Of a DNA stretch of 40,273 bases, positions 1-40,273 are shown piece by piece. Below the pieces are notes generated by a model. It was not told the origin of the DNA and did not search any database. It was given only the letters and a program-made list of their open reading frames with translations. Origin of the DNA: a virus; IMG/VR virus record IMGVR_UViG_3300036944_000785, positions 1 to 40,273 of that record; one strand, 5' to 3'. The position numbers and the translations under genes are program-made. The first letter of the stretch is position 1, and each line of letters opens with the position of its first letter.

Positions 1-127
1 TTCAGACACGGCACCGAGGGCACCACCCGTGGGGCTGTTGGCACGCATCTCTTGCAGGGCGTCGAACCCTACGCGCGCCTTGATGGAGTCCAGAGTTTTG
101 GCAAGGTCATGCGCCTTGGTGCCGGGA
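1..127. repeat. Terminal direct repeat, copy 1 (assembly overlap)
   Basis: These 127 bases are identical to 40147-40273. The exact length of 127 matches a common maximum assembler k-mer, and the gene crossing the junction stays in frame when the copies are merged. The simplest reading is a circular contig of 40,146 bp with one overlap left on, not a biological terminal repeat. Confidence 0.95.
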
Positions 128-1002
128 AGGTTTGCAAACACGCTACCAGCACCTACGGTTGGGATGCCCAATGCCATTTCTTGGTCAGAAAGGCTCAGCG
201 CGCGCGTAATATCTTCCGAAAGAATGTTGAGTTGCCGCTCTCTGGTAGCCTGCTGGCGTCCTTCCTTGCCCTGCTTCTCTTCAACCTTCGCTGCTGCAGG
301 GCCGCCGGGAACAGGAATCTGGATAAGCGAACCGTCAGGTGCGTTGCCCCAGATGTATCCCGGTGCCGGTGCTGGCAGATTACTCTTGCTGCCCTGCAAA
401 TCTCGCCGCAATGAAGCCTGATCCGCCGCCATCTGCGCCCGCAAGTCCCTGTTTGCCTGCCCTTCCTGCATCCGAGACAGTATGGCAGGATCAGCATCAA
501 CATAGGGACTGACCCCTATCTTCTGCTCATAGTTCGCAATGTACTGCGGATTTCCGGACAGAATAGCGTTGGTTGCCAGCCTCTGACGGGCCTTGAGGTT
601 CATTTCTGCCTGATCCGCCTTGCGCTTCTCCATCAGCGCCACATCCTGCGGCTGCAGGTACTCCATGGGGTTATACCCGAACTTGGTGGTCATCTCCTCA
701 CCGGTTCGGCCATACTGCCCCATGCTGCCGTCAAGCTGTCCGGATGCCAGCAACCCGCCAGTCTGGCGCGTGAGCATCTGGTTGTTTCTGTCGTCTGTCT
801 GCCACTGCATTTGGGTTTGCTTCCACACGTCTTCCTGCTGGCGGCGTGCTTCGGCCTGCTGGTCGAGTTCGCGCTGGCGGATTGCATCACCACGGTCTGC
901 AAACCCCTGTCCCAACGCCTGACCGAAGCTCATCAAGCCGGATGCGAACGGAGACGGGCCCGCGTAATAGTCACCTATGAAATTGTTGCTGTATCTTGAC
1001 AT
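1..1002 (-). CDS. DNA-ejection / internal virion protein, N-terminal part (gene crosses the contig ends)
   Basis: Reading leftward from an ATG at 1002 (protein starts MSRYSNNFIGDYYAG), the frame stays open to position 1 and continues through the overlap into 39922-40273. The full product is 408 aa. It is rich in Gln, Arg, Glu and Ala, with long stretches likely to form helices and coiled coil (residues about 40-110 and 250-330) and no enzyme motif. It lies between a Gln/Asn/Ala-rich virion protein and a 600-aa virion protein, and its stop overlaps the next start (TAATG). Position and composition fit an internal ejection protein of a short-tailed phage; the specific role is inferred from context only. 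Confidence 0.75.
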   Translation of the reverse strand, partial: MSRYSNNFIGDYYAGPSPFASGLMSFGQALGQGFADRGDAIRQRELDQQAEARRQQEDVWKQTQMQWQTDDRNNQMLTRQTGGLLASGQLDGSMGQYGRTGEEMTTKFGYNPMEYLQPQDVALMEKRKADQAEMNLKARQRLATNAILSGNPQYIANYEQKIGVSPYVDADPAILSRMQEGQANRDLRAQMAADQASLRRDLQGSKSNLPAPAPGYIWGNAPDGSLIQIPVPGGPAAAKVEEKQGKEGRQQATRERQLNILSEDITRALSLSDQEMALGIPTVGAGSVFANLPGTKAHDLAKTLDSIKARVGFDALQEMRANSPTGGALGAVSE

Positions 1003-1009
1003 GTGTCAC

Positions 1010-1849
1010 CTACCAAGAGAACAGGTTGCCGAACCCGCCAGCCTGACCGGCACCGGAGAGCAGCCCCCCGCCAAGCGAGCCAAGGCCGCCAAGGATGCCG
1101 CCCCACGTCTGCGCGTTTGCGGATTGCTGGGCCGCCTTTGCCTGCTGGTTGGCAGAATAGTTCGCTGCGTTCGCCTGCAACTGCGCCGAGTTCGCCGGGG
1201 TGGAGCCACCTGCAAGGCCTAGGTAGTTCTCAATCTGCTGCTGGTTGTATGCCTGCTTGTCTGCCCGTGCTGCCTCGTCGTATGCAAACTTGTCGCTGAT
1301 CTGCTGGTTTCCCCATGCCGCGTTCTGCTGGTTCAGGCCGTTGTTGTACTCGTTTGCAGCCTGATTCGCCGTCCACTGGTTCAGACCCTGATCACCTGCA
1401 AGCTTGTACGAATCCAGACCCGCGTTGACGCGGTTCATGTCGTTCGTCATTATCTGCTGGTTCGCCATCGTGTTGGCCTGCGCCGTGCCGGTCATGTAGT
1501 TCTGCGCGGCGTCACCCATGGCACCGCTCATCAAGCCGGAGCCGAGCGATCCATACATGCCATTCGCGCCAAACTTGTTATTGATGGCAGTCTGAGCGCT
1601 GTTCCACGCCTGATTGACGGGGGCCATGAAATCTGCACGAATCTGGTCATTGTTCTGGCCGATGCCCTGATACGCGGTCATGCTGGGATCGTAGCCCGTT
1701 CCGGCATACTGCGAAGCCTGCGTCTGATTGGCATACGGGTTGGCCATCTGGTTGCCGCTGTACGCCGTCATGGGGGTGTATGTGTTCCCCTTGATGGTGT
1801 TCTGTGCACCGGAAAGGCCAGCGGTAATGTACGGTGAATAATCTGCCAT
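1010..1849 (-). CDS. Gln/Asn/Ala-rich internal virion (ejection) protein
   Basis: A 279-aa protein with a good ribosome site (GGAGGTGACACC before ATG). It is extremely rich in Gln, Asn, Ala and Gly, with many NQQ and ANQ runs. A short Gly-Leu-rich hydrophobic tail at about residues 248-275 could insert in a membrane. This composition is typical of proteins stored inside the capsid of short-tailed phages and ejected with the DNA to form a channel across the envelope. It sits in the tail/ejection block between the metallopeptidase-like protein and the gene crossing the contig ends. I recognise no named family, and the function comes from context. Confidence 0.75.
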   Translation of the reverse strand: MADYSPYITAGLSGAQNTIKGNTYTPMTAYSGNQMANPYANQTQASQYAGTGYDPSMTAYQGIGQNNDQIRADFMAPVNQAWNSAQTAINNKFGANGMYGSLGSGLMSGAMGDAAQNYMTGTAQANTMANQQIMTNDMNRVNAGLDSYKLAGDQGLNQWTANQAANEYNNGLNQQNAAWGNQQISDKFAYDEAARADKQAYNQQQIENYLGLAGGSTPANSAQLQANAANYSANQQAKAAQQSANAQTWGGILGGLGSLGGGLLSGAGQAGGFGNLFSW

Positions 1850-1869
1850 GGTGTCACCTCCTATGGGTG

Positions 1870-2748
1870 CTATCGTCTGACAATAAGATCTGTCTGAGTG
1901 AAATATTCAGGAAGAACATTGCGCCGTTCCTCCGGCGCCATGTGCAATCTGTCCTGCACTGACCGTGCTTCTGCCTCTCCGTGAAGGCGGCGGTATGCGT
2001 CATAGGCTGAGTCAGAAAGAGCCTGCCCGCGCATGAACTCGTCTGGGCTACCACCGCGCGCGAATCCTTCCAGAGACTGCACAACGTGCTGCAGTTCATG
2101 CGCACCCGTGCTGGTAACATTCCCGTCGCGGCCAATGCCTGAGCGCCACAACTCGCTGTCAAAATATCCGCCTGTTCCGTCCATCAGGCCAACGCGCACA
2201 TTGCCCACGTCGGGGTACGCCGCAAAAAGGTCGGGGTGGCTGAAATACCCGTCAGCCTTTCCGCCTATTTCGTCCATCCATTCCGGTGCGGCCTTGGCCA
2301 TAGCATTGTCCGGTATCTCAAACCGCCACGCGCCGTCTGGTGCCATGCCCCAACCGGTTTCCTTCCAGATTGTAGGCATATCAGCACCTTGCGCCAGCAT
2401 CCCCTCCGCGCGTGAAAGGGCTTCACGGTCTGCGGTCTTGGCCATCTTCCCGGCGAAAATACCGAGCGAGTTGCTGGGCATGCTCATAAGCCCAACAGGT
2501 GCGGCCACCATGCCCCAATCCATGAGGGGCTGTTGGATATCCTCGGTAAGGTTGATCGGCTGCCCTGCCTGCGCCTTGTCCACTGAGTCAGACAGCAGGC
2601 CAAAGGAGTTGATCGGCTCCTGCACAAAGTTCTTGTAGAGACTCCCAGCCACGCCACCCGCATACCTTGCCGGTGAATCGCCGCCCGTGTACGCCTTGTC
2701 GTTGGCGACGGCATCAAATGCGTTCTGAATGTCAGAGAGTATGCCCAT
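1870..2748 (-). CDS. Virion-associated protein with LPD23-like domain and HExxH metallopeptidase motif
   Basis: A 292-aa protein. The middle contains a block ending WRFEIPDNAM, as in the large polyvalent protein associated domain LPD23. It is followed by a HELQHVVQ motif at about residues 218-225 and then GFARGGSP. HExxH is the zinc-binding signature of metallopeptidases, and the H-E-x-Q-H-x-x-Q form followed by G-F-A-R-G-G is how I remember these phage polyvalent-protein domains. Here it stands as a separate gene inside the ejection module, so it may be carried in the virion and act on host proteins or the cell envelope on entry. Enzyme activity is inferred from the motif only; the third zinc ligand is not obvious. 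Confidence 0.75.
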   Translation of the reverse strand: MGILSDIQNAFDAVANDKAYTGGDSPARYAGGVAGSLYKNFVQEPINSFGLLSDSVDKAQAGQPINLTEDIQQPLMDWGMVAAPVGLMSMPSNSLGIFAGKMAKTADREALSRAEGMLAQGADMPTIWKETGWGMAPDGAWRFEIPDNAMAKAAPEWMDEIGGKADGYFSHPDLFAAYPDVGNVRVGLMDGTGGYFDSELWRSGIGRDGNVTSTGAHELQHVVQSLEGFARGGSPDEFMRGQALSDSAYDAYRRLHGEAEARSVQDRLHMAPEERRNVLPEYFTQTDLIVRR

Positions 2749-2750
2749 GA

Positions 2751-3860
2751 TTAACGGCCTCCCATCCCGCGCCCCTTGCTTTCTCCATGGTCAGAGCCTG
2801 CGCCCATGGACCCGCGAGCACCTGACGAGTTCACACCGCCACCGCCGGAGCTTCCACCACGTGAGGCGGCGTTCGTTCTTGCGGCTGCGGCAAGGGCTGC
2901 TGCGTCCTGCTGACGTGCGAGCGCGTCCCGTGCATCCTGCCGCGCTGCCCACCCTTGATTCTGTGAAAGGCTGCCAAAGTGTGTGTCGGACCATCCCTTC
3001 GTGGGCCTGCCTCCCATCAATCCAGATTGTGCCTGTGATGCTTTAATTGCATCCTGAATCACAGACCTCAGCTGGGGAGCTAAGCTTGCCTCAATGTTCT
3101 GATTCATGTTTTGGGCATTAAGAGCCTCTGCGCGGGCTAGCCCAGCTACTGGAGACATGCTGAGGCTATCTGCAATGGCTTGCTTCCTTGCGGACTCTAT
3201 AGCGCCACCATAGGCTCTTCGGCCTGCAAGTTCTCCGTATTGGTTCTCTAGGTCATCACGTTCTTTTTCGTTGGTCCTCCACCCAGCAAAATCCATAACA
3301 GCATCCGTTACCATGGGCCCTGCGACACTCGCCGCAAACCCAAGGGCAGGATTAAACATTCCCATCAGACCTGTTACCGCCGTATTCGCAAGGCCACCCC
3401 AGAAACCACTAGGCTTGGAAAGCCCCATCTGATCGGCTACAAGGTTGCTCATAAATCCTGCCGCCGCACTTGGATTTGCAACACCGCTCACAACACTTTG
3501 CGCCACGTTACCCACGTTGGCAGGAGCGCCGGACAGCAACCCCATGCCGGTATTGGCAATGCCCTTAATGGCACCGCTCACGGCATAATCTCGCATCTGC
3601 CCCTTAATGGCATCGGCCCGCGCCTGTTGTTCAGGCGTCATGGCACCCATGTTATTCGTCGTCTGCTGGCGCTCTGCGGTCTGTCCGCTGCCACGCTGAT
3701 CAGTTGGTGAGATATTCTCGTTTCGCTCAGGATACGTGCCGACAGGGGCCGTGGACTCGCTCCCCCATGAACTGCCCCACGGAATCTGACCGTTGGACAT
3801 GCTCATCAGGCCGCCACCGTTCCAGCCGCTGACCCACGGGGTGAGAAATTGTGAACTCAT
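2751..3860 (-). CDS. Gly/Ala-rich internal virion (ejection) protein
   Basis: A 369-aa protein. The N-terminal 80 residues are polar and low in complexity. Residues about 90-200 are Gly/Ala-rich and alternately hydrophobic (GLLSGAPANVG, GLMGMFNPALGFAASVAG), suited to membrane insertion. A helical segment follows at about 210-320, then a Ser/Gly-rich basic tail ending GRGMGGR. It lies in the block between the tail hub and the tail fibre with 2-5 bp spacing to its neighbours. The pattern matches pore-forming ejection proteins of short-tailed phages; no sequence family is recognised. Confidence 0.7.
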   Translation of the reverse strand: MSSQFLTPWVSGWNGGGLMSMSNGQIPWGSSWGSESTAPVGTYPERNENISPTDQRGSGQTAERQQTTNNMGAMTPEQQARADAIKGQMRDYAVSGAIKGIANTGMGLLSGAPANVGNVAQSVVSGVANPSAAAGFMSNLVADQMGLSKPSGFWGGLANTAVTGLMGMFNPALGFAASVAGPMVTDAVMDFAGWRTNEKERDDLENQYGELAGRRAYGGAIESARKQAIADSLSMSPVAGLARAEALNAQNMNQNIEASLAPQLRSVIQDAIKASQAQSGLMGGRPTKGWSDTHFGSLSQNQGWAARQDARDALARQQDAAALAAAARTNAASRGGSSGGGGVNSSGARGSMGAGSDHGESKGRGMGGR

Positions 3861-3864
3861 GCGT

Positions 3865-4353
3865 TTACCTCCTCAGCCATGCTGTGTCAGGTGTTCCGAG
3901 CAGCGATGCAGTAAACCCGCTCATGCCGCGCACGGTGGGGTACAGTTCGCGATATGCAAGCTTCCATGCGTGGTGGAATCGTTCATACGGGCCGGAGAGG
4001 GGAACACCGGCCAGCACGACCTTCTGCGCACCCCAATGACGCAGCGCCACGGATACGGCAATGAGGGCTGAGCTTCCGCCGCACGGAGCACCGGAGCCGG
4101 AAGAAACATGCCGCACCCCATTATGTTTGTGCGTGCTCCACAATTCGCAGGTCAGGCCATGCGTATCGCGCAGCTCTGTCAGAAATTCGGGGTGTACAGA
4201 AAACAGCTTGTCAACGGGCAATGTGCAACGTGTGACTGCACGGTTGAGGCAGCACACCTCGTCCGCGGATATTCCCAATGCACCCCATGCCGAAAGGTCT
4301 TCCTCCAGCGTTGGCCCGTCGCCACAAATGAGCACAGCCTTGCGCTTGGGCAT
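3865..4353 (-). CDS. Rossmann-like protein resembling DUF115/MptE-type enzymes
   Basis: A 162-aa protein with a short Rossmann-type opening (AVLICGDGPTLEEDL, about residues 6-20). CLNRAV (35-40), FSVHPEFL (51-58) and a Gly-Ser-Ser helix followed by KVVLAGVPL (about 110-118) come after it. The G-x-GPSL-like loop and the V-N-R / V-x-x-H-P spacing recall DUF115 and 6-hydroxymethylpterin pyrophosphokinase MptE-like proteins, some linked to glycosyl transfer. It lies among tail genes, so a role in modifying virion or cell-surface glycans is possible. The substrate cannot be read from the sequence. Its start region duplicates that of the gene before it: 20 identical bases around the ATG. Confidence 0.6.
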   Translation of the reverse strand: MPKRKAVLICGDGPTLEEDLSAWGALGISADEVCCLNRAVTRCTLPVDKLFSVHPEFLTELRDTHGLTCELWSTHKHNGVRHVSSGSGAPCGGSSALIAVSVALRHWGAQKVVLAGVPLSGPYERFHHAWKLAYRELYPTVRGMSGFTASLLGTPDTAWLRR

Positions 4354-4356
4354 GGG

Positions 4357-5907
4357 CTACCTCCCAACCACGGCGAACTCTGCCGTTAATGAGTTGAACA
4401 CCACCCTGCCCCCGAGCACCCGAATTTGCACCGCTATTCCGCTGGCACGCACGTTTCCGGAGAACACAGGCTTGCTTTGCGCCTGCACATCCCCAAGTTT
4501 GTAGTCAGCATCTGCCAGCAGATCGAGTGCGTCATACAGAGGCTGGGCCGCATTGCCGGATGATGTGGTCAGCGTGCCGAATGTGACAGATGTGTTGGTC
4601 TCGGGGATGAAGGATTCAATAATGATCGTTGCCGGTCTGATGGGTTCCGTCACAATCTTGCAGCGCTTCATGATCAGGTCGCCGCCCAACCCCTCAAATG
4701 TCTTAGTGCGCAGGCTGGCAGCGATATTGCTTTCAACACCGTCTGCAAGCTCGTCCGTTCCCTTGTTGCTGAATCTGAACAGAACGCCGTCGTCACCGGC
4801 AATATAGACCACTCCGCCCACTTCGCAGAATGCACGGGGCCGGAATGTGCCGAAATCCAGTTGCGTGAAATACCCCACCACGGGGTGCCATACAACCATA
4901 CGCACAGACGATCCTGACCTGACAAGCACCCATAGCTGTGCCAGAGAATGTACGTATTGCACCGCGCAATAATCAGCATTCTGCACGGCCGCGGCTATCA
5001 GCCTGTTGATACGCAGGCCTATCAAGGGGTCAACGCCAACGTCGCCATATTGCCCGTTAGGAGTGGGGGCCACGGCCTTGAATCCGTTGTCGTCGATCAT
5101 GTACGCAGTCTGCCCTACAGACGCGATGGAATGGGGACACAGCGCCGTGTTGCTGGCGCTCAGCCTGTCGCCGCTCCATTGGTCTGGTGTTCCACTCGTC
5201 TGGATATAGTACAGTGCGCGGCTGGTCATGTTGCCGTCGTCGTCTTTCTTCACCTTGGCGATAATCAATATGGTGTAGATCACGGCGAATCCAACCACGT
5301 CGGCACCGTCGCCAAACCCTGCGGGGATAACGAGTGCAGCACCTGGGTCTGCCGTTGCCCAATCCGCGTAATCCTCAGGGCCGGAGAAATAGACAAGGTC
5401 AACCTGTGATGCCGAGGCACACACTATGCGGTTTCCGATGGTCGTCAGGGCTCGCGGGTTGGCAGGGCTGCCGGAGATATACGCCGTGGAGTCAGCCACC
5501 CCGTTGTAATACCACAATCCCGTATCACCCTCGTCAGCCACCACACACACGCCGTTGAAATCAAGGAATGACGGAACAACAGTGGTGCTCGTCAGCGCCT
5601 TGACCAAAGTCCATGTGGCACCGGTCCTGCGCCATATTTTCCCCTCGCTGACAGCCAGCAGATGCAGCGTGCCAACGGCGTCCACATACGGATGCAGCGC
5701 GAGCACGGGGTATGCGAAAACCTCCACATCCTCACGGGCAAGCCCCTGCCGCACGCACAGTCCGCGCTCAGGCTCGTGCCACCAGTTGAACGCACGGGAT
5801 AGCGCATTGTCTGCAAGCGCGTTGGCCGGTACGGACAGATCAAGCCCCCCGGTGGGAACAACATTCCGCTGATCAAGAATGGCGTGCTTACTGCTGCGCT
5901 TGGGCAT
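4357..5907 (-). CDS. Tail hub / head-tail stabilisation protein (probable)
   Basis: A 516-aa protein beginning with a segment typical of short-tailed phage hub or stabilisation proteins: an N-terminal GGLDLSVPANALADNAL stretch, then repeated beta-strand units with G-x-x-Y/W motifs (WYYNG, KIWRRTG, YIAGDDGVLFRF) that suggest a beta-propeller-like fold. It lies directly after the adaptor protein, the position of P22 gp10 (Phage_stabilise) or T7 tail tubular protein B. No diagnostic motif is visible, so hub, nozzle and stabilisation protein are all possible. Confidence 0.65.
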   Translation of the reverse strand: MPKRSSKHAILDQRNVVPTGGLDLSVPANALADNALSRAFNWWHEPERGLCVRQGLAREDVEVFAYPVLALHPYVDAVGTLHLLAVSEGKIWRRTGATWTLVKALTSTTVVPSFLDFNGVCVVADEGDTGLWYYNGVADSTAYISGSPANPRALTTIGNRIVCASASQVDLVYFSGPEDYADWATADPGAALVIPAGFGDGADVVGFAVIYTILIIAKVKKDDDGNMTSRALYYIQTSGTPDQWSGDRLSASNTALCPHSIASVGQTAYMIDDNGFKAVAPTPNGQYGDVGVDPLIGLRINRLIAAAVQNADYCAVQYVHSLAQLWVLVRSGSSVRMVVWHPVVGYFTQLDFGTFRPRAFCEVGGVVYIAGDDGVLFRFSNKGTDELADGVESNIAASLRTKTFEGLGGDLIMKRCKIVTEPIRPATIIIESFIPETNTSVTFGTLTTSSGNAAQPLYDALDLLADADYKLGDVQAQSKPVFSGNVRASGIAVQIRVLGGRVVFNSLTAEFAVVGR

Positions 5908-5910
5908 GGG

Positions 5911-6519
5911 CTACACCAACCACCCGCGATGCTTGACAACGGCAGGCTCAGCCAAGGCAAACTGCGCGAGGATGTTGTTTTCCAGATCCTGCAAAAACTG
6001 AGCGTCCTGCGTCACATCCATTTCGTCGTTCACGAACAGGCGCATGCGCACGTAATCCACCATAATGGGGTCAAGTTTGCCACCCCAAGGGGTCGAGTCG
6101 TTGCCTGTTACTGCTGTCGCAACGGGCCAGTAGCGCAGCCTGAAAGGAATTGCGCCTGTGGGTGTCCCCATGATGCGCAAATGGTCACCGTCCACGCAAA
6201 ATATGGTGGCCTCTGCCGCAGTCAGGGTGGAGTCGTATGCCTCCTGTGTTTTATGCAGCAATTCGCGTGACGTGTCCGTGCGCCACAGCCCGACAACGCT
6301 GGCAAAGTCGCCGGGGAGTTCATAGGCAGACGTTCCGGCCACCCCGGTGAACTCGTGTGTCTTGCGGCCAAAGGAAATGCTGTTGCGCTGCAAAAGCGCC
6401 TGCGCACGAACGATAGCAAGGTTCACCTGCCGCAGCAGCTCGGCATCCGTCCAGCGGGCATTGGCAGAGTCGCCAATCCCGTCGCGGATACTGGTATACA
6501 GGGACGATACAAAGGCCAT
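5911..6519 (-). CDS. Head-to-tail adaptor protein (SU10-type, probable)
   Basis: A 202-aa protein with a GGGGGGC-type ribosome site before ATG. It opens with a helical segment in which WTDAELLRQVNLA reads like adaptor proteins that bind under the portal ring, followed by TGVAGTSAYELPGDFASVVGL and a beta-rich middle with FRLRYWPVA. The AELPADFxxV-like sentence and the place between the capsid protein and the hub are characteristic of adaptor proteins of SU10-like and related short-tailed phages. It probably forms a 12-mer ring joining portal to tail. Confidence 0.7.
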   Translation of the reverse strand: MAFVSSLYTSIRDGIGDSANARWTDAELLRQVNLAIVRAQALLQRNSISFGRKTHEFTGVAGTSAYELPGDFASVVGLWRTDTSRELLHKTQEAYDSTLTAAEATIFCVDGDHLRIMGTPTGAIPFRLRYWPVATAVTGNDSTPWGGKLDPIMVDYVRMRLFVNDEMDVTQDAQFLQDLENNILAQFALAEPAVVKHRGWLV

Positions 6520-6529
6520 GGGTGCCCCC

Positions 6530-6808
6530 CTATTTCACGCGGTCAAAATCGTAATGGGGATTCTTTTTCACGAGGAAATCAAGCTGATCTTGGTCTGCGT
6601 TCAGCACATGCACGGACGGGTCAAACATTCCATCCGGCATATAGAACGGATACACTCTGCCAATGCGGATATCCTTGCCGAACTTGCGCAGCTCGGGGAA
6701 ATTGCGGAACGCCTTGGCAAGCAGGTCGGCTTCCTCGGTATCGGAAAGGATAATGGTGGATACCATCCCGTCCGGGCCGATATTCACCTCTTCGCAATGT
6801 CGGGACAT
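6530..6808 (-). CDS. Small virion-cluster protein of unknown function
   Basis: A 92-aa acidic protein with a clear ribosome site (GAGAGGCCTC before ATG), located between the major capsid gene and the adaptor gene. It has no membrane segment, cysteine cluster or recognisable motif. The text after residue 40 (RIGRVYPFYMPDGMFDP) looks folded rather than disordered. The position suggests a minor head or head-completion protein, but I cannot name it. Confidence 0.7.
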   Translation of the reverse strand: MSRHCEEVNIGPDGMVSTIILSDTEEADLLAKAFRNFPELRKFGKDIRIGRVYPFYMPDGMFDPSVHVLNADQDQLDFLVKKNPHYDFDRVK

Positions 6809-6826
6809 GAGGCCTCTCTTCGGTAA

Positions 6827-6848
6827 GGCGGGAGCCTAAGCCCCCGCC
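6827..6848 (-). terminator. Strong hairpin after the major capsid gene
   Basis: Read leftward, this is a 9-bp GC-rich stem (one G-U pair) closed by a 4-base loop, 24 bp past the capsid stop. No run of T follows (TTACCG), so it is a poor intrinsic terminator. It may slow transcription or protect the 3' end of the highly expressed capsid message. Confidence 0.45.
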
Positions 6849-6871
6849 GTTTATTCACTGCTCAGACGCTG

Positions 6872-7804
6872 CTAGGCCTGAGAAACCTTCTTGACCTTTG
6901 CGGCGGCCTTTTCGCTGTGGCAAATCAGCGTGCATTCGCCGATGGTCTGCCACTTGCGGGAGTCGCCGGACTTGGCAAGCTCGTTGGTCTTCATGTTGCG
7001 CAGCCAGCCCACCTTGAACTTGTCGGGCGAGTACAGGTACACGCGGTCATAGTCCGTGGAGCTGTCCACATCCACGCCGATATAGCGGTCAAGAACAACC
7101 TTGATCATCCCGTAGGGGGTGATGAGTTCCATCACAGCCATGGTCAGCTTCTTGGCGTCGGCGTTCTGGTTCACGGTGATGCGGCTGTTCTGGTCCCAAC
7201 CGGCAATAACACCGGCCTGAATGGGGCCGACAAGCAGGTTGTGCGATTCAGCGTCGCTGTTGGTGTATACAGCGCGGCTCATCGCCATCAGTTTGGATTC
7301 GTCGAAGTCGTTGGTGCCTGCGTAGCTGGCATAGCTCAGGTCGTTGGTGGTAATGAACCCTTCCATGCCCTTTGCCTGACGCGCAGTGGAACCGTCACCG
7401 GCCACGTAGGAGGCGTTGTTGATGAACGCCTTTTCCATGTCGGTGGCAATTTCCTTCATGGTCTTCTGCATCAGGCGGGAAGCCTCGCTCTTGCGACCGA
7501 TGGTGTTGGTGGCAAGGAAGGTTTCGGAAATCTGGAACGTATCCTGAAAAATCTGGGAGTAGTTGGAGAGGCGGGAAGGCTGGGCCTTTTCCGCAAAGGT
7601 GGCGTCAGCACCTTCAACGGCAGCGTTCGCCTGTCCGGTGGTGAGTTCATCTTCGAGCCATTCGTGAATGGTGTTGGTCACCTTGGTCTTGCCGATGGAC
7701 GACAGGAACGGGGTGTTGTGCGGGGTAACGGTCTGGATGATGTTTTCAACGTCCTCGAAGATGTTGTTCGCGGCGTTGGTGGTATAGGTGGTGTTCTGTG
7801 CCAT
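6872..7804 (-). CDS. Major capsid protein (SU10 / DUF5309 type, HK97 fold)
   Basis: A 310-aa protein with strong ribosome site AGGAGCATACGACA before ATG. The opening (FEDVENIIQTVTPHNTPFLSSIGK, positions 16-39) is the familiar start of the SU10-like/DUF5309 capsid family, in which an N-arm leads to a PFLSxIG turn. Further family-like features are QIFQDTFQISETF (about residues 85-97), a helix with KEIATDMEKAFI, and the C-terminal RVYLYSPDKFKVGWLR segment. It follows the scaffold gene directly, as expected, and builds the capsid shell with the 781-residue-class portal. Confidence 0.9.
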   Translation of the reverse strand: MAQNTTYTTNAANNIFEDVENIIQTVTPHNTPFLSSIGKTKVTNTIHEWLEDELTTGQANAAVEGADATFAEKAQPSRLSNYSQIFQDTFQISETFLATNTIGRKSEASRLMQKTMKEIATDMEKAFINNASYVAGDGSTARQAKGMEGFITTNDLSYASYAGTNDFDESKLMAMSRAVYTNSDAESHNLLVGPIQAGVIAGWDQNSRITVNQNADAKKLTMAVMELITPYGMIKVVLDRYIGVDVDSSTDYDRVYLYSPDKFKVGWLRNMKTNELAKSGDSRKWQTIGECTLICHSEKAAAKVKKVSQA

Positions 7805-7832
7805 TGTCGTATGCTCCTGCCCGTGTAGGGCG

Positions 7833-8825
7833 TCAGATGTTCATCTTGTCGATCACGCCGGAGAGTTCGAGGTATTTGCCAAGCTCGTCGCTTGATGCGT
7901 TCCCGTTGCGAATTTTGGCGTGCAGTGCCTTGCGCTGTTTAGCGCCATCGTCAGTCTGAACAGGAGCCGCGCCACCATCCTCAAGCACGGGCGTGCGCGT
8001 CTGGCGCTGCACGGGCTTGGGCTGCTGTGGCTGTTCAACCTGTTGGGGTTGTGCCTGCGCGGGCGACTGCTGCGAGCCTCCGGCAAGGCGGGTTCGGGTC
8101 TTCATGTACATGTCCATGTATGCGCTGGGGTCAACGTCAAGCTGTTGGTACACGGCGCGGCCAACCGATTCCGGTAAGCCTGTCACGTGTTCCATTATGG
8201 CGTTCTGCACCTGCTGAAACATGGGGTCACTTTGCACACGCGCCCGCGTCGCTTCGATAGCCTGCTTGGTCTGGGACAGCTGCATGGAGCGCTGCACCTC
8301 TTCAAGCTTGGGCTGAAATTCCTTCATGGCTTCCTGCCGCGCTTCCCACTTGATGCGCTCTATGGGGTCTTCCGGCGGCTGTGGTGCCTGCTGTTGCTGC
8401 ACCTGTGCCTGCTGGTCATACCCGAACACGTGGGCGGCGAACTTCGGGTCATGCTGCACGCGCTTGGTCAGCATCTCCCATGCGGCAAGCTCCTTCTGCT
8501 TGGCTGCCACCTCTTCCAGCTTTTTGGTGGCAATGCTTTCAATGCGCTTGTCGCGGGCGAGCACAAGCTGCTTTGCCGCAGTGTCAAGGGCGTTAAACGC
8601 TTCCTTGTCTTCATTCGCCCAATGCTCAGGAGCGGCGATTACGGGCTGCGGCTGTACCGCCGGTTCCGGCTCTGCCTGCTGCGGTTCGGCTGGGGCCGGT
8701 TCTTCACCGCCCATTGCAACGTCGGCGAACTGTTCGTAAATGTCCTTGTCGGCGACCTGCGCGGCATCGACTGCTACCTGTTCCGCGCCCTGTTCAGGCT
8801 GGATGGCGTTGGGGTCAAGAGTCAT
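7833..8825 (-). CDS. Capsid scaffolding protein
   Basis: A 330-aa acidic, highly charged protein immediately upstream of the capsid gene. It is Gln/Pro-rich at both ends (residues about 40-70 and 255-285) with a long helical, coiled-coil-prone middle (residues about 75-220). The charged C-terminal helix KALHAKIRNGNASSDEL is the type that docks on capsid subunits. Scaffold proteins direct procapsid assembly and then leave. No protease signature is seen, so removal without cleavage is more likely. Assignment rests on position and composition. Confidence 0.8.
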   Translation of the reverse strand: MTLDPNAIQPEQGAEQVAVDAAQVADKDIYEQFADVAMGGEEPAPAEPQQAEPEPAVQPQPVIAAPEHWANEDKEAFNALDTAAKQLVLARDKRIESIATKKLEEVAAKQKELAAWEMLTKRVQHDPKFAAHVFGYDQQAQVQQQQAPQPPEDPIERIKWEARQEAMKEFQPKLEEVQRSMQLSQTKQAIEATRARVQSDPMFQQVQNAIMEHVTGLPESVGRAVYQQLDVDPSAYMDMYMKTRTRLAGGSQQSPAQAQPQQVEQPQQPKPVQRQTRTPVLEDGGAAPVQTDDGAKQRKALHAKIRNGNASSDELGKYLELSGVIDKMNI

Positions 8826-8828
8826 GGT

Positions 8829-8996
8829 TTATTGCTCCGTCTTGTTGTTTTTCTTGGGCTTGGCAAGCTTGGCAATCTGGGCCTTGAGGTCCGCGTTTTC
8901 TTCCTCAAGCAGCTTGATATACTCGGCCTGATCAGCGGCACCGGACTTGTTCTTCGGGGGCTTCTTTTTGCCCGTCACCAGAATCATTCTAGGCAT
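8829..8996 (-). CDS. Small basic coiled-coil protein
   Basis: A 55-aa protein starting at the ATG at 8996, which has AGGAG nine bases upstream; longer readings start inside the neighbouring gene without a ribosome site. It opens with a basic KKKPPKNK stretch followed by a heptad-like helix (YIKLLEEENADLKAQIAKL) and a basic tail. The start overlaps the end of the preceding gene, so translation is coupled. Its place between virion genes and the scaffold suggests an assembly role, but this is not established. Confidence 0.65.
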   Translation of the reverse strand: MPRMILVTGKKKPPKNKSGAADQAEYIKLLEEENADLKAQIAKLAKPKKNNKTEQ

Positions 8997-9261
8997 CTTC
9001 AAATTCTCCTGCGGCGAGCGCGGCCTCTGCATCCTTGGCCTGCTCAACCCCGTTTTTCAGGGCGTGTTGCAGCCCCTTGAGTTCGTCCAGCTTGGCGCGG
9101 ACAATTTCGAGCGCCCTGCCATCAAGTTGCGTTCCGTTAACCAGCTGGGACGCAAGCGTGGCCTTGCGGTGGGCAATAACTTTCCACACCTTGCTTTTCA
9201 TGATTGATTGGCACTCATTGCCATATTCAACATCGGCCAACAGTTCGTCACGGGTCGCCAT
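8989..9261 (-). CDS. Small helical protein of the head operon
   Basis: A 90-aa protein starting with the ATG that overlaps the previous stop (TAATG at 9261), which decides the start over an upstream ATG. It is mostly helical with Lys/Glu/Ala heptads after residue 45 (VRAKLDELKGLQHALKNGVEQ). No enzyme motif is seen. It is translationally coupled on both sides. Function unknown; a minor head protein or assembly factor is plausible from position. Confidence 0.65.
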   Translation of the reverse strand: MATRDELLADVEYGNECQSIMKSKVWKVIAHRKATLASQLVNGTQLDGRALEIVRAKLDELKGLQHALKNGVEQAKDAEAALAAGEFEDA

Positions 9262-9713
9262 TACACAGCCTCGCAAAGTATGAGTATGAGGGCCATCTCA
9301 GCGTCATTCAGCATGGCAGAGCCGTATGCCTGTGCCATGTCTCGCAGCGATCGTACCCTGTCCATTAACCATTGATCGTCAAAGCCAGCCTGTGACCATT
9401 CAAGAGCTCCTGCAAACGAAAAGGCATCCACAAAGTTCGCGGCATCACTCCGTGCTTGCAGTCCATGTCCGATTACTTCACCGGTGCCGCGCACAGCATC
9501 GGCCTCTCTAGGCAGCATGGGGCGAACCACGGTGTCGGCATACACTCCGGACTCAGTAGCCCCGTGTGCTGCCGGTATGGCAGTACGCATACCCACCCGC
9601 ACGTACCGGCCTATGCCACCCTTGCGCACGGTTCCGAGATGCCCTGACGTGGCAACGGACAATGGGATGGCAGATGCCAGATACCCGTCAGTTGCTACAG
9701 AAACCGCGTACAT
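9261..9713 (-). CDS. Hypothetical head-operon protein
   Basis: A 150-aa protein whose start and stop both overlap neighbouring genes through TAATG. Residues 1-75 are beta-like, with repeated small residues. The C-terminal half has helical segments with Trp and Leu (LEWSQAGFDDQWLMDRVRSL). I do not recognise the family. Tight coupling to the repeat-bearing protein upstream suggests the two act together, possibly as capsid surface proteins. Confidence 0.65.
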   Translation of the reverse strand: MYAVSVATDGYLASAIPLSVATSGHLGTVRKGGIGRYVRVGMRTAIPAAHGATESGVYADTVVRPMLPREADAVRGTGEVIGHGLQARSDAANFVDAFSFAGALEWSQAGFDDQWLMDRVRSLRDMAQAYGSAMLNDAEMALILILCEAV

Positions 9714-10822
9714 TACTGCCTCGCCACCGTTGAAGTCTTGATGCCGTCACCGGAGATGGTGAGCGCAATGTCGCCAGCGGTACGGGCCGACTTCGTCACT
9801 GTCATGGGGCTGGAAGCATCAAGGCCGGCCAGTTGCCAGAGTTCGCGCAGCATGGTTGCAGCGGATATTCCGGGGATAATTTCATACGCCCAAATCGCTT
9901 CAACGCTGGCGTCTGCCGGAGCACTCCCACGCACACCAGAAACAAGGAAAACTCCACCTATGGTTGCCGCAAGATCGGCAACCGCTTCAAGTGGTTCTTC
10001 TGCCGTTGCCGCGCTGGATAAGGACACACCGCCGATTGTTGCGGAAAGTGATGCCGTTGCTACCGGAAGAGATGATGCCTGTGCTGATGCTTCGAGGGAC
10101 AGCCCTCCTACCGTGCCTGCAAAGTCCGCTACGGCTGCCAGGGGTGTAGTGGCAGATGCTGTAGATGAGAGAGATACGCCGCCAACCGTGGATGCGAGAG
10201 ACGCTGTTGCAGATCCTCCACCGCCAGATTGCAGATCATCAATCTTGATGGAAATGTAGCCAATACCGTCTTGGTTGACGGCATCACCTACCGACCAGCT
10301 TCCGCCGTCATAAACACATGCCGGGAGTGCACCAGTGTAGGCATCAAGTGCATTTGTCGCCGTCTGGGAACCAATGAGCGAATCGGTAGCGTCATAGACA
10401 GAAAGGGTCACATTTCCGCTCTCGCTGCGTATGACTACCTTGCGCCTGACGTTACCCTGACTGAACGCTGCATCACTGATGGTGACCAAATACGAGATGA
10501 ACCGGCGCAGCCGCCAAGAAGTACCGTCGTGGAACAGGTACAGGCCGTCGATATTGCTCGCGGCCCCATAGGCAAGGAAAAACTTCATTCCCCCGCTGTT
10601 ACCACCGTCATAGCTATCTATAAGCTCAAGCGTTATCTCACGGTCCTGAGTACCCACGGCGTGCGTGGAGACCACGCCTGCGCCGTTCTGGTACACAGCA
10701 GAGCCGTATTTCACATACTCAACGGATTCACTGCCGACAGCCCGAACCCACAAGGATTCTGCTTGGCTCAGGCGTGTCCCGTCAGACAGTGCCGACGCTA
10801 TGACGTTTGACAGTACAGTCAT
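9713..10822 (-). CDS. Repeat-containing virion protein (possible capsid decoration)
   Basis: A 369-aa protein in three parts. Residues 1-195 are beta-rich with a jelly-roll-like look (LWVRAVGSESVEYVKYG, TSWRLRRFISYLVTISDAAF). Residues 205-300 are almost four tandem 25-residue repeats of the form ADLAATIGGVSLSS. Residues 305-369 contain the phage motif AATMLRELWQLAGLDASSP followed by ARTAGDIALTISGDG. I have seen this C-terminal motif at the end of several phage virion proteins of unknown role. The gene lies between portal and scaffold, which suits a head-associated or decoration protein. Its start overlaps the previous stop. Confidence 0.65.
   Translation of the reverse strand: MTVLSNVIASALSDGTRLSQAESLWVRAVGSESVEYVKYGSAVYQNGAGVVSTHAVGTQDREITLELIDSYDGGNSGGMKFFLAYGAASNIDGLYLFHDGTSWRLRRFISYLVTISDAAFSQGNVRRKVVIRSESGNVTLSVYDATDSLIGSQTATNALDAYTGALPACVYDGGSWSVGDAVNQDGIGYISIKIDDLQSGGGGSATASLASTVGGVSLSSTASATTPLAAVADFAGTVGGLSLEASAQASSLPVATASLSATIGGVSLSSAATAEEPLEAVADLAATIGGVFLVSGVRGSAPADASVEAIWAYEIIPGISAATMLRELWQLAGLDASSPMTVTKSARTAGDIALTISGDGIKTSTVARQ
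9923..10210 (-). repeat. Tandem 75-bp coding repeats (25-aa period, about 3.9 copies)
   Basis: The T(V/I)GG tetrapeptide recurs at residues 212, 237, 262 and 287 of the encoded protein, an exact 25-residue period. Units share the pattern A-x-L-A-x-T-(V/I)-G-G-(V/L)-x-L. The last unit is cut short. The region is low in complexity, small-residue-rich and likely to form repeated beta hairpins. Confidence 0.85.
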
Positions 10823-11007
10823 TAGAGGATCGTGATTCCTTCAATCGCAGAAAGGCCTGCCACGCTCGTTTCGGGGACGGTCACAACGTAGTGGTCACAC
10901 ATGCGCCACATCCCGCCACACGAGCACACATAGGCGTCGAACAGGGGGAGATAGCTTTCATCAAGGGGCGACTCAATCGTTACTTCAACCATGTTTACGT
11001 CAGGCAT
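10822..11007 (-). CDS. Small Cys-containing head-operon protein
   Basis: A 61-aa protein. It has a CSCGGMWRMCDH cluster (about residues 28-39) that could bind a metal or form a knuckle, surrounded by beta-like segments. It overlaps the small basic reading frame before it by 13 bases and couples to the next gene through TAATG. Family not recognised. Confidence 0.55.
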   Translation of the reverse strand: MPDVNMVEVTIESPLDESYLPLFDAYVCSCGGMWRMCDHYVVTVPETSVAGLSAIEGITIL

Positions 11008-11126
11008 ATTGCTGCTAACCTCATACGTTTCCGAACAATTGACCGCTTCACACGGTATTTGAGGCCTCGCCTTGTCCTGCGATAATAGAGCAGGCGTGCT
11101 TGGCGATATTCCTCCGCACTAGCCAC
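10995..11126 (-). CDS. Possible 43-aa basic protein with GTG start
   Basis: A short frame beginning at a GTG right after the stop of the preceding gene and overlapping the next gene by 13 bases. The product is very basic (YYRRTRRGLKYRVKRSIVRKR). It fills what would otherwise be a 120-bp gap in a densely packed operon, which favours it being real. The upstream GGGGCG is a weak ribosome site, so it may be only a coupling frame. Confidence 0.4.
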   Translation of the reverse strand: MASAEEYRQARLLYYRRTRRGLKYRVKRSIVRKRMRLAAICLT

Positions 11127-11128
11127 AC

Positions 11129-11548
11129 TTACGCCCCGGCCTCGGTCAGGGTGAAAGTATCAACGGTAAATGTGTAGCCCACACCGAGCGTCACGGACGG
11201 AGAGCCGCCAACGCTCATGGTCATATCGCCGCCACCACCGGTTGCTGTTACGCTTCCCTGCCAGTGGCAGGTCGTGCCGGAACTGTCCTTGATGCGAAAG
11301 TGTGCAGCGTCTCCTGCAGCGGAAGCGGTGCCGCTCCACGTGCCTGCTTTTGCCTTGGTGCCGGATGATGCTGCGGCCATCCAATCAGAGGGAAGGTCGA
11401 GTTCGGCAAGCAAGGTGCCGGAGTCAGCAGTTGCGCAACTTGCAGGCTGTGCGCCGGTGCGAATCTGCAGTTTCGGGGCAGTGCCGGTTGCGGTTTCACG
11501 CGCATCAAGCGCGGCGTTCCTGAGTGCTACCGAGGTCTGAACGGTCAT
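11129..11548 (-). CDS. Small beta-rich virion protein (possible decoration or portal-adjacent protein)
   Basis: A 139-aa protein with a strong ribosome site (AAGGAGAATATTACC before ATG). It is rich in Ala, Thr, Gly and Ser, with alternating hydrophobic residues, and ends in a beta-like segment (GVGYTFTVDTFTLTEAG). The central AHFRIKDSSGTTCHWQGSV stretch looks like a folded beta sandwich. It lies just after the portal. I recall small proteins of this type annotated as hypothetical in head modules; function is unproven. Confidence 0.65.
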   Translation of the reverse strand: MTVQTSVALRNAALDARETATGTAPKLQIRTGAQPASCATADSGTLLAELDLPSDWMAAASSGTKAKAGTWSGTASAAGDAAHFRIKDSSGTTCHWQGSVTATGGGGDMTMSVGGSPSVTLGVGYTFTVDTFTLTEAGA

Positions 11549-11565
11549 GGTAATATTCTCCTTGC

Positions 11566-13908
11566 CTATTGCGGCTGGGTTGCTTCGACTACGTCAGCAC
11601 CGGCAATGGCACCGGATGCGTCACGGATGATGTTCACGCGCTTGGGGCCGGATGCCGTCGGGACAACAACCACCTGTGGCATCTGCTGCGCCGGTTGGGC
11701 GCTTGGAACACCTTGGGGTTTGACGGCCTGCTGTGCTTTGGACTGCGCATTCAACAGAAGCTTTTCGCGTTCCAGTTCATGCTTCATGAGCATTTCCTTT
11801 TCCTTGAGCGCATATTCCATCTGCAACCGGCGCTCCTCCAACTGCTGCTCAAAGGTCATTTTCTGCGCGTCAAGCTGATGCTCAGCCTGCATTTTCTGCA
11901 TTTCAGCCTGGGGGTCTTTCCCGTTGGCCTTACGCTGCAGGAAGGCATTCTCTTCTTGTATCTGCCCCATCTGCTGTTGCAGATGCTGCATCTGCTGCCC
12001 CATCTGCGCGTGCTGCTGGGCAAGCCCAACCTGTTTCATGTCGGGAAGAATGTCGGACACGTCGATATCAAGGTATTCGTATTGAGCGCTGATCGCCCCG
12101 AGAATGCTGTCAGGGTTGCCGATGCCCATCTGCAGGGCCACGGGTGAAGCGAGGAAGCCTGCCAGTGCGGCAAATGCCTCTGCGTTCTTCTTTCTGTCCT
12201 GCGGGCCGACACCAACCTCAACGTCAACGGTGTATTCTGCCCGCATGTCTTCTGCAGACAAGGAAATGTCACGGCCGACCACCTTGGCGTCGTCCTCGGG
12301 CGGCCACACGCGCATGATGTCAAGCACACGGCGGATAATGCGCTTTAGGCTTCGGGCAATGCGACGGGCAATGAGGCGCTGGCGCTCCTGAGAAGCGGAC
12401 ATGCGCATTTCCATGCCGGACGCCGTCTTGTTCATGGCCTGTTTATCAAGCCCCTGCATGGCCTCGTTGACACCGGAACTCTTGTCTATCTCGTACTGTG
12501 TGCGCTCAACGGCCTGCAGGATGAACGCGGACGGGCTGCCAAAATCAAGCAGTTCTGCCTGCGCCTGCAGGTTCGGTGTGAACAGAACGTCACCCGGAGC
12601 CCATGCCTGCAATGCCCTGCGGGTCTGCGCATCGTTGGTCTTCCAGCCGCGTGCCGTAGAAAGCATGGCCGCATCCTGCACACCGCGCGTCAGGTTGGTC
12701 ATCATGCGTTGCCACGTGTCGAACACTTCGGGATACGGGCGACCGATGATCTTGTCAGGCTCACGCAGGGCCGTGCACAGCTCGAAAGGAGGCGTTTCGT
12801 AGGGGTTTTCTATGGGTTCGCGCAGCACTACCTTGCCGCAGATGGTAACGATCACGGGTTCAAGCAGCCCATCACCGTCAATGTCCATCTGGGTGTAAAT
12901 TTCTTCGACCAGCACCTCATTCTGGTTGAGCACCACGCGCTCAGACATGCTCGCTAGGTTGCGGTCTTCCGGGGTTTCCAGTCCATCCACAGAGAACAGA
13001 GCGTCAACTTCGCCGTCCGTCTCATCCGTGCTTGAACTAGAATCAAGCCATGCTTTGACCTGCTCATAACTGCCCTTTCTGTACACGCCACGGCGTTCCA
13101 TGCGCAGCACATAGTCCAGGTCGCGCTTGACCACATGGGCCACATATGGACACTTGGCGAGGGAGGTATAGCCCGGAACATAATACAATTCACGGGGCGG
13201 GATAACTTCGATCCACGGGCCACGGTATACAAGCTCACGGCGGACTACCTTGACCGACTCGAAGCCCAAGGGCATCAGCTCTGCATCATCTTCTGATTCG
13301 TCACCGACCGCCGTGTATTTGCTGACAGTCACCATCTCGTCGGCAACCAGCCTCGCCATATCTTCGGGCGTCAGATATTCGTATTCCTCGCGCACTTCCT
13401 TGTATTCTTCGCGGTGCGTCACCTTGATAACGCCGTAATGGCTGGTCAGCGCATAATGGATCGCGTCGTCCATGATCTGCTCGCCGTCCATCTGCACAAA
13501 CAGCTTGTGGCGGATGTAATCCTGAATATCCTGCGCGAGATCACGCGGCTTAGGTGGTTCAGGCATGGGCGGCTGCTGCATCCCGGGAACAGACGGCACC
13601 ATTTGACCATCCATGCCAACGGCGAGCGGCTGTCCTTCCATCTTGGGTGGGGTCTTATTCACGCTGGACACGACAAAAAAATCACCGGTGAATATTTCCA
13701 CCAGAGACGGCTTGATGGCCTCAACTATATTCCAGATTACCGGCAAAACAGTCTGCGACCAGCCCTTGCGCTCGTTCCCATACGGCTCGGCACGGTAATA
13801 GCGGTAAAACTCCTCGCGCTTCTTGCTGAGTTCACTCTGATGGTCTGCAGCCTTGCGGCGCTGTGCGTCGAGCAGGTTGAGAATCTTGTCGTCGGTCAGT
13901 TTCGCCAT
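11566..13908 (-). CDS. Portal protein (SU10/P22-like, large)
   Basis: A protein of 780 residues from the second of two adjacent ATGs (13908), which has the better spacing from AGGGG; the first ATG at 13911 adds one Met. The opening KREEFYRYYRAEPYGNERKGWSQTV (spread over residues 27-51) and IWNIVEAIKPSLVEIFTG are typical of SU10/P22-like portals. Further marks are the wing and clip segments with PPRELYYVPG and NLTRGVQDAAMLSTARG, and GLDKQAMNKTASGMEMRMSA before the crown. Residues about 640-720 form a long Gln/Met/Lys coiled coil, the barrel-like extension seen in long portals. It builds the 12-mer DNA gate at one capsid vertex. Confidence 0.92.
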   Translation of the reverse strand: MAKLTDDKILNLLDAQRRKAADHQSELSKKREEFYRYYRAEPYGNERKGWSQTVLPVIWNIVEAIKPSLVEIFTGDFFVVSSVNKTPPKMEGQPLAVGMDGQMVPSVPGMQQPPMPEPPKPRDLAQDIQDYIRHKLFVQMDGEQIMDDAIHYALTSHYGVIKVTHREEYKEVREEYEYLTPEDMARLVADEMVTVSKYTAVGDESEDDAELMPLGFESVKVVRRELVYRGPWIEVIPPRELYYVPGYTSLAKCPYVAHVVKRDLDYVLRMERRGVYRKGSYEQVKAWLDSSSSTDETDGEVDALFSVDGLETPEDRNLASMSERVVLNQNEVLVEEIYTQMDIDGDGLLEPVIVTICGKVVLREPIENPYETPPFELCTALREPDKIIGRPYPEVFDTWQRMMTNLTRGVQDAAMLSTARGWKTNDAQTRRALQAWAPGDVLFTPNLQAQAELLDFGSPSAFILQAVERTQYEIDKSSGVNEAMQGLDKQAMNKTASGMEMRMSASQERQRLIARRIARSLKRIIRRVLDIMRVWPPEDDAKVVGRDISLSAEDMRAEYTVDVEVGVGPQDRKKNAEAFAALAGFLASPVALQMGIGNPDSILGAISAQYEYLDIDVSDILPDMKQVGLAQQHAQMGQQMQHLQQQMGQIQEENAFLQRKANGKDPQAEMQKMQAEHQLDAQKMTFEQQLEERRLQMEYALKEKEMLMKHELEREKLLLNAQSKAQQAVKPQGVPSAQPAQQMPQVVVVPTASGPKRVNIIRDASGAIAGADVVEATQPQ

Positions 13909-13917
13909 CATATGCCC

Positions 13918-15450
13918 CTATGCAAACCGGCTTGGCTGGTTGGAAAAATCTTGTACATAGTCCTCAGCAGGAACCGGGAACGCAAACGTCAGCCCAAGCG
14001 CGTCTCCACCGTCAGGCGAGCGTCCTATGCGCTTTTTGATGTCTTCCTTGGATTCGAGCACGACGCGAGATTCACTGTCGTACTTGTAGGCCGGGGCCGT
14101 CAGATCGCCCTGCAGCTTGTCACTGTCAGGAATCGAGCAGCCGGCATCGTCACGCAGCCAATCACGCATCAGCCCCCACATCTCAGCGCGCTTATTCTTG
14201 TACTGCTCAGGGTAGAGAAGCGTTTTCGTGCTGCCGAAGTTAACGAGCACAACCTTGTGTCCGTAGCCCATCTCGCACAGGCGGTCATAGATCGCCCCGC
14301 CCTCTCCGCCACGGTCCATGAACACCTTCTGGACAGGATTGTATGATGCGTTCAGCATGCCTATGATCTTGCCGACGATATGCATGGAATCGGGCGTCTT
14401 TTCCTGCTCCAAACCCCATGCAACGCGACCCTGTCGGTGAATGAACGCCGTGTGGTCATTCCCCTCGCGCGCAGTATCAACTCCGAGGATGTGCGGCCCT
14501 ACAGCCTGAAGGTCATTGCGCTTACGGGCGTTCATCACGTCTTCGGCTTTGATGTACGAATCGTGTCCGGTAAGCTGAAATGCTTCTGCGGCTGTGGCAG
14601 GGTATTCTTGTTTGAAAAGGAGCGGGTCTTTCAGTTCGATGATCTTGGCGTGTCGCCACGCCATTTGACCCATGGTAAGCCCATATGCCTTCTGGTAGTC
14701 CCGCTCCTCATCATCAAGCCTGAAAGAGTCGTCATAGTCCTTGGTGTATTCGTCCTGCCAGTACCAAGGAATGAACACGGCAATGTAATCACCTATGCCG
14801 TTTTCTGCGTCCTGCCACATGGGGTAGAACATCTCGTCGTACCCGTTGGCTGTGGACTCAAGAATGATCTCCTGCGCCATGCCTGCTGCCTGCATGATGC
14901 CTGCGCGGATATCACCAACATTCGCCCAGAATGCGACTTCTGAGCCGTGAAAAAGATCAACCGTGTCAGATCGCCCAACGCTTCCACTTCCTGCCGTGCC
15001 AAGGCCATATGAGGAGTCGAGCAGGTCAAACACGAGCTCCTTGCGGTTGCTGTAGCTGGTAGACGGCTTGACCAGATCGGGCAACGTCTCGTGGAACCGG
15101 CGCACCATTTTGAACAGGTTGTCCGTGGCATCGTCACGGTGCGTCAGAATAAAAGTCTTGAGGCCTTTATTGTGTGTGGTCTTGTGGAAGTACCGTCCAC
15201 CGACATATGTGGAACAACCCTGTTGCCTGCCCTTGAGGATAAGAGCACGCACCTTTCCTGTTTTGGTTCGCTGTTCCTCAAGGCGTCCGTGCAGGTAAAG
15301 TTGCGCTTTGTTCAGTTCAAACGGCATGATCTTGGTCGGCTTGCCATCAATCTCGACAGCAACCTTGCCGCGAATGCGCAGACACTTCCGTGCGTAATGT
15401 GGGAAGTCGTCTCGCAGCTTCCTGCGTATGGCGCGTTCGCGTTCGTCCAT
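13918..15450 (-). CDS. terL: Terminase large subunit
   Basis: A 510-aa packaging motor. The ATPase domain has a Walker A-like GRQQGCST at residues 74-81, an acidic Walker B region near VDLFHGSEVAFW (164-175) and the coupling motif ESTANG (198-203). The C-terminal RNase H-like nuclease has its acidic residues in GVDTAREGNDHT (D325), VFMDRGGEGG (D379) and SPDGGDALG (D480/D483). It cuts and pumps DNA into procapsids through the portal. It lies directly between the small subunit and portal genes. The RQQGCST form and SU10/P22-type partners fit headful packaging, which would also explain a circularly permuted genome. Confidence 0.95.
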   Translation of the reverse strand: MDERERAIRRKLRDDFPHYARKCLRIRGKVAVEIDGKPTKIMPFELNKAQLYLHGRLEEQRTKTGKVRALILKGRQQGCSTYVGGRYFHKTTHNKGLKTFILTHRDDATDNLFKMVRRFHETLPDLVKPSTSYSNRKELVFDLLDSSYGLGTAGSGSVGRSDTVDLFHGSEVAFWANVGDIRAGIMQAAGMAQEIILESTANGYDEMFYPMWQDAENGIGDYIAVFIPWYWQDEYTKDYDDSFRLDDEERDYQKAYGLTMGQMAWRHAKIIELKDPLLFKQEYPATAAEAFQLTGHDSYIKAEDVMNARKRNDLQAVGPHILGVDTAREGNDHTAFIHRQGRVAWGLEQEKTPDSMHIVGKIIGMLNASYNPVQKVFMDRGGEGGAIYDRLCEMGYGHKVVLVNFGSTKTLLYPEQYKNKRAEMWGLMRDWLRDDAGCSIPDSDKLQGDLTAPAYKYDSESRVVLESKEDIKKRIGRSPDGGDALGLTFAFPVPAEDYVQDFSNQPSRFA

Positions 15451-15452
15451 GC

Positions 15453-15857
15453 CTATTCCAGTTCGTCGAGGGCCTGTTCGTGTGAAATTTTGAGACCGCC
15501 AGAAACATTCATGTCCATGCGTTCCCGGTACACATCAGGTTTCTTGCCCCTGAGAAGCTGCACCAGAAGCTGGTCGCTGTATTTGCGCACCTGCCCGCAT
15601 ACCGCGCCCTTGTAGAATACCGGCTCATCAACGCCCTGATATGCGCGGCGGATGGCTTCGTCTTCGAGTGCATCAAGGCCTAGTTTCACGGCCTCATCCC
15701 ACTGGCGCGAAAATTCTTCGTCGTTCCACTTCCAGTCGTAGACAGTACGCCTGTTTAATCCGCAGAGACGGCAGGCTTCACTGATGTTGCCGCCTGTCTC
15801 TGCAACCTGTGCGAGGAACTGTTCTCGCTTTGCGTCTGCCTTCGGCCTGTTTGCCAT
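15453..15857 (-). CDS. terS: Terminase small subunit
   Basis: A 134-aa protein starting at the ATG at 15857, with GGAG ten bases before it; a longer frame upstream overlaps the previous gene. A helix-turn-helix is visible in QVAETGGNISEACRLCGLNRRTVYDW (spread over residues about 15-43), the usual DNA-binding domain of terminase small subunits. Helices for oligomerisation follow, and a C-terminal tail follows VYRERMDMNVSG. It recognises the packaging site and loads the large subunit, encoded immediately downstream. Confidence 0.88.
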   Translation of the reverse strand: MANRPKADAKREQFLAQVAETGGNISEACRLCGLNRRTVYDWKWNDEEFSRQWDEAVKLGLDALEDEAIRRAYQGVDEPVFYKGAVCGQVRKYSDQLLVQLLRGKKPDVYRERMDMNVSGGLKISHEQALDELE

Positions 15858-15859
15858 GA

Positions 15860-16147
15860 CTACTGCGCTCCGATGCCAAGTAATGCTTTGAGCCCGGCCC
15901 CAAGGCCTGATAGCCCGCCGGCTGTTCCAACCCAACAAACGGTCTTCACAACGCCGTCCATGCGGTCGAGCTGCTTGTCATGCTTTTCGATTGTCTCGTC
16001 ACGCTTGGCAGCTTCGGCCTTCATTTCCTCGACCTTGGTAGCGACCACGGCCAACCCTACGGCTGTTTCAGCCTGTTTTTCGGCAAGCGTGTCCGTCTTT
16101 TCTTCAATGCGCCTGAGCGAATCGACGATATGTTGTTCCATGTTCAT
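15860..16147 (-). CDS. Coiled-coil membrane protein, XhlA-like putative holin
   Basis: A 95-aa protein starting at the ATG at 16147 behind a GAGGGGGG tract. Residues about 5-65 are a charged coiled coil (KVEEMKAEAAKRDETIEKHDKQLDRMDGV). Residues about 68-92 are a single Gly/Ala/Leu-rich membrane segment (VCWVGTAGGLSGLGAGLKALL). A coiled coil followed by one C-terminal membrane helix is the layout of XhlA-type haemolysin/holin proteins. It lies right after Rz1 and before the terminase, inside the lysis-late junction. It is the best holin candidate here, but no homology search backs this. Confidence 0.6.
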   Translation of the reverse strand: MNMEQHIVDSLRRIEEKTDTLAEKQAETAVGLAVVATKVEEMKAEAAKRDETIEKHDKQLDRMDGVVKTVCWVGTAGGLSGLGAGLKALLGIGAQ

Positions 16148-16413
16148 CTCTCGCCCCCCCTCGCCCAATCGCGCAGACTGGCCTTGTCGGCGTTGCAGGC
16201 ATCCACGGAGCGCTCCAAGTGACCTGCATAGTCCAACAGGTCACCATTGGTCGTGCCGTTGAACACAGGGCGCGGTGTGGCCTGCATGAGGGCAGCGGGA
16301 GGAGCCACGCGCACTATCTGGGGGACATGCACGGTCATGGGCTTACTCACCGAGCACGCCGATAACGGCAGCAGGCATAGGAGTGTCAAACCAATTGCGC
16401 ACAGTCTCGTCAT
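16144..16413 (-). CDS. Rz1-like outer-membrane spanin lipoprotein
   Basis: An 89-aa lipoprotein with a signal peptide (RLCAIGLTLLCLLPLSAC) ending in the lipobox LSAC, so Cys20 is the likely lipidated residue. A Pro-rich mature region follows (VHVPQIVRVAPPAALMQATPRP), as in Rz1 proteins. Its first 71 bases lie inside the end of the Rz-like gene in another frame, the classic Rz/Rz1 arrangement. The product fuses the outer and inner membranes with its partner at lysis. Confidence 0.85.
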   Translation of the reverse strand: MTRLCAIGLTLLCLLPLSACSVSKPMTVHVPQIVRVAPPAALMQATPRPVFNGTTNGDLLDYAGHLERSVDACNADKASLRDWARGGER

Positions 16414-16705
16414 GCTGCACCGCCTGAATGATTACCCGGCGCTTCGACTCGCGGCGGGCGTTGATGGTTTTCAATGCCTCGTCACGGGCGACGATAGCCG
16501 CATCACGGCGGCGCATTTCGGATTCGCTGGCGGCGAGCGCCTTGACGTATGATTCGTTACTGGCTTGCAGTTCGGCGACCTGCACAAGCGCGGTATCGCG
16601 TTCGGCACGGGCAGCATTGACGCGCAACTGCTGGACGTAGATTCCGGCAGAGAGAGCGGCGATGATTACACCGGCAACGAGCATGGAGCGGAGGCTACTG
16701 AGCAT
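16343..16705 (-). CDS. Rz-like inner-membrane spanin
   Basis: A 120-aa protein starting at the ATG at 16705 inside the endolysin tail, behind AAGGGGGTGCCGA. One N-terminal membrane anchor (SMLVAGVIIAALSAGIYV) is followed by a long periplasmic coiled coil (AERDTALVQVAELQASNESYV). It overlaps the Rz1-like lipoprotein gene. Together they make the spanin complex that destroys the outer membrane after endolysin action. Confidence 0.87.
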   Translation of the reverse strand: MLSSLRSMLVAGVIIAALSAGIYVQQLRVNAARAERDTALVQVAELQASNESYVKALAASESEMRRRDAAIVARDEALKTINARRESKRRVIIQAVQHDETVRNWFDTPMPAAVIGVLGE

Positions 16706-17183
16706 TCGGCACCCCCTTGAGACATAGGTCAGCAATGGCATTACGCCGGTTCACCAGCCCACGCACTCTGGTCTGCCCCTTGTTGATCGTCACCCGCCAT
16801 CCTCGCAGGGCTTCGCAGCCTTCACGCAGCTTTCCGGCACGCCACAGGGCAGCAGCACGGGAACCACACAGCGCACCGGGGCCAGCGTTGTAGGCGCTAT
16901 CCACGGCGGCTGCGAGTATGTAAGGATTTCCCACAATCTCAGGGAGGCAGCGCACTACCGGCTCAGCGTGGGAAATCAGCGCATCATTCAGGGATTCGAG
17001 GCACTCGGCGTCGGAGTAGCGTCGGCCTACCTGCACGTCTTTGGTGTCGCCGTAACACTTGGTAGGCACGCCAGCGATATCGACATAGCCGACAGAGCGG
17101 TGGCCTTCCCAGACGGGAGTCACCTGCATGATAATCGCGGCAGCTACTGTGCCAACGACTGCGGCTATGCTCTTTTTACGCAC
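16695..17183 (-). CDS. Lysozyme-type endolysin with SAR (signal-arrest-release) N-terminus
   Basis: A 162-aa glycoside hydrolase family 24-like lysozyme. The catalytic E-x8-D-x5-T triad is E26, D35 and T41 (WEGHRSVGYVDIAGVPT). The N-terminus has KK followed by a weakly hydrophobic Ala/Gly/Ile helix (residues 6-21), the mark of a SAR endolysin: exported by the Sec machinery, tethered inactive, then released when the membrane depolarises. It starts with GTG, behind GGAGG at good spacing, and overlaps the stop of the previous gene by 8 bases. It hydrolyses the glycan backbone of the host wall. Confidence 0.9.
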   Translation of the reverse strand: MRKKSIAAVVGTVAAAIIMQVTPVWEGHRSVGYVDIAGVPTKCYGDTKDVQVGRRYSDAECLESLNDALISHAEPVVRCLPEIVGNPYILAAAVDSAYNAGPGALCGSRAAALWRAGKLREGCEALRGWRVTINKGQTRVRGLVNRRNAIADLCLKGVPNAQ

Positions 17184-17340
17184 TGTACGCCCTCCACGCC
17201 TTCATCACCCAGCAATATGGCTTGGCATACGTCTCCATCAGCACGCGCGCCCATTTGCGACCTACGAGCGGCACAAGACGGCACTCAAGATTCAATGGGT
17301 TGCAATGGTGCTGAATGCGGTGACGTAAGCAGATAGCCAT
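17176..17340 (-). CDS. Small lysis-cassette protein of unknown function
   Basis: A 54-aa protein with strong ribosome site GAGAGGAAACC before ATG. It is the first gene of the late operon, downstream of the late promoter. It is basic and rich in His, Arg, Cys and Trp (LRHRIQHHCNPLNLECRLV) and has no clear membrane segment. Small proteins with an HRxQHxxNPL-like opening are common beside lysis genes of phages of Gram-negative bacteria, as far as I recall, with no known function. Its stop overlaps the GTG of the endolysin, so translation is coupled. Confidence 0.75.
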   Translation of the reverse strand: MAICLRHRIQHHCNPLNLECRLVPLVGRKWARVLMETYAKPYCWVMKAWRAYSA

Positions 17341-17447
17341 GGTTTCCTCTCAAAGAAGTGGCCGCCCCGTTGGCTTGGGGTGGTGAGCAGGAAAGAAGGA
17401 CAACCGCGCACGCCCCAGCAGGCCGCGTGAGGCGACCCTCTTATGTG

Positions 17448-17493
17448 TACGCGGATTATACCGTGGGTTTTGGGAGGCTCTGACGAGCGTCAG
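17448..17493 (-). promoter_or_regulatory. Late promoter with dyad at the -35 position
   Basis: Read leftward, a perfect TATAAT box lies at 17460-17455, preceded by a poor -35 (TCAGAG at 17-bp spacing). A perfect 14-bp dyad, CTGACG-CT-CGTCAG, covers 17480-17493 and is centred near -39. A good -10 with a weak -35 and a dyad at that place is the usual form of an activator-dependent promoter. It lies between the early leftward terminator and the lysis genes, so it should drive the whole late operon. Transcription should start near 17448, about 110 bp before the first gene. Confidence 0.65.
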
Positions 17494-17540
17494 GCGAGAG
17501 ATAAGCGAGAGTCAGATCAAAACGGACTTGACAAGGTTTG

Positions 17541-17572
17541 CGGGAAAAAGAAAACCCCTCCGAAGAGGGGTT
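17541..17572 (-). terminator. Intrinsic terminator of the leftward early operon
   Basis: Read leftward, an AACCCCTC stem, a TTCG loop and GAGGGGTT (17572-17553) are followed by TTCTTTTT. This is a textbook rho-independent terminator overlapping the last stop codon of the early operon. It insulates the late promoter just downstream. Full late expression therefore depends on that promoter or on antitermination. Confidence 0.9.
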
Positions 17573-17855
17573 ATGTGCTGGGGTTATGTTGCTCTCTGAA
17601 ATCCCACGGCCCATTCAATACAAGCAGGCAGCTAGGCATCGGACCTACAGCTATTTTCATCATGGTTGAAGCGTCAAGATCGTCCTGAGTTACACCATGA
17701 TCACGCAGGACATTCATTGCTTTTGACGCGGAATAGCCTTCATGGCGAAAAACTATCGCTTGTTCCCCATCGGTGCGCCAAAAGCCATCTCTCCAAACAG
17801 TCTTTGCAGCAGAGGACTGTGCTCTCATCCTCTCAAGCCGGTCTTTCAGGTTCAT
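17571..17855 (-). CDS. Hypothetical protein at the end of the early leftward operon
   Basis: A 94-aa protein starting at the ATG at 17855 behind GGGGTGG, overlapping the preceding small membrane-protein gene by 4 bases. It has an amphipathic N-terminal helix (LKDRLERMRAQSSAAKTVW) and a folded-looking middle (EQAIVFRHEGYSASKAMNVL). There is no recognised domain. As the last early gene before the late promoter it could be a late regulator, but no DNA-binding motif is clear. Confidence 0.65.
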   Translation of the reverse strand: MNLKDRLERMRAQSSAAKTVWRDGFWRTDGEQAIVFRHEGYSASKAMNVLRDHGVTQDDLDASTMMKIAVGPMPSCLLVLNGPWDFREQHNPST

Positions 17856-18007
17856 CGCACGTCCACCCCGCACATTGACGCCACACAAGCGGACACCGCC
17901 AATAGGAAGCCAAGCCCGACAGGTATCGCGAACAGTGACAGGCCGGATAGAAACATTTTCTCGGCACGCTTTTCTTTGCGTTCCCATGCGTCGCGCTCAC
18001 TCGGCAT
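17852..18007 (-). CDS. Small single-pass membrane protein
   Basis: A 51-aa protein starting at 18007 behind GGAGGGTGGAGTA. A charged N-terminus (RDAWERKEKRAEK) is followed by one hydrophobic segment (SGLSLFAIPVGLGFLLAVSA) and a short Cys-containing tail. It is coupled by overlap to both neighbours. It could be a small holin-like or envelope protein, but it lies before the early terminator, not in the lysis cassette, so I leave the function open. Confidence 0.65.
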   Translation of the reverse strand: MPSERDAWERKEKRAEKMFLSGLSLFAIPVGLGFLLAVSACVASMCGVDVR

Positions 18008-18213
18008 TACTCCACCCTCCCTCGGTTTTCCTTGTAGAACTCCCACATTTCCGCAGCATCACACCGGCGCACACCAGCCCCGTCGGGGATAGCTGGGCAG
18101 CCTTCGATCTTGCATAATTTCCTGACAGTAGTTTCACCTATTCCAAGCCTTTTTGCAATCGCTTCAACGCCTTTCAATATCTCAATCGGTCGGACTATGG
18201 GCTGCTGGCTCAT
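18007..18213 (-). CDS. Small HTH DNA-binding protein (excisionase/AlpA-like)
   Basis: A 68-aa protein starting at the ATG at 18213, behind a very strong GAGGAGGTGAAGGG. It has the winged-helix pattern of HTH_17/excisionase-like proteins: GVEAIAKRLGIGETTVRKL (about residues 16-34), then PAIPDGAGVRRCDAAEMWEFYK. It may be the excision factor or a late-gene regulator; its distance from the integrase argues for regulation. The start overlaps the previous stop. Confidence 0.7.
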   Translation of the reverse strand: MSQQPIVRPIEILKGVEAIAKRLGIGETTVRKLCKIEGCPAIPDGAGVRRCDAAEMWEFYKENRGRVE

Positions 18214-18497
18214 CCCTTCACCTCCTCGAACACATAGCTCGGGTACATCTGCGTGGTGCCCATGATTGTCATGATCTTCTTGCGAGATGACCGGCACACG
18301 CCCCGCGCAATGGCCTCTTTGATAACCTTCCTCGCCTTATCTGGTCCGCACCCGAGAATGTCGGCAATCTCTGCCGTGGTATGCCCTTCACCGCCTGCCG
18401 CCTTGTCTATCTGGGACAGCAGAGCGACGAGATCACAGCTTATCCCTTGACGGGCTGAGGGCGCATCGTGTTGATGTTCAGGAGATGCGATTTCCAT
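18210..18497 (-). CDS. Small HTH regulatory protein
   Basis: A 95-aa protein with GGAGG before ATG. Residues about 38-66 (GHTTAEIADILGCGPDKARKVIKEAI) form a clear helix-turn-helix, followed by a wing-like segment (GVCRSSRKKIMTIMG). It overlaps the end of the metallophosphoesterase gene by 58 bases and the next HTH gene by 4. Two adjacent HTH genes at the end of the early operon, just before the late promoter and its dyad, are natural candidates for the late activator. Confidence 0.7.
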   Translation of the reverse strand: MEIASPEHQHDAPSARQGISCDLVALLSQIDKAAGGEGHTTAEIADILGCGPDKARKVIKEAIARGVCRSSRKKIMTIMGTTQMYPSYVFEEVKG

Positions 18498-19222
18498 GAA
18501 AATCCTCCATTATCGTCGATGTCGAAGTGAACAAGGCCAAAATCAACAACCCCGGAACACTGGCGAACGCCGTATTTGCTGCCGGGGCCTTGGAGCGCTG
18601 GGGTGGTCAACGCCAAGTGCGTGGGGTTCCCGCTGTACTCGTGGTAATGGACGTGAGACCGGACGATCACCCGTGCAAGCGGAGCCCAATCGCGCTCATT
18701 CCACAGCACGTTCCATATCCGCTCACGGGATACAGCCGTATGTCTTCCGTGGGGAACACCAGAAGAGCCGATCTTGTGCTTGAAATCAAACACGCAGCCG
18801 TTAATATCCAGCCATTCATGCCCGCCTATGTGCGCGCCGAGTTCGCTGGCAATCTTGGCTTCCCAGTCCTCTTCCGTGCCGACATGGTAGGGCGTGCCGT
18901 ATATGACAAGGTGATTGGCAGCGTTCGCCTCACGGATGCAGGCAAGGGCCATGTCCGCCTGTTCCGACAGATCGGTGGTGATGAGCTCGACGCCTCCGCT
19001 TCTGGCGCCACGCCCGTCAATGGCGTCGCCGTTTATGACCAGCCAGTCGATGGGCTGCAGTGCTGCAAGAGTCTGCGCGTACCAGCCCCACAGTTCACGT
19101 TGGAGCATCCCCCATGCGGCGCGTGATTCACTGGCGTCTGAGATGGAGTATTGCCAGCCGGGAGGAGTGAGTCCGGCCCGGTGTCCGCAGTGCTTGTCGG
19201 AGGTAATCACGAGGCGCTTCAT
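18440..19222 (-). CDS. Calcineurin-like metallophosphoesterase
   Basis: A 260-aa protein with the ordered metal-binding motifs of the superfamily: SDKHCGH (D9, H11), NGDAIDG (D66), YGTPYH at 108-113 in place of GNHD, and RSHVHYH (188-194). It should hydrolyse a phosphomonoester or phosphodiester with two metal ions; the substrate is unknown. Phage enzymes of this type can act on nucleotides or on nucleic acid ends. It lies in the early leftward operon and overlaps the preceding gene by 4 bases. The GNHD site is altered to GTPYH, which keeps the metal-binding His. Confidence 0.82.
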   Translation of the reverse strand: MKRLVITSDKHCGHRAGLTPPGWQYSISDASESRAAWGMLQRELWGWYAQTLAALQPIDWLVINGDAIDGRGARSGGVELITTDLSEQADMALACIREANAANHLVIYGTPYHVGTEEDWEAKIASELGAHIGGHEWLDINGCVFDFKHKIGSSGVPHGRHTAVSRERIWNVLWNERDWAPLARVIVRSHVHYHEYSGNPTHLALTTPALQGPGSKYGVRQCSGVVDFGLVHFDIDDNGGFSWKSHLLNINTMRPQPVKG

Positions 19223-19671
19223 TTACCCACCCATTTAGGCTCCTGAGTGGCCCAACTCTTTTTCATAGTAATAGGCATCCCGGCCGTGATCCCAACGCCG
19301 CAGGCAACAAGTTCCCCCTTGCTTTTCTCGTCACAATTTCCAAGTGATGGCTTGGGTTCGCTATCCTGCATGTCTGCAGCTATCGCCAGATATCCGGCTG
19401 CGTCACGGTAATTGTCGCGCTTTCCTGCCCCATTCAGTTCGCGGGCCAGCTTAAAGAGCACCATCATGTGGGCTACATCGCGGGGGGTTATTTCTGGGGA
19501 GCTTCCCGCAGCGGCCTTTGCATTTCTGTAGCCGTTCCACAGCTGGGCTATGACATTGTGGCTATCCTCAGGCGATCCATACTGCTGCTGGCGTTCGCCA
19601 TTGATGATATCGTGGGCCTCTGCGAGGATAGAGCCTCGCTTCCCGCCGTCGTCCTTGCGTCCTTCGGTCAT
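19219..19671 (-). CDS. DUF6378-type phage protein
   Basis: A 150-aa protein starting at the ATG that overlaps the previous stop at 19671, behind GGGGGTGGAGAA. The sentence ILAEAHDIINGERQQQYG, then HNVIAQLWNGY, ITPRDVAHMMVLFKLAREL and KRDNYRDAAGYLAIAAD, is the conserved core of the DUF6378 family found in many phages. It is helical, in the spirit of MazG/dUTPase-like folds, but the metal ligands are not certain. The C-terminal 40 residues look variable. Function unknown. Confidence 0.78.
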   Translation of the reverse strand: MTEGRKDDGGKRGSILAEAHDIINGERQQQYGSPEDSHNVIAQLWNGYRNAKAAAGSSPEITPRDVAHMMVLFKLARELNGAGKRDNYRDAAGYLAIAADMQDSEPKPSLGNCDEKSKGELVACGVGITAGMPITMKKSWATQEPKWVGK

Positions 19672-20021
19672 TTCTCCACCCCCTTGAACGCGAGGAATAG
19701 TTTCGATACGGCTGTTGACGGTGAGTGTGAAGAACCACGAACCTTCACTTTGCTTCTGAATTTGACAAATGTGGCTGTGTAGTTTGGACACGCCTCTTCG
19801 CTATATTGCGTGCGGTCTGGTGATGATGTGATCGTAACCACTCCGTGCTTCCGCATCTCCTCCACCAGTTCCCACGCAGCGTTCATGTCGGTGGCGTAAT
19901 CTGGGATTTTCACATCACAATATGAGCAATCATCAGGGCATCTGTAATTTGTTCTAGTTCCCTGAGCACATTTACCACCCCTCGCCTCAGCCACCTTCGC
20001 CGAAAGTTCATCGTTGGTCAT
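19668..20021 (-). CDS. Phage_ABA_S-like (BC1872-type) protein
   Basis: A 117-aa protein starting at the ATG at 20021 behind AGGAGCCAACCC. Early residues TNDELSAKVAEARG, a Cys-containing loop (CPDDCSYCD) and YATDMNAAWELVEEM match my memory of the phage ABA-sandwich (BC1872-like) family. The C-terminal TAVSKLFLAFKG resembles the closing helix. The family has no known activity and is common in early operons. Confidence 0.65.
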   Translation of the reverse strand: MTNDELSAKVAEARGGKCAQGTRTNYRCPDDCSYCDVKIPDYATDMNAAWELVEEMRKHGVVTITSSPDRTQYSEEACPNYTATFVKFRSKVKVRGSSHSPSTAVSKLFLAFKGVEK

Positions 20022-20031
20022 GGGTTGGCTC

Positions 20032-20244
20032 CTACTTCCTTGCCATATATGTTTCGTGGTCGTTCTGCCTGTATCCATCAGAGCCGACGCTGATCACAAC
20101 TCCACACTTCCTGCATACGCAAAGCCTGCTAGTGCCATCAGGGCAATCCTCACTTACCCCATGTCTGAACTCGACACAGAAATTACGATGATTGCATGTG
20201 GCAATTTTCCAGAGACGCATAAACGCTGTGGTTAATCTCTTCAT
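20032..20244 (-). CDS. Small zinc-ribbon-like protein
   Basis: A 70-aa basic protein starting at the ATG at 20244 (a GTG three codons earlier is possible). C-x-H (ATCNHRNF) and LCVCRKCG motifs could form a zinc site. It is coupled to the membrane-protein gene upstream. No family name can be given. Confidence 0.6.
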   Translation of the reverse strand: MKRLTTAFMRLWKIATCNHRNFCVEFRHGVSEDCPDGTSRLCVCRKCGVVISVGSDGYRQNDHETYMARK

Positions 20245-20249
20245 ATTAC

Positions 20250-20618
20250 TCACTCCCCCGCGTTGCGCTGTTCAGTTTGTTTGCAGTTCAAACTATCGGG
20301 TTCAGCAACTGGCATACTCAGAACCATCGCTTCCATAGCCAGCATCATTCCGCCCAAAACGTAATGTTCTGCCATAAAGAGCGGCACCATGAACGCCACT
20401 TCAGTAGCCAAGTGATATGCAAAGAATGGCTTAGAATACTTGGGCCTTGGCTTGCCGTGTCTGGCGGCCACAATGACACTGAAAAACAGAATAAATATCG
20501 TGCCTCTGACAATCCATTCCGCCCACGTGTTGCCGTTGAAGCAGAATTCCCAGATTACCCAGAAAACAAAGCAATCAAGAGCGACAATCGCTGCGAGCTT
20601 TGATCTTTTACTTTCCAT
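20250..20618 (-). CDS. Membrane protein of unknown function
   Basis: A 122-aa protein starting at the ATG at 20618 behind GGAGGGAGGA. It has about four hydrophobic segments: IVALDCFVFWVIWEF, WIVRGTIFILFFSVIVAA, AYHLATEVAFMVPLF and LGGMMLAMEAMVLSM. The linkers are basic on one side. Small polytopic proteins in early operons may alter the host membrane or exclude other phages. No family is recognised. Confidence 0.7.
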   Translation of the reverse strand: MESKRSKLAAIVALDCFVFWVIWEFCFNGNTWAEWIVRGTIFILFFSVIVAARHGKPRPKYSKPFFAYHLATEVAFMVPLFMAEHYVLGGMMLAMEAMVLSMPVAEPDSLNCKQTEQRNAGE

Positions 20619-20799
20619 TCCTCCCTCCGTTCTTCTTCCACCAGTCCCGCACCATCTGGTGGTACGGGCAGGTAGGCACACCGTGTGCAGGCTTGGGCGT
20701 ACCGGACTTGCCGCCGAAATATGAATACCCGTAGCACTTGCCGGACTTGGTGCAGGGCAGCTGCGATGCGTGGGTGTCGCAGGGTTTAGGACTGGTCAT
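20608..20799 (-). CDS. Small Cys-containing protein
   Basis: A 63-aa basic protein overlapping both neighbours (14 bases upstream, 11 downstream). It contains C-x8-C-x6-C-type spacing and a CPYHQMVRDWWKKN end. The sequence GKCYGYSYFGGKSGTPKPAHGV looks like a small zinc- or disulfide-stabilised fold. The ribosome site is weak (AGGTGCGACC). Function unknown. Confidence 0.6.
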   Translation of the reverse strand: MTSPKPCDTHASQLPCTKSGKCYGYSYFGGKSGTPKPAHGVPTCPYHQMVRDWWKKNGGRNGK

Positions 20800-21265
20800 G
20801 GTCGCACCTGTATCCTGTCCGTTCGCAGAAATCCGCGTATGCCTTACGCACCTTGGCCTCGTTCTCAGACTTGAGCTTGATCAGCCCGAAACGGTCGGTG
20901 CGACGCCATAGCCTGCGCGTAATGCGCCATCGCCCCGGCTCTACGTCGTACTTGCCAAAGTGGTAGAGCGGTTCGATGTGTACAAAAGCATGCATATCAG
21001 CATGAATGCTGAAGCAGTCTTTCGGGGCGTTTTTGAAGGGGAAAGACTTCAAGTTGGCACGGCATGCTATTTTCACGTCAGGGTGCTCACAATTGGGCCA
21101 ATCCGCGCTGCTGTATTCGAGGTCGCATTCATTCGTCCGGTGGTTGCAGTTATTGCATCCAAAACCCTTTTCAGCGTCGGAGATAGCCTTGCCGAGCACA
21201 ATCAACACGTCGTCTTTGGACGGCTCGCCTTTGCACTTAAGATATCCGTCATAAACCAGCGTCAT
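20786..21265 (-). CDS. Hypothetical protein with Cys/His cluster
   Basis: A 159-aa protein. Residues about 35-70 hold C-x2-C-x2-H, then further Cys and His (CNNCNHRTNEC, WPNCEHPD), suggesting one or two zinc sites. The N-terminal 33 residues are helical, and a basic middle follows (RWRITRRLWRRTDRFG). It is part of the tightly packed early leftward operon and overlaps the MazG-like gene by 4 bases. Family unknown. Confidence 0.65.
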   Translation of the reverse strand: MTLVYDGYLKCKGEPSKDDVLIVLGKAISDAEKGFGCNNCNHRTNECDLEYSSADWPNCEHPDVKIACRANLKSFPFKNAPKDCFSIHADMHAFVHIEPLYHFGKYDVEPGRWRITRRLWRRTDRFGLIKLKSENEAKVRKAYADFCERTGYRCDHDQS

Positions 21266-21549
21266 GCCTTCATCCTCCCTTCCAGCCGCTCAACCTTGAA
21301 CGCGATCCGCTCTTGCACATGCGGCTCCATGGCCGGAATCAACACGTTATCCAGCTGCCAAAGTGTCACGGCCACGTCTGCCCGCTCGTCTATAATCTTG
21401 ACCATGCAGTGATTGTCATGCACCACAGCTTCCAGTTCGTCGGCCAGTTCGCGCAATTCTTCGGCCACCTTGAGCACTTGGGCGCGTTTTCCAAAGTACT
21501 CCACTGCCTTCCGGCACACGGCCTGCTGTTCTGGGGTGAGCTGGATCAT
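21262..21549 (-). CDS. MazG-like nucleoside triphosphate pyrophosphohydrolase
   Basis: A 95-aa protein starting at the ATG at 21549 behind GAGGCAGCA. The metal-binding E-E-x-x-E (E30, E31, E34 in AEELREL) and E-x-x-D (E55, D58 in IIDERADVAV) motifs are those of all-alpha NTP pyrophosphohydrolases. The length fits one minimal domain. Such phage enzymes hydrolyse (d)NTPs or alarmones during infection; the exact substrate is not shown. It overlaps the downstream gene. Confidence 0.78.
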   Translation of the reverse strand: MIQLTPEQQAVCRKAVEYFGKRAQVLKVAEELRELADELEAVVHDNHCMVKIIDERADVAVTLWQLDNVLIPAMEPHVQERIAFKVERLEGRMKA

Positions 21550-21556
21550 TGCTGCC

Positions 21557-21907
21557 TCAATATATCTTCGGCGGATAATGCCGGAATTTGTGTTTGCATT
21601 CAGGACACGTCGCCACGGTGAACTCATGGACAGATTTGCGCAGCTTGTCTTCGTACCGTTCTAACCGCTCTTCTTCCGTAGCCCGCGCGTGTAAATAACT
21701 GTATGCGCTCATAATCAAGCCACAGTCGTTACACGTAACAAGCTGGGTTTCGTTGTCGAGCAAAACATGAAAGTGCTTGCATTCATATTTCTGCTCTCTC
21801 TTTGCCACGCTGCGCTTGCTGATCTTGAGTACTGCGGAGTCCGTTTTGACCGGGTTATCCGCTGATCCTTCACGCCTCTCAAACAGAATTACCTTACCTT
21901 CGCCCAT
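21557..21907 (-). CDS. Zinc-ribbon protein
   Basis: A 116-aa protein starting at the ATG at 21907 behind GGGGAGATACA. There are two Cys pairs, CNDCG at about residues 62-66 and CPECKHKF near the end, plus a CKHFHVLLD knuckle. A charged helix (ARATEEERLERYEDKLRK) lies between them. It probably binds nucleic acid or another protein. It sits next to the RuvC-like resolvase, so a replication or recombination role is possible. Confidence 0.68.
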   Translation of the reverse strand: MGEGKVILFERREGSADNPVKTDSAVLKISKRSVAKREQKYECKHFHVLLDNETQLVTCNDCGLIMSAYSYLHARATEEERLERYEDKLRKSVHEFTVATCPECKHKFRHYPPKIY

Positions 21908-21917
21908 TGTATCTCCC

Positions 21918-22370
21918 CTACTTCCCAAATCCGGCCCTGTAGCCCCAAGAAGCGATAAGCAAGGCATCTGCCCTGCCATGATCCTTTTTGCGGCTCAGAG
22001 GGGCATCTGGGAACATTCTGCGGGCAATTGTGAGCGACGGCTTGTCGTTGTCGTTCCCGCGCTTGGGTACAACTCCCTTCTGCCACTGCTGCGGGGTTGC
22101 TTCCGTCCACGCAATACCGAGAGAATCGAGCAGCCCTTTCCACCAGCCGTAGTTCTGACCGAAGCTGAACGTGCTGGAAACGCCCTGCTTGGGCATGGCA
22201 TGGACTCGTTCGAGAACAGCGTAGGTAATACCGTGCTTGAACTTCCACTCGCGTATCTTCTCGGCAACAGAGGGGCCGTCAGTCCAATCCACGTGGTCGA
22301 TATACTCGTTGTTCCCAACGAGGGCGGCGGCTCCGCTCTTACCGGGGTCTATGCCCATGATAGTATTCAT
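21918..22370 (-). CDS. RuvC-like Holliday junction resolvase
   Basis: A 150-aa protein starting at the ATG at 22370 behind GGAGGATG. It has an RNase H-fold nuclease with acidic residues D8 in GIDPGKSG, E54 in AVLERVHAMP and D130 with H131/D135 in KKDHGRADALL. The length and motif order match the RuvC-like resolvases encoded by many phages. It would cut four-way junctions made during replication, recombination and packaging. Confidence 0.88.
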   Translation of the reverse strand: MNTIMGIDPGKSGAAALVGNNEYIDHVDWTDGPSVAEKIREWKFKHGITYAVLERVHAMPKQGVSSTFSFGQNYGWWKGLLDSLGIAWTEATPQQWQKGVVPKRGNDNDKPSLTIARRMFPDAPLSRKKDHGRADALLIASWGYRAGFGK

Positions 22371-22438
22371 CGTGCTACATCCTCCGGGGAATGACGGGCA
22401 GGCCATCGGCCCAGCCCAGTTGCATTGCTGCTGGCAGA

Positions 22439-22999
22439 TCACCAGCTTTCCGCCCGCTGTCGCTTCTGCGGTGCCACGTTGTGCGCTGCCCGATAAACCA
22501 CATCGCCCAGCTGAGCCTGTCCACGCTCGATCACCTTTGTGCGGCTGGGGAGCGAAGAAATGGCGTTAGGCACCGGTGCCTTGTCACCGAGGTACACATG
22601 CCCTCGCTGCGTGGCCCGTTCTGCCGTGATGCCACCGTGGTACGGGTCGCAGTAGCCGCACGGACCGGCCATGGTGTACATATTCCCGTTGCGCTCAGGG
22701 TCATAGGCCACGTACAGCTGCCGTCTGCCCTGGCAGTGAGGACAGTTGCCCATGCCGTCGTCTTCGTGCAGCTTGGAGATGCCCGGCCAGCTTCCGTATG
22801 CAGAGTGCATGGCGGCAATCAGGTTGCGCGGGCACGATTCGTTGCGGCAGATCACGTCGGTGATGTACGGCACGGCAGCGTCTGGGATGGATTCGACCTT
22901 GGAGAACGTGAAGTCGGCCTTCGGGCTGCTCGGCTTGTAATCGGCCCCGAACGTCAGGCTGATCTCTTTCCACATCACGTTGAAGTGTTCGCGTTTCAT
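22439..22999 (-). CDS. Putative replication accessory protein with zinc-binding motif
   Basis: A 186-aa protein with AGGAGCACAGC before ATG. The N-terminal half is helical (FNVMWKEISLTFGADYKPS and IPDAAVPYITDVICRNESC), and a C-x2-C...C-x2-C zinc site follows (NCPHCQGRR, GPCGYCDPYHGG). It lies directly after the replisome organiser gene, the slot often occupied by a helicase loader. The C-x2-C-x-G-x pattern also resembles a DnaJ-type zinc knuckle. Neither role is proven. Confidence 0.65.
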   Translation of the reverse strand: MKREHFNVMWKEISLTFGADYKPSSPKADFTFSKVESIPDAAVPYITDVICRNESCPRNLIAAMHSAYGSWPGISKLHEDDGMGNCPHCQGRRQLYVAYDPERNGNMYTMAGPCGYCDPYHGGITAERATQRGHVYLGDKAPVPNAISSLPSRTKVIERGQAQLGDVVYRAAHNVAPQKRQRAESW

Positions 23000-23011
23000 G
23001 CTGTGCTCCTA

Positions 23012-23746
23012 CTATCCTGCTCCTGGTCCGTACTTCCGTATCGCCTCCGCCCTCAGTGCCGCCATGTCGCCAATAGGCACATCGTCGTCGCCTCCCCCTG
23101 TCTCTCGTTTCCATGCCGCGTAGATGCTCTGGAACTTGGTGAGGCCGTTCTTGCCCTTGTTGCGTAGCTGGGCCAGTGAGCGGGCATTGGGTGACCAGAA
23201 GGTATCCTTGACCGCCCAGCGCATGGCGGCACGGATATCTGCGAGGGCAAAGCCGTCGATACGCATGAGCTTATCCACGCAGTCCTCGGACTGGCGAGTT
23301 GACGACGGGGTGATCTTGGGGGCCGTGTTCCCGTGAAGCTGAATAGCGTAAGCCTGAAAGGTACCCACGAACTCAGCGAGTTCGGGGTTTATATATTCTT
23401 CTTCTTTTTTCTCTTGCTTTTGTTCTTGCTTTTGTTCTTGTTGTTGTGTGCTTTCGCTAGCGTCTGGTTGCTTCTGGTTGCAATTGCTACCTTCTGCTTT
23501 CACTTGCTTCTTTGCAGCATTCGCACGCATCTTCGCACACTTATCGGCATAGCGCTGTTGATCGCGCTCAAAAGTCTGCTCGAAAAAGCCGAACGCCATT
23601 TCAACAAGCGGATCGGAAAACTCAAAATCCTCGCCAGAGTTGAAGGCAAACATTGCTTCCAGCAATTCGCCCTTCTGCTCTTTGGTGAGCTTCTGGATGG
23701 GCTTGTACTGGTCAAGGTAGAGGAAGAATCCCTTATGGTCAGACAC
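23012..23746 (-). CDS. Replisome organiser (DUF6291 N-terminus, DnaD-like)
   Basis: A 244-aa protein starting with GTG behind GGAGGGGTAGGGAC. The N-terminal sequence FFLYLDQYKPIQKLTKEQK, then LLEAMFAFNSG and DPLVEMAFGFFEQTF (residues about 7-60), matches DUF6291, the winged-helix region of phage replication initiators. A charged, Gln/Lys/Glu low-complexity linker (about 85-118) leads to a C-terminal helical part. It should bind the origin and recruit the host helicase; no phage polymerase or helicase is encoded, so replication would use the host machinery. The linker DNA has iteron-like repeats. Confidence 0.78.
   Translation of the reverse strand: MSDHKGFFLYLDQYKPIQKLTKEQKGELLEAMFAFNSGEDFEFSDPLVEMAFGFFEQTFERDQQRYADKCAKMRANAAKKQVKAEGSNCNQKQPDASESTQQQEQKQEQKQEKKEEEYINPELAEFVGTFQAYAIQLHGNTAPKITPSSTRQSEDCVDKLMRIDGFALADIRAAMRWAVKDTFWSPNARSLAQLRNKGKNGLTKFQSIYAAWKRETGGGDDDVPIGDMAALRAEAIRKYGPGAG
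23385..23480. other. Candidate replication origin inside the replisome organiser gene
   Basis: An AT-rich tract with TATATA and poly-pyrimidine (23389-23412) abuts two exact and one partial 12-bp direct repeats (CTTGCTTTTGTT at 23413 and 23425, CTTG... at 23437). A 10-bp repeat (TCTGGTTGCT-like) follows at about 23462-23482. Phage replication initiators often carry their origin within their own gene. The repeats also encode the low-complexity linker, so coding bias could explain them. Confidence 0.35.
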
Positions 23747-23881
23747 GTCCCTACCCCTCCGCCATCATCAGCGCTGAATTTGTCATTTCCTCTTGCCTCC
23801 TCCCACCGCATGGTGCATACTGCCCATACAGTGATTGCTTTGAGCGCCCAGAATCCGTTCCCCCGGCTGGGCGTTCTGTTT

Positions 23882-24229
23882 TTAGAACGCTATCTCGTAT
23901 CCCAGTCCCAACGATTCACCGGCAGCGGTGATCAACTCGCCCACCCTGTCGGCAATCGGCAGGTCAGAAATCCACACCCGATTCATACCAAGCTCAGGCG
24001 TAGGCCGGTTAATTACCCGGGACGAATCGCCGCACAGCTTCGAGCAATACTTCTGCACTGCAAAACGTCTCCTGAACTTCCGGCCACAATATGGACACAC
24101 AGAATGCATCAGCTTTTCGCGGTGCTCCCGTGCGCAACGGTTTGAGCAGTATTTGCCCCAACCCTTTGCAAGGCGGGCAGGCTCAACGCGCATTTCCTTG
24201 TTGCAGTTCTGGCAGTTGACTATCGGCAT
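23882..24229 (-). CDS. Zinc-finger protein with two Cys4-type knuckles
   Basis: A 115-aa protein whose ATG overlaps the previous stop (TGATG at 24229). There are two copies of a C-x2-C...YCSxxC pattern: CQNCNKEM...YCSNRC at about residues 6-32 and CPYCGRKF...YCSKLC at 45-66. Each probably binds one zinc. The spacing recalls small MYM/TRASH-type or HNH-associated knuckles, but no catalytic HNH is present. The C-terminal 45 residues are a helical domain. A nucleic-acid role beside the CII-like regulator is likely. Confidence 0.72.
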   Translation of the reverse strand: MPIVNCQNCNKEMRVEPARLAKGWGKYCSNRCAREHREKLMHSVCPYCGRKFRRRFAVQKYCSKLCGDSSRVINRPTPELGMNRVWISDLPIADRVGELITAAGESLGLGYEIAF

Positions 24230-24744
24230 CACTTTGTCCTGTTTTGAGATGTTTTTACGACCCACAACACGGGATGCTTTCCGTCGAACAGGCTGGCTTC
24301 GGGATCGCTCAGTACCAGACATTCCCCGCCCTGTTCACGCCGCGCGGCAATGAACACCTGCTCGAGGGATTCAATGGCTATCATCAGGGGCTTGTGGAGC
24401 TTGGTGTAGGGCTTGCGGTCGGTCTTGGCCTGTTTGAGGTAGGCATGCACGGCGTCGTATGCTGCCATGACAAAGCCACCGGCGGGTGATTCATCAATGA
24501 CAGGCGTATCCTCACTGAACTCTTTGTTGATGAGATCAAGCGCAACGCGGTCGCCGGTTATGCTGATTATCTCCAAAAATTCTTCAAGACCGATCTTGCT
24601 GATCGAACGCTCGCCCCACGGATTGACCTTCTGATAGAGAGTCGAAGGCGCCATATCCATCTTGGAAGCAAGCTCCTTGACGCCATACTTGTGGACGGCA
24701 GCCTGAATCGCTTCGATAATCTCAGGTGTCTGTAATCGTGCCAT
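24229..24744 (-). CDS. CII-like regulatory protein (Phage_CP76 family)
   Basis: A 171-aa protein. The opening IIEAIQAAVHKYGVKELASKMDM, then STLYQKVNPWGERSISKIGLEEFLEI and ITGD (residues about 8-65), is the characteristic sentence of the Phage_CP76/CII family: an HTH fold with an N-P-x-x-E-x-x-x-L linker. Members regulate the early lytic or lysogenic decision. It is the second leftward early gene after the Cro-like gene. The C-terminal 100 residues are helical and less conserved. Confidence 0.82.
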   Translation of the reverse strand: MARLQTPEIIEAIQAAVHKYGVKELASKMDMAPSTLYQKVNPWGERSISKIGLEEFLEIISITGDRVALDLINKEFSEDTPVIDESPAGGFVMAAYDAVHAYLKQAKTDRKPYTKLHKPLMIAIESLEQVFIAARREQGGECLVLSDPEASLFDGKHPVLWVVKTSQNRTK

Positions 24745-24788
24745 GGGCTTACAGTTCCTTTTTGCTATTGGGCATGGGATAAAAAACC

Positions 24789-25022
24789 ATGGAACAAATA
24801 ATCTGTGACATGCGCATCACGTTCAAAAAGTCCGCGACCGGCAAACATTTTGCCACCGTCCGCCTGCTGACTCCGGCAGAAGTCCGCTTCCACAACATCA
24901 GTCTGCCCGAAGGCACTCCGGCCTATGCCCTGTATGAGCGGTGCGCGCAGGAGGCTATTCAGCGGCTCCTGAGCGTTCCGGGGTCGCATGAGGTTGCGTT
25001 GCAATGCCATCTGCCGGTGTAA
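24789..25022 (+). CDS. Small protein encoded antisense between the Cro-like and CII-like genes
   Basis: A 77-aa protein on the strand opposite its neighbours. It has a plausible folded sequence (MEQIICDMRITFKKSATGK, FATVRLLTPAEVRFHN, EGTPAYALYERCAQEAIQRLL), with G/C-rich third positions like the rest of the phage and unlike its antisense frame. It begins 45 bp from the CII-like start with a weak ribosome site, and no promoter is obvious. It occupies the only sizeable gap in the leftward operon. No family is recognised. Confidence 0.55.
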   Translation: MEQIICDMRITFKKSATGKHFATVRLLTPAEVRFHNISLPEGTPAYALYERCAQEAIQRLLSVPGSHEVALQCHLPV

Positions 25023-25024
25023 GG

Positions 25025-25225
25025 TCATTGCGCTACCGGCGCTGGACGCTTGTCGCCGTAGACGTAGGGCCAGAGCTTGCAGAGCGTAGACGTATGCAAC
25101 CCCTTACGCTTCCCGCTGAGCAGTCGCGTGATTACAGGGGCAGGAACACCGGCTACCTCGGCAAGGCGTGCGGCAGGCCAACCGGCCTCGGTGAGCATGG
25201 TTTGGATGTCGTGCTTGATGTTCAT
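25025..25225 (-). CDS. Cro-like HTH repressor
   Basis: A 66-aa protein starting at the ATG at 25225. A compact helix-turn-helix is visible in MLTEAGWPAARLAEVAGVP followed by PVITRLLSGKRKGLHTSTL (residues about 9-46). It is the first gene of the leftward operon, divergent from the CI-like repressor, which is the standard place for a Cro. The predicted -10 box ends only about 8 bases before the ATG and there is no good ribosome site, so its message may be leaderless. Confidence 0.78.
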   Translation of the reverse strand: MNIKHDIQTMLTEAGWPAARLAEVAGVPAPVITRLLSGKRKGLHTSTLCKLWPYVYGDKRPAPVAQ

Positions 25226-25281
25226 GGCCCAAAGAATACCAAAAGGAAGGTTTGTGGGCAAGCAAAACTACCACAAGGTTG
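25226..25281 (-). promoter_or_regulatory. Leftward early promoter with two operator words
   Basis: Read leftward, TTGCCC (25261-25256), a 17-bp spacer and TATTCT (25238-25233) form a promoter with 4/6 matches in each box. Operator word TACCAAAAGGAAG lies at 25237-25249 in the spacer and -10. A relative, TACCACAAGGTTG, lies 32 bp away at 25269-25281. The same words occur at 27265-27310 in the opposite direction. Bound repressor would block this promoter. Confidence 0.7.
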
Positions 25282-25323
25282 TTGCCAATTCGTATGCCCC
25301 CAATGCAATTTGTAAGGATGAAC

Positions 25324-26058
25324 ATGGAAACAGCAGCATTGACTGACCTTGAAAGGTACAGAGATGAACACTATGACGGGAATACTGCGGCACTCGCACG
25401 GGCGTGCGGTGTCGAACCAAATCTTCTGACGCGCTGGTTCAGGGGAGATCGCAAGCCTTCTTGGAAAAATCTTGCGCCGATACTGGAAGTTTTGGGCGCG
25501 CAAATTGTTTTCCCCGGAGATGCAAAGCCGCAATCTCGTGAGGTGTGTTTTGTATCCCCTAAGCGGCTCAACGTATCCGACGCGGAATCTCCTATCCCAG
25601 AAGATTATATCGCAGTTCCTCTTGCGGCAGGAGAAGTTGCAGCAGGCCGAGGCATGATTTCAGAAGACCAAATACGCTCATGGGTATTAGTCTGGAAAAA
25701 TCATGATTCGGTTCGCTTTAGGACAAATCTTATGGCAGTAGAGATAGGCAAGGGCCAAAATTCCATGGTTCCCACACTCCACCCGCAGGACGTCCTCTTG
25801 GTTGATAGAGACGATTTCAACAACCGGTTTACACCGCCCGGGAATATTTTCTTGGTCAGAGAACCGGATGGGTCAGTCACTGTGAAGCGTGTCACCATTA
25901 AGCAGCGCAACGGTGATATGATGCTTACATTTTATAGTGATAACGCAGTTGAACACCCACCCCTATCTTATTCGCTCACAGAAGATTATTCAGGGAGCAT
26001 TGAAAGGGCGGTTGTTGGCCGGGTGGTTTGGGCATGGTCAGATATGAGCAGGAAATAA
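25324..26058 (+). CDS. CI-like phage repressor with S24 autocleavage domain
   Basis: A 244-aa protein starting at the ATG at 25324, which has AAGG seven bases before it; an ATG six bases upstream overlaps that site. HTH DNA-binding residues are about 18-45 (GNTAALARACGVEPNLLTRW). A linker follows, then a LexA/CI-type S24 domain with cleavage site Ala107-Gly108 (EVAAGRG), nucleophile Ser147 in NSMVP and general base Lys188 in VTVKRV. It maintains lysogeny and should be inactivated by RecA-stimulated self-cleavage after DNA damage. The two genes behind it on the same strand would be expressed in the lysogen. Codon use is less GC-rich than in the structural genes. Confidence 0.9.
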   Translation: METAALTDLERYRDEHYDGNTAALARACGVEPNLLTRWFRGDRKPSWKNLAPILEVLGAQIVFPGDAKPQSREVCFVSPKRLNVSDAESPIPEDYIAVPLAAGEVAAGRGMISEDQIRSWVLVWKNHDSVRFRTNLMAVEIGKGQNSMVPTLHPQDVLLVDRDDFNNRFTPPGNIFLVREPDGSVTVKRVTIKQRNGDMMLTFYSDNAVEHPPLSYSLTEDYSGSIERAVVGRVVWAWSDMSRK

Positions 26059-26062
26059 TAAA

Positions 26063-26521
26063 ATGAAAATTATATTTATCATATTTGCTACGTTTTTCAT
26101 ATTGTTTTCATATAGCACGAGCCCTAAATGTGAAACTGTTGATTTGTACCGATGTGGTCAATCGTATGGGTATGAATATTTTTTCGGTGGTCTTTTGACA
26201 AATGGCGAGCCTGTTGATTTTGATAAGGGTAGTATCAACGGGTGGATTTCCCTATCTATAGATACCGAGACTAAAGAAATTGATATTGCCTTTAAAGATG
26301 CAACAAAAAAAGAAAAAAGTGCAAAGGAGTTGGGGGCAAGTGTGGCGCTAGTCGACAAGGACAACAATGACCTGCTTGTTGTCATAAGATGGGGGAAAAT
26401 GGCGCTAGAAACTTTCTATTTTAGAACTGATGGGAATGGCAAAAAACACGTTCTTTACACACTATTAAGAGGCGGCAGTTTGAGTCCAAAGGGCCATATT
26501 TTTAAGGCAGAGTGTAACTAG
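26063..26521 (+). CDS. Exported protein of unknown function, lysogen-expressed
   Basis: A 152-aa protein 4 bp behind the repressor stop, so very probably co-transcribed with it. It has a strongly hydrophobic N-terminal segment (IIFIIFATFFILFSY) after one Lys, that is, a signal peptide or signal anchor, then a polar mature part with three or more Cys and beta-rich text (LLVVIRWGKMALETFYF). The gene is clearly AT-richer than the structural genes, a sign of separate origin. No family is recognised. Genes in this place typically change the lysogen's surface or exclude other phages. Confidence 0.72.
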   Translation: MKIIFIIFATFFILFSYSTSPKCETVDLYRCGQSYGYEYFFGGLLTNGEPVDFDKGSINGWISLSIDTETKEIDIAFKDATKKEKSAKELGASVALVDKDNNDLLVVIRWGKMALETFYFRTDGNGKKHVLYTLLRGGSLSPKGHIFKAECN

Positions 26522-26532
26522 TCAGGTGATTT

Positions 26533-27204
26533 ATGAAAAAATTATTACTGTTATTCATTGTAATATTTATTCAGGCATGCACACCAAAAGGCCAAGGCTT
26601 AATTTCTCATGGTGTGATCACACAAGATGGGTATGTGACATCAGACAACTGTGTGCTGGTTGACGCTCCAGATGGCTGGTCGTGGAATATTGGTCCGTAT
26701 CCCGAATTTGAAACAGGTATTGCTGGAAAGATAGTCCGGCCCCATGAGATAGGGTATCTTACGGCGGGATCGCAAGACAGCTTGATCATCATTGAATCCA
26801 CGATGCTTACATGGGGTGGAAAACCTATAATACCCATAGACATTACATGGGATGCCTCTCCGGAGAGAACAGCCATGGTCTGTGAAAAGATGATGGAGAG
26901 GGAGCGCGGGGGGAATTTCACCGACTACCAGTATGAATGCCTCATGCCAAAGCGCGGCAGCTTTTGCGACCCCTATGACCCGTGCCTAATGTCGTGGCGC
27001 AAACGCACATCGTCCAGAAATGGATCAGTGGTTTATGAAAAGACATATATGGTGGGCAAACCTCCTATATCGTCAGAACTGAATGACAAGTCGTTACATG
27101 GGTGGAAGATCACTCACACATTTGTTGGTACCCCGCAGGAAGCACAGCGAGGCTATGAAGCAATGGAGGCCCTTGGAAAGAGTATGCACCTCATCTGCCA
27201 GTAG
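26533..27204 (+). CDS. Lipoprotein of unknown function, lysogen-expressed
   Basis: A 223-aa protein with AGGTGATTT before ATG. Signal peptide MKKLLLLFIVIFIQAC ends in a lipobox-like IQAC, so Cys16 would be lipidated; Thr at +2 favours the outer membrane. The mature part has paired Cys residues (CEKMMERERGG, ECLMPKRGSFC, YDPC, final CQ), suggesting disulfides in the periplasm. It is AT-rich, lies 11 bp behind the other exported gene and is followed by a strong terminator, so the repressor and the two exported genes form one unit. No family is recognised. Confidence 0.75.
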   Translation: MKKLLLLFIVIFIQACTPKGQGLISHGVITQDGYVTSDNCVLVDAPDGWSWNIGPYPEFETGIAGKIVRPHEIGYLTAGSQDSLIIIESTMLTWGGKPIIPIDITWDASPERTAMVCEKMMERERGGNFTDYQYECLMPKRGSFCDPYDPCLMSWRKRTSSRNGSVVYEKTYMVGKPPISSELNDKSLHGWKITHTFVGTPQEAQRGYEAMEALGKSMHLICQ

Positions 27205-27228
27205 CAAAATTCCCATATCAAACAAAAG

Positions 27229-27253
27229 CCCCGGCCTTGGTCGGGGTATTTTT
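27229..27253 (+). terminator. Intrinsic terminator of the repressor operon
   Basis: CCCCGGCC-TT-GGTCGGGG forms a stem of up to 7-8 bp (one G-U), followed by TATTTTTTT. It ends the repressor and exported-gene transcript and separates it from the rightward promoter that begins within the next 10 bases. Confidence 0.9.
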
Positions 27254-27320
27254 TTGCGCACAACCTCCCTTTTGGTATTTTCTACTTGCCATAAAAACTT
27301 CCTTTTGGTATTTTTACCTC
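27254..27320 (+). promoter_or_regulatory. Rightward early promoter region with two operators
   Basis: There are two nested promoter-like units. TTGCGC (27254), a 16-bp spacer and TATTTT (27276) form one. TTGCCA (27286), a 17-bp spacer and TATTTT (27309) form the stronger one, with start near 27321. Each spacer carries the operator word, CTCCCTTTTGGTA at 27265-27277 and CTTCCTTTTGGTA at 27298-27310, 33 bp apart. These are reverse complements of the words at the leftward promoter, so one repressor can control both. This promoter drives the structured RNA region and the recombination/accessory operon. Confidence 0.7.
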
Positions 27321-27930
27321 ACCACGAACGAACACCGCCTCATCAACCCACACGCTACGGCACACGGGAGCACTGAGGACCAGCGGTAGGCTGGAGTGGT
27401 CGCCGGATGAACCGGAATCCTAGGATGCAGAGCCGAGCCACAGGCCGGACGCTCTAAACGGGGTGAAGGGGATGAGGGCGGGACGGGAAGGTAAAAGAAA
27501 TTTGGGAGAGGCTCCGGCGGCGTGGAAAGCGTCTAGGCACATCCGCCTTGGACCGGAGCAGACGCAGCGCAGACACGCGGAGAACCGTAACCGTGAAAAA
27601 AGCAACCCTGCGACAGTAGCGGGAAAGCGGTGGCAGGGAGCCGGGATAGCGTCCGGCCCGGAGCCTCAACCAACATCGAATACTCGGCCTCTCCGAGGAG
27701 GTGAATATGTCACTGATACTCGTGAGAGATTGGTTTCCGGCAGCCGACAAGCTGACGGACCAAAAAGCGGTGACGGTAATGCCGGTAACACCAGCGCAGC
27801 CAGATGGGGGCTGTGTGCAGTGAAAAGCGGTTGTACCTCCCCGCTTAAGAGTAAAACAGGGCAGGACAGCATTACGCCATCAGTCCTGCCCTCCTCAGAG
27901 GGGCCGAAAAACTAAACAATAAGGAGGAAT
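27321..27930 (+). ncRNA. Candidate large structured non-coding RNA 1 (leader of the rightward operon)
   Basis: About 610 nt with no convincing long gene. Many stems can be read directly: CCAGC-GGTAG-GCTGG (27380-27394); AGAGC/GCTCT around GCC/GGC (27429-27456); a 10-bp long-range pair GAGGCTCCGG/CCGGAGCCTC (27508-27517 with 27657-27666); inside it GCGTCT/AGACGC and CCCTGC/GCAGGG; CTCGG-CCTCT-CCGAG (27683-27697); TTGG-TCCG/CGGA-CCAA (27731-27761); AAGCGG/CCGCTT (27825-27845); and GGGCAGGAC/GTCCTGCCC (27859-27889). The density and the long-range helix suggest an ornate phage RNA in the style of GOLLD or ROOL, though I recognise no conserved core of either. It is probably transcribed on induction. 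Confidence 0.6.
27707..27823 (+). CDS. Possible 38-aa peptide inside structured RNA 1
   Basis: An ATG preceded by a near-perfect AGGAGGTGAAT ribosome site opens a 38-codon frame (MSLILVRDWFPAADKLTDQ...). The ribosome site can be partly hidden by the hairpin CTCGG-CCTCT-CCGAG just upstream. The peptide has no known motif. The frame overlaps two strong hairpins, so either it is a translated regulator of the RNA fold or the frame is accidental and the purine tract is structural. Confidence 0.4.
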   Translation: MSLILVRDWFPAADKLTDQKAVTVMPVTPAQPDGGCVQ

Positions 27931-27933
27931 GCA

Positions 27934-28275
27934 ATGGTCACTCTCACTAAGGAACAAGTTCAGGAAATTTTGGAAGCATCAATGCCTGACCTAAAAAAGG
28001 CAGTTGTTGAAGAGATGAAATCCCATATTGGTTGGGAAGCCCGTGAAGAAGCTATGAAGCTTGTCAGTGAAGCCATCACAGCATTTGTCGCATCAGAAAT
28101 AGTACCAGAAATCAAAGCACAGCTTGAAGCAAGCAAGGACGGGCTTGTTGCAACAGGCGTAGCAGCTGCCCCCATGTTGGTTGAAGAAATCGCAAAGGCA
28201 CTTTGTACCAGCGTCAAAGAAAAGATGGAGAACTCGTACCGGCGCGGTGAAGTTTTCAAAGCTCTTTTCACATAA
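27934..28275 (+). CDS. Small helical protein between two structured RNAs
   Basis: A 113-aa protein with AAGGAGGAATGCA before ATG. It is almost entirely alpha-helical and Glu/Lys/Ala-rich (LTKEQVQEILEASMPDLKKAVVEEMKS is spread over residues 4-30), with a more hydrophobic middle (GLVATGVAAAPMLVEEIAKAL) and a basic end (YRRGEVFKALFT). It has no Cys. It is the first protein gene of the rightward operon. I recall similar hypothetical phage proteins ending in FKALF, but none with a function. Its place between two structured RNAs makes RNA binding worth testing. Confidence 0.75.
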   Translation: MVTLTKEQVQEILEASMPDLKKAVVEEMKSHIGWEAREEAMKLVSEAITAFVASEIVPEIKAQLEASKDGLVATGVAAAPMLVEEIAKALCTSVKEKMENSYRRGEVFKALFT

Positions 28276-28600
28276 AAAATCTCGTCGGGCTTTGGAGTGG
28301 CCATCCGTACCTCCCCAGAAACCGGTGCAGGGAACGCGGCTGTTTATATCCCTGCACCACTCCAAGGCCCGACACCATAGCTTGCCCCCTAGCAGGCCAT
28401 ACGAAACAGGGATTTTCCGGCTCCGTGAAATCACTGGCGAGAAGTGCGGACACGGACTGCACCGGCTGCCACCAACAGCACCTAGGCTAGCCAGCGGATA
28501 CATGCAACGGGCGGCGTGACTCAGCCAAACTCCTTCTTCGGTCCCTGCGCACCGAGCGAGTCAAAGCGCAGGAAAATTTTGTCCATGAACGGCAACCATG
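28276..28600 (+). ncRNA. Candidate structured non-coding RNA 2
   Basis: A 337-bp gene-free stretch with very strong pairing. GTCGGGCTTTGGAGT (28284-28298) pairs with ACTCCAAGGCCCGAC (28359-28373), 15 bp with one G-U. Inside it GGTGCAGGGA/TCCCTGCACC (28324-28333 with 28349-28358) form a perfect 10-bp stem whose 3' arm directly abuts the outer helix, so the two can stack. Downstream, CCGG-TCCGTG-CACT / AGTG-CACGGA-CCGG forms a compound hairpin (about 28419-28463), and CCTGCGC/GCGCAGG a third (28543-28573). No long poly-T follows. It may be a processed RNA or an attenuator-like leader for the genes after 28613. Confidence 0.6.
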
Positions 28601-28612
28601 ACGGAGGAAGCC

Positions 28613-28786
28613 ATGACGACCAAAATCATCGCAAGCTACAACAATGGCACCATTCTCAGCGCAGTATCACGGCGCGAACGTGCAGCGGAAAGACGCAGAT
28701 GGGTTCGTGAAAACGACGACGTTATCGGCGTGGCGGTTCTGTCGATCTTCCTCGGAATCTACTTCCTCGTTCTGGGGGTCATGTAG
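28613..28786 (+). CDS. Small single-pass membrane protein
   Basis: A 57-aa protein starting at the ATG at 28613 behind GGAGGAAGCC; an ATG 15 bases upstream lacks a site. A basic N-terminal half (SRRERAAERRRWVREN) is followed by one C-terminal hydrophobic segment (VIGVAVLSIFLGIYFLVLGVM). The positive-inside rule places the N-terminus in the cytoplasm. It is expressed early with the recombination genes. Function unknown; it could change the host membrane. Confidence 0.7.
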   Translation: MTTKIIASYNNGTILSAVSRRERAAERRRWVRENDDVIGVAVLSIFLGIYFLVLGVM

Positions 28787-28788
28787 TC

Positions 28789-29121
28789 ATGACTGTCTAC
28801 CACATGCCCGAAGGCTGGTACGTCGGCGACGATCAGCGCAAGTGCTGGATGTGTACGCAGTTCGCACCGCACAACCGAGAGCACCGCGAACTGGACGGAG
28901 AATGCGAGGCAGCAGAAGAAACGCTGCGTCAGGCCGGATTCCCCGTCGATGCGAATATCAATCTGTCCATGATCACGTCTGTCAGCGGCATGTGCACCCC
29001 AGACAAGTGTGAGTCGTTTGACCCAGACGCATACCAGATCGTTATCAACCTTGGAGAAGAGGACGCGCTGAATCTGTGTCCTGAGCCGCTGGAAATCAAG
29101 AAAGGAAGGAGGGTGGCATGA
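28789..29121 (+). CDS. Hypothetical early protein with Cys motifs
   Basis: A 110-aa acidic protein. It has CWMCTQFAPHNREH (residues about 19-32), a possible zinc knuckle, and later Cys residues (MCTPDKCESFDP). It overlaps the next gene by 4 bases. The composition suggests a compact metal-stabilised fold. I do not recognise the family, and an inhibitor of a host protein is possible for an acidic early protein of this size. Confidence 0.65.
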   Translation: MTVYHMPEGWYVGDDQRKCWMCTQFAPHNREHRELDGECEAAEETLRQAGFPVDANINLSMITSVSGMCTPDKCESFDPDAYQIVINLGEEDALNLCPEPLEIKKGRRVA

Positions 29122-29546
29122 GCGAGAAAAGGTATGTCGTTGAAGCAGACAATACGTACAGGGGGCTGCGACTCGTTGTTATACTACAGCGGATTGGATT
29201 CAGGTGCGGATACGTAGCTATACCTGCGGGGATGCATTGCCATGGAAAGACTTACTCAGAACTTCCGTTCAATGTTCATGGTGGGCTTACATTCTCAGCA
29301 GCTAACCAAGGGTATCCAGCGGAAGAAAATAGTGCCTGGTGGATTGGTTTTGATTGCGGGCATTATGGCGATGGGTTTGATGTGCAGGCTGTCTTTAATG
29401 AGTTTGGGTTTGATGAGCGGATACTCAGGATGAGCGACGGTGGAGTTGTTTGGACAAAGTGTATGGTCGAGGAAGAATGCAGGAGTTTAATAGACCAGAT
29501 AATAGAACGCGAAAAAATTGAGGAAACAAGCCCATGCAACCCATGA
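29118..29546 (+). CDS. Conserved phage protein of unknown function
   Basis: A 142-aa protein. It contains the sentence FRCGYVAIPAGMHCHGK, then NVHGGLTFS and WWIGFDCGHYGD, which I recognise as a recurring hypothetical family in phages of Gram-negative and Gram-positive hosts. Conserved His, Asp and Gly residues suggest a binding pocket, but no activity is known. The codon use is somewhat AT-richer than in the recombination genes that follow. Confidence 0.68.
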   Translation: MSEKRYVVEADNTYRGLRLVVILQRIGFRCGYVAIPAGMHCHGKTYSELPFNVHGGLTFSAANQGYPAEENSAWWIGFDCGHYGDGFDVQAVFNEFGFDERILRMSDGGVVWTKCMVEEECRSLIDQIIEREKIEETSPCNP

Positions 29547-29701
29547 CCATCACACGGGCAACGGAAATTTTCACCTACATCTGCACCACTTTTCCGTCCA
29601 CGGCACGCCAGCGTCTCGAACGGCTGATGCAGGTCAACCCAGCGTTCCGGCTGGCCGTGTTCCGGTTCGCCGCGAGCACGGAAGGCATGACGGAGCAGTA
29701 G
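29534..29701 (+). CDS. Small protein upstream of the exonuclease
   Basis: A 55-aa basic protein with GAGGAAACAAGCCC before ATG, overlapping the previous gene by 13 bases and ending two bases before the exonuclease start. The text (ATEIFTYICTTFPSTARQR, FRLAVFRFAAS) looks like a two-helix protein. It is too short to appear in many gene lists. Tight coupling suggests a helper of the exonuclease, but this is only positional. Confidence 0.65.
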   Translation: MQPMTITRATEIFTYICTTFPSTARQRLERLMQVNPAFRLAVFRFAASTEGMTEQ

Positions 29702-29703
29702 AG

Positions 29704-30549
29704 ATGTGGACATTCCCCGGAAATCCCATGCCAGCACCCGGACTCTACCCCGGCATGCCAGACGCAGAATACTTCGCAATTGGTGCGCTCAGTAATTCCG
29801 CCATGGGGCACTTTGTCAAGTCTCCTGCCCACTTCAAATACTACCTTGAAGCAGGCACCACAGAAACGCCAGCCATGCTGTTTGGCAGACTGTACCACTG
29901 TGCAGTGCTGACACCTTCCGAGGTTGAAGGACGGTACATGGTGGCAGACGAAACGCGCCAGTCTACCAAAATAGGCAAGGCGAACGCAGATGAAGCCAAG
30001 GAACATGGTCTTGAACTGATCAGCACAAATACCATGGCAGAGGTAGAGATGATGCGTGACGGCGTTCTGCGCAATGCCGGTGCAAAGATGTTGCTGGCTC
30101 ATCCAGACACACAAACAGAAGTCTCGTGCTTCTGGCATGAGGAAGTAGATGGGGTGCAACTCCCCTGCAAGTGCAAGCTGGATATTCTGAACAGGTCAAT
30201 CCTGAACGGTATGGCAGCAGACTTGAAAAGCACGGGCGACGCATCCCCGCAATCGTTCCCCAAGTCCATCGCCAATTTCGGATACCACCGGCAGGCAGCA
30301 TGGTACAGCCGTGGGCCAAAGCGTGCTGCAGGCATCGATATCAACGCATTCGCATTCATCTGTCAGGAAAAGGAACCGCCGTATCTGACCGGACTCTATA
30401 CCATCGCAGGTGGCGCACAGCATCAGGCGCTCATGCAGATCAAAGACATTCTCAAGTCTCTTGTGTGGTGCATGAAAAACGATAGCTGGGGCGGATACCC
30501 AGAAGAATTCATTGAACTCGACCTGCCCAAGTGGGCGCAAGGAGCATAA
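29704..30549 (+). CDS. RecE-type 5'-3' exonuclease (DUF3799, PD-(D/E)XK)
   Basis: A 281-aa protein starting at the ATG at 29704 behind GGAGCAGTAGAG; a longer upstream frame is not coding-like. The opening GLYPGMPDAEYFAIGALSNS and ALSNSAMGHFVKSPAH are typical of the exodeoxyribonuclease VIII/DUF3799 family. Active-site elements are GRLYHCAVL (H65), E139, CKLD (D160), ADLKST (D173, K175) and YHRQAAWY (Q198). It resects double-stranded DNA ends so a partner can anneal single strands. The partner is probably the next gene. Confidence 0.85.
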   Translation: MWTFPGNPMPAPGLYPGMPDAEYFAIGALSNSAMGHFVKSPAHFKYYLEAGTTETPAMLFGRLYHCAVLTPSEVEGRYMVADETRQSTKIGKANADEAKEHGLELISTNTMAEVEMMRDGVLRNAGAKMLLAHPDTQTEVSCFWHEEVDGVQLPCKCKLDILNRSILNGMAADLKSTGDASPQSFPKSIANFGYHRQAAWYSRGPKRAAGIDINAFAFICQEKEPPYLTGLYTIAGGAQHQALMQIKDILKSLVWCMKNDSWGGYPEEFIELDLPKWAQGA

Positions 30550-30551
30550 CA

Positions 30552-31406
30552 GTGTACGAACCGCAAAATATCCCCATGCTGCACACCAATCCGGCAGCCG
30601 TGGCCGCAGCGGAAACGGCAAAGGCTGAAATTCAGGCATCATTCATTATGGCAAAGCAGTTCCCGCGCAACACCGATCAGGCCCGCGCGGACATTATCAA
30701 GCTGTGCAAGAAAAACGATTTTGCCGAGGCCGTGGAATACAGCAAGCCTGTAGGTGGCAGCAAGATCACCGGCCTGTCCATCCGGTTCGCAGAGCAGGCG
30801 CTGAGGCTGTGGAAGAATGTGCGCACCCGCCAGCGCACCGTGTACGAAGACGACGAAATCCGGCGCATTCTCGTGACCGTGATCGACCTTGAAGAAAACG
30901 CCGAGTTCTCCCGCGAAATCAGCATCGCAAAGACCGTGGAGCGCAAAAACTCCAAGGGCCGCGAAGTGGTATCAGAGCGCCCCAACTCGTACGGTGAGAC
31001 GGTCTACATCGTCAAAGCCACCGACGACGAACTCGCAAACAAGGAAGCCGCTGCCGTATCCAAGGTTATCCGTAATGAAGGGCTGCGCCTCCTGCCTTAC
31101 GACATAAAGGAAGAAGCCCTGCGCGTTGCCCGCGAAACCGTCAAGGGCCAGCACAAAGACCCCGACGAACTGCGCCGTAAAATTGTGGATAGCTTCGGTG
31201 CCATCGGCGTCAAGGTCCGCGATCTCGAAATGTACCTCAAGCACAGCCTTGACCAGTGTTCACCTGCCGAACTGGAAGACCTGCGCCTCATGCATCAGGC
31301 CATCAAGCATGGCGAGGCGAAGTGGGCTGACTACATCGTCATTGAAGAGCCGAGTCAGGCAGCCACGCTGAACGACGAACTCAAGGCCCAGACAGAGAAG
31401 AAGTAG
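30552..31406 (+). CDS. Putative single-strand annealing protein partner of the exonuclease
   Basis: A 284-aa protein starting with GTG, with AGGAG seven bases before it, 2 bp after the exonuclease gene. It is mostly mixed alpha/beta, with SKPVGGSKITGLSIRFAEQAL (about residues 58-78) and a basic strand region (NVRTRQRTVYEDDEIRRILVTV). Helices follow (EALRVARETVKGQHKDPDEL). Its place and size are those of RecT/Redbeta-type annealing proteins, but the typical RecT text is not obvious. It may be a divergent family; the call is by context. Confidence 0.65.
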   Translation: MYEPQNIPMLHTNPAAVAAAETAKAEIQASFIMAKQFPRNTDQARADIIKLCKKNDFAEAVEYSKPVGGSKITGLSIRFAEQALRLWKNVRTRQRTVYEDDEIRRILVTVIDLEENAEFSREISIAKTVERKNSKGREVVSERPNSYGETVYIVKATDDELANKEAAAVSKVIRNEGLRLLPYDIKEEALRVARETVKGQHKDPDELRRKIVDSFGAIGVKVRDLEMYLKHSLDQCSPAELEDLRLMHQAIKHGEAKWADYIVIEEPSQAATLNDELKAQTEKK

Positions 31407-31412
31407 CACCCC

Positions 31413-31679
31413 ATGCACATCACGCTCACGCCACAGGACTACGAAGACATTCTCAATACGTCTTTGGTGCCTGTAAAGCACCCAGAGGTAGGCCAGAAGT
31501 ATTTCTACAAGGCCAAGGTGGGCGGTGTGCGCAAGATCGTGGACGTCCAAGTCAAGCGCCCGTACCGCGCCCCATACGGCAACGGACGCACCACCCTATA
31601 CGCCGATGTGTTCGGCTACGGGTTCAGGGGTGCGGTGCAGGCAAGGAAGTTACTCAAACAGGACAAAGTGACCGCGTAG
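31413..31679 (+). CDS. Hypothetical small early protein
   Basis: An 88-aa basic protein. Beta-like segments (YFYKAKVGGVRKIVDVQVKR) are followed by a Tyr/Arg/Gly-rich turn (YRAPYGNGRTTLYADVFGYGFRG) and a helical basic end. The ribosome site is poor, so it may rely on coupling to the gene 6 bp upstream. No family is recognised; the basic charge fits nucleic-acid binding. Confidence 0.62.
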   Translation: MHITLTPQDYEDILNTSLVPVKHPEVGQKYFYKAKVGGVRKIVDVQVKRPYRAPYGNGRTTLYADVFGYGFRGAVQARKLLKQDKVTA

Positions 31680-31698
31680 GCGGAAAGGTAAAAGTAAA

Positions 31699-32130
31699 AT
31701 GAACAGGCTTAACGAGATAGCAGCGCAACTGGACGGCGTTGAATACCGCAACGAAGAAACGTTCATAAATCAAAAGCAACTTGCCGAAGAAGGAATTGTG
31801 GTTGCCTTTGGTGCAAGTGATGACCTGCTCGAACTGCGCGGGGCCATTGATGATGAGTACGGTGCATGGGAAGGCATAAGCATCATGCTCATCAAGACGA
31901 AGGACGGGGAAATAAAGGCTCTGTCGTGGGAAGAATTCCACGATAACAGGAGCTACATAGGTGGCGAATTTGAGCGCCACATCACCGCCAAATGGTGTCC
32001 CAAAGATACCGACGCCAGCTGGAAGATAACCCCCTCCTGTGAACACGCCACATTCAACGTGGAGGAAGACGGCGATCTGTACTGCACCGGAGCAGTTTTC
32101 TACCTCAAGGACGCTTTGAAGGAACTGTAG
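31699..32130 (+). CDS. Conserved phage protein of unknown function
   Basis: A 143-aa acidic protein with GGAAAGG before ATG. The sentence EEGIVVAFGASDDLLELRGAIDDE, then HITAKWCPKDTDASWKI, HATFNVEEDGDLYC and GAVFYL, recurs in many phage genomes as a hypothetical family. It looks like a beta-rich single domain. No catalytic motif is clear. Confidence 0.7.
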   Translation: MNRLNEIAAQLDGVEYRNEETFINQKQLAEEGIVVAFGASDDLLELRGAIDDEYGAWEGISIMLIKTKDGEIKALSWEEFHDNRSYIGGEFERHITAKWCPKDTDASWKITPSCEHATFNVEEDGDLYCTGAVFYLKDALKEL

Positions 32131-32214
32131 CCTCCCCTCCCAGCGGCTCTCACGGGGGGCCGCGAATGAGCTGGGGAACAATCAAGGAATGCTTTACAGT
32201 TGGAGGCTTACCAA

Positions 32215-32433
32215 ATGAGAACATGGCGCGACATCGCAAAGCCCATCATCTCCGAGGTGCTAGCCCTGCATCCAAAGCAGGGGCCAGAACAGCGAAAGGC
32301 TCTAGTTGAGGCATACCCTTTCGGACAGCGTCAATACCATCCGTACAAAGTGTGGTGTGACGAAATCAGGAAACAAAAGGCGCAGATTGCGAGGCGCGAG
32401 AACGCGCACAATCTGCCGCTGTTTAAGGAGTAA
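32215..32433 (+). CDS. Small conserved phage protein
   Basis: A 72-aa basic protein starting at the ATG at 32215 behind GGAGGCTTACCAA. The sequence MRTWRDIAKPIISEVL, then AYPFGQRQYHPYKVWCDEIRK, is a small family I recall near phage recombination and accessory genes. It resembles a short winged-helix, and no function is known. The 84 bp before it hold a small GCGGC/GCCGC hairpin. Confidence 0.68.
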   Translation: MRTWRDIAKPIISEVLALHPKQGPEQRKALVEAYPFGQRQYHPYKVWCDEIRKQKAQIARRENAHNLPLFKE

Positions 32434-32435
32434 CA

Positions 32436-32546
32436 ATGCTGACCATACTGAAAATCATCGGCTGTGTTGCACTCTTCTGGATTGGCGCGATAATTCTCAA
32501 GCTGTGCTTCGCCAAGCCTAGCAGCACGGAAGGAGGGGAGAACTGA
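32436..32546 (+). CDS. 36-aa membrane peptide
   Basis: A very short gene with AAGGAGTAACA before ATG and a stop that overlaps the next ATG (TGATG). Residues 3-27 form one membrane helix (ILKIIGCVALFWIGAIIL). Strong translation signals on both sides support it being real. Confidence 0.62.
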   Translation: MLTILKIIGCVALFWIGAIILKLCFAKPSSTEGGEN

Positions 32547-33028
32547 TGGATAAACAGACTTACAAAACCGGTGACGTTGTGCTGGTGAAGGCACGTATTT
32601 TAGACGGCATGACTAGTCATGGAGATGTTCGCATACACATAGATAGAGAGTATGTAATCAAGCCTACGTGCTGCTCCCCAAGGGCCATTGATGGATACGA
32701 CAACACACCTGAAATAAATAGACAGTGGATTCCTGTGTCGGAGCGGCTGCCCTACAACTTTGATTGGTACGAAGTGACGATCATGGACTGCGGGATACCT
32801 GCAAGAACAATTCGCAGGTTTAACGATGGTAAATTTTACGCTATTGGCGACAGAATTTCCAGTGACGTTGTCGCATGGAAAGAGCCTTCTGCCCCCTACT
32901 CGCCGCCCGCCCCCGAATGGTCGTGTGACACGTGCCAGCACAACCCCGTGTGCCGGTTTGTAGCGGCGGATAAGTACCTCGACAAGGACAGCAACTGCTG
33001 CGGCGAGCACTACGCCGCGAAGGAGTAA
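32546..33028 (+). CDS. DUF551-containing phage accessory protein
   Basis: A 160-aa protein with the DUF551 signature in the middle: QWIPVSERLPYNFDWYEVTIMD, then RRFNDGKFYAIG and VVAWKEP (residues about 60-113). An N-terminal 55 residues and a Cys-rich C-terminal part (CDTCQHNPVCRF, NCCGEHY) flank it. DUF551 proteins are frequent in phage accessory regions and have no known activity. The Cys tail may bind a metal. Confidence 0.75.
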   Translation: MDKQTYKTGDVVLVKARILDGMTSHGDVRIHIDREYVIKPTCCSPRAIDGYDNTPEINRQWIPVSERLPYNFDWYEVTIMDCGIPARTIRRFNDGKFYAIGDRISSDVVAWKEPSAPYSPPAPEWSCDTCQHNPVCRFVAADKYLDKDSNCCGEHYAAKE

Positions 33029-33030
33029 CC

Positions 33031-33621
33031 ATGCCTAACCACACCTACCAGCCAGGCGACCGCGTTGAGCGCATCAGCACGGGGGAGATTGCCCCGTTTA
33101 GTGAAATTGTTGAATCGTCTTTTGGGAACTTTATTTCCACTCAACCTACATGCGGCCTTGAGGAAATTATGGGTGCAAAGGCTGAACCTCATTGGTGGCC
33201 CGCCTCAGACTGCCGCCCCGCAGTTGACAACGCGGCAGAACTGGCCGCCAAGGACGCGGAGATTGCGCGGCTTGAGGCAGAAAACGAGGCGTTGCGCTGC
33301 CACCACAGCGATGCAGACAGGGCATTAAGCGAATGGCACAGGCAAGAGCAGCGCATTGCCGAGCTTGAGGCTGAGGTAGCAGCAGAAAAAGACGCATATC
33401 ACAAGCTGGCGAACGAGGCACAGGAGAAATACACGAAGCTGTACGCCACCGAGCGCGAGAACGCCAAGCTGCGCAAGCTGTGCGGGGAGGCGGCGAAGTT
33501 TTTTATCAACACGGAATGCGGACACTTTGAATGCCACAAATGCAAGCACCTGCATAACTGCGGGCTTGTCGAAGGAGAGATGGTTCGCAAACTCCGCGCC
33601 GCAGCGGAAGGGGGGGAGTGA
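33031..33621 (+). CDS. Coiled-coil accessory protein with Cys-rich end
   Basis: A 196-aa protein. It has a compact N-terminal part (residues 1-65), then a long Ala/Glu coiled coil (about 68-150, AELAAKDAEIARLEAENEAL), and a C-terminal CGHFECHKCKHLHNC cluster that may bind zinc. It ends in AAAEGGE and overlaps the next gene by one base. Proteins of this modular type are common in phage accessory stretches; the role is unknown. Confidence 0.68.
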   Translation: MPNHTYQPGDRVERISTGEIAPFSEIVESSFGNFISTQPTCGLEEIMGAKAEPHWWPASDCRPAVDNAAELAAKDAEIARLEAENEALRCHHSDADRALSEWHRQEQRIAELEAEVAAEKDAYHKLANEAQEKYTKLYATERENAKLRKLCGEAAKFFINTECGHFECHKCKHLHNCGLVEGEMVRKLRAAAEGGE

Positions 33622-34004
33622 TGGCTAAGAGATTTAGTGTGGTCACGGAATACTATGGTCGATTCAGGGATGTGGGAGCTATGGAAGAGGATAGCGACGG
33701 TGCTTATGTACTTTTTACCGACTACGCCACCCTCCTAGCCCGCGCCGAGGCGGCGGAATCCGAACTTGTCCGCGTGAGGGCTGGAGGCATTGAATCCATG
33801 CGCAGGGTCGAGGCTGCTGAGAAGGAGCGGGACGCTATCCGCGCCGAACGCGACAGGATGCGCGAAGCGTTGGAACAGTACGCCGATAAAATGAACTGGG
33901 GATTTTACGATATGTCAGGTTGTGAGAAAGGGCATGGTCGAAGTGAAGACGCGTGTTTCCTTGGAACCGACATAGCCCGCGCGGCACTTGGAGGTGGGGA
34001 ATGA
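33621..34004 (+). CDS. Coiled-coil accessory protein
   Basis: A 127-aa protein starting at the ATG at 33621 that overlaps the previous stop. A short folded start (KRFSVVTEYYGRFRDVGAM) is followed by an Ala/Glu/Arg coiled coil (about residues 35-88). It ends DIARAALGGGE, nearly the same as the end of the next gene (DIARGVLGGGE). This points to a duplicated or exchanged gene end. Confidence 0.66.
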   Translation: MAKRFSVVTEYYGRFRDVGAMEEDSDGAYVLFTDYATLLARAEAAESELVRVRAGGIESMRRVEAAEKERDAIRAERDRMREALEQYADKMNWGFYDMSGCEKGHGRSEDACFLGTDIARAALGGGE

Positions 34005-34249
34005 ATACGTGCATCCACTACGAAGTTGGCGACTCTTTCAACGAATACTGTTGGAAATGGGGTGGAGCACCGCGATGCAAAAACTGCATCCTTGGTCAGC
34101 CGGTATGGGTGCAGGAGCTGGTTAAAGGGATTGAGAAGAATAGAGACGAAACTGTTTCAGCCCTCCGTGAGATCCTCGAAAACCACGAACATTTAACCTC
34201 CGCCGACTGCGCAGACATTGCGCGGGGAGTGCTTGGAGGTGGGGAATGA
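34001..34249 (+). CDS. Small Cys-containing accessory protein
   Basis: An 82-aa protein starting at the ATG at 34001 behind GGAGGTGGGGA. N-terminal CIHYEVGDSFNEYCWKWGG and RCKNCILGQ form a likely Cys4 metal site. A helical second half ends DIARGVLGGGE. Start and stop both overlap neighbours. It shares its C-terminal residues, ribosome site and junction sequence with the previous gene. Confidence 0.65.
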   Translation: MNTCIHYEVGDSFNEYCWKWGGAPRCKNCILGQPVWVQELVKGIEKNRDETVSALREILENHEHLTSADCADIARGVLGGGE

Positions 34250-34404
34250 AGAATAAGGACAAAACAGAAGAGCTCATAAATTGCATACAGTGTGGCAAGG
34301 AATTCAAATCAAATCGCCCTAATGCAAAATACTGTTCGAGATCATGCGCATCTGAGGCGTGTCATTTGAAGTGGATGCTGCACAAGCAAGACGACGGGGA
34401 GTAG
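34246..34404 (+). CDS. Small zinc-finger protein
   Basis: A 52-aa protein with GGAGGTGGGGA before ATG. It has C-x2-C (INCIQCGKEF) followed by YCSRSCASEAC, the same knuckle as in the leftward zinc-finger protein, probably binding one zinc. The gene is AT-richer than its neighbours, which suggests separate acquisition. Confidence 0.68.
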   Translation: MKNKDKTEELINCIQCGKEFKSNRPNAKYCSRSCASEACHLKWMLHKQDDGE

Positions 34405-34407
34405 CCC

Positions 34408-34689
34408 ATGCACGAAGTAAACGAATCCACATACAAGCGCAACCTGTACCGCCTCGAAGAGCAGATGAAGCAGCGGGCAGAGAAAATCCGCCAGCTTGAA
34501 AAGGAGTTGGCGCAGGAGAGGGAAGAGAAGGCGCGGCTGGCTGAACTGGCATACGAAGTCCACGTTATTGACGACGAAGACACGTTCCTTTGCCCTGTGT
34601 GCCGCGGGACTCTCGCTACACGTCACCGTGAAGATTGCGCATACGCGCTGGCAATGAACATCCTGCAACCCAAGACCGAGGCGGTGTAA
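34408..34689 (+). CDS. Coiled-coil plus Cys-pair accessory protein
   Basis: A 93-aa protein. An N-terminal coiled coil (RLEEQMKQRAEKIRQLEKEL) is followed by a small Cys/His site (FLCPVCRGTLATRHREDCAY). It is probably a dimeric zinc protein. It ends one base before the ASCH gene. No known function. Confidence 0.65.
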   Translation: MHEVNESTYKRNLYRLEEQMKQRAEKIRQLEKELAQEREEKARLAELAYEVHVIDDEDTFLCPVCRGTLATRHREDCAYALAMNILQPKTEAV

Positions 34690-34690
34690 G

Positions 34691-35161
34691 ATGAACCACA
34701 TCACCCTCCCCGTCATAACAATCCGCCAGCCTTGGGCGTGGCTCATCCTGCAGCAACAGGACACGGCTGCACGGAAGGACGTTGAAAACCGCAATTGGAA
34801 GCTTCCGGCAAAATACATCGGCAAGCCCGTGCTGGTGCATACGAGTGTCAGCAATAAGTTGCTCATGGAAGAAAGTGACGCACAGCTCTACGCCAGGGGA
34901 TTTTCCGAGAACAATCTTATGATGTTCCCGCTTGACGACATCGAAGGATGCGGACGTTCCGGCCACATCGTCGGTTGTGTTGTCTTCTCAGGATGCACCC
35001 AGAATGTAGGCCAGCCCAAGCCCTCCCCGTGGTGCGACAGCGACTCCAAATTCTGGTGGCACATCAGCGAGGCATATCCCGTCACACCGGTACCGGCCAA
35101 GGGAAAGTTGTCGTTCTGGCAGTTCGATTATCCGCACGCACAGGACATTCGATTCTTTTAG
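34691..35161 (+). CDS. ASCH-domain protein
   Basis: A 156-aa protein. The opening ITIRQPWAWLIL, then KDVENRNWKLP and KPVLVHTSVS, is the signature of ASCH (PUA-related) domains. GHIVGCVVFSGC gives the central strand, and WWHISEAYPVTPVPAKGKLSFW the end. ASCH proteins bind RNA or modified nucleosides, and some hydrolyse acetylated cytidine. In phages they often lie among accessory genes. The substrate here is unknown. Confidence 0.8.
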   Translation: MNHITLPVITIRQPWAWLILQQQDTAARKDVENRNWKLPAKYIGKPVLVHTSVSNKLLMEESDAQLYARGFSENNLMMFPLDDIEGCGRSGHIVGCVVFSGCTQNVGQPKPSPWCDSDSKFWWHISEAYPVTPVPAKGKLSFWQFDYPHAQDIRFF

Positions 35162-35169
35162 GTAGACGT

Positions 35170-35358
35170 ATGGTCAACAACGACAGAATACTGGACGAGC
35201 TGCGTCCGCTCATCGCCCAACGCTCTCGACTGAAAGCGCAGATGGATGCTGTTGACCGCAAGATCGAGGAACTGGCAGGCGTGGGCGGTGGAGAATCGCG
35301 GCCCAAGAAACCGAGGCTGACAAACGAAGAGGCCCGCCGAGCCTGCGGGTTGAAGTAG
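35170..35358 (+). CDS. Small coiled-coil protein before the integrase
   Basis: A 62-aa basic protein with AGGTAGACGT before ATG. The first half is a coiled coil (ILDELRPLIAQRSRLKAQM). The second half is basic, with PKKPRLTNEEARRACGLK, resembling a short DNA-binding tail. It ends 6 bp before the integrase start, so it could be a recombination directionality factor, but no winged helix is visible. Confidence 0.62.
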   Translation: MVNNDRILDELRPLIAQRSRLKAQMDAVDRKIEELAGVGGGESRPKKPRLTNEEARRACGLK

Positions 35359-35364
35359 GGGGCA

Positions 35365-36405
35365 ATGAGCGTTTTCAAGGTAAAGAGCCGAGACCTGTGG
35401 GCGTCGAAATGGCGCGAGGATGGCAAGCAGCGCGTCAAATACTTCAACACCGAAGCTGAGGCCGCATCCTTCGAATCTGACCGCCTAGCGGCCAAGGCCG
35501 GAAGCGACGACAGGGTAACGCTCATCGAACTGGTTGTGCTGTTTTACCGGAACAACCCCAGCAAGAACGAACACACGAAAAAGAACGTGCTCTACTTCCT
35601 GTGCGGGCATGATGATACATCTGGCCGTCACACCGAAGGGGCCGGAGAATTCCTTGCCAACAAATACGCCGACAGCCTGAACCGGCGCGACCTCGAACTC
35701 ATGCGCGATAACATGCGCGTCAAAAATCCCAAAGTCAGCAACGCGACAATCAATAAATATCAGGCGTACCTGCGAGGTGTCCTGTCGTGGGGCGTTGAAC
35801 AAGACCTCATTGCCATCAACCCGTGGCAGTACAAGCGCCTCAAGCACGTCAAGCCGCCCGTGATCGTGCGCATGCCAGCCCTCATGAACATTTACGGTGA
35901 ACTGCCGGAATACATGCAGTGGGCAGTCAAGACGGCCCTGTGCCTCGTCGTGCGTCCAGGGCTTGTCGAGCTTTTCGGCCTGCTGTGGTCAAACTTTGAT
36001 TGGCGGCGCGGCCTCGTCTACGTCAAACAGGGAAAGACAGGAGAGATAAAGACGGTCTACCCTCCTGCCACGTATATGGCCGAGGCATATCAAAGGTATC
36101 ATGATGATACCGCCAACGGCATCCCCTACGTGTGCCACCGGAATGGTCGCAGGGTGTTGTCGTACAGGCAGGCATGGGATAACGCATGCAAACGGGCAAA
36201 CGAGAGTATGCGCTTCTACGATATCCGGCACGTCTCCATTACCGAGATGCTGGCTCAGGGCGCAGACCTCGCATCTGTCGCAGCGCAGGCAGGTCACAGC
36301 AGCATCGAAACCACCGCCAAAAACTACGCCCACGTCACCCCGAGAGGCCAGATTCACGCCGCTACGCTCATCCCCATGTTGCCTGAAAATGACGGCAAGA
36401 AATAG
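35365..36405 (+). CDS. int: Tyrosine-type integrase
   Basis: A 346-aa protein. An N-terminal arm-binding part (residues 1-50) is followed by a SAM-like core-binding domain (about 51-160) and the catalytic domain: Arg197 in VVRPG, Lys224 in KQGKTGE, FYDIRH with Arg288, His311 in AGHSS and nucleophile Tyr321 in KNYAH. The usual box II H-x-x-R is Y285-x-x-R288, so Tyr replaces the first His. It recombines attP with the 3' end of a host tRNA-Leu gene. It is the last gene of the rightward operon, directly before attP. Confidence 0.92.
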   Translation: MSVFKVKSRDLWASKWREDGKQRVKYFNTEAEAASFESDRLAAKAGSDDRVTLIELVVLFYRNNPSKNEHTKKNVLYFLCGHDDTSGRHTEGAGEFLANKYADSLNRRDLELMRDNMRVKNPKVSNATINKYQAYLRGVLSWGVEQDLIAINPWQYKRLKHVKPPVIVRMPALMNIYGELPEYMQWAVKTALCLVVRPGLVELFGLLWSNFDWRRGLVYVKQGKTGEIKTVYPPATYMAEAYQRYHDDTANGIPYVCHRNGRRVLSYRQAWDNACKRANESMRFYDIRHVSITEMLAQGADLASVAAQAGHSSIETTAKNYAHVTPRGQIHAATLIPMLPENDGKK

Positions 36406-36406
36406 C

Positions 36407-36432
36407 TTGTATACCGCGCAGTTGGTATACAA
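36407..36432. repeat. attP arm-type inverted repeat (P side)
   Basis: TTGTATACC and GGTATACAA form a perfect 9-bp inverted repeat with an 8-bp spacer, starting right after the integrase stop. The same word recurs on the other side of the core. These are probable binding sites of the integrase N-terminal domain. Confidence 0.7.
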
Positions 36433-36469
36433 ACGTATCTAACCATACGAACATAATACCGTTTTTACC

Positions 36470-36527
36470 GGACTCAAAATCCGCCGCCCGCAAGGGCTTG
36501 CGAGTTCGAGTCTCGCCCTCGGTACCA
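36470..36527 (+). other. attP core: 3' part of tRNA-Leu(CAA)
   Basis: This stretch reads as the 3' part of a tRNA-Leu: anticodon loop CTCAAAA (anticodon CAA), 3' anticodon stem TCCGC, long variable arm CGCCCGCAAGGGC, T arm GCGAG-TTCGAGT-CTCGC, and acceptor end CCTCGGT-A-CCA. No 5' half is present, so it is not a tRNA gene by itself. Integration here would restore the 3' end of the host gene. The identity probably begins at GGACTC, because the base before it breaks the anticodon stem. Confidence 0.85.
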
Positions 36528-36535
36528 GCAAAAAC

Positions 36536-36566
36536 AAGGGGTTGCAGCAACGCAACCCCTTTCGTT
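36536..36566. terminator. Bidirectional terminator between integrase/attP and the late operon
   Basis: AAGGGGTTGC-AGCAAC-GCAACCCCTT forms a perfect 10-bp stem. T-rich tails follow on both strands (TCGTTTT rightward, GTTTTTG leftward). It ends the rightward early operon and the leftward late operon, which converge here. Confidence 0.85.
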
Positions 36567-36575
36567 TTGGTCATT

Positions 36576-36597
36576 TTGTATACCACTGTATACCACT
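36576..36597. repeat. attP arm-type direct repeats (P' side)
   Basis: TTGTATACC at 36576 repeats the arm word, and GTATACCACT occurs twice in tandem (36578-36587 and 36588-36597). With the inverted pair at 36407-36432 they flank the core as expected for arm sites. Confidence 0.65.
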
Positions 36598-36831
36598 CTA
36601 CAGCATGGCCCTCAACTGAGCGGCTTCGGCCTCAAGTTCCGCGATGCTGGCAGTGATCTCGTCAAGTCGTTCTTGAGGGTCGATGACAGGTTCGGCCCAT
36701 GTGCCATCTGGCTGGGCAATTGCGTCAAACGTGGGAGGCGGTCCATTCATGACGATGTGGTCAATAATTTCCCATTCCGGCAAATCTGCGAATGCTCCAT
36801 CTTTACCCGGTATCGCGTAGTATGTCGTCAT
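36598..36831 (-). CDS. Tail-fibre accessory/assembly protein
   Basis: A 77-aa acidic protein with GGGGGTATTAACC before ATG, the last gene of the late operon. A compact N-terminus (YYAIPGKDGAFADLPEWEI) is followed by a Pro-rich bridge and a C-terminal coiled coil (RLDEITASIAELEAEAAQL). Small proteins directly after the fibre gene with a coiled-coil tail are usually fibre chaperones or fibre-bound subunits. No specific family can be named. Confidence 0.7.
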   Translation of the reverse strand: MTTYYAIPGKDGAFADLPEWEIIDHIVMNGPPPTFDAIAQPDGTWAEPVIDPQERLDEITASIAELEAEAAQLRAML

Positions 36832-36833
36832 GG

Positions 36834-38120
36834 TTAATACCCCCGATCAATTTCGAGCATCCAACGCCCTGTCGAGACGTTCGACACTATCATGTCGGAA
36901 ATAATATAGGCATCGGTGCCAACAACCTTACTTCTGATCGTATTGCCGGATACGTCATTGAGCACGCCGCGGAACGCGGAAATATACAAAGGGTCAAGCG
37001 CCCTGCAAAATATCCCGTCCCTTTCAATCCAGTTTTTCACATGCAACTTGTCAATAATAAACGGCACTCCATTACTATACAGAACGCCAACGACTAGATT
37101 ATTCCCACTGTTGACGGGAAGTTTGCAGGACCGGCCCAGCGCGTAGCATGACACAGATGCAATGCTTCCCCCGCTCTTAACGACAAAACCAAGATACACA
37201 CGCCGTATCGCAGCGTCTGCGCTGTCAAGCATGGTCACCGTTGCGGGGTTGTACAGGTCTGCGCCAGCAGTCACCCGTGATATGCCTACCTTAGGCCGCA
37301 ATGTAGCAAATGATGGGGTGGCAAATGATCCATCAGCGTTCATGTTGACAGCGAGGTAGTACGTCCCGTCAGCCTGCCCTGAAAGGTCTACCGCTTGTGT
37401 TGCTGCCGAAAGCGCAGACAGGCGCACTGAGCCAGATTCAGCATATGCCACCTGCAGGCCAGTTGCGATGGTAACAACGCTACCGCTTGCCGTCATGCTT
37501 GCGACTGGTGCGTCACACTCGCCAGCAGCCCACCCGGACGGGAGAGAACCTAAAGCGGCCTGCACAATACTCTGCGGCGCGTGCGCCTTGCTCGAAAGGG
37601 ACTTCACGGTTGCCACTGTCGGCACGTTGGTATCACCGGTACCGATGTCCTCTGCCGCTGCTGATCCTGCGTCGGCAATATCGGCAAGAACATGCTCATG
37701 CCCATCCAGCGCAAACGCTGATGCGTGTTGTCCGTCAAGAAGATCGGCATCCAAACCACTTCCGGAGCCGTCCACAGTCTTGATTTTCGTCAGTATGGTT
37801 GCTGCCGTAACCTTTGCTTCAACAGCGGCAGTCGTCACGTTGGAAAGATCGCTCTGTGCAGCGTCCTCAATAGGCACACCTGTTTCCCACGACACGGCAC
37901 CGGCTGCCGACTGTTTGAGATATCGGGACGCAGAAGCAGCGCTCAGTGCAGGGTAATGCCCGCCGTTCATGTTATGGTGGTTGAGGTCGGTCACGCTATC
38001 ATCGATCCCGACGTTGTTTTTAACAGCAACTGCGGCGTTTACGCTGTCACCGTCCGGGGTGCTGTCAATGATGGTTGTCGAGCGTCGTTCGTATTGGCCG
38101 GTTTCGGTATTATAAGGCAT
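36834..38120 (-). CDS. Tail fibre protein
   Basis: A 428-aa protein. It begins with a segment that probably binds the virion, then DLNHHNMNGGHYPALSAASASRYLKQS and the fibre hallmark GSGLDADLLDGQHASAF (about residues 119-135). A helical and beta-rich shaft follows, ending in a distinct C-terminal domain after about residue 320 (LYSNGVPFIIDKLHVKNWI) that would contact the host. Its start overlaps the stop of the 600-aa protein. It determines adsorption, probably to a surface glycan. Host range cannot be read from it. Confidence 0.82.
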   Translation of the reverse strand: MPYNTETGQYERRSTTIIDSTPDGDSVNAAVAVKNNVGIDDSVTDLNHHNMNGGHYPALSAASASRYLKQSAAGAVSWETGVPIEDAAQSDLSNVTTAAVEAKVTAATILTKIKTVDGSGSGLDADLLDGQHASAFALDGHEHVLADIADAGSAAAEDIGTGDTNVPTVATVKSLSSKAHAPQSIVQAALGSLPSGWAAGECDAPVASMTASGSVVTIATGLQVAYAESGSVRLSALSAATQAVDLSGQADGTYYLAVNMNADGSFATPSFATLRPKVGISRVTAGADLYNPATVTMLDSADAAIRRVYLGFVVKSGGSIASVSCYALGRSCKLPVNSGNNLVVGVLYSNGVPFIIDKLHVKNWIERDGIFCRALDPLYISAFRGVLNDVSGNTIRSKVVGTDAYIISDMIVSNVSTGRWMLEIDRGY

Positions 38121-39922
38121 TACTTGTCACCTCCGGTATTGTCCTTCATCATCAGCCCGCCCATCAGGCCGATACGTGGAGCCTGCGACTCTACAAAGTC
38201 CATGGCGGCACCATATGCAGGATTGGAAAGAGCCTTCATCAGTGCAGGGCTTGTGTGTGCGCGGGCCATGGCCCACGGAACGCCGAGTGTGGCAGCCCCT
38301 ACGCCAAGGTCACCACCCATGAGTGATCCGCCTGCGAGTAAACCCTGTGTCATTCCGGGCATGTTGCGCAACAACCTTGCAAGTGCCTCTTGGTTTCCTG
38401 TCTCGCTGCGGTTGTAGAACTTGCTCGCGCCCTCCATGCCTGCTGCCGCGTCTCGAATTGGCTTCACTTCACTCCCGAACAGCACGTCTTGTGCCTCAGG
38501 CGTATACCCACCCTTTCGGTTGCCAAGCATGCGGGCCACATTAGATGCGCTCGCTTCGCCCTGCTCCATGCCAGCGCCTGCCGTGGCCCTGCCAAGTTGT
38601 TTGAGTGCACCGGCGCGCACAGAGTTGAATCCGTCCTTGCCGATAGCTTCTTTCAATATCCCCGCCTCGGTGCTGCTGAGCGTAGGGGAAAGCATCTTCT
38701 CTCCGATCTGGCGCGGTGTCTTGTTTCCAAGAATCTTTTCTGCCAAATCGCGCACACCCTTTTCGCGGGAGTAGTCTGCCATGTACGACTTATACGCATC
38801 CTTGATTGCAGGATCTGCAATAGATTCTTCAAGGTCTGCGCCAAGGGCGCTACGCAGTCCGCGAATTTGCCTGTCGCCTACAGTTCCGGTGGTCACAGCC
38901 GTAGGTTTGTCAAGCATGTCGCCAAGCTTGGTGCGCAATGCGCGAACCGTGTTGATGTTCAATGCTCCGTCTGCCGCATCTCCAAGCTCAGTTTTGATGA
39001 GGTTGCGCAGCCCACCGGAAAACTCATCAGCCGCCTTGGGAGACAGCTTTGCAGCTTCCTGACGAATCCACCCAAGGGTGTTCGCAAGTCCTGCACGGTC
39101 CTGCCCTATGGTGCCGAATATGGCGTCCTCGTTCACCTTGGCCCACTGCTGAAACGCAGTTTTGCTTGCGTCCGCGGCATTCAGCGCATACTGCCCGATC
39201 TCTTCAACGGTATTTGGCACGGGCGCACCTGCTGAAACGCGGTATGCGGCATCATCAAGGGCATTCTGCAACGCCTTGCGCCCTCCTTCATATGCCGAGT
39301 TCATCCGTCCGCCGCCGGTAAGGGTGCCAGCGAGCAGAGATTCTACCCGCTGCACGGCAGGCCGTTCACTGATCGCCGCAAGGGTGGGAGGGGTCTGTCC
39401 TATCTGCTGCCATGCGTTTGTAAGGCGCTGGGAAACAGGATTGAGGGCTTTTGACGCTCCAGCAACGACCCGACCACCTATAGCACCGGTGCCGAGGTCA
39501 TATGCTATGTCATTTACTGCGGTCATGGCAGCCTGTCCTGCCGTCTGGGGCGGTGCCATACCAAGCATCTCGCGAGCACGGTCATAAATCTGTCCGCCAA
39601 GCGCGGAGCCACCGGCCATGGCAGCCGGAACAGTCCAAACCTCTTCCGGGGTGGCGGCCTGCGGGCCAAGCTGCCCGGCAACGCCTGCTGCCAGCCCCCC
39701 AAGCGCACCACCTGCAGCCTGTGATACGCTGCGCCAATCTCCCTGTTTGAGAGCGTCAAAGAATCCAACGTCCTGCTGCTGTGCTGGCTGTGTTGCGTTC
39801 TGCGTCTGGCTCTGCACACCCTTGGTGTTCCAGTACCGGCTTGCAGCAGCCTGCATTTCCTGCTGTGGCATATCATCGGGAAATTCCAGCCGCGCCCCGT
39901 CAGGCATTTCGATAATGGGCAT
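38120..39922 (-). CDS. Large internal virion (ejection) protein
   Basis: A 600-aa protein. The start PIIEMPDGARLEFPDDMPQQEMQ (residues 2-24) is a small opening motif found at the head of many phage ejection and polyvalent proteins. Gln-rich and Gly/Ala-rich hydrophobic segments follow (QAAGGALGGLAAGVAGQLG at about 68-86, GTGAIGGRVVAGASKAL), then a long helical region (about 180-480) and Gly-rich segments near the C-terminus (GLLAGGSLMGGDLGVGAATLG). It should be ejected with DNA to build the trans-envelope channel. It is coupled by TAATG to genes on both sides. Confidence 0.78.
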   Translation of the reverse strand: MPIIEMPDGARLEFPDDMPQQEMQAAASRYWNTKGVQSQTQNATQPAQQQDVGFFDALKQGDWRSVSQAAGGALGGLAAGVAGQLGPQAATPEEVWTVPAAMAGGSALGGQIYDRAREMLGMAPPQTAGQAAMTAVNDIAYDLGTGAIGGRVVAGASKALNPVSQRLTNAWQQIGQTPPTLAAISERPAVQRVESLLAGTLTGGGRMNSAYEGGRKALQNALDDAAYRVSAGAPVPNTVEEIGQYALNAADASKTAFQQWAKVNEDAIFGTIGQDRAGLANTLGWIRQEAAKLSPKAADEFSGGLRNLIKTELGDAADGALNINTVRALRTKLGDMLDKPTAVTTGTVGDRQIRGLRSALGADLEESIADPAIKDAYKSYMADYSREKGVRDLAEKILGNKTPRQIGEKMLSPTLSSTEAGILKEAIGKDGFNSVRAGALKQLGRATAGAGMEQGEASASNVARMLGNRKGGYTPEAQDVLFGSEVKPIRDAAAGMEGASKFYNRSETGNQEALARLLRNMPGMTQGLLAGGSLMGGDLGVGAATLGVPWAMARAHTSPALMKALSNPAYGAAMDFVESQAPRIGLMGGLMMKDNTGGDK

Positions 39923-40273
39923 TAGTCAAACCCTCCGGTCTGGGGGTTGTACTTGAGCGTTTTCTTCTGCTCCCCGGCACCGCTGTTTTTCAGCCTGATT
40001 TCAGAGTTGTACTTTTCCCAATTGCCCGGGCCGTGCACGATATCAAGGTACGTCCTTTCGAGCCGCTGTAGGTTGTGCTTAAACGCTTCCTTGCTCTGGG
40101 ACTGCTCAAGGCTGCCAAGCTGAGACTGCAACAACATGTTTTCCTTTTCAGACACGGCACCGAGGGCACCACCCGTGGGGCTGTTGGCACGCATCTCTTG
40201 CAGGGCGTCGAACCCTACGCGCGCCTTGATGGAGTCCAGAGTTTTGGCAAGGTCATGCGCCTTGGTGCCGGGA
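39922..40273 (-). CDS. DNA-ejection / internal virion protein, C-terminal part (continues from 1-1002)
   Basis: This holds the last part of the 408-aa protein that starts at 1002. Bases 40147-40273 repeat 1-127. The end of the protein is helical and basic (KEAFKHNLQRLERTYLDIV), then KNSGAGEQKKTLKYNPQTGG and the stop, which overlaps the start of the 600-aa gene. An internal Met in the overlap can look like the start of a 90-aa gene, but the frame is open through it. Confidence 0.78.
   Translation of the reverse strand, partial: PGTKAHDLAKTLDSIKARVGFDALQEMRANSPTGGALGAVSEKENMLLQSQLGSLEQSQSKEAFKHNLQRLERTYLDIVHGPGNWEKYNSEIRLKNSGAGEQKKTLKYNPQTGGFD
40147..40273. repeat. Terminal direct repeat, copy 2 (assembly overlap)
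   Basis: Identical to 1-127; see copy 1. Removing it gives a circular genome of 40,146 bp. Confidence 0.95.

Follow-up and report, generated by a model that had tools for sequence, protein, structure and literature searches.

The analysed stretch of DNA (the window) is the 40,273-nt IMG/VR record IMGVR_UViG_3300036944_000785, which carries an exact 127-bp direct terminal repeat (1-127 and 40147-40273). This length points to a k-mer overlap from the assembly of a circular molecule; the window is therefore probably the complete genome of a temperate phage, assembled as a circle. Approximately 90% of the phage was called as coding, and the non-coding stretches 27205-27706 and 28276-28612 in the early region are unusual gaps. 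A search of the whole window with ARAGORN found zero tRNA genes. A terminase gene was present, and genes related to it occur in many viral contigs. Distant relatives of the exonuclease were found in a few genomes of one bacterial phylum, which did not settle the host. No reverse-transcriptase match, as would be expected next to a retron ncRNA (msr-msd closed by a1/a2), was found among the early genes in a scan covering part of the ORFs of the window. No iterons were found among the repeats, and a reading of the region as a replication origin was dropped for this reason. The features of the early region and of the integrase are as follows.

25232-25278, minus strand: inverted copy of the promoter/operator-like repeat next to the repressor gene, 81% identity to 27268-27315
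25324-26058, plus strand: CI/S24-type repressor gene (phrog_4 transcriptional repressor, E 7e-20; Pfam Peptidase_S24)
27228-27255, plus strand: terminator-like hairpin closing the upstream genes, an 8-pair stem followed by the T run ATTTTTTTGC
27262-27281 and 27295-27314, plus strand: two 20-bp direct repeats, operator-like, putative repressor sites
27286-27314, plus strand: promoter-like site TTGCCA-17-TATTTT, agreeing with the consensus at 9 of 12 positions and with TG preceding the second hexamer
27321-27501, plus strand: part 1 of the leader, with ordinary folding (z -1.3)
27502-27673, plus strand: module 2, closed by helices of 4 bp (27502-27505 with 27670-27673) and 10 bp (27508-27517 with 27658-27667)
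27684-27907, plus strand: module 3, closed by helices of 10 bp (27684-27693 with 27898-27907) and 5 bp (27695-27699 with 27892-27896)
27707-27823, plus strand: orf38, a possible 38-aa gene, called as a gene, with GGAGG at 27697-27701
27934-28275, plus strand: first longer early gene (113 aa), called as a gene, with one distant phage relative (E 2e-6)
28284-28373, plus strand: hairpin, arms of 17 bp, within the non-coding gap 28276-28612
From about 29695: exonuclease VIII-like gene
35365-36405: integrase, the name being taken from its phage relatives

The promoter-like site overlaps the 20-bp direct repeats. A scan of 5 kb gave five promoter-like sites against 4.6 expected, so that the match alone is at chance level and the site is credible through its combination with the repeats. 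The inverted recurrence of the repeat beside the predicted S24-type repressor gene would be the pattern expected of operators, and transcription probably starts near 27321. These features agree with the repressor-controlled promoter that had been proposed ahead of the leader in an earlier note on this DNA. A 34-nt match in Desulfovibrio phage 7757 covered only the promoter and start stretch, with a gene and no structured leader behind it, and was treated as chance or a weak hint of the host. The phage MW202423, which carries a relative of the downstream gene, showed a different context there.

The 610-nt leader (27321-27930) folded with a minimum free energy of -243 kcal/mol and a z score of -4.5 on the plus strand, where none of 120 shuffled sequences was equally good, and of -3.5 on the minus strand. 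The 65 tiled windows of 610 nt from the same phage had a mean z of 0.06 with a standard deviation of 1.15 and a lowest value of -3.75; individual tile scores are rough at 14 shuffles each. Strong predicted folding, in line with the dense structure claimed for the leader, was therefore borne out against the background of its own genome. The lowest tile (35991-36600) comprises the 3' end of the integrase gene and the intergenic stretch after it, possibly an attachment site or a terminator. At the 150-nt scale an unusually stable fold (z about -3.2 to -3.5 on the plus strand) was also seen in coding sequence at 31800-32049.

The excess of folding was unevenly distributed along the leader. Beyond the ordinary first part, 27502-27682 had a z of -2.9 on both strands, and 27683-27908 had a z of -6.1 on the plus strand and -5.9 on the minus strand. 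Within the leader only 27700-27849 stood out at the 150-nt scale, which indicates that much of the signal rests on the long-range closing helices. Inside module 3 a 9-bp GC-rich hairpin (27859-27867 with 27883-27891) was predicted. The hairpin in the next gap had a z of -4.7 over 28280-28390, and a single-sequence model search for the 28276-28612 gap gave no relatives. The proportion of A-rich unpaired positions (51%, against 50% in shuffles) was not used as evidence. The self-complementary ATCCTAGGAT pointed out in the earlier note is present at 27417-27426, but lies within chance, as about 0.6 perfect 10-base palindromes are expected per 610 nt by simple arithmetic at 4^-5 per position.

The 10-bp helix that closes module 2 had a mean pair probability of 0.97 in the predicted fold, and 10% of the dinucleotide shuffles of the leader contained a perfect inverted repeat of at least 10 bp. 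This helix had been claimed earlier; it exists, but its 3' arm lies at 27658-27667, one base off from the 27657-27666 given. An 11-bp perfect inverted repeat (27443-27453 with 27648-27658) competes with this closing helix or could stack on it. Its use as an alternative helix was rejected, since forcing it costs about 20 kcal/mol and the sequence of the 27443 arm is missing in the second phage described below.

Patterns back-translated from a long open frame in the leader served purely as a DNA probe, and the sole homologue found was at the end of the IMG/VR contig 3300036546_000108. The last 132 bases of this contig align to 27502-27633 with mismatches at 27506-27507 followed by 126 identical bases (27508-27633), so that, save for the four matching bases 27502-27505, the shared stretch and the 5' arm of the helix begin at the same base. 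The match runs into the contig end, and the rest of module 2 is outside that contig. To the left of the match the contig carries TTCGATGTTGGTT, the reverse complement of the window just right of the 3' arm, and the left end of the element in that phage, TTCGATGTTGGTTGAGGCTCCGG, corresponds exactly to the reverse complement of its right end in the window, 27658-27680. Both the left flank there and the right flank here would be accounted for by a 23-bp inverted repeat in an ancestor.

In the second phage module 2 lies approximately 3 kb inside a rightward early operon and not at the operon head, downstream of a small gene that appeared Arc-like by eye. If the genome is circular, module 2 would precede a homologue of the window ORF 31699-32130. 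Module 2 is on the sense strand of the early operon in both phages. The first 352 bases of the contig are 97% identical to 31833-32185, and the two phages are mosaic relatives; patches of 75-100% identity were seen over 31833-34694 and 19638-20790. The different operon position indicates that module 2 is a cassette untied to the promoter, and it looks like an exchangeable one. This single homologue and the window are 100% identical over the core they share and so give no covariation signal, which leaves the RNA structure and the claim of a new class unproved; the exact identity would also fit a recent transfer and is silent on constraint.

No nucleotide homologues were found in phages, plasmids and three genome samples from part of one phylum, and the short hits inspected appeared to be chance matches in unrelated neighbourhoods. 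An exact 24-mer of module 3 had no match in viral contigs. A 16-mer of the module 2 arm led back to 3300036546_000108 alone; the other hits had 16-17 bases in common with it (about 23 in one case) and no similarity outside them. Models of the single modules gave no new matches in 1.2 Mb of related-phage loci. The lack of further copies is weak evidence, given genome samples from part of one phylum, and the host may carry others.

Two protein-coding explanations were considered for the region. The frame at 27463-27915 is open for 150 codons, which occurred in shuffles with a P of about 0.01, and it is uninterrupted across the 132 nt visible in the second phage. However, its codon score was below those of all 25 genes tested, and its GC content peaks at codon position 2, as in only one of 61 called genes. 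It had no match in Pfam or among phage proteins, and weak hits among the fetched loci vanished with composition correction or fell on a real gene in a frame other than its own. On composition and the lack of homologues the frame was dropped, and a real protein gene at 27463/27472-27915, with the structure as an incidental property, is highly improbable. Thus the earlier statement that there is no convincing long gene was right as regards the composition of this frame, but it passed over the rarity of such an open length and overlooked orf38. The latter has GGAGG ahead of an ATG and GC values by codon position of 0.64/0.46/0.59, which resemble those of real genes; composition outside orf38 is not gene-like. 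The GGAGG is part of the helices that close module 3, and in the predicted fold this Shine-Dalgarno sequence is paired with 27890-27896 and the AUG is inside a hairpin loop. Module 3 might then mainly be the frame of a small gene under translational control, its ribosome-binding site masked by the closing helix and the rest an untranslated flank. We consider this unlikely, as no relatives of the peptide were found, 0.14 such pairs of Shine-Dalgarno sequence and ATG are expected by chance in the leader, and module 2 is left unexplained.

The main alternative to a functional structured RNA is an inert palindromic insertion. Miniature elements of bacteria such as MITE, ERIC and Correia are palindromic, with terminal inverted repeats and many copies. 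Module 2, and perhaps module 3, may be a small DNA insertion of this kind in non-coding DNA of the early operon. The relation of TTCGATGTTGGTTGAGGCTCCGG to 27658-27680 looks as if the element had 23-bp terminal inverted repeats and a size of approximately 186 bp. It occurs in two different contexts, and since the two strands have similar z scores, RNA and palindromic DNA cannot be told apart by energetics alone. On the other hand, only two occurrences are known, and no further copy was found in the phages, plasmids and genome samples or in an end-sequence scan of viral contigs, unlike the multicopy elements. The left arm in the window is also without the outer 13 bp, so the inverted repeat is perfect over 10 bp in the window and reaches 23 bp in no single copy, only by combining both phages. 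An insertion without RNA function is possible but doubtful. Three points favour a functional structured RNA: module 2 has sense orientation in the early operons of both phages, its sequence is preserved exactly, and the edge of the homology falls on an edge of the structure.

Compact phages seldom devote 600 nt to an untranslated leader. The earlier note had compared the region with GOLLD and ROOL and suggested checks against these and OLE, HEARO and group I/II introns. The Rfam search of the window returned nothing at gathering thresholds, and 27205-28640 had no hit at E-values up to 5, so no model of GOLLD, ROOL, OLE, HEARO or group I or group II introns was matched. GOLLD and ROOL are likewise large foldable non-coding stretches of phage genomes, and tRNA genes are frequent beside them, a common but not obligatory feature (PMC12286853). 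In contrast to these, the present region has no Rfam match and no tRNA, is shorter, and shows modular exchange rather than one conserved unit. The proposal of a structured, mostly untranslated leader was supported by energetics and composition, but a single large RNA of the GOLLD or ROOL kind was not, as module 2 travels without the upstream part.

A closer likeness in position and folding is found with the put RNA of phage HK022. The putL and putR antiterminators lie behind the early promoters PL and PR, putR being located about 270 nt after the start; a put element measures about 70 nt, forms two stem-loops with conserved unpaired bases, and acts in factor-independent antitermination (PMC9378689). 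Here too a structured untranslated RNA is predicted shortly behind a putative repressor-controlled early promoter. The modules differ in being larger and branched, at about 170-220 nt each. No unusual folding was found on the leftward side (24000-25300), that is, no structured counterpart such as put has behind PL.

Overall, we favour a modular structured leader of the early transcript that acts as RNA over an inert insertion or a regulated small gene, with a probability of roughly 45%. On this view the rightward early transcript would start at about 27321 with a 5' leader that for the most part is not translated. It would be built of distinct structured modules enclosed by long-range helices, namely modules 2 and 3 and a comparable hairpin that follows the first gene. 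Of these, module 2 would be a cassette that passes from the early operon of one phage to that of another. The modules may form their helices in vivo and would most likely work on the nascent early transcript by aiding the polymerase or transcript survival, through antitermination, stability or processing. By analogy, the mode of action would resemble that of HK022 put RNA and not that of a free GOLLD-like particle. An RNA leader is favoured by the position of the region, downstream of the promoter-like site and the repressor-type repeats, in a genome of such coding density. Against it, the two strands fold almost equally, which palindromic DNA fits as well, and module 2 of the other phage is not at the head of its operon.

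A new class of helix-closed early-leader RNA cassettes, shuffled between the early operons of phages and acting on the transcript by antitermination or a similar process, is a tentative and rather improbable extension of this reading. Few RNA-only antiterminators and ornate RNAs are known from phages, and the modules would add to them if they are exchangeable RNA devices controlling early transcription; the module boundary found here provides a defined piece for testing.
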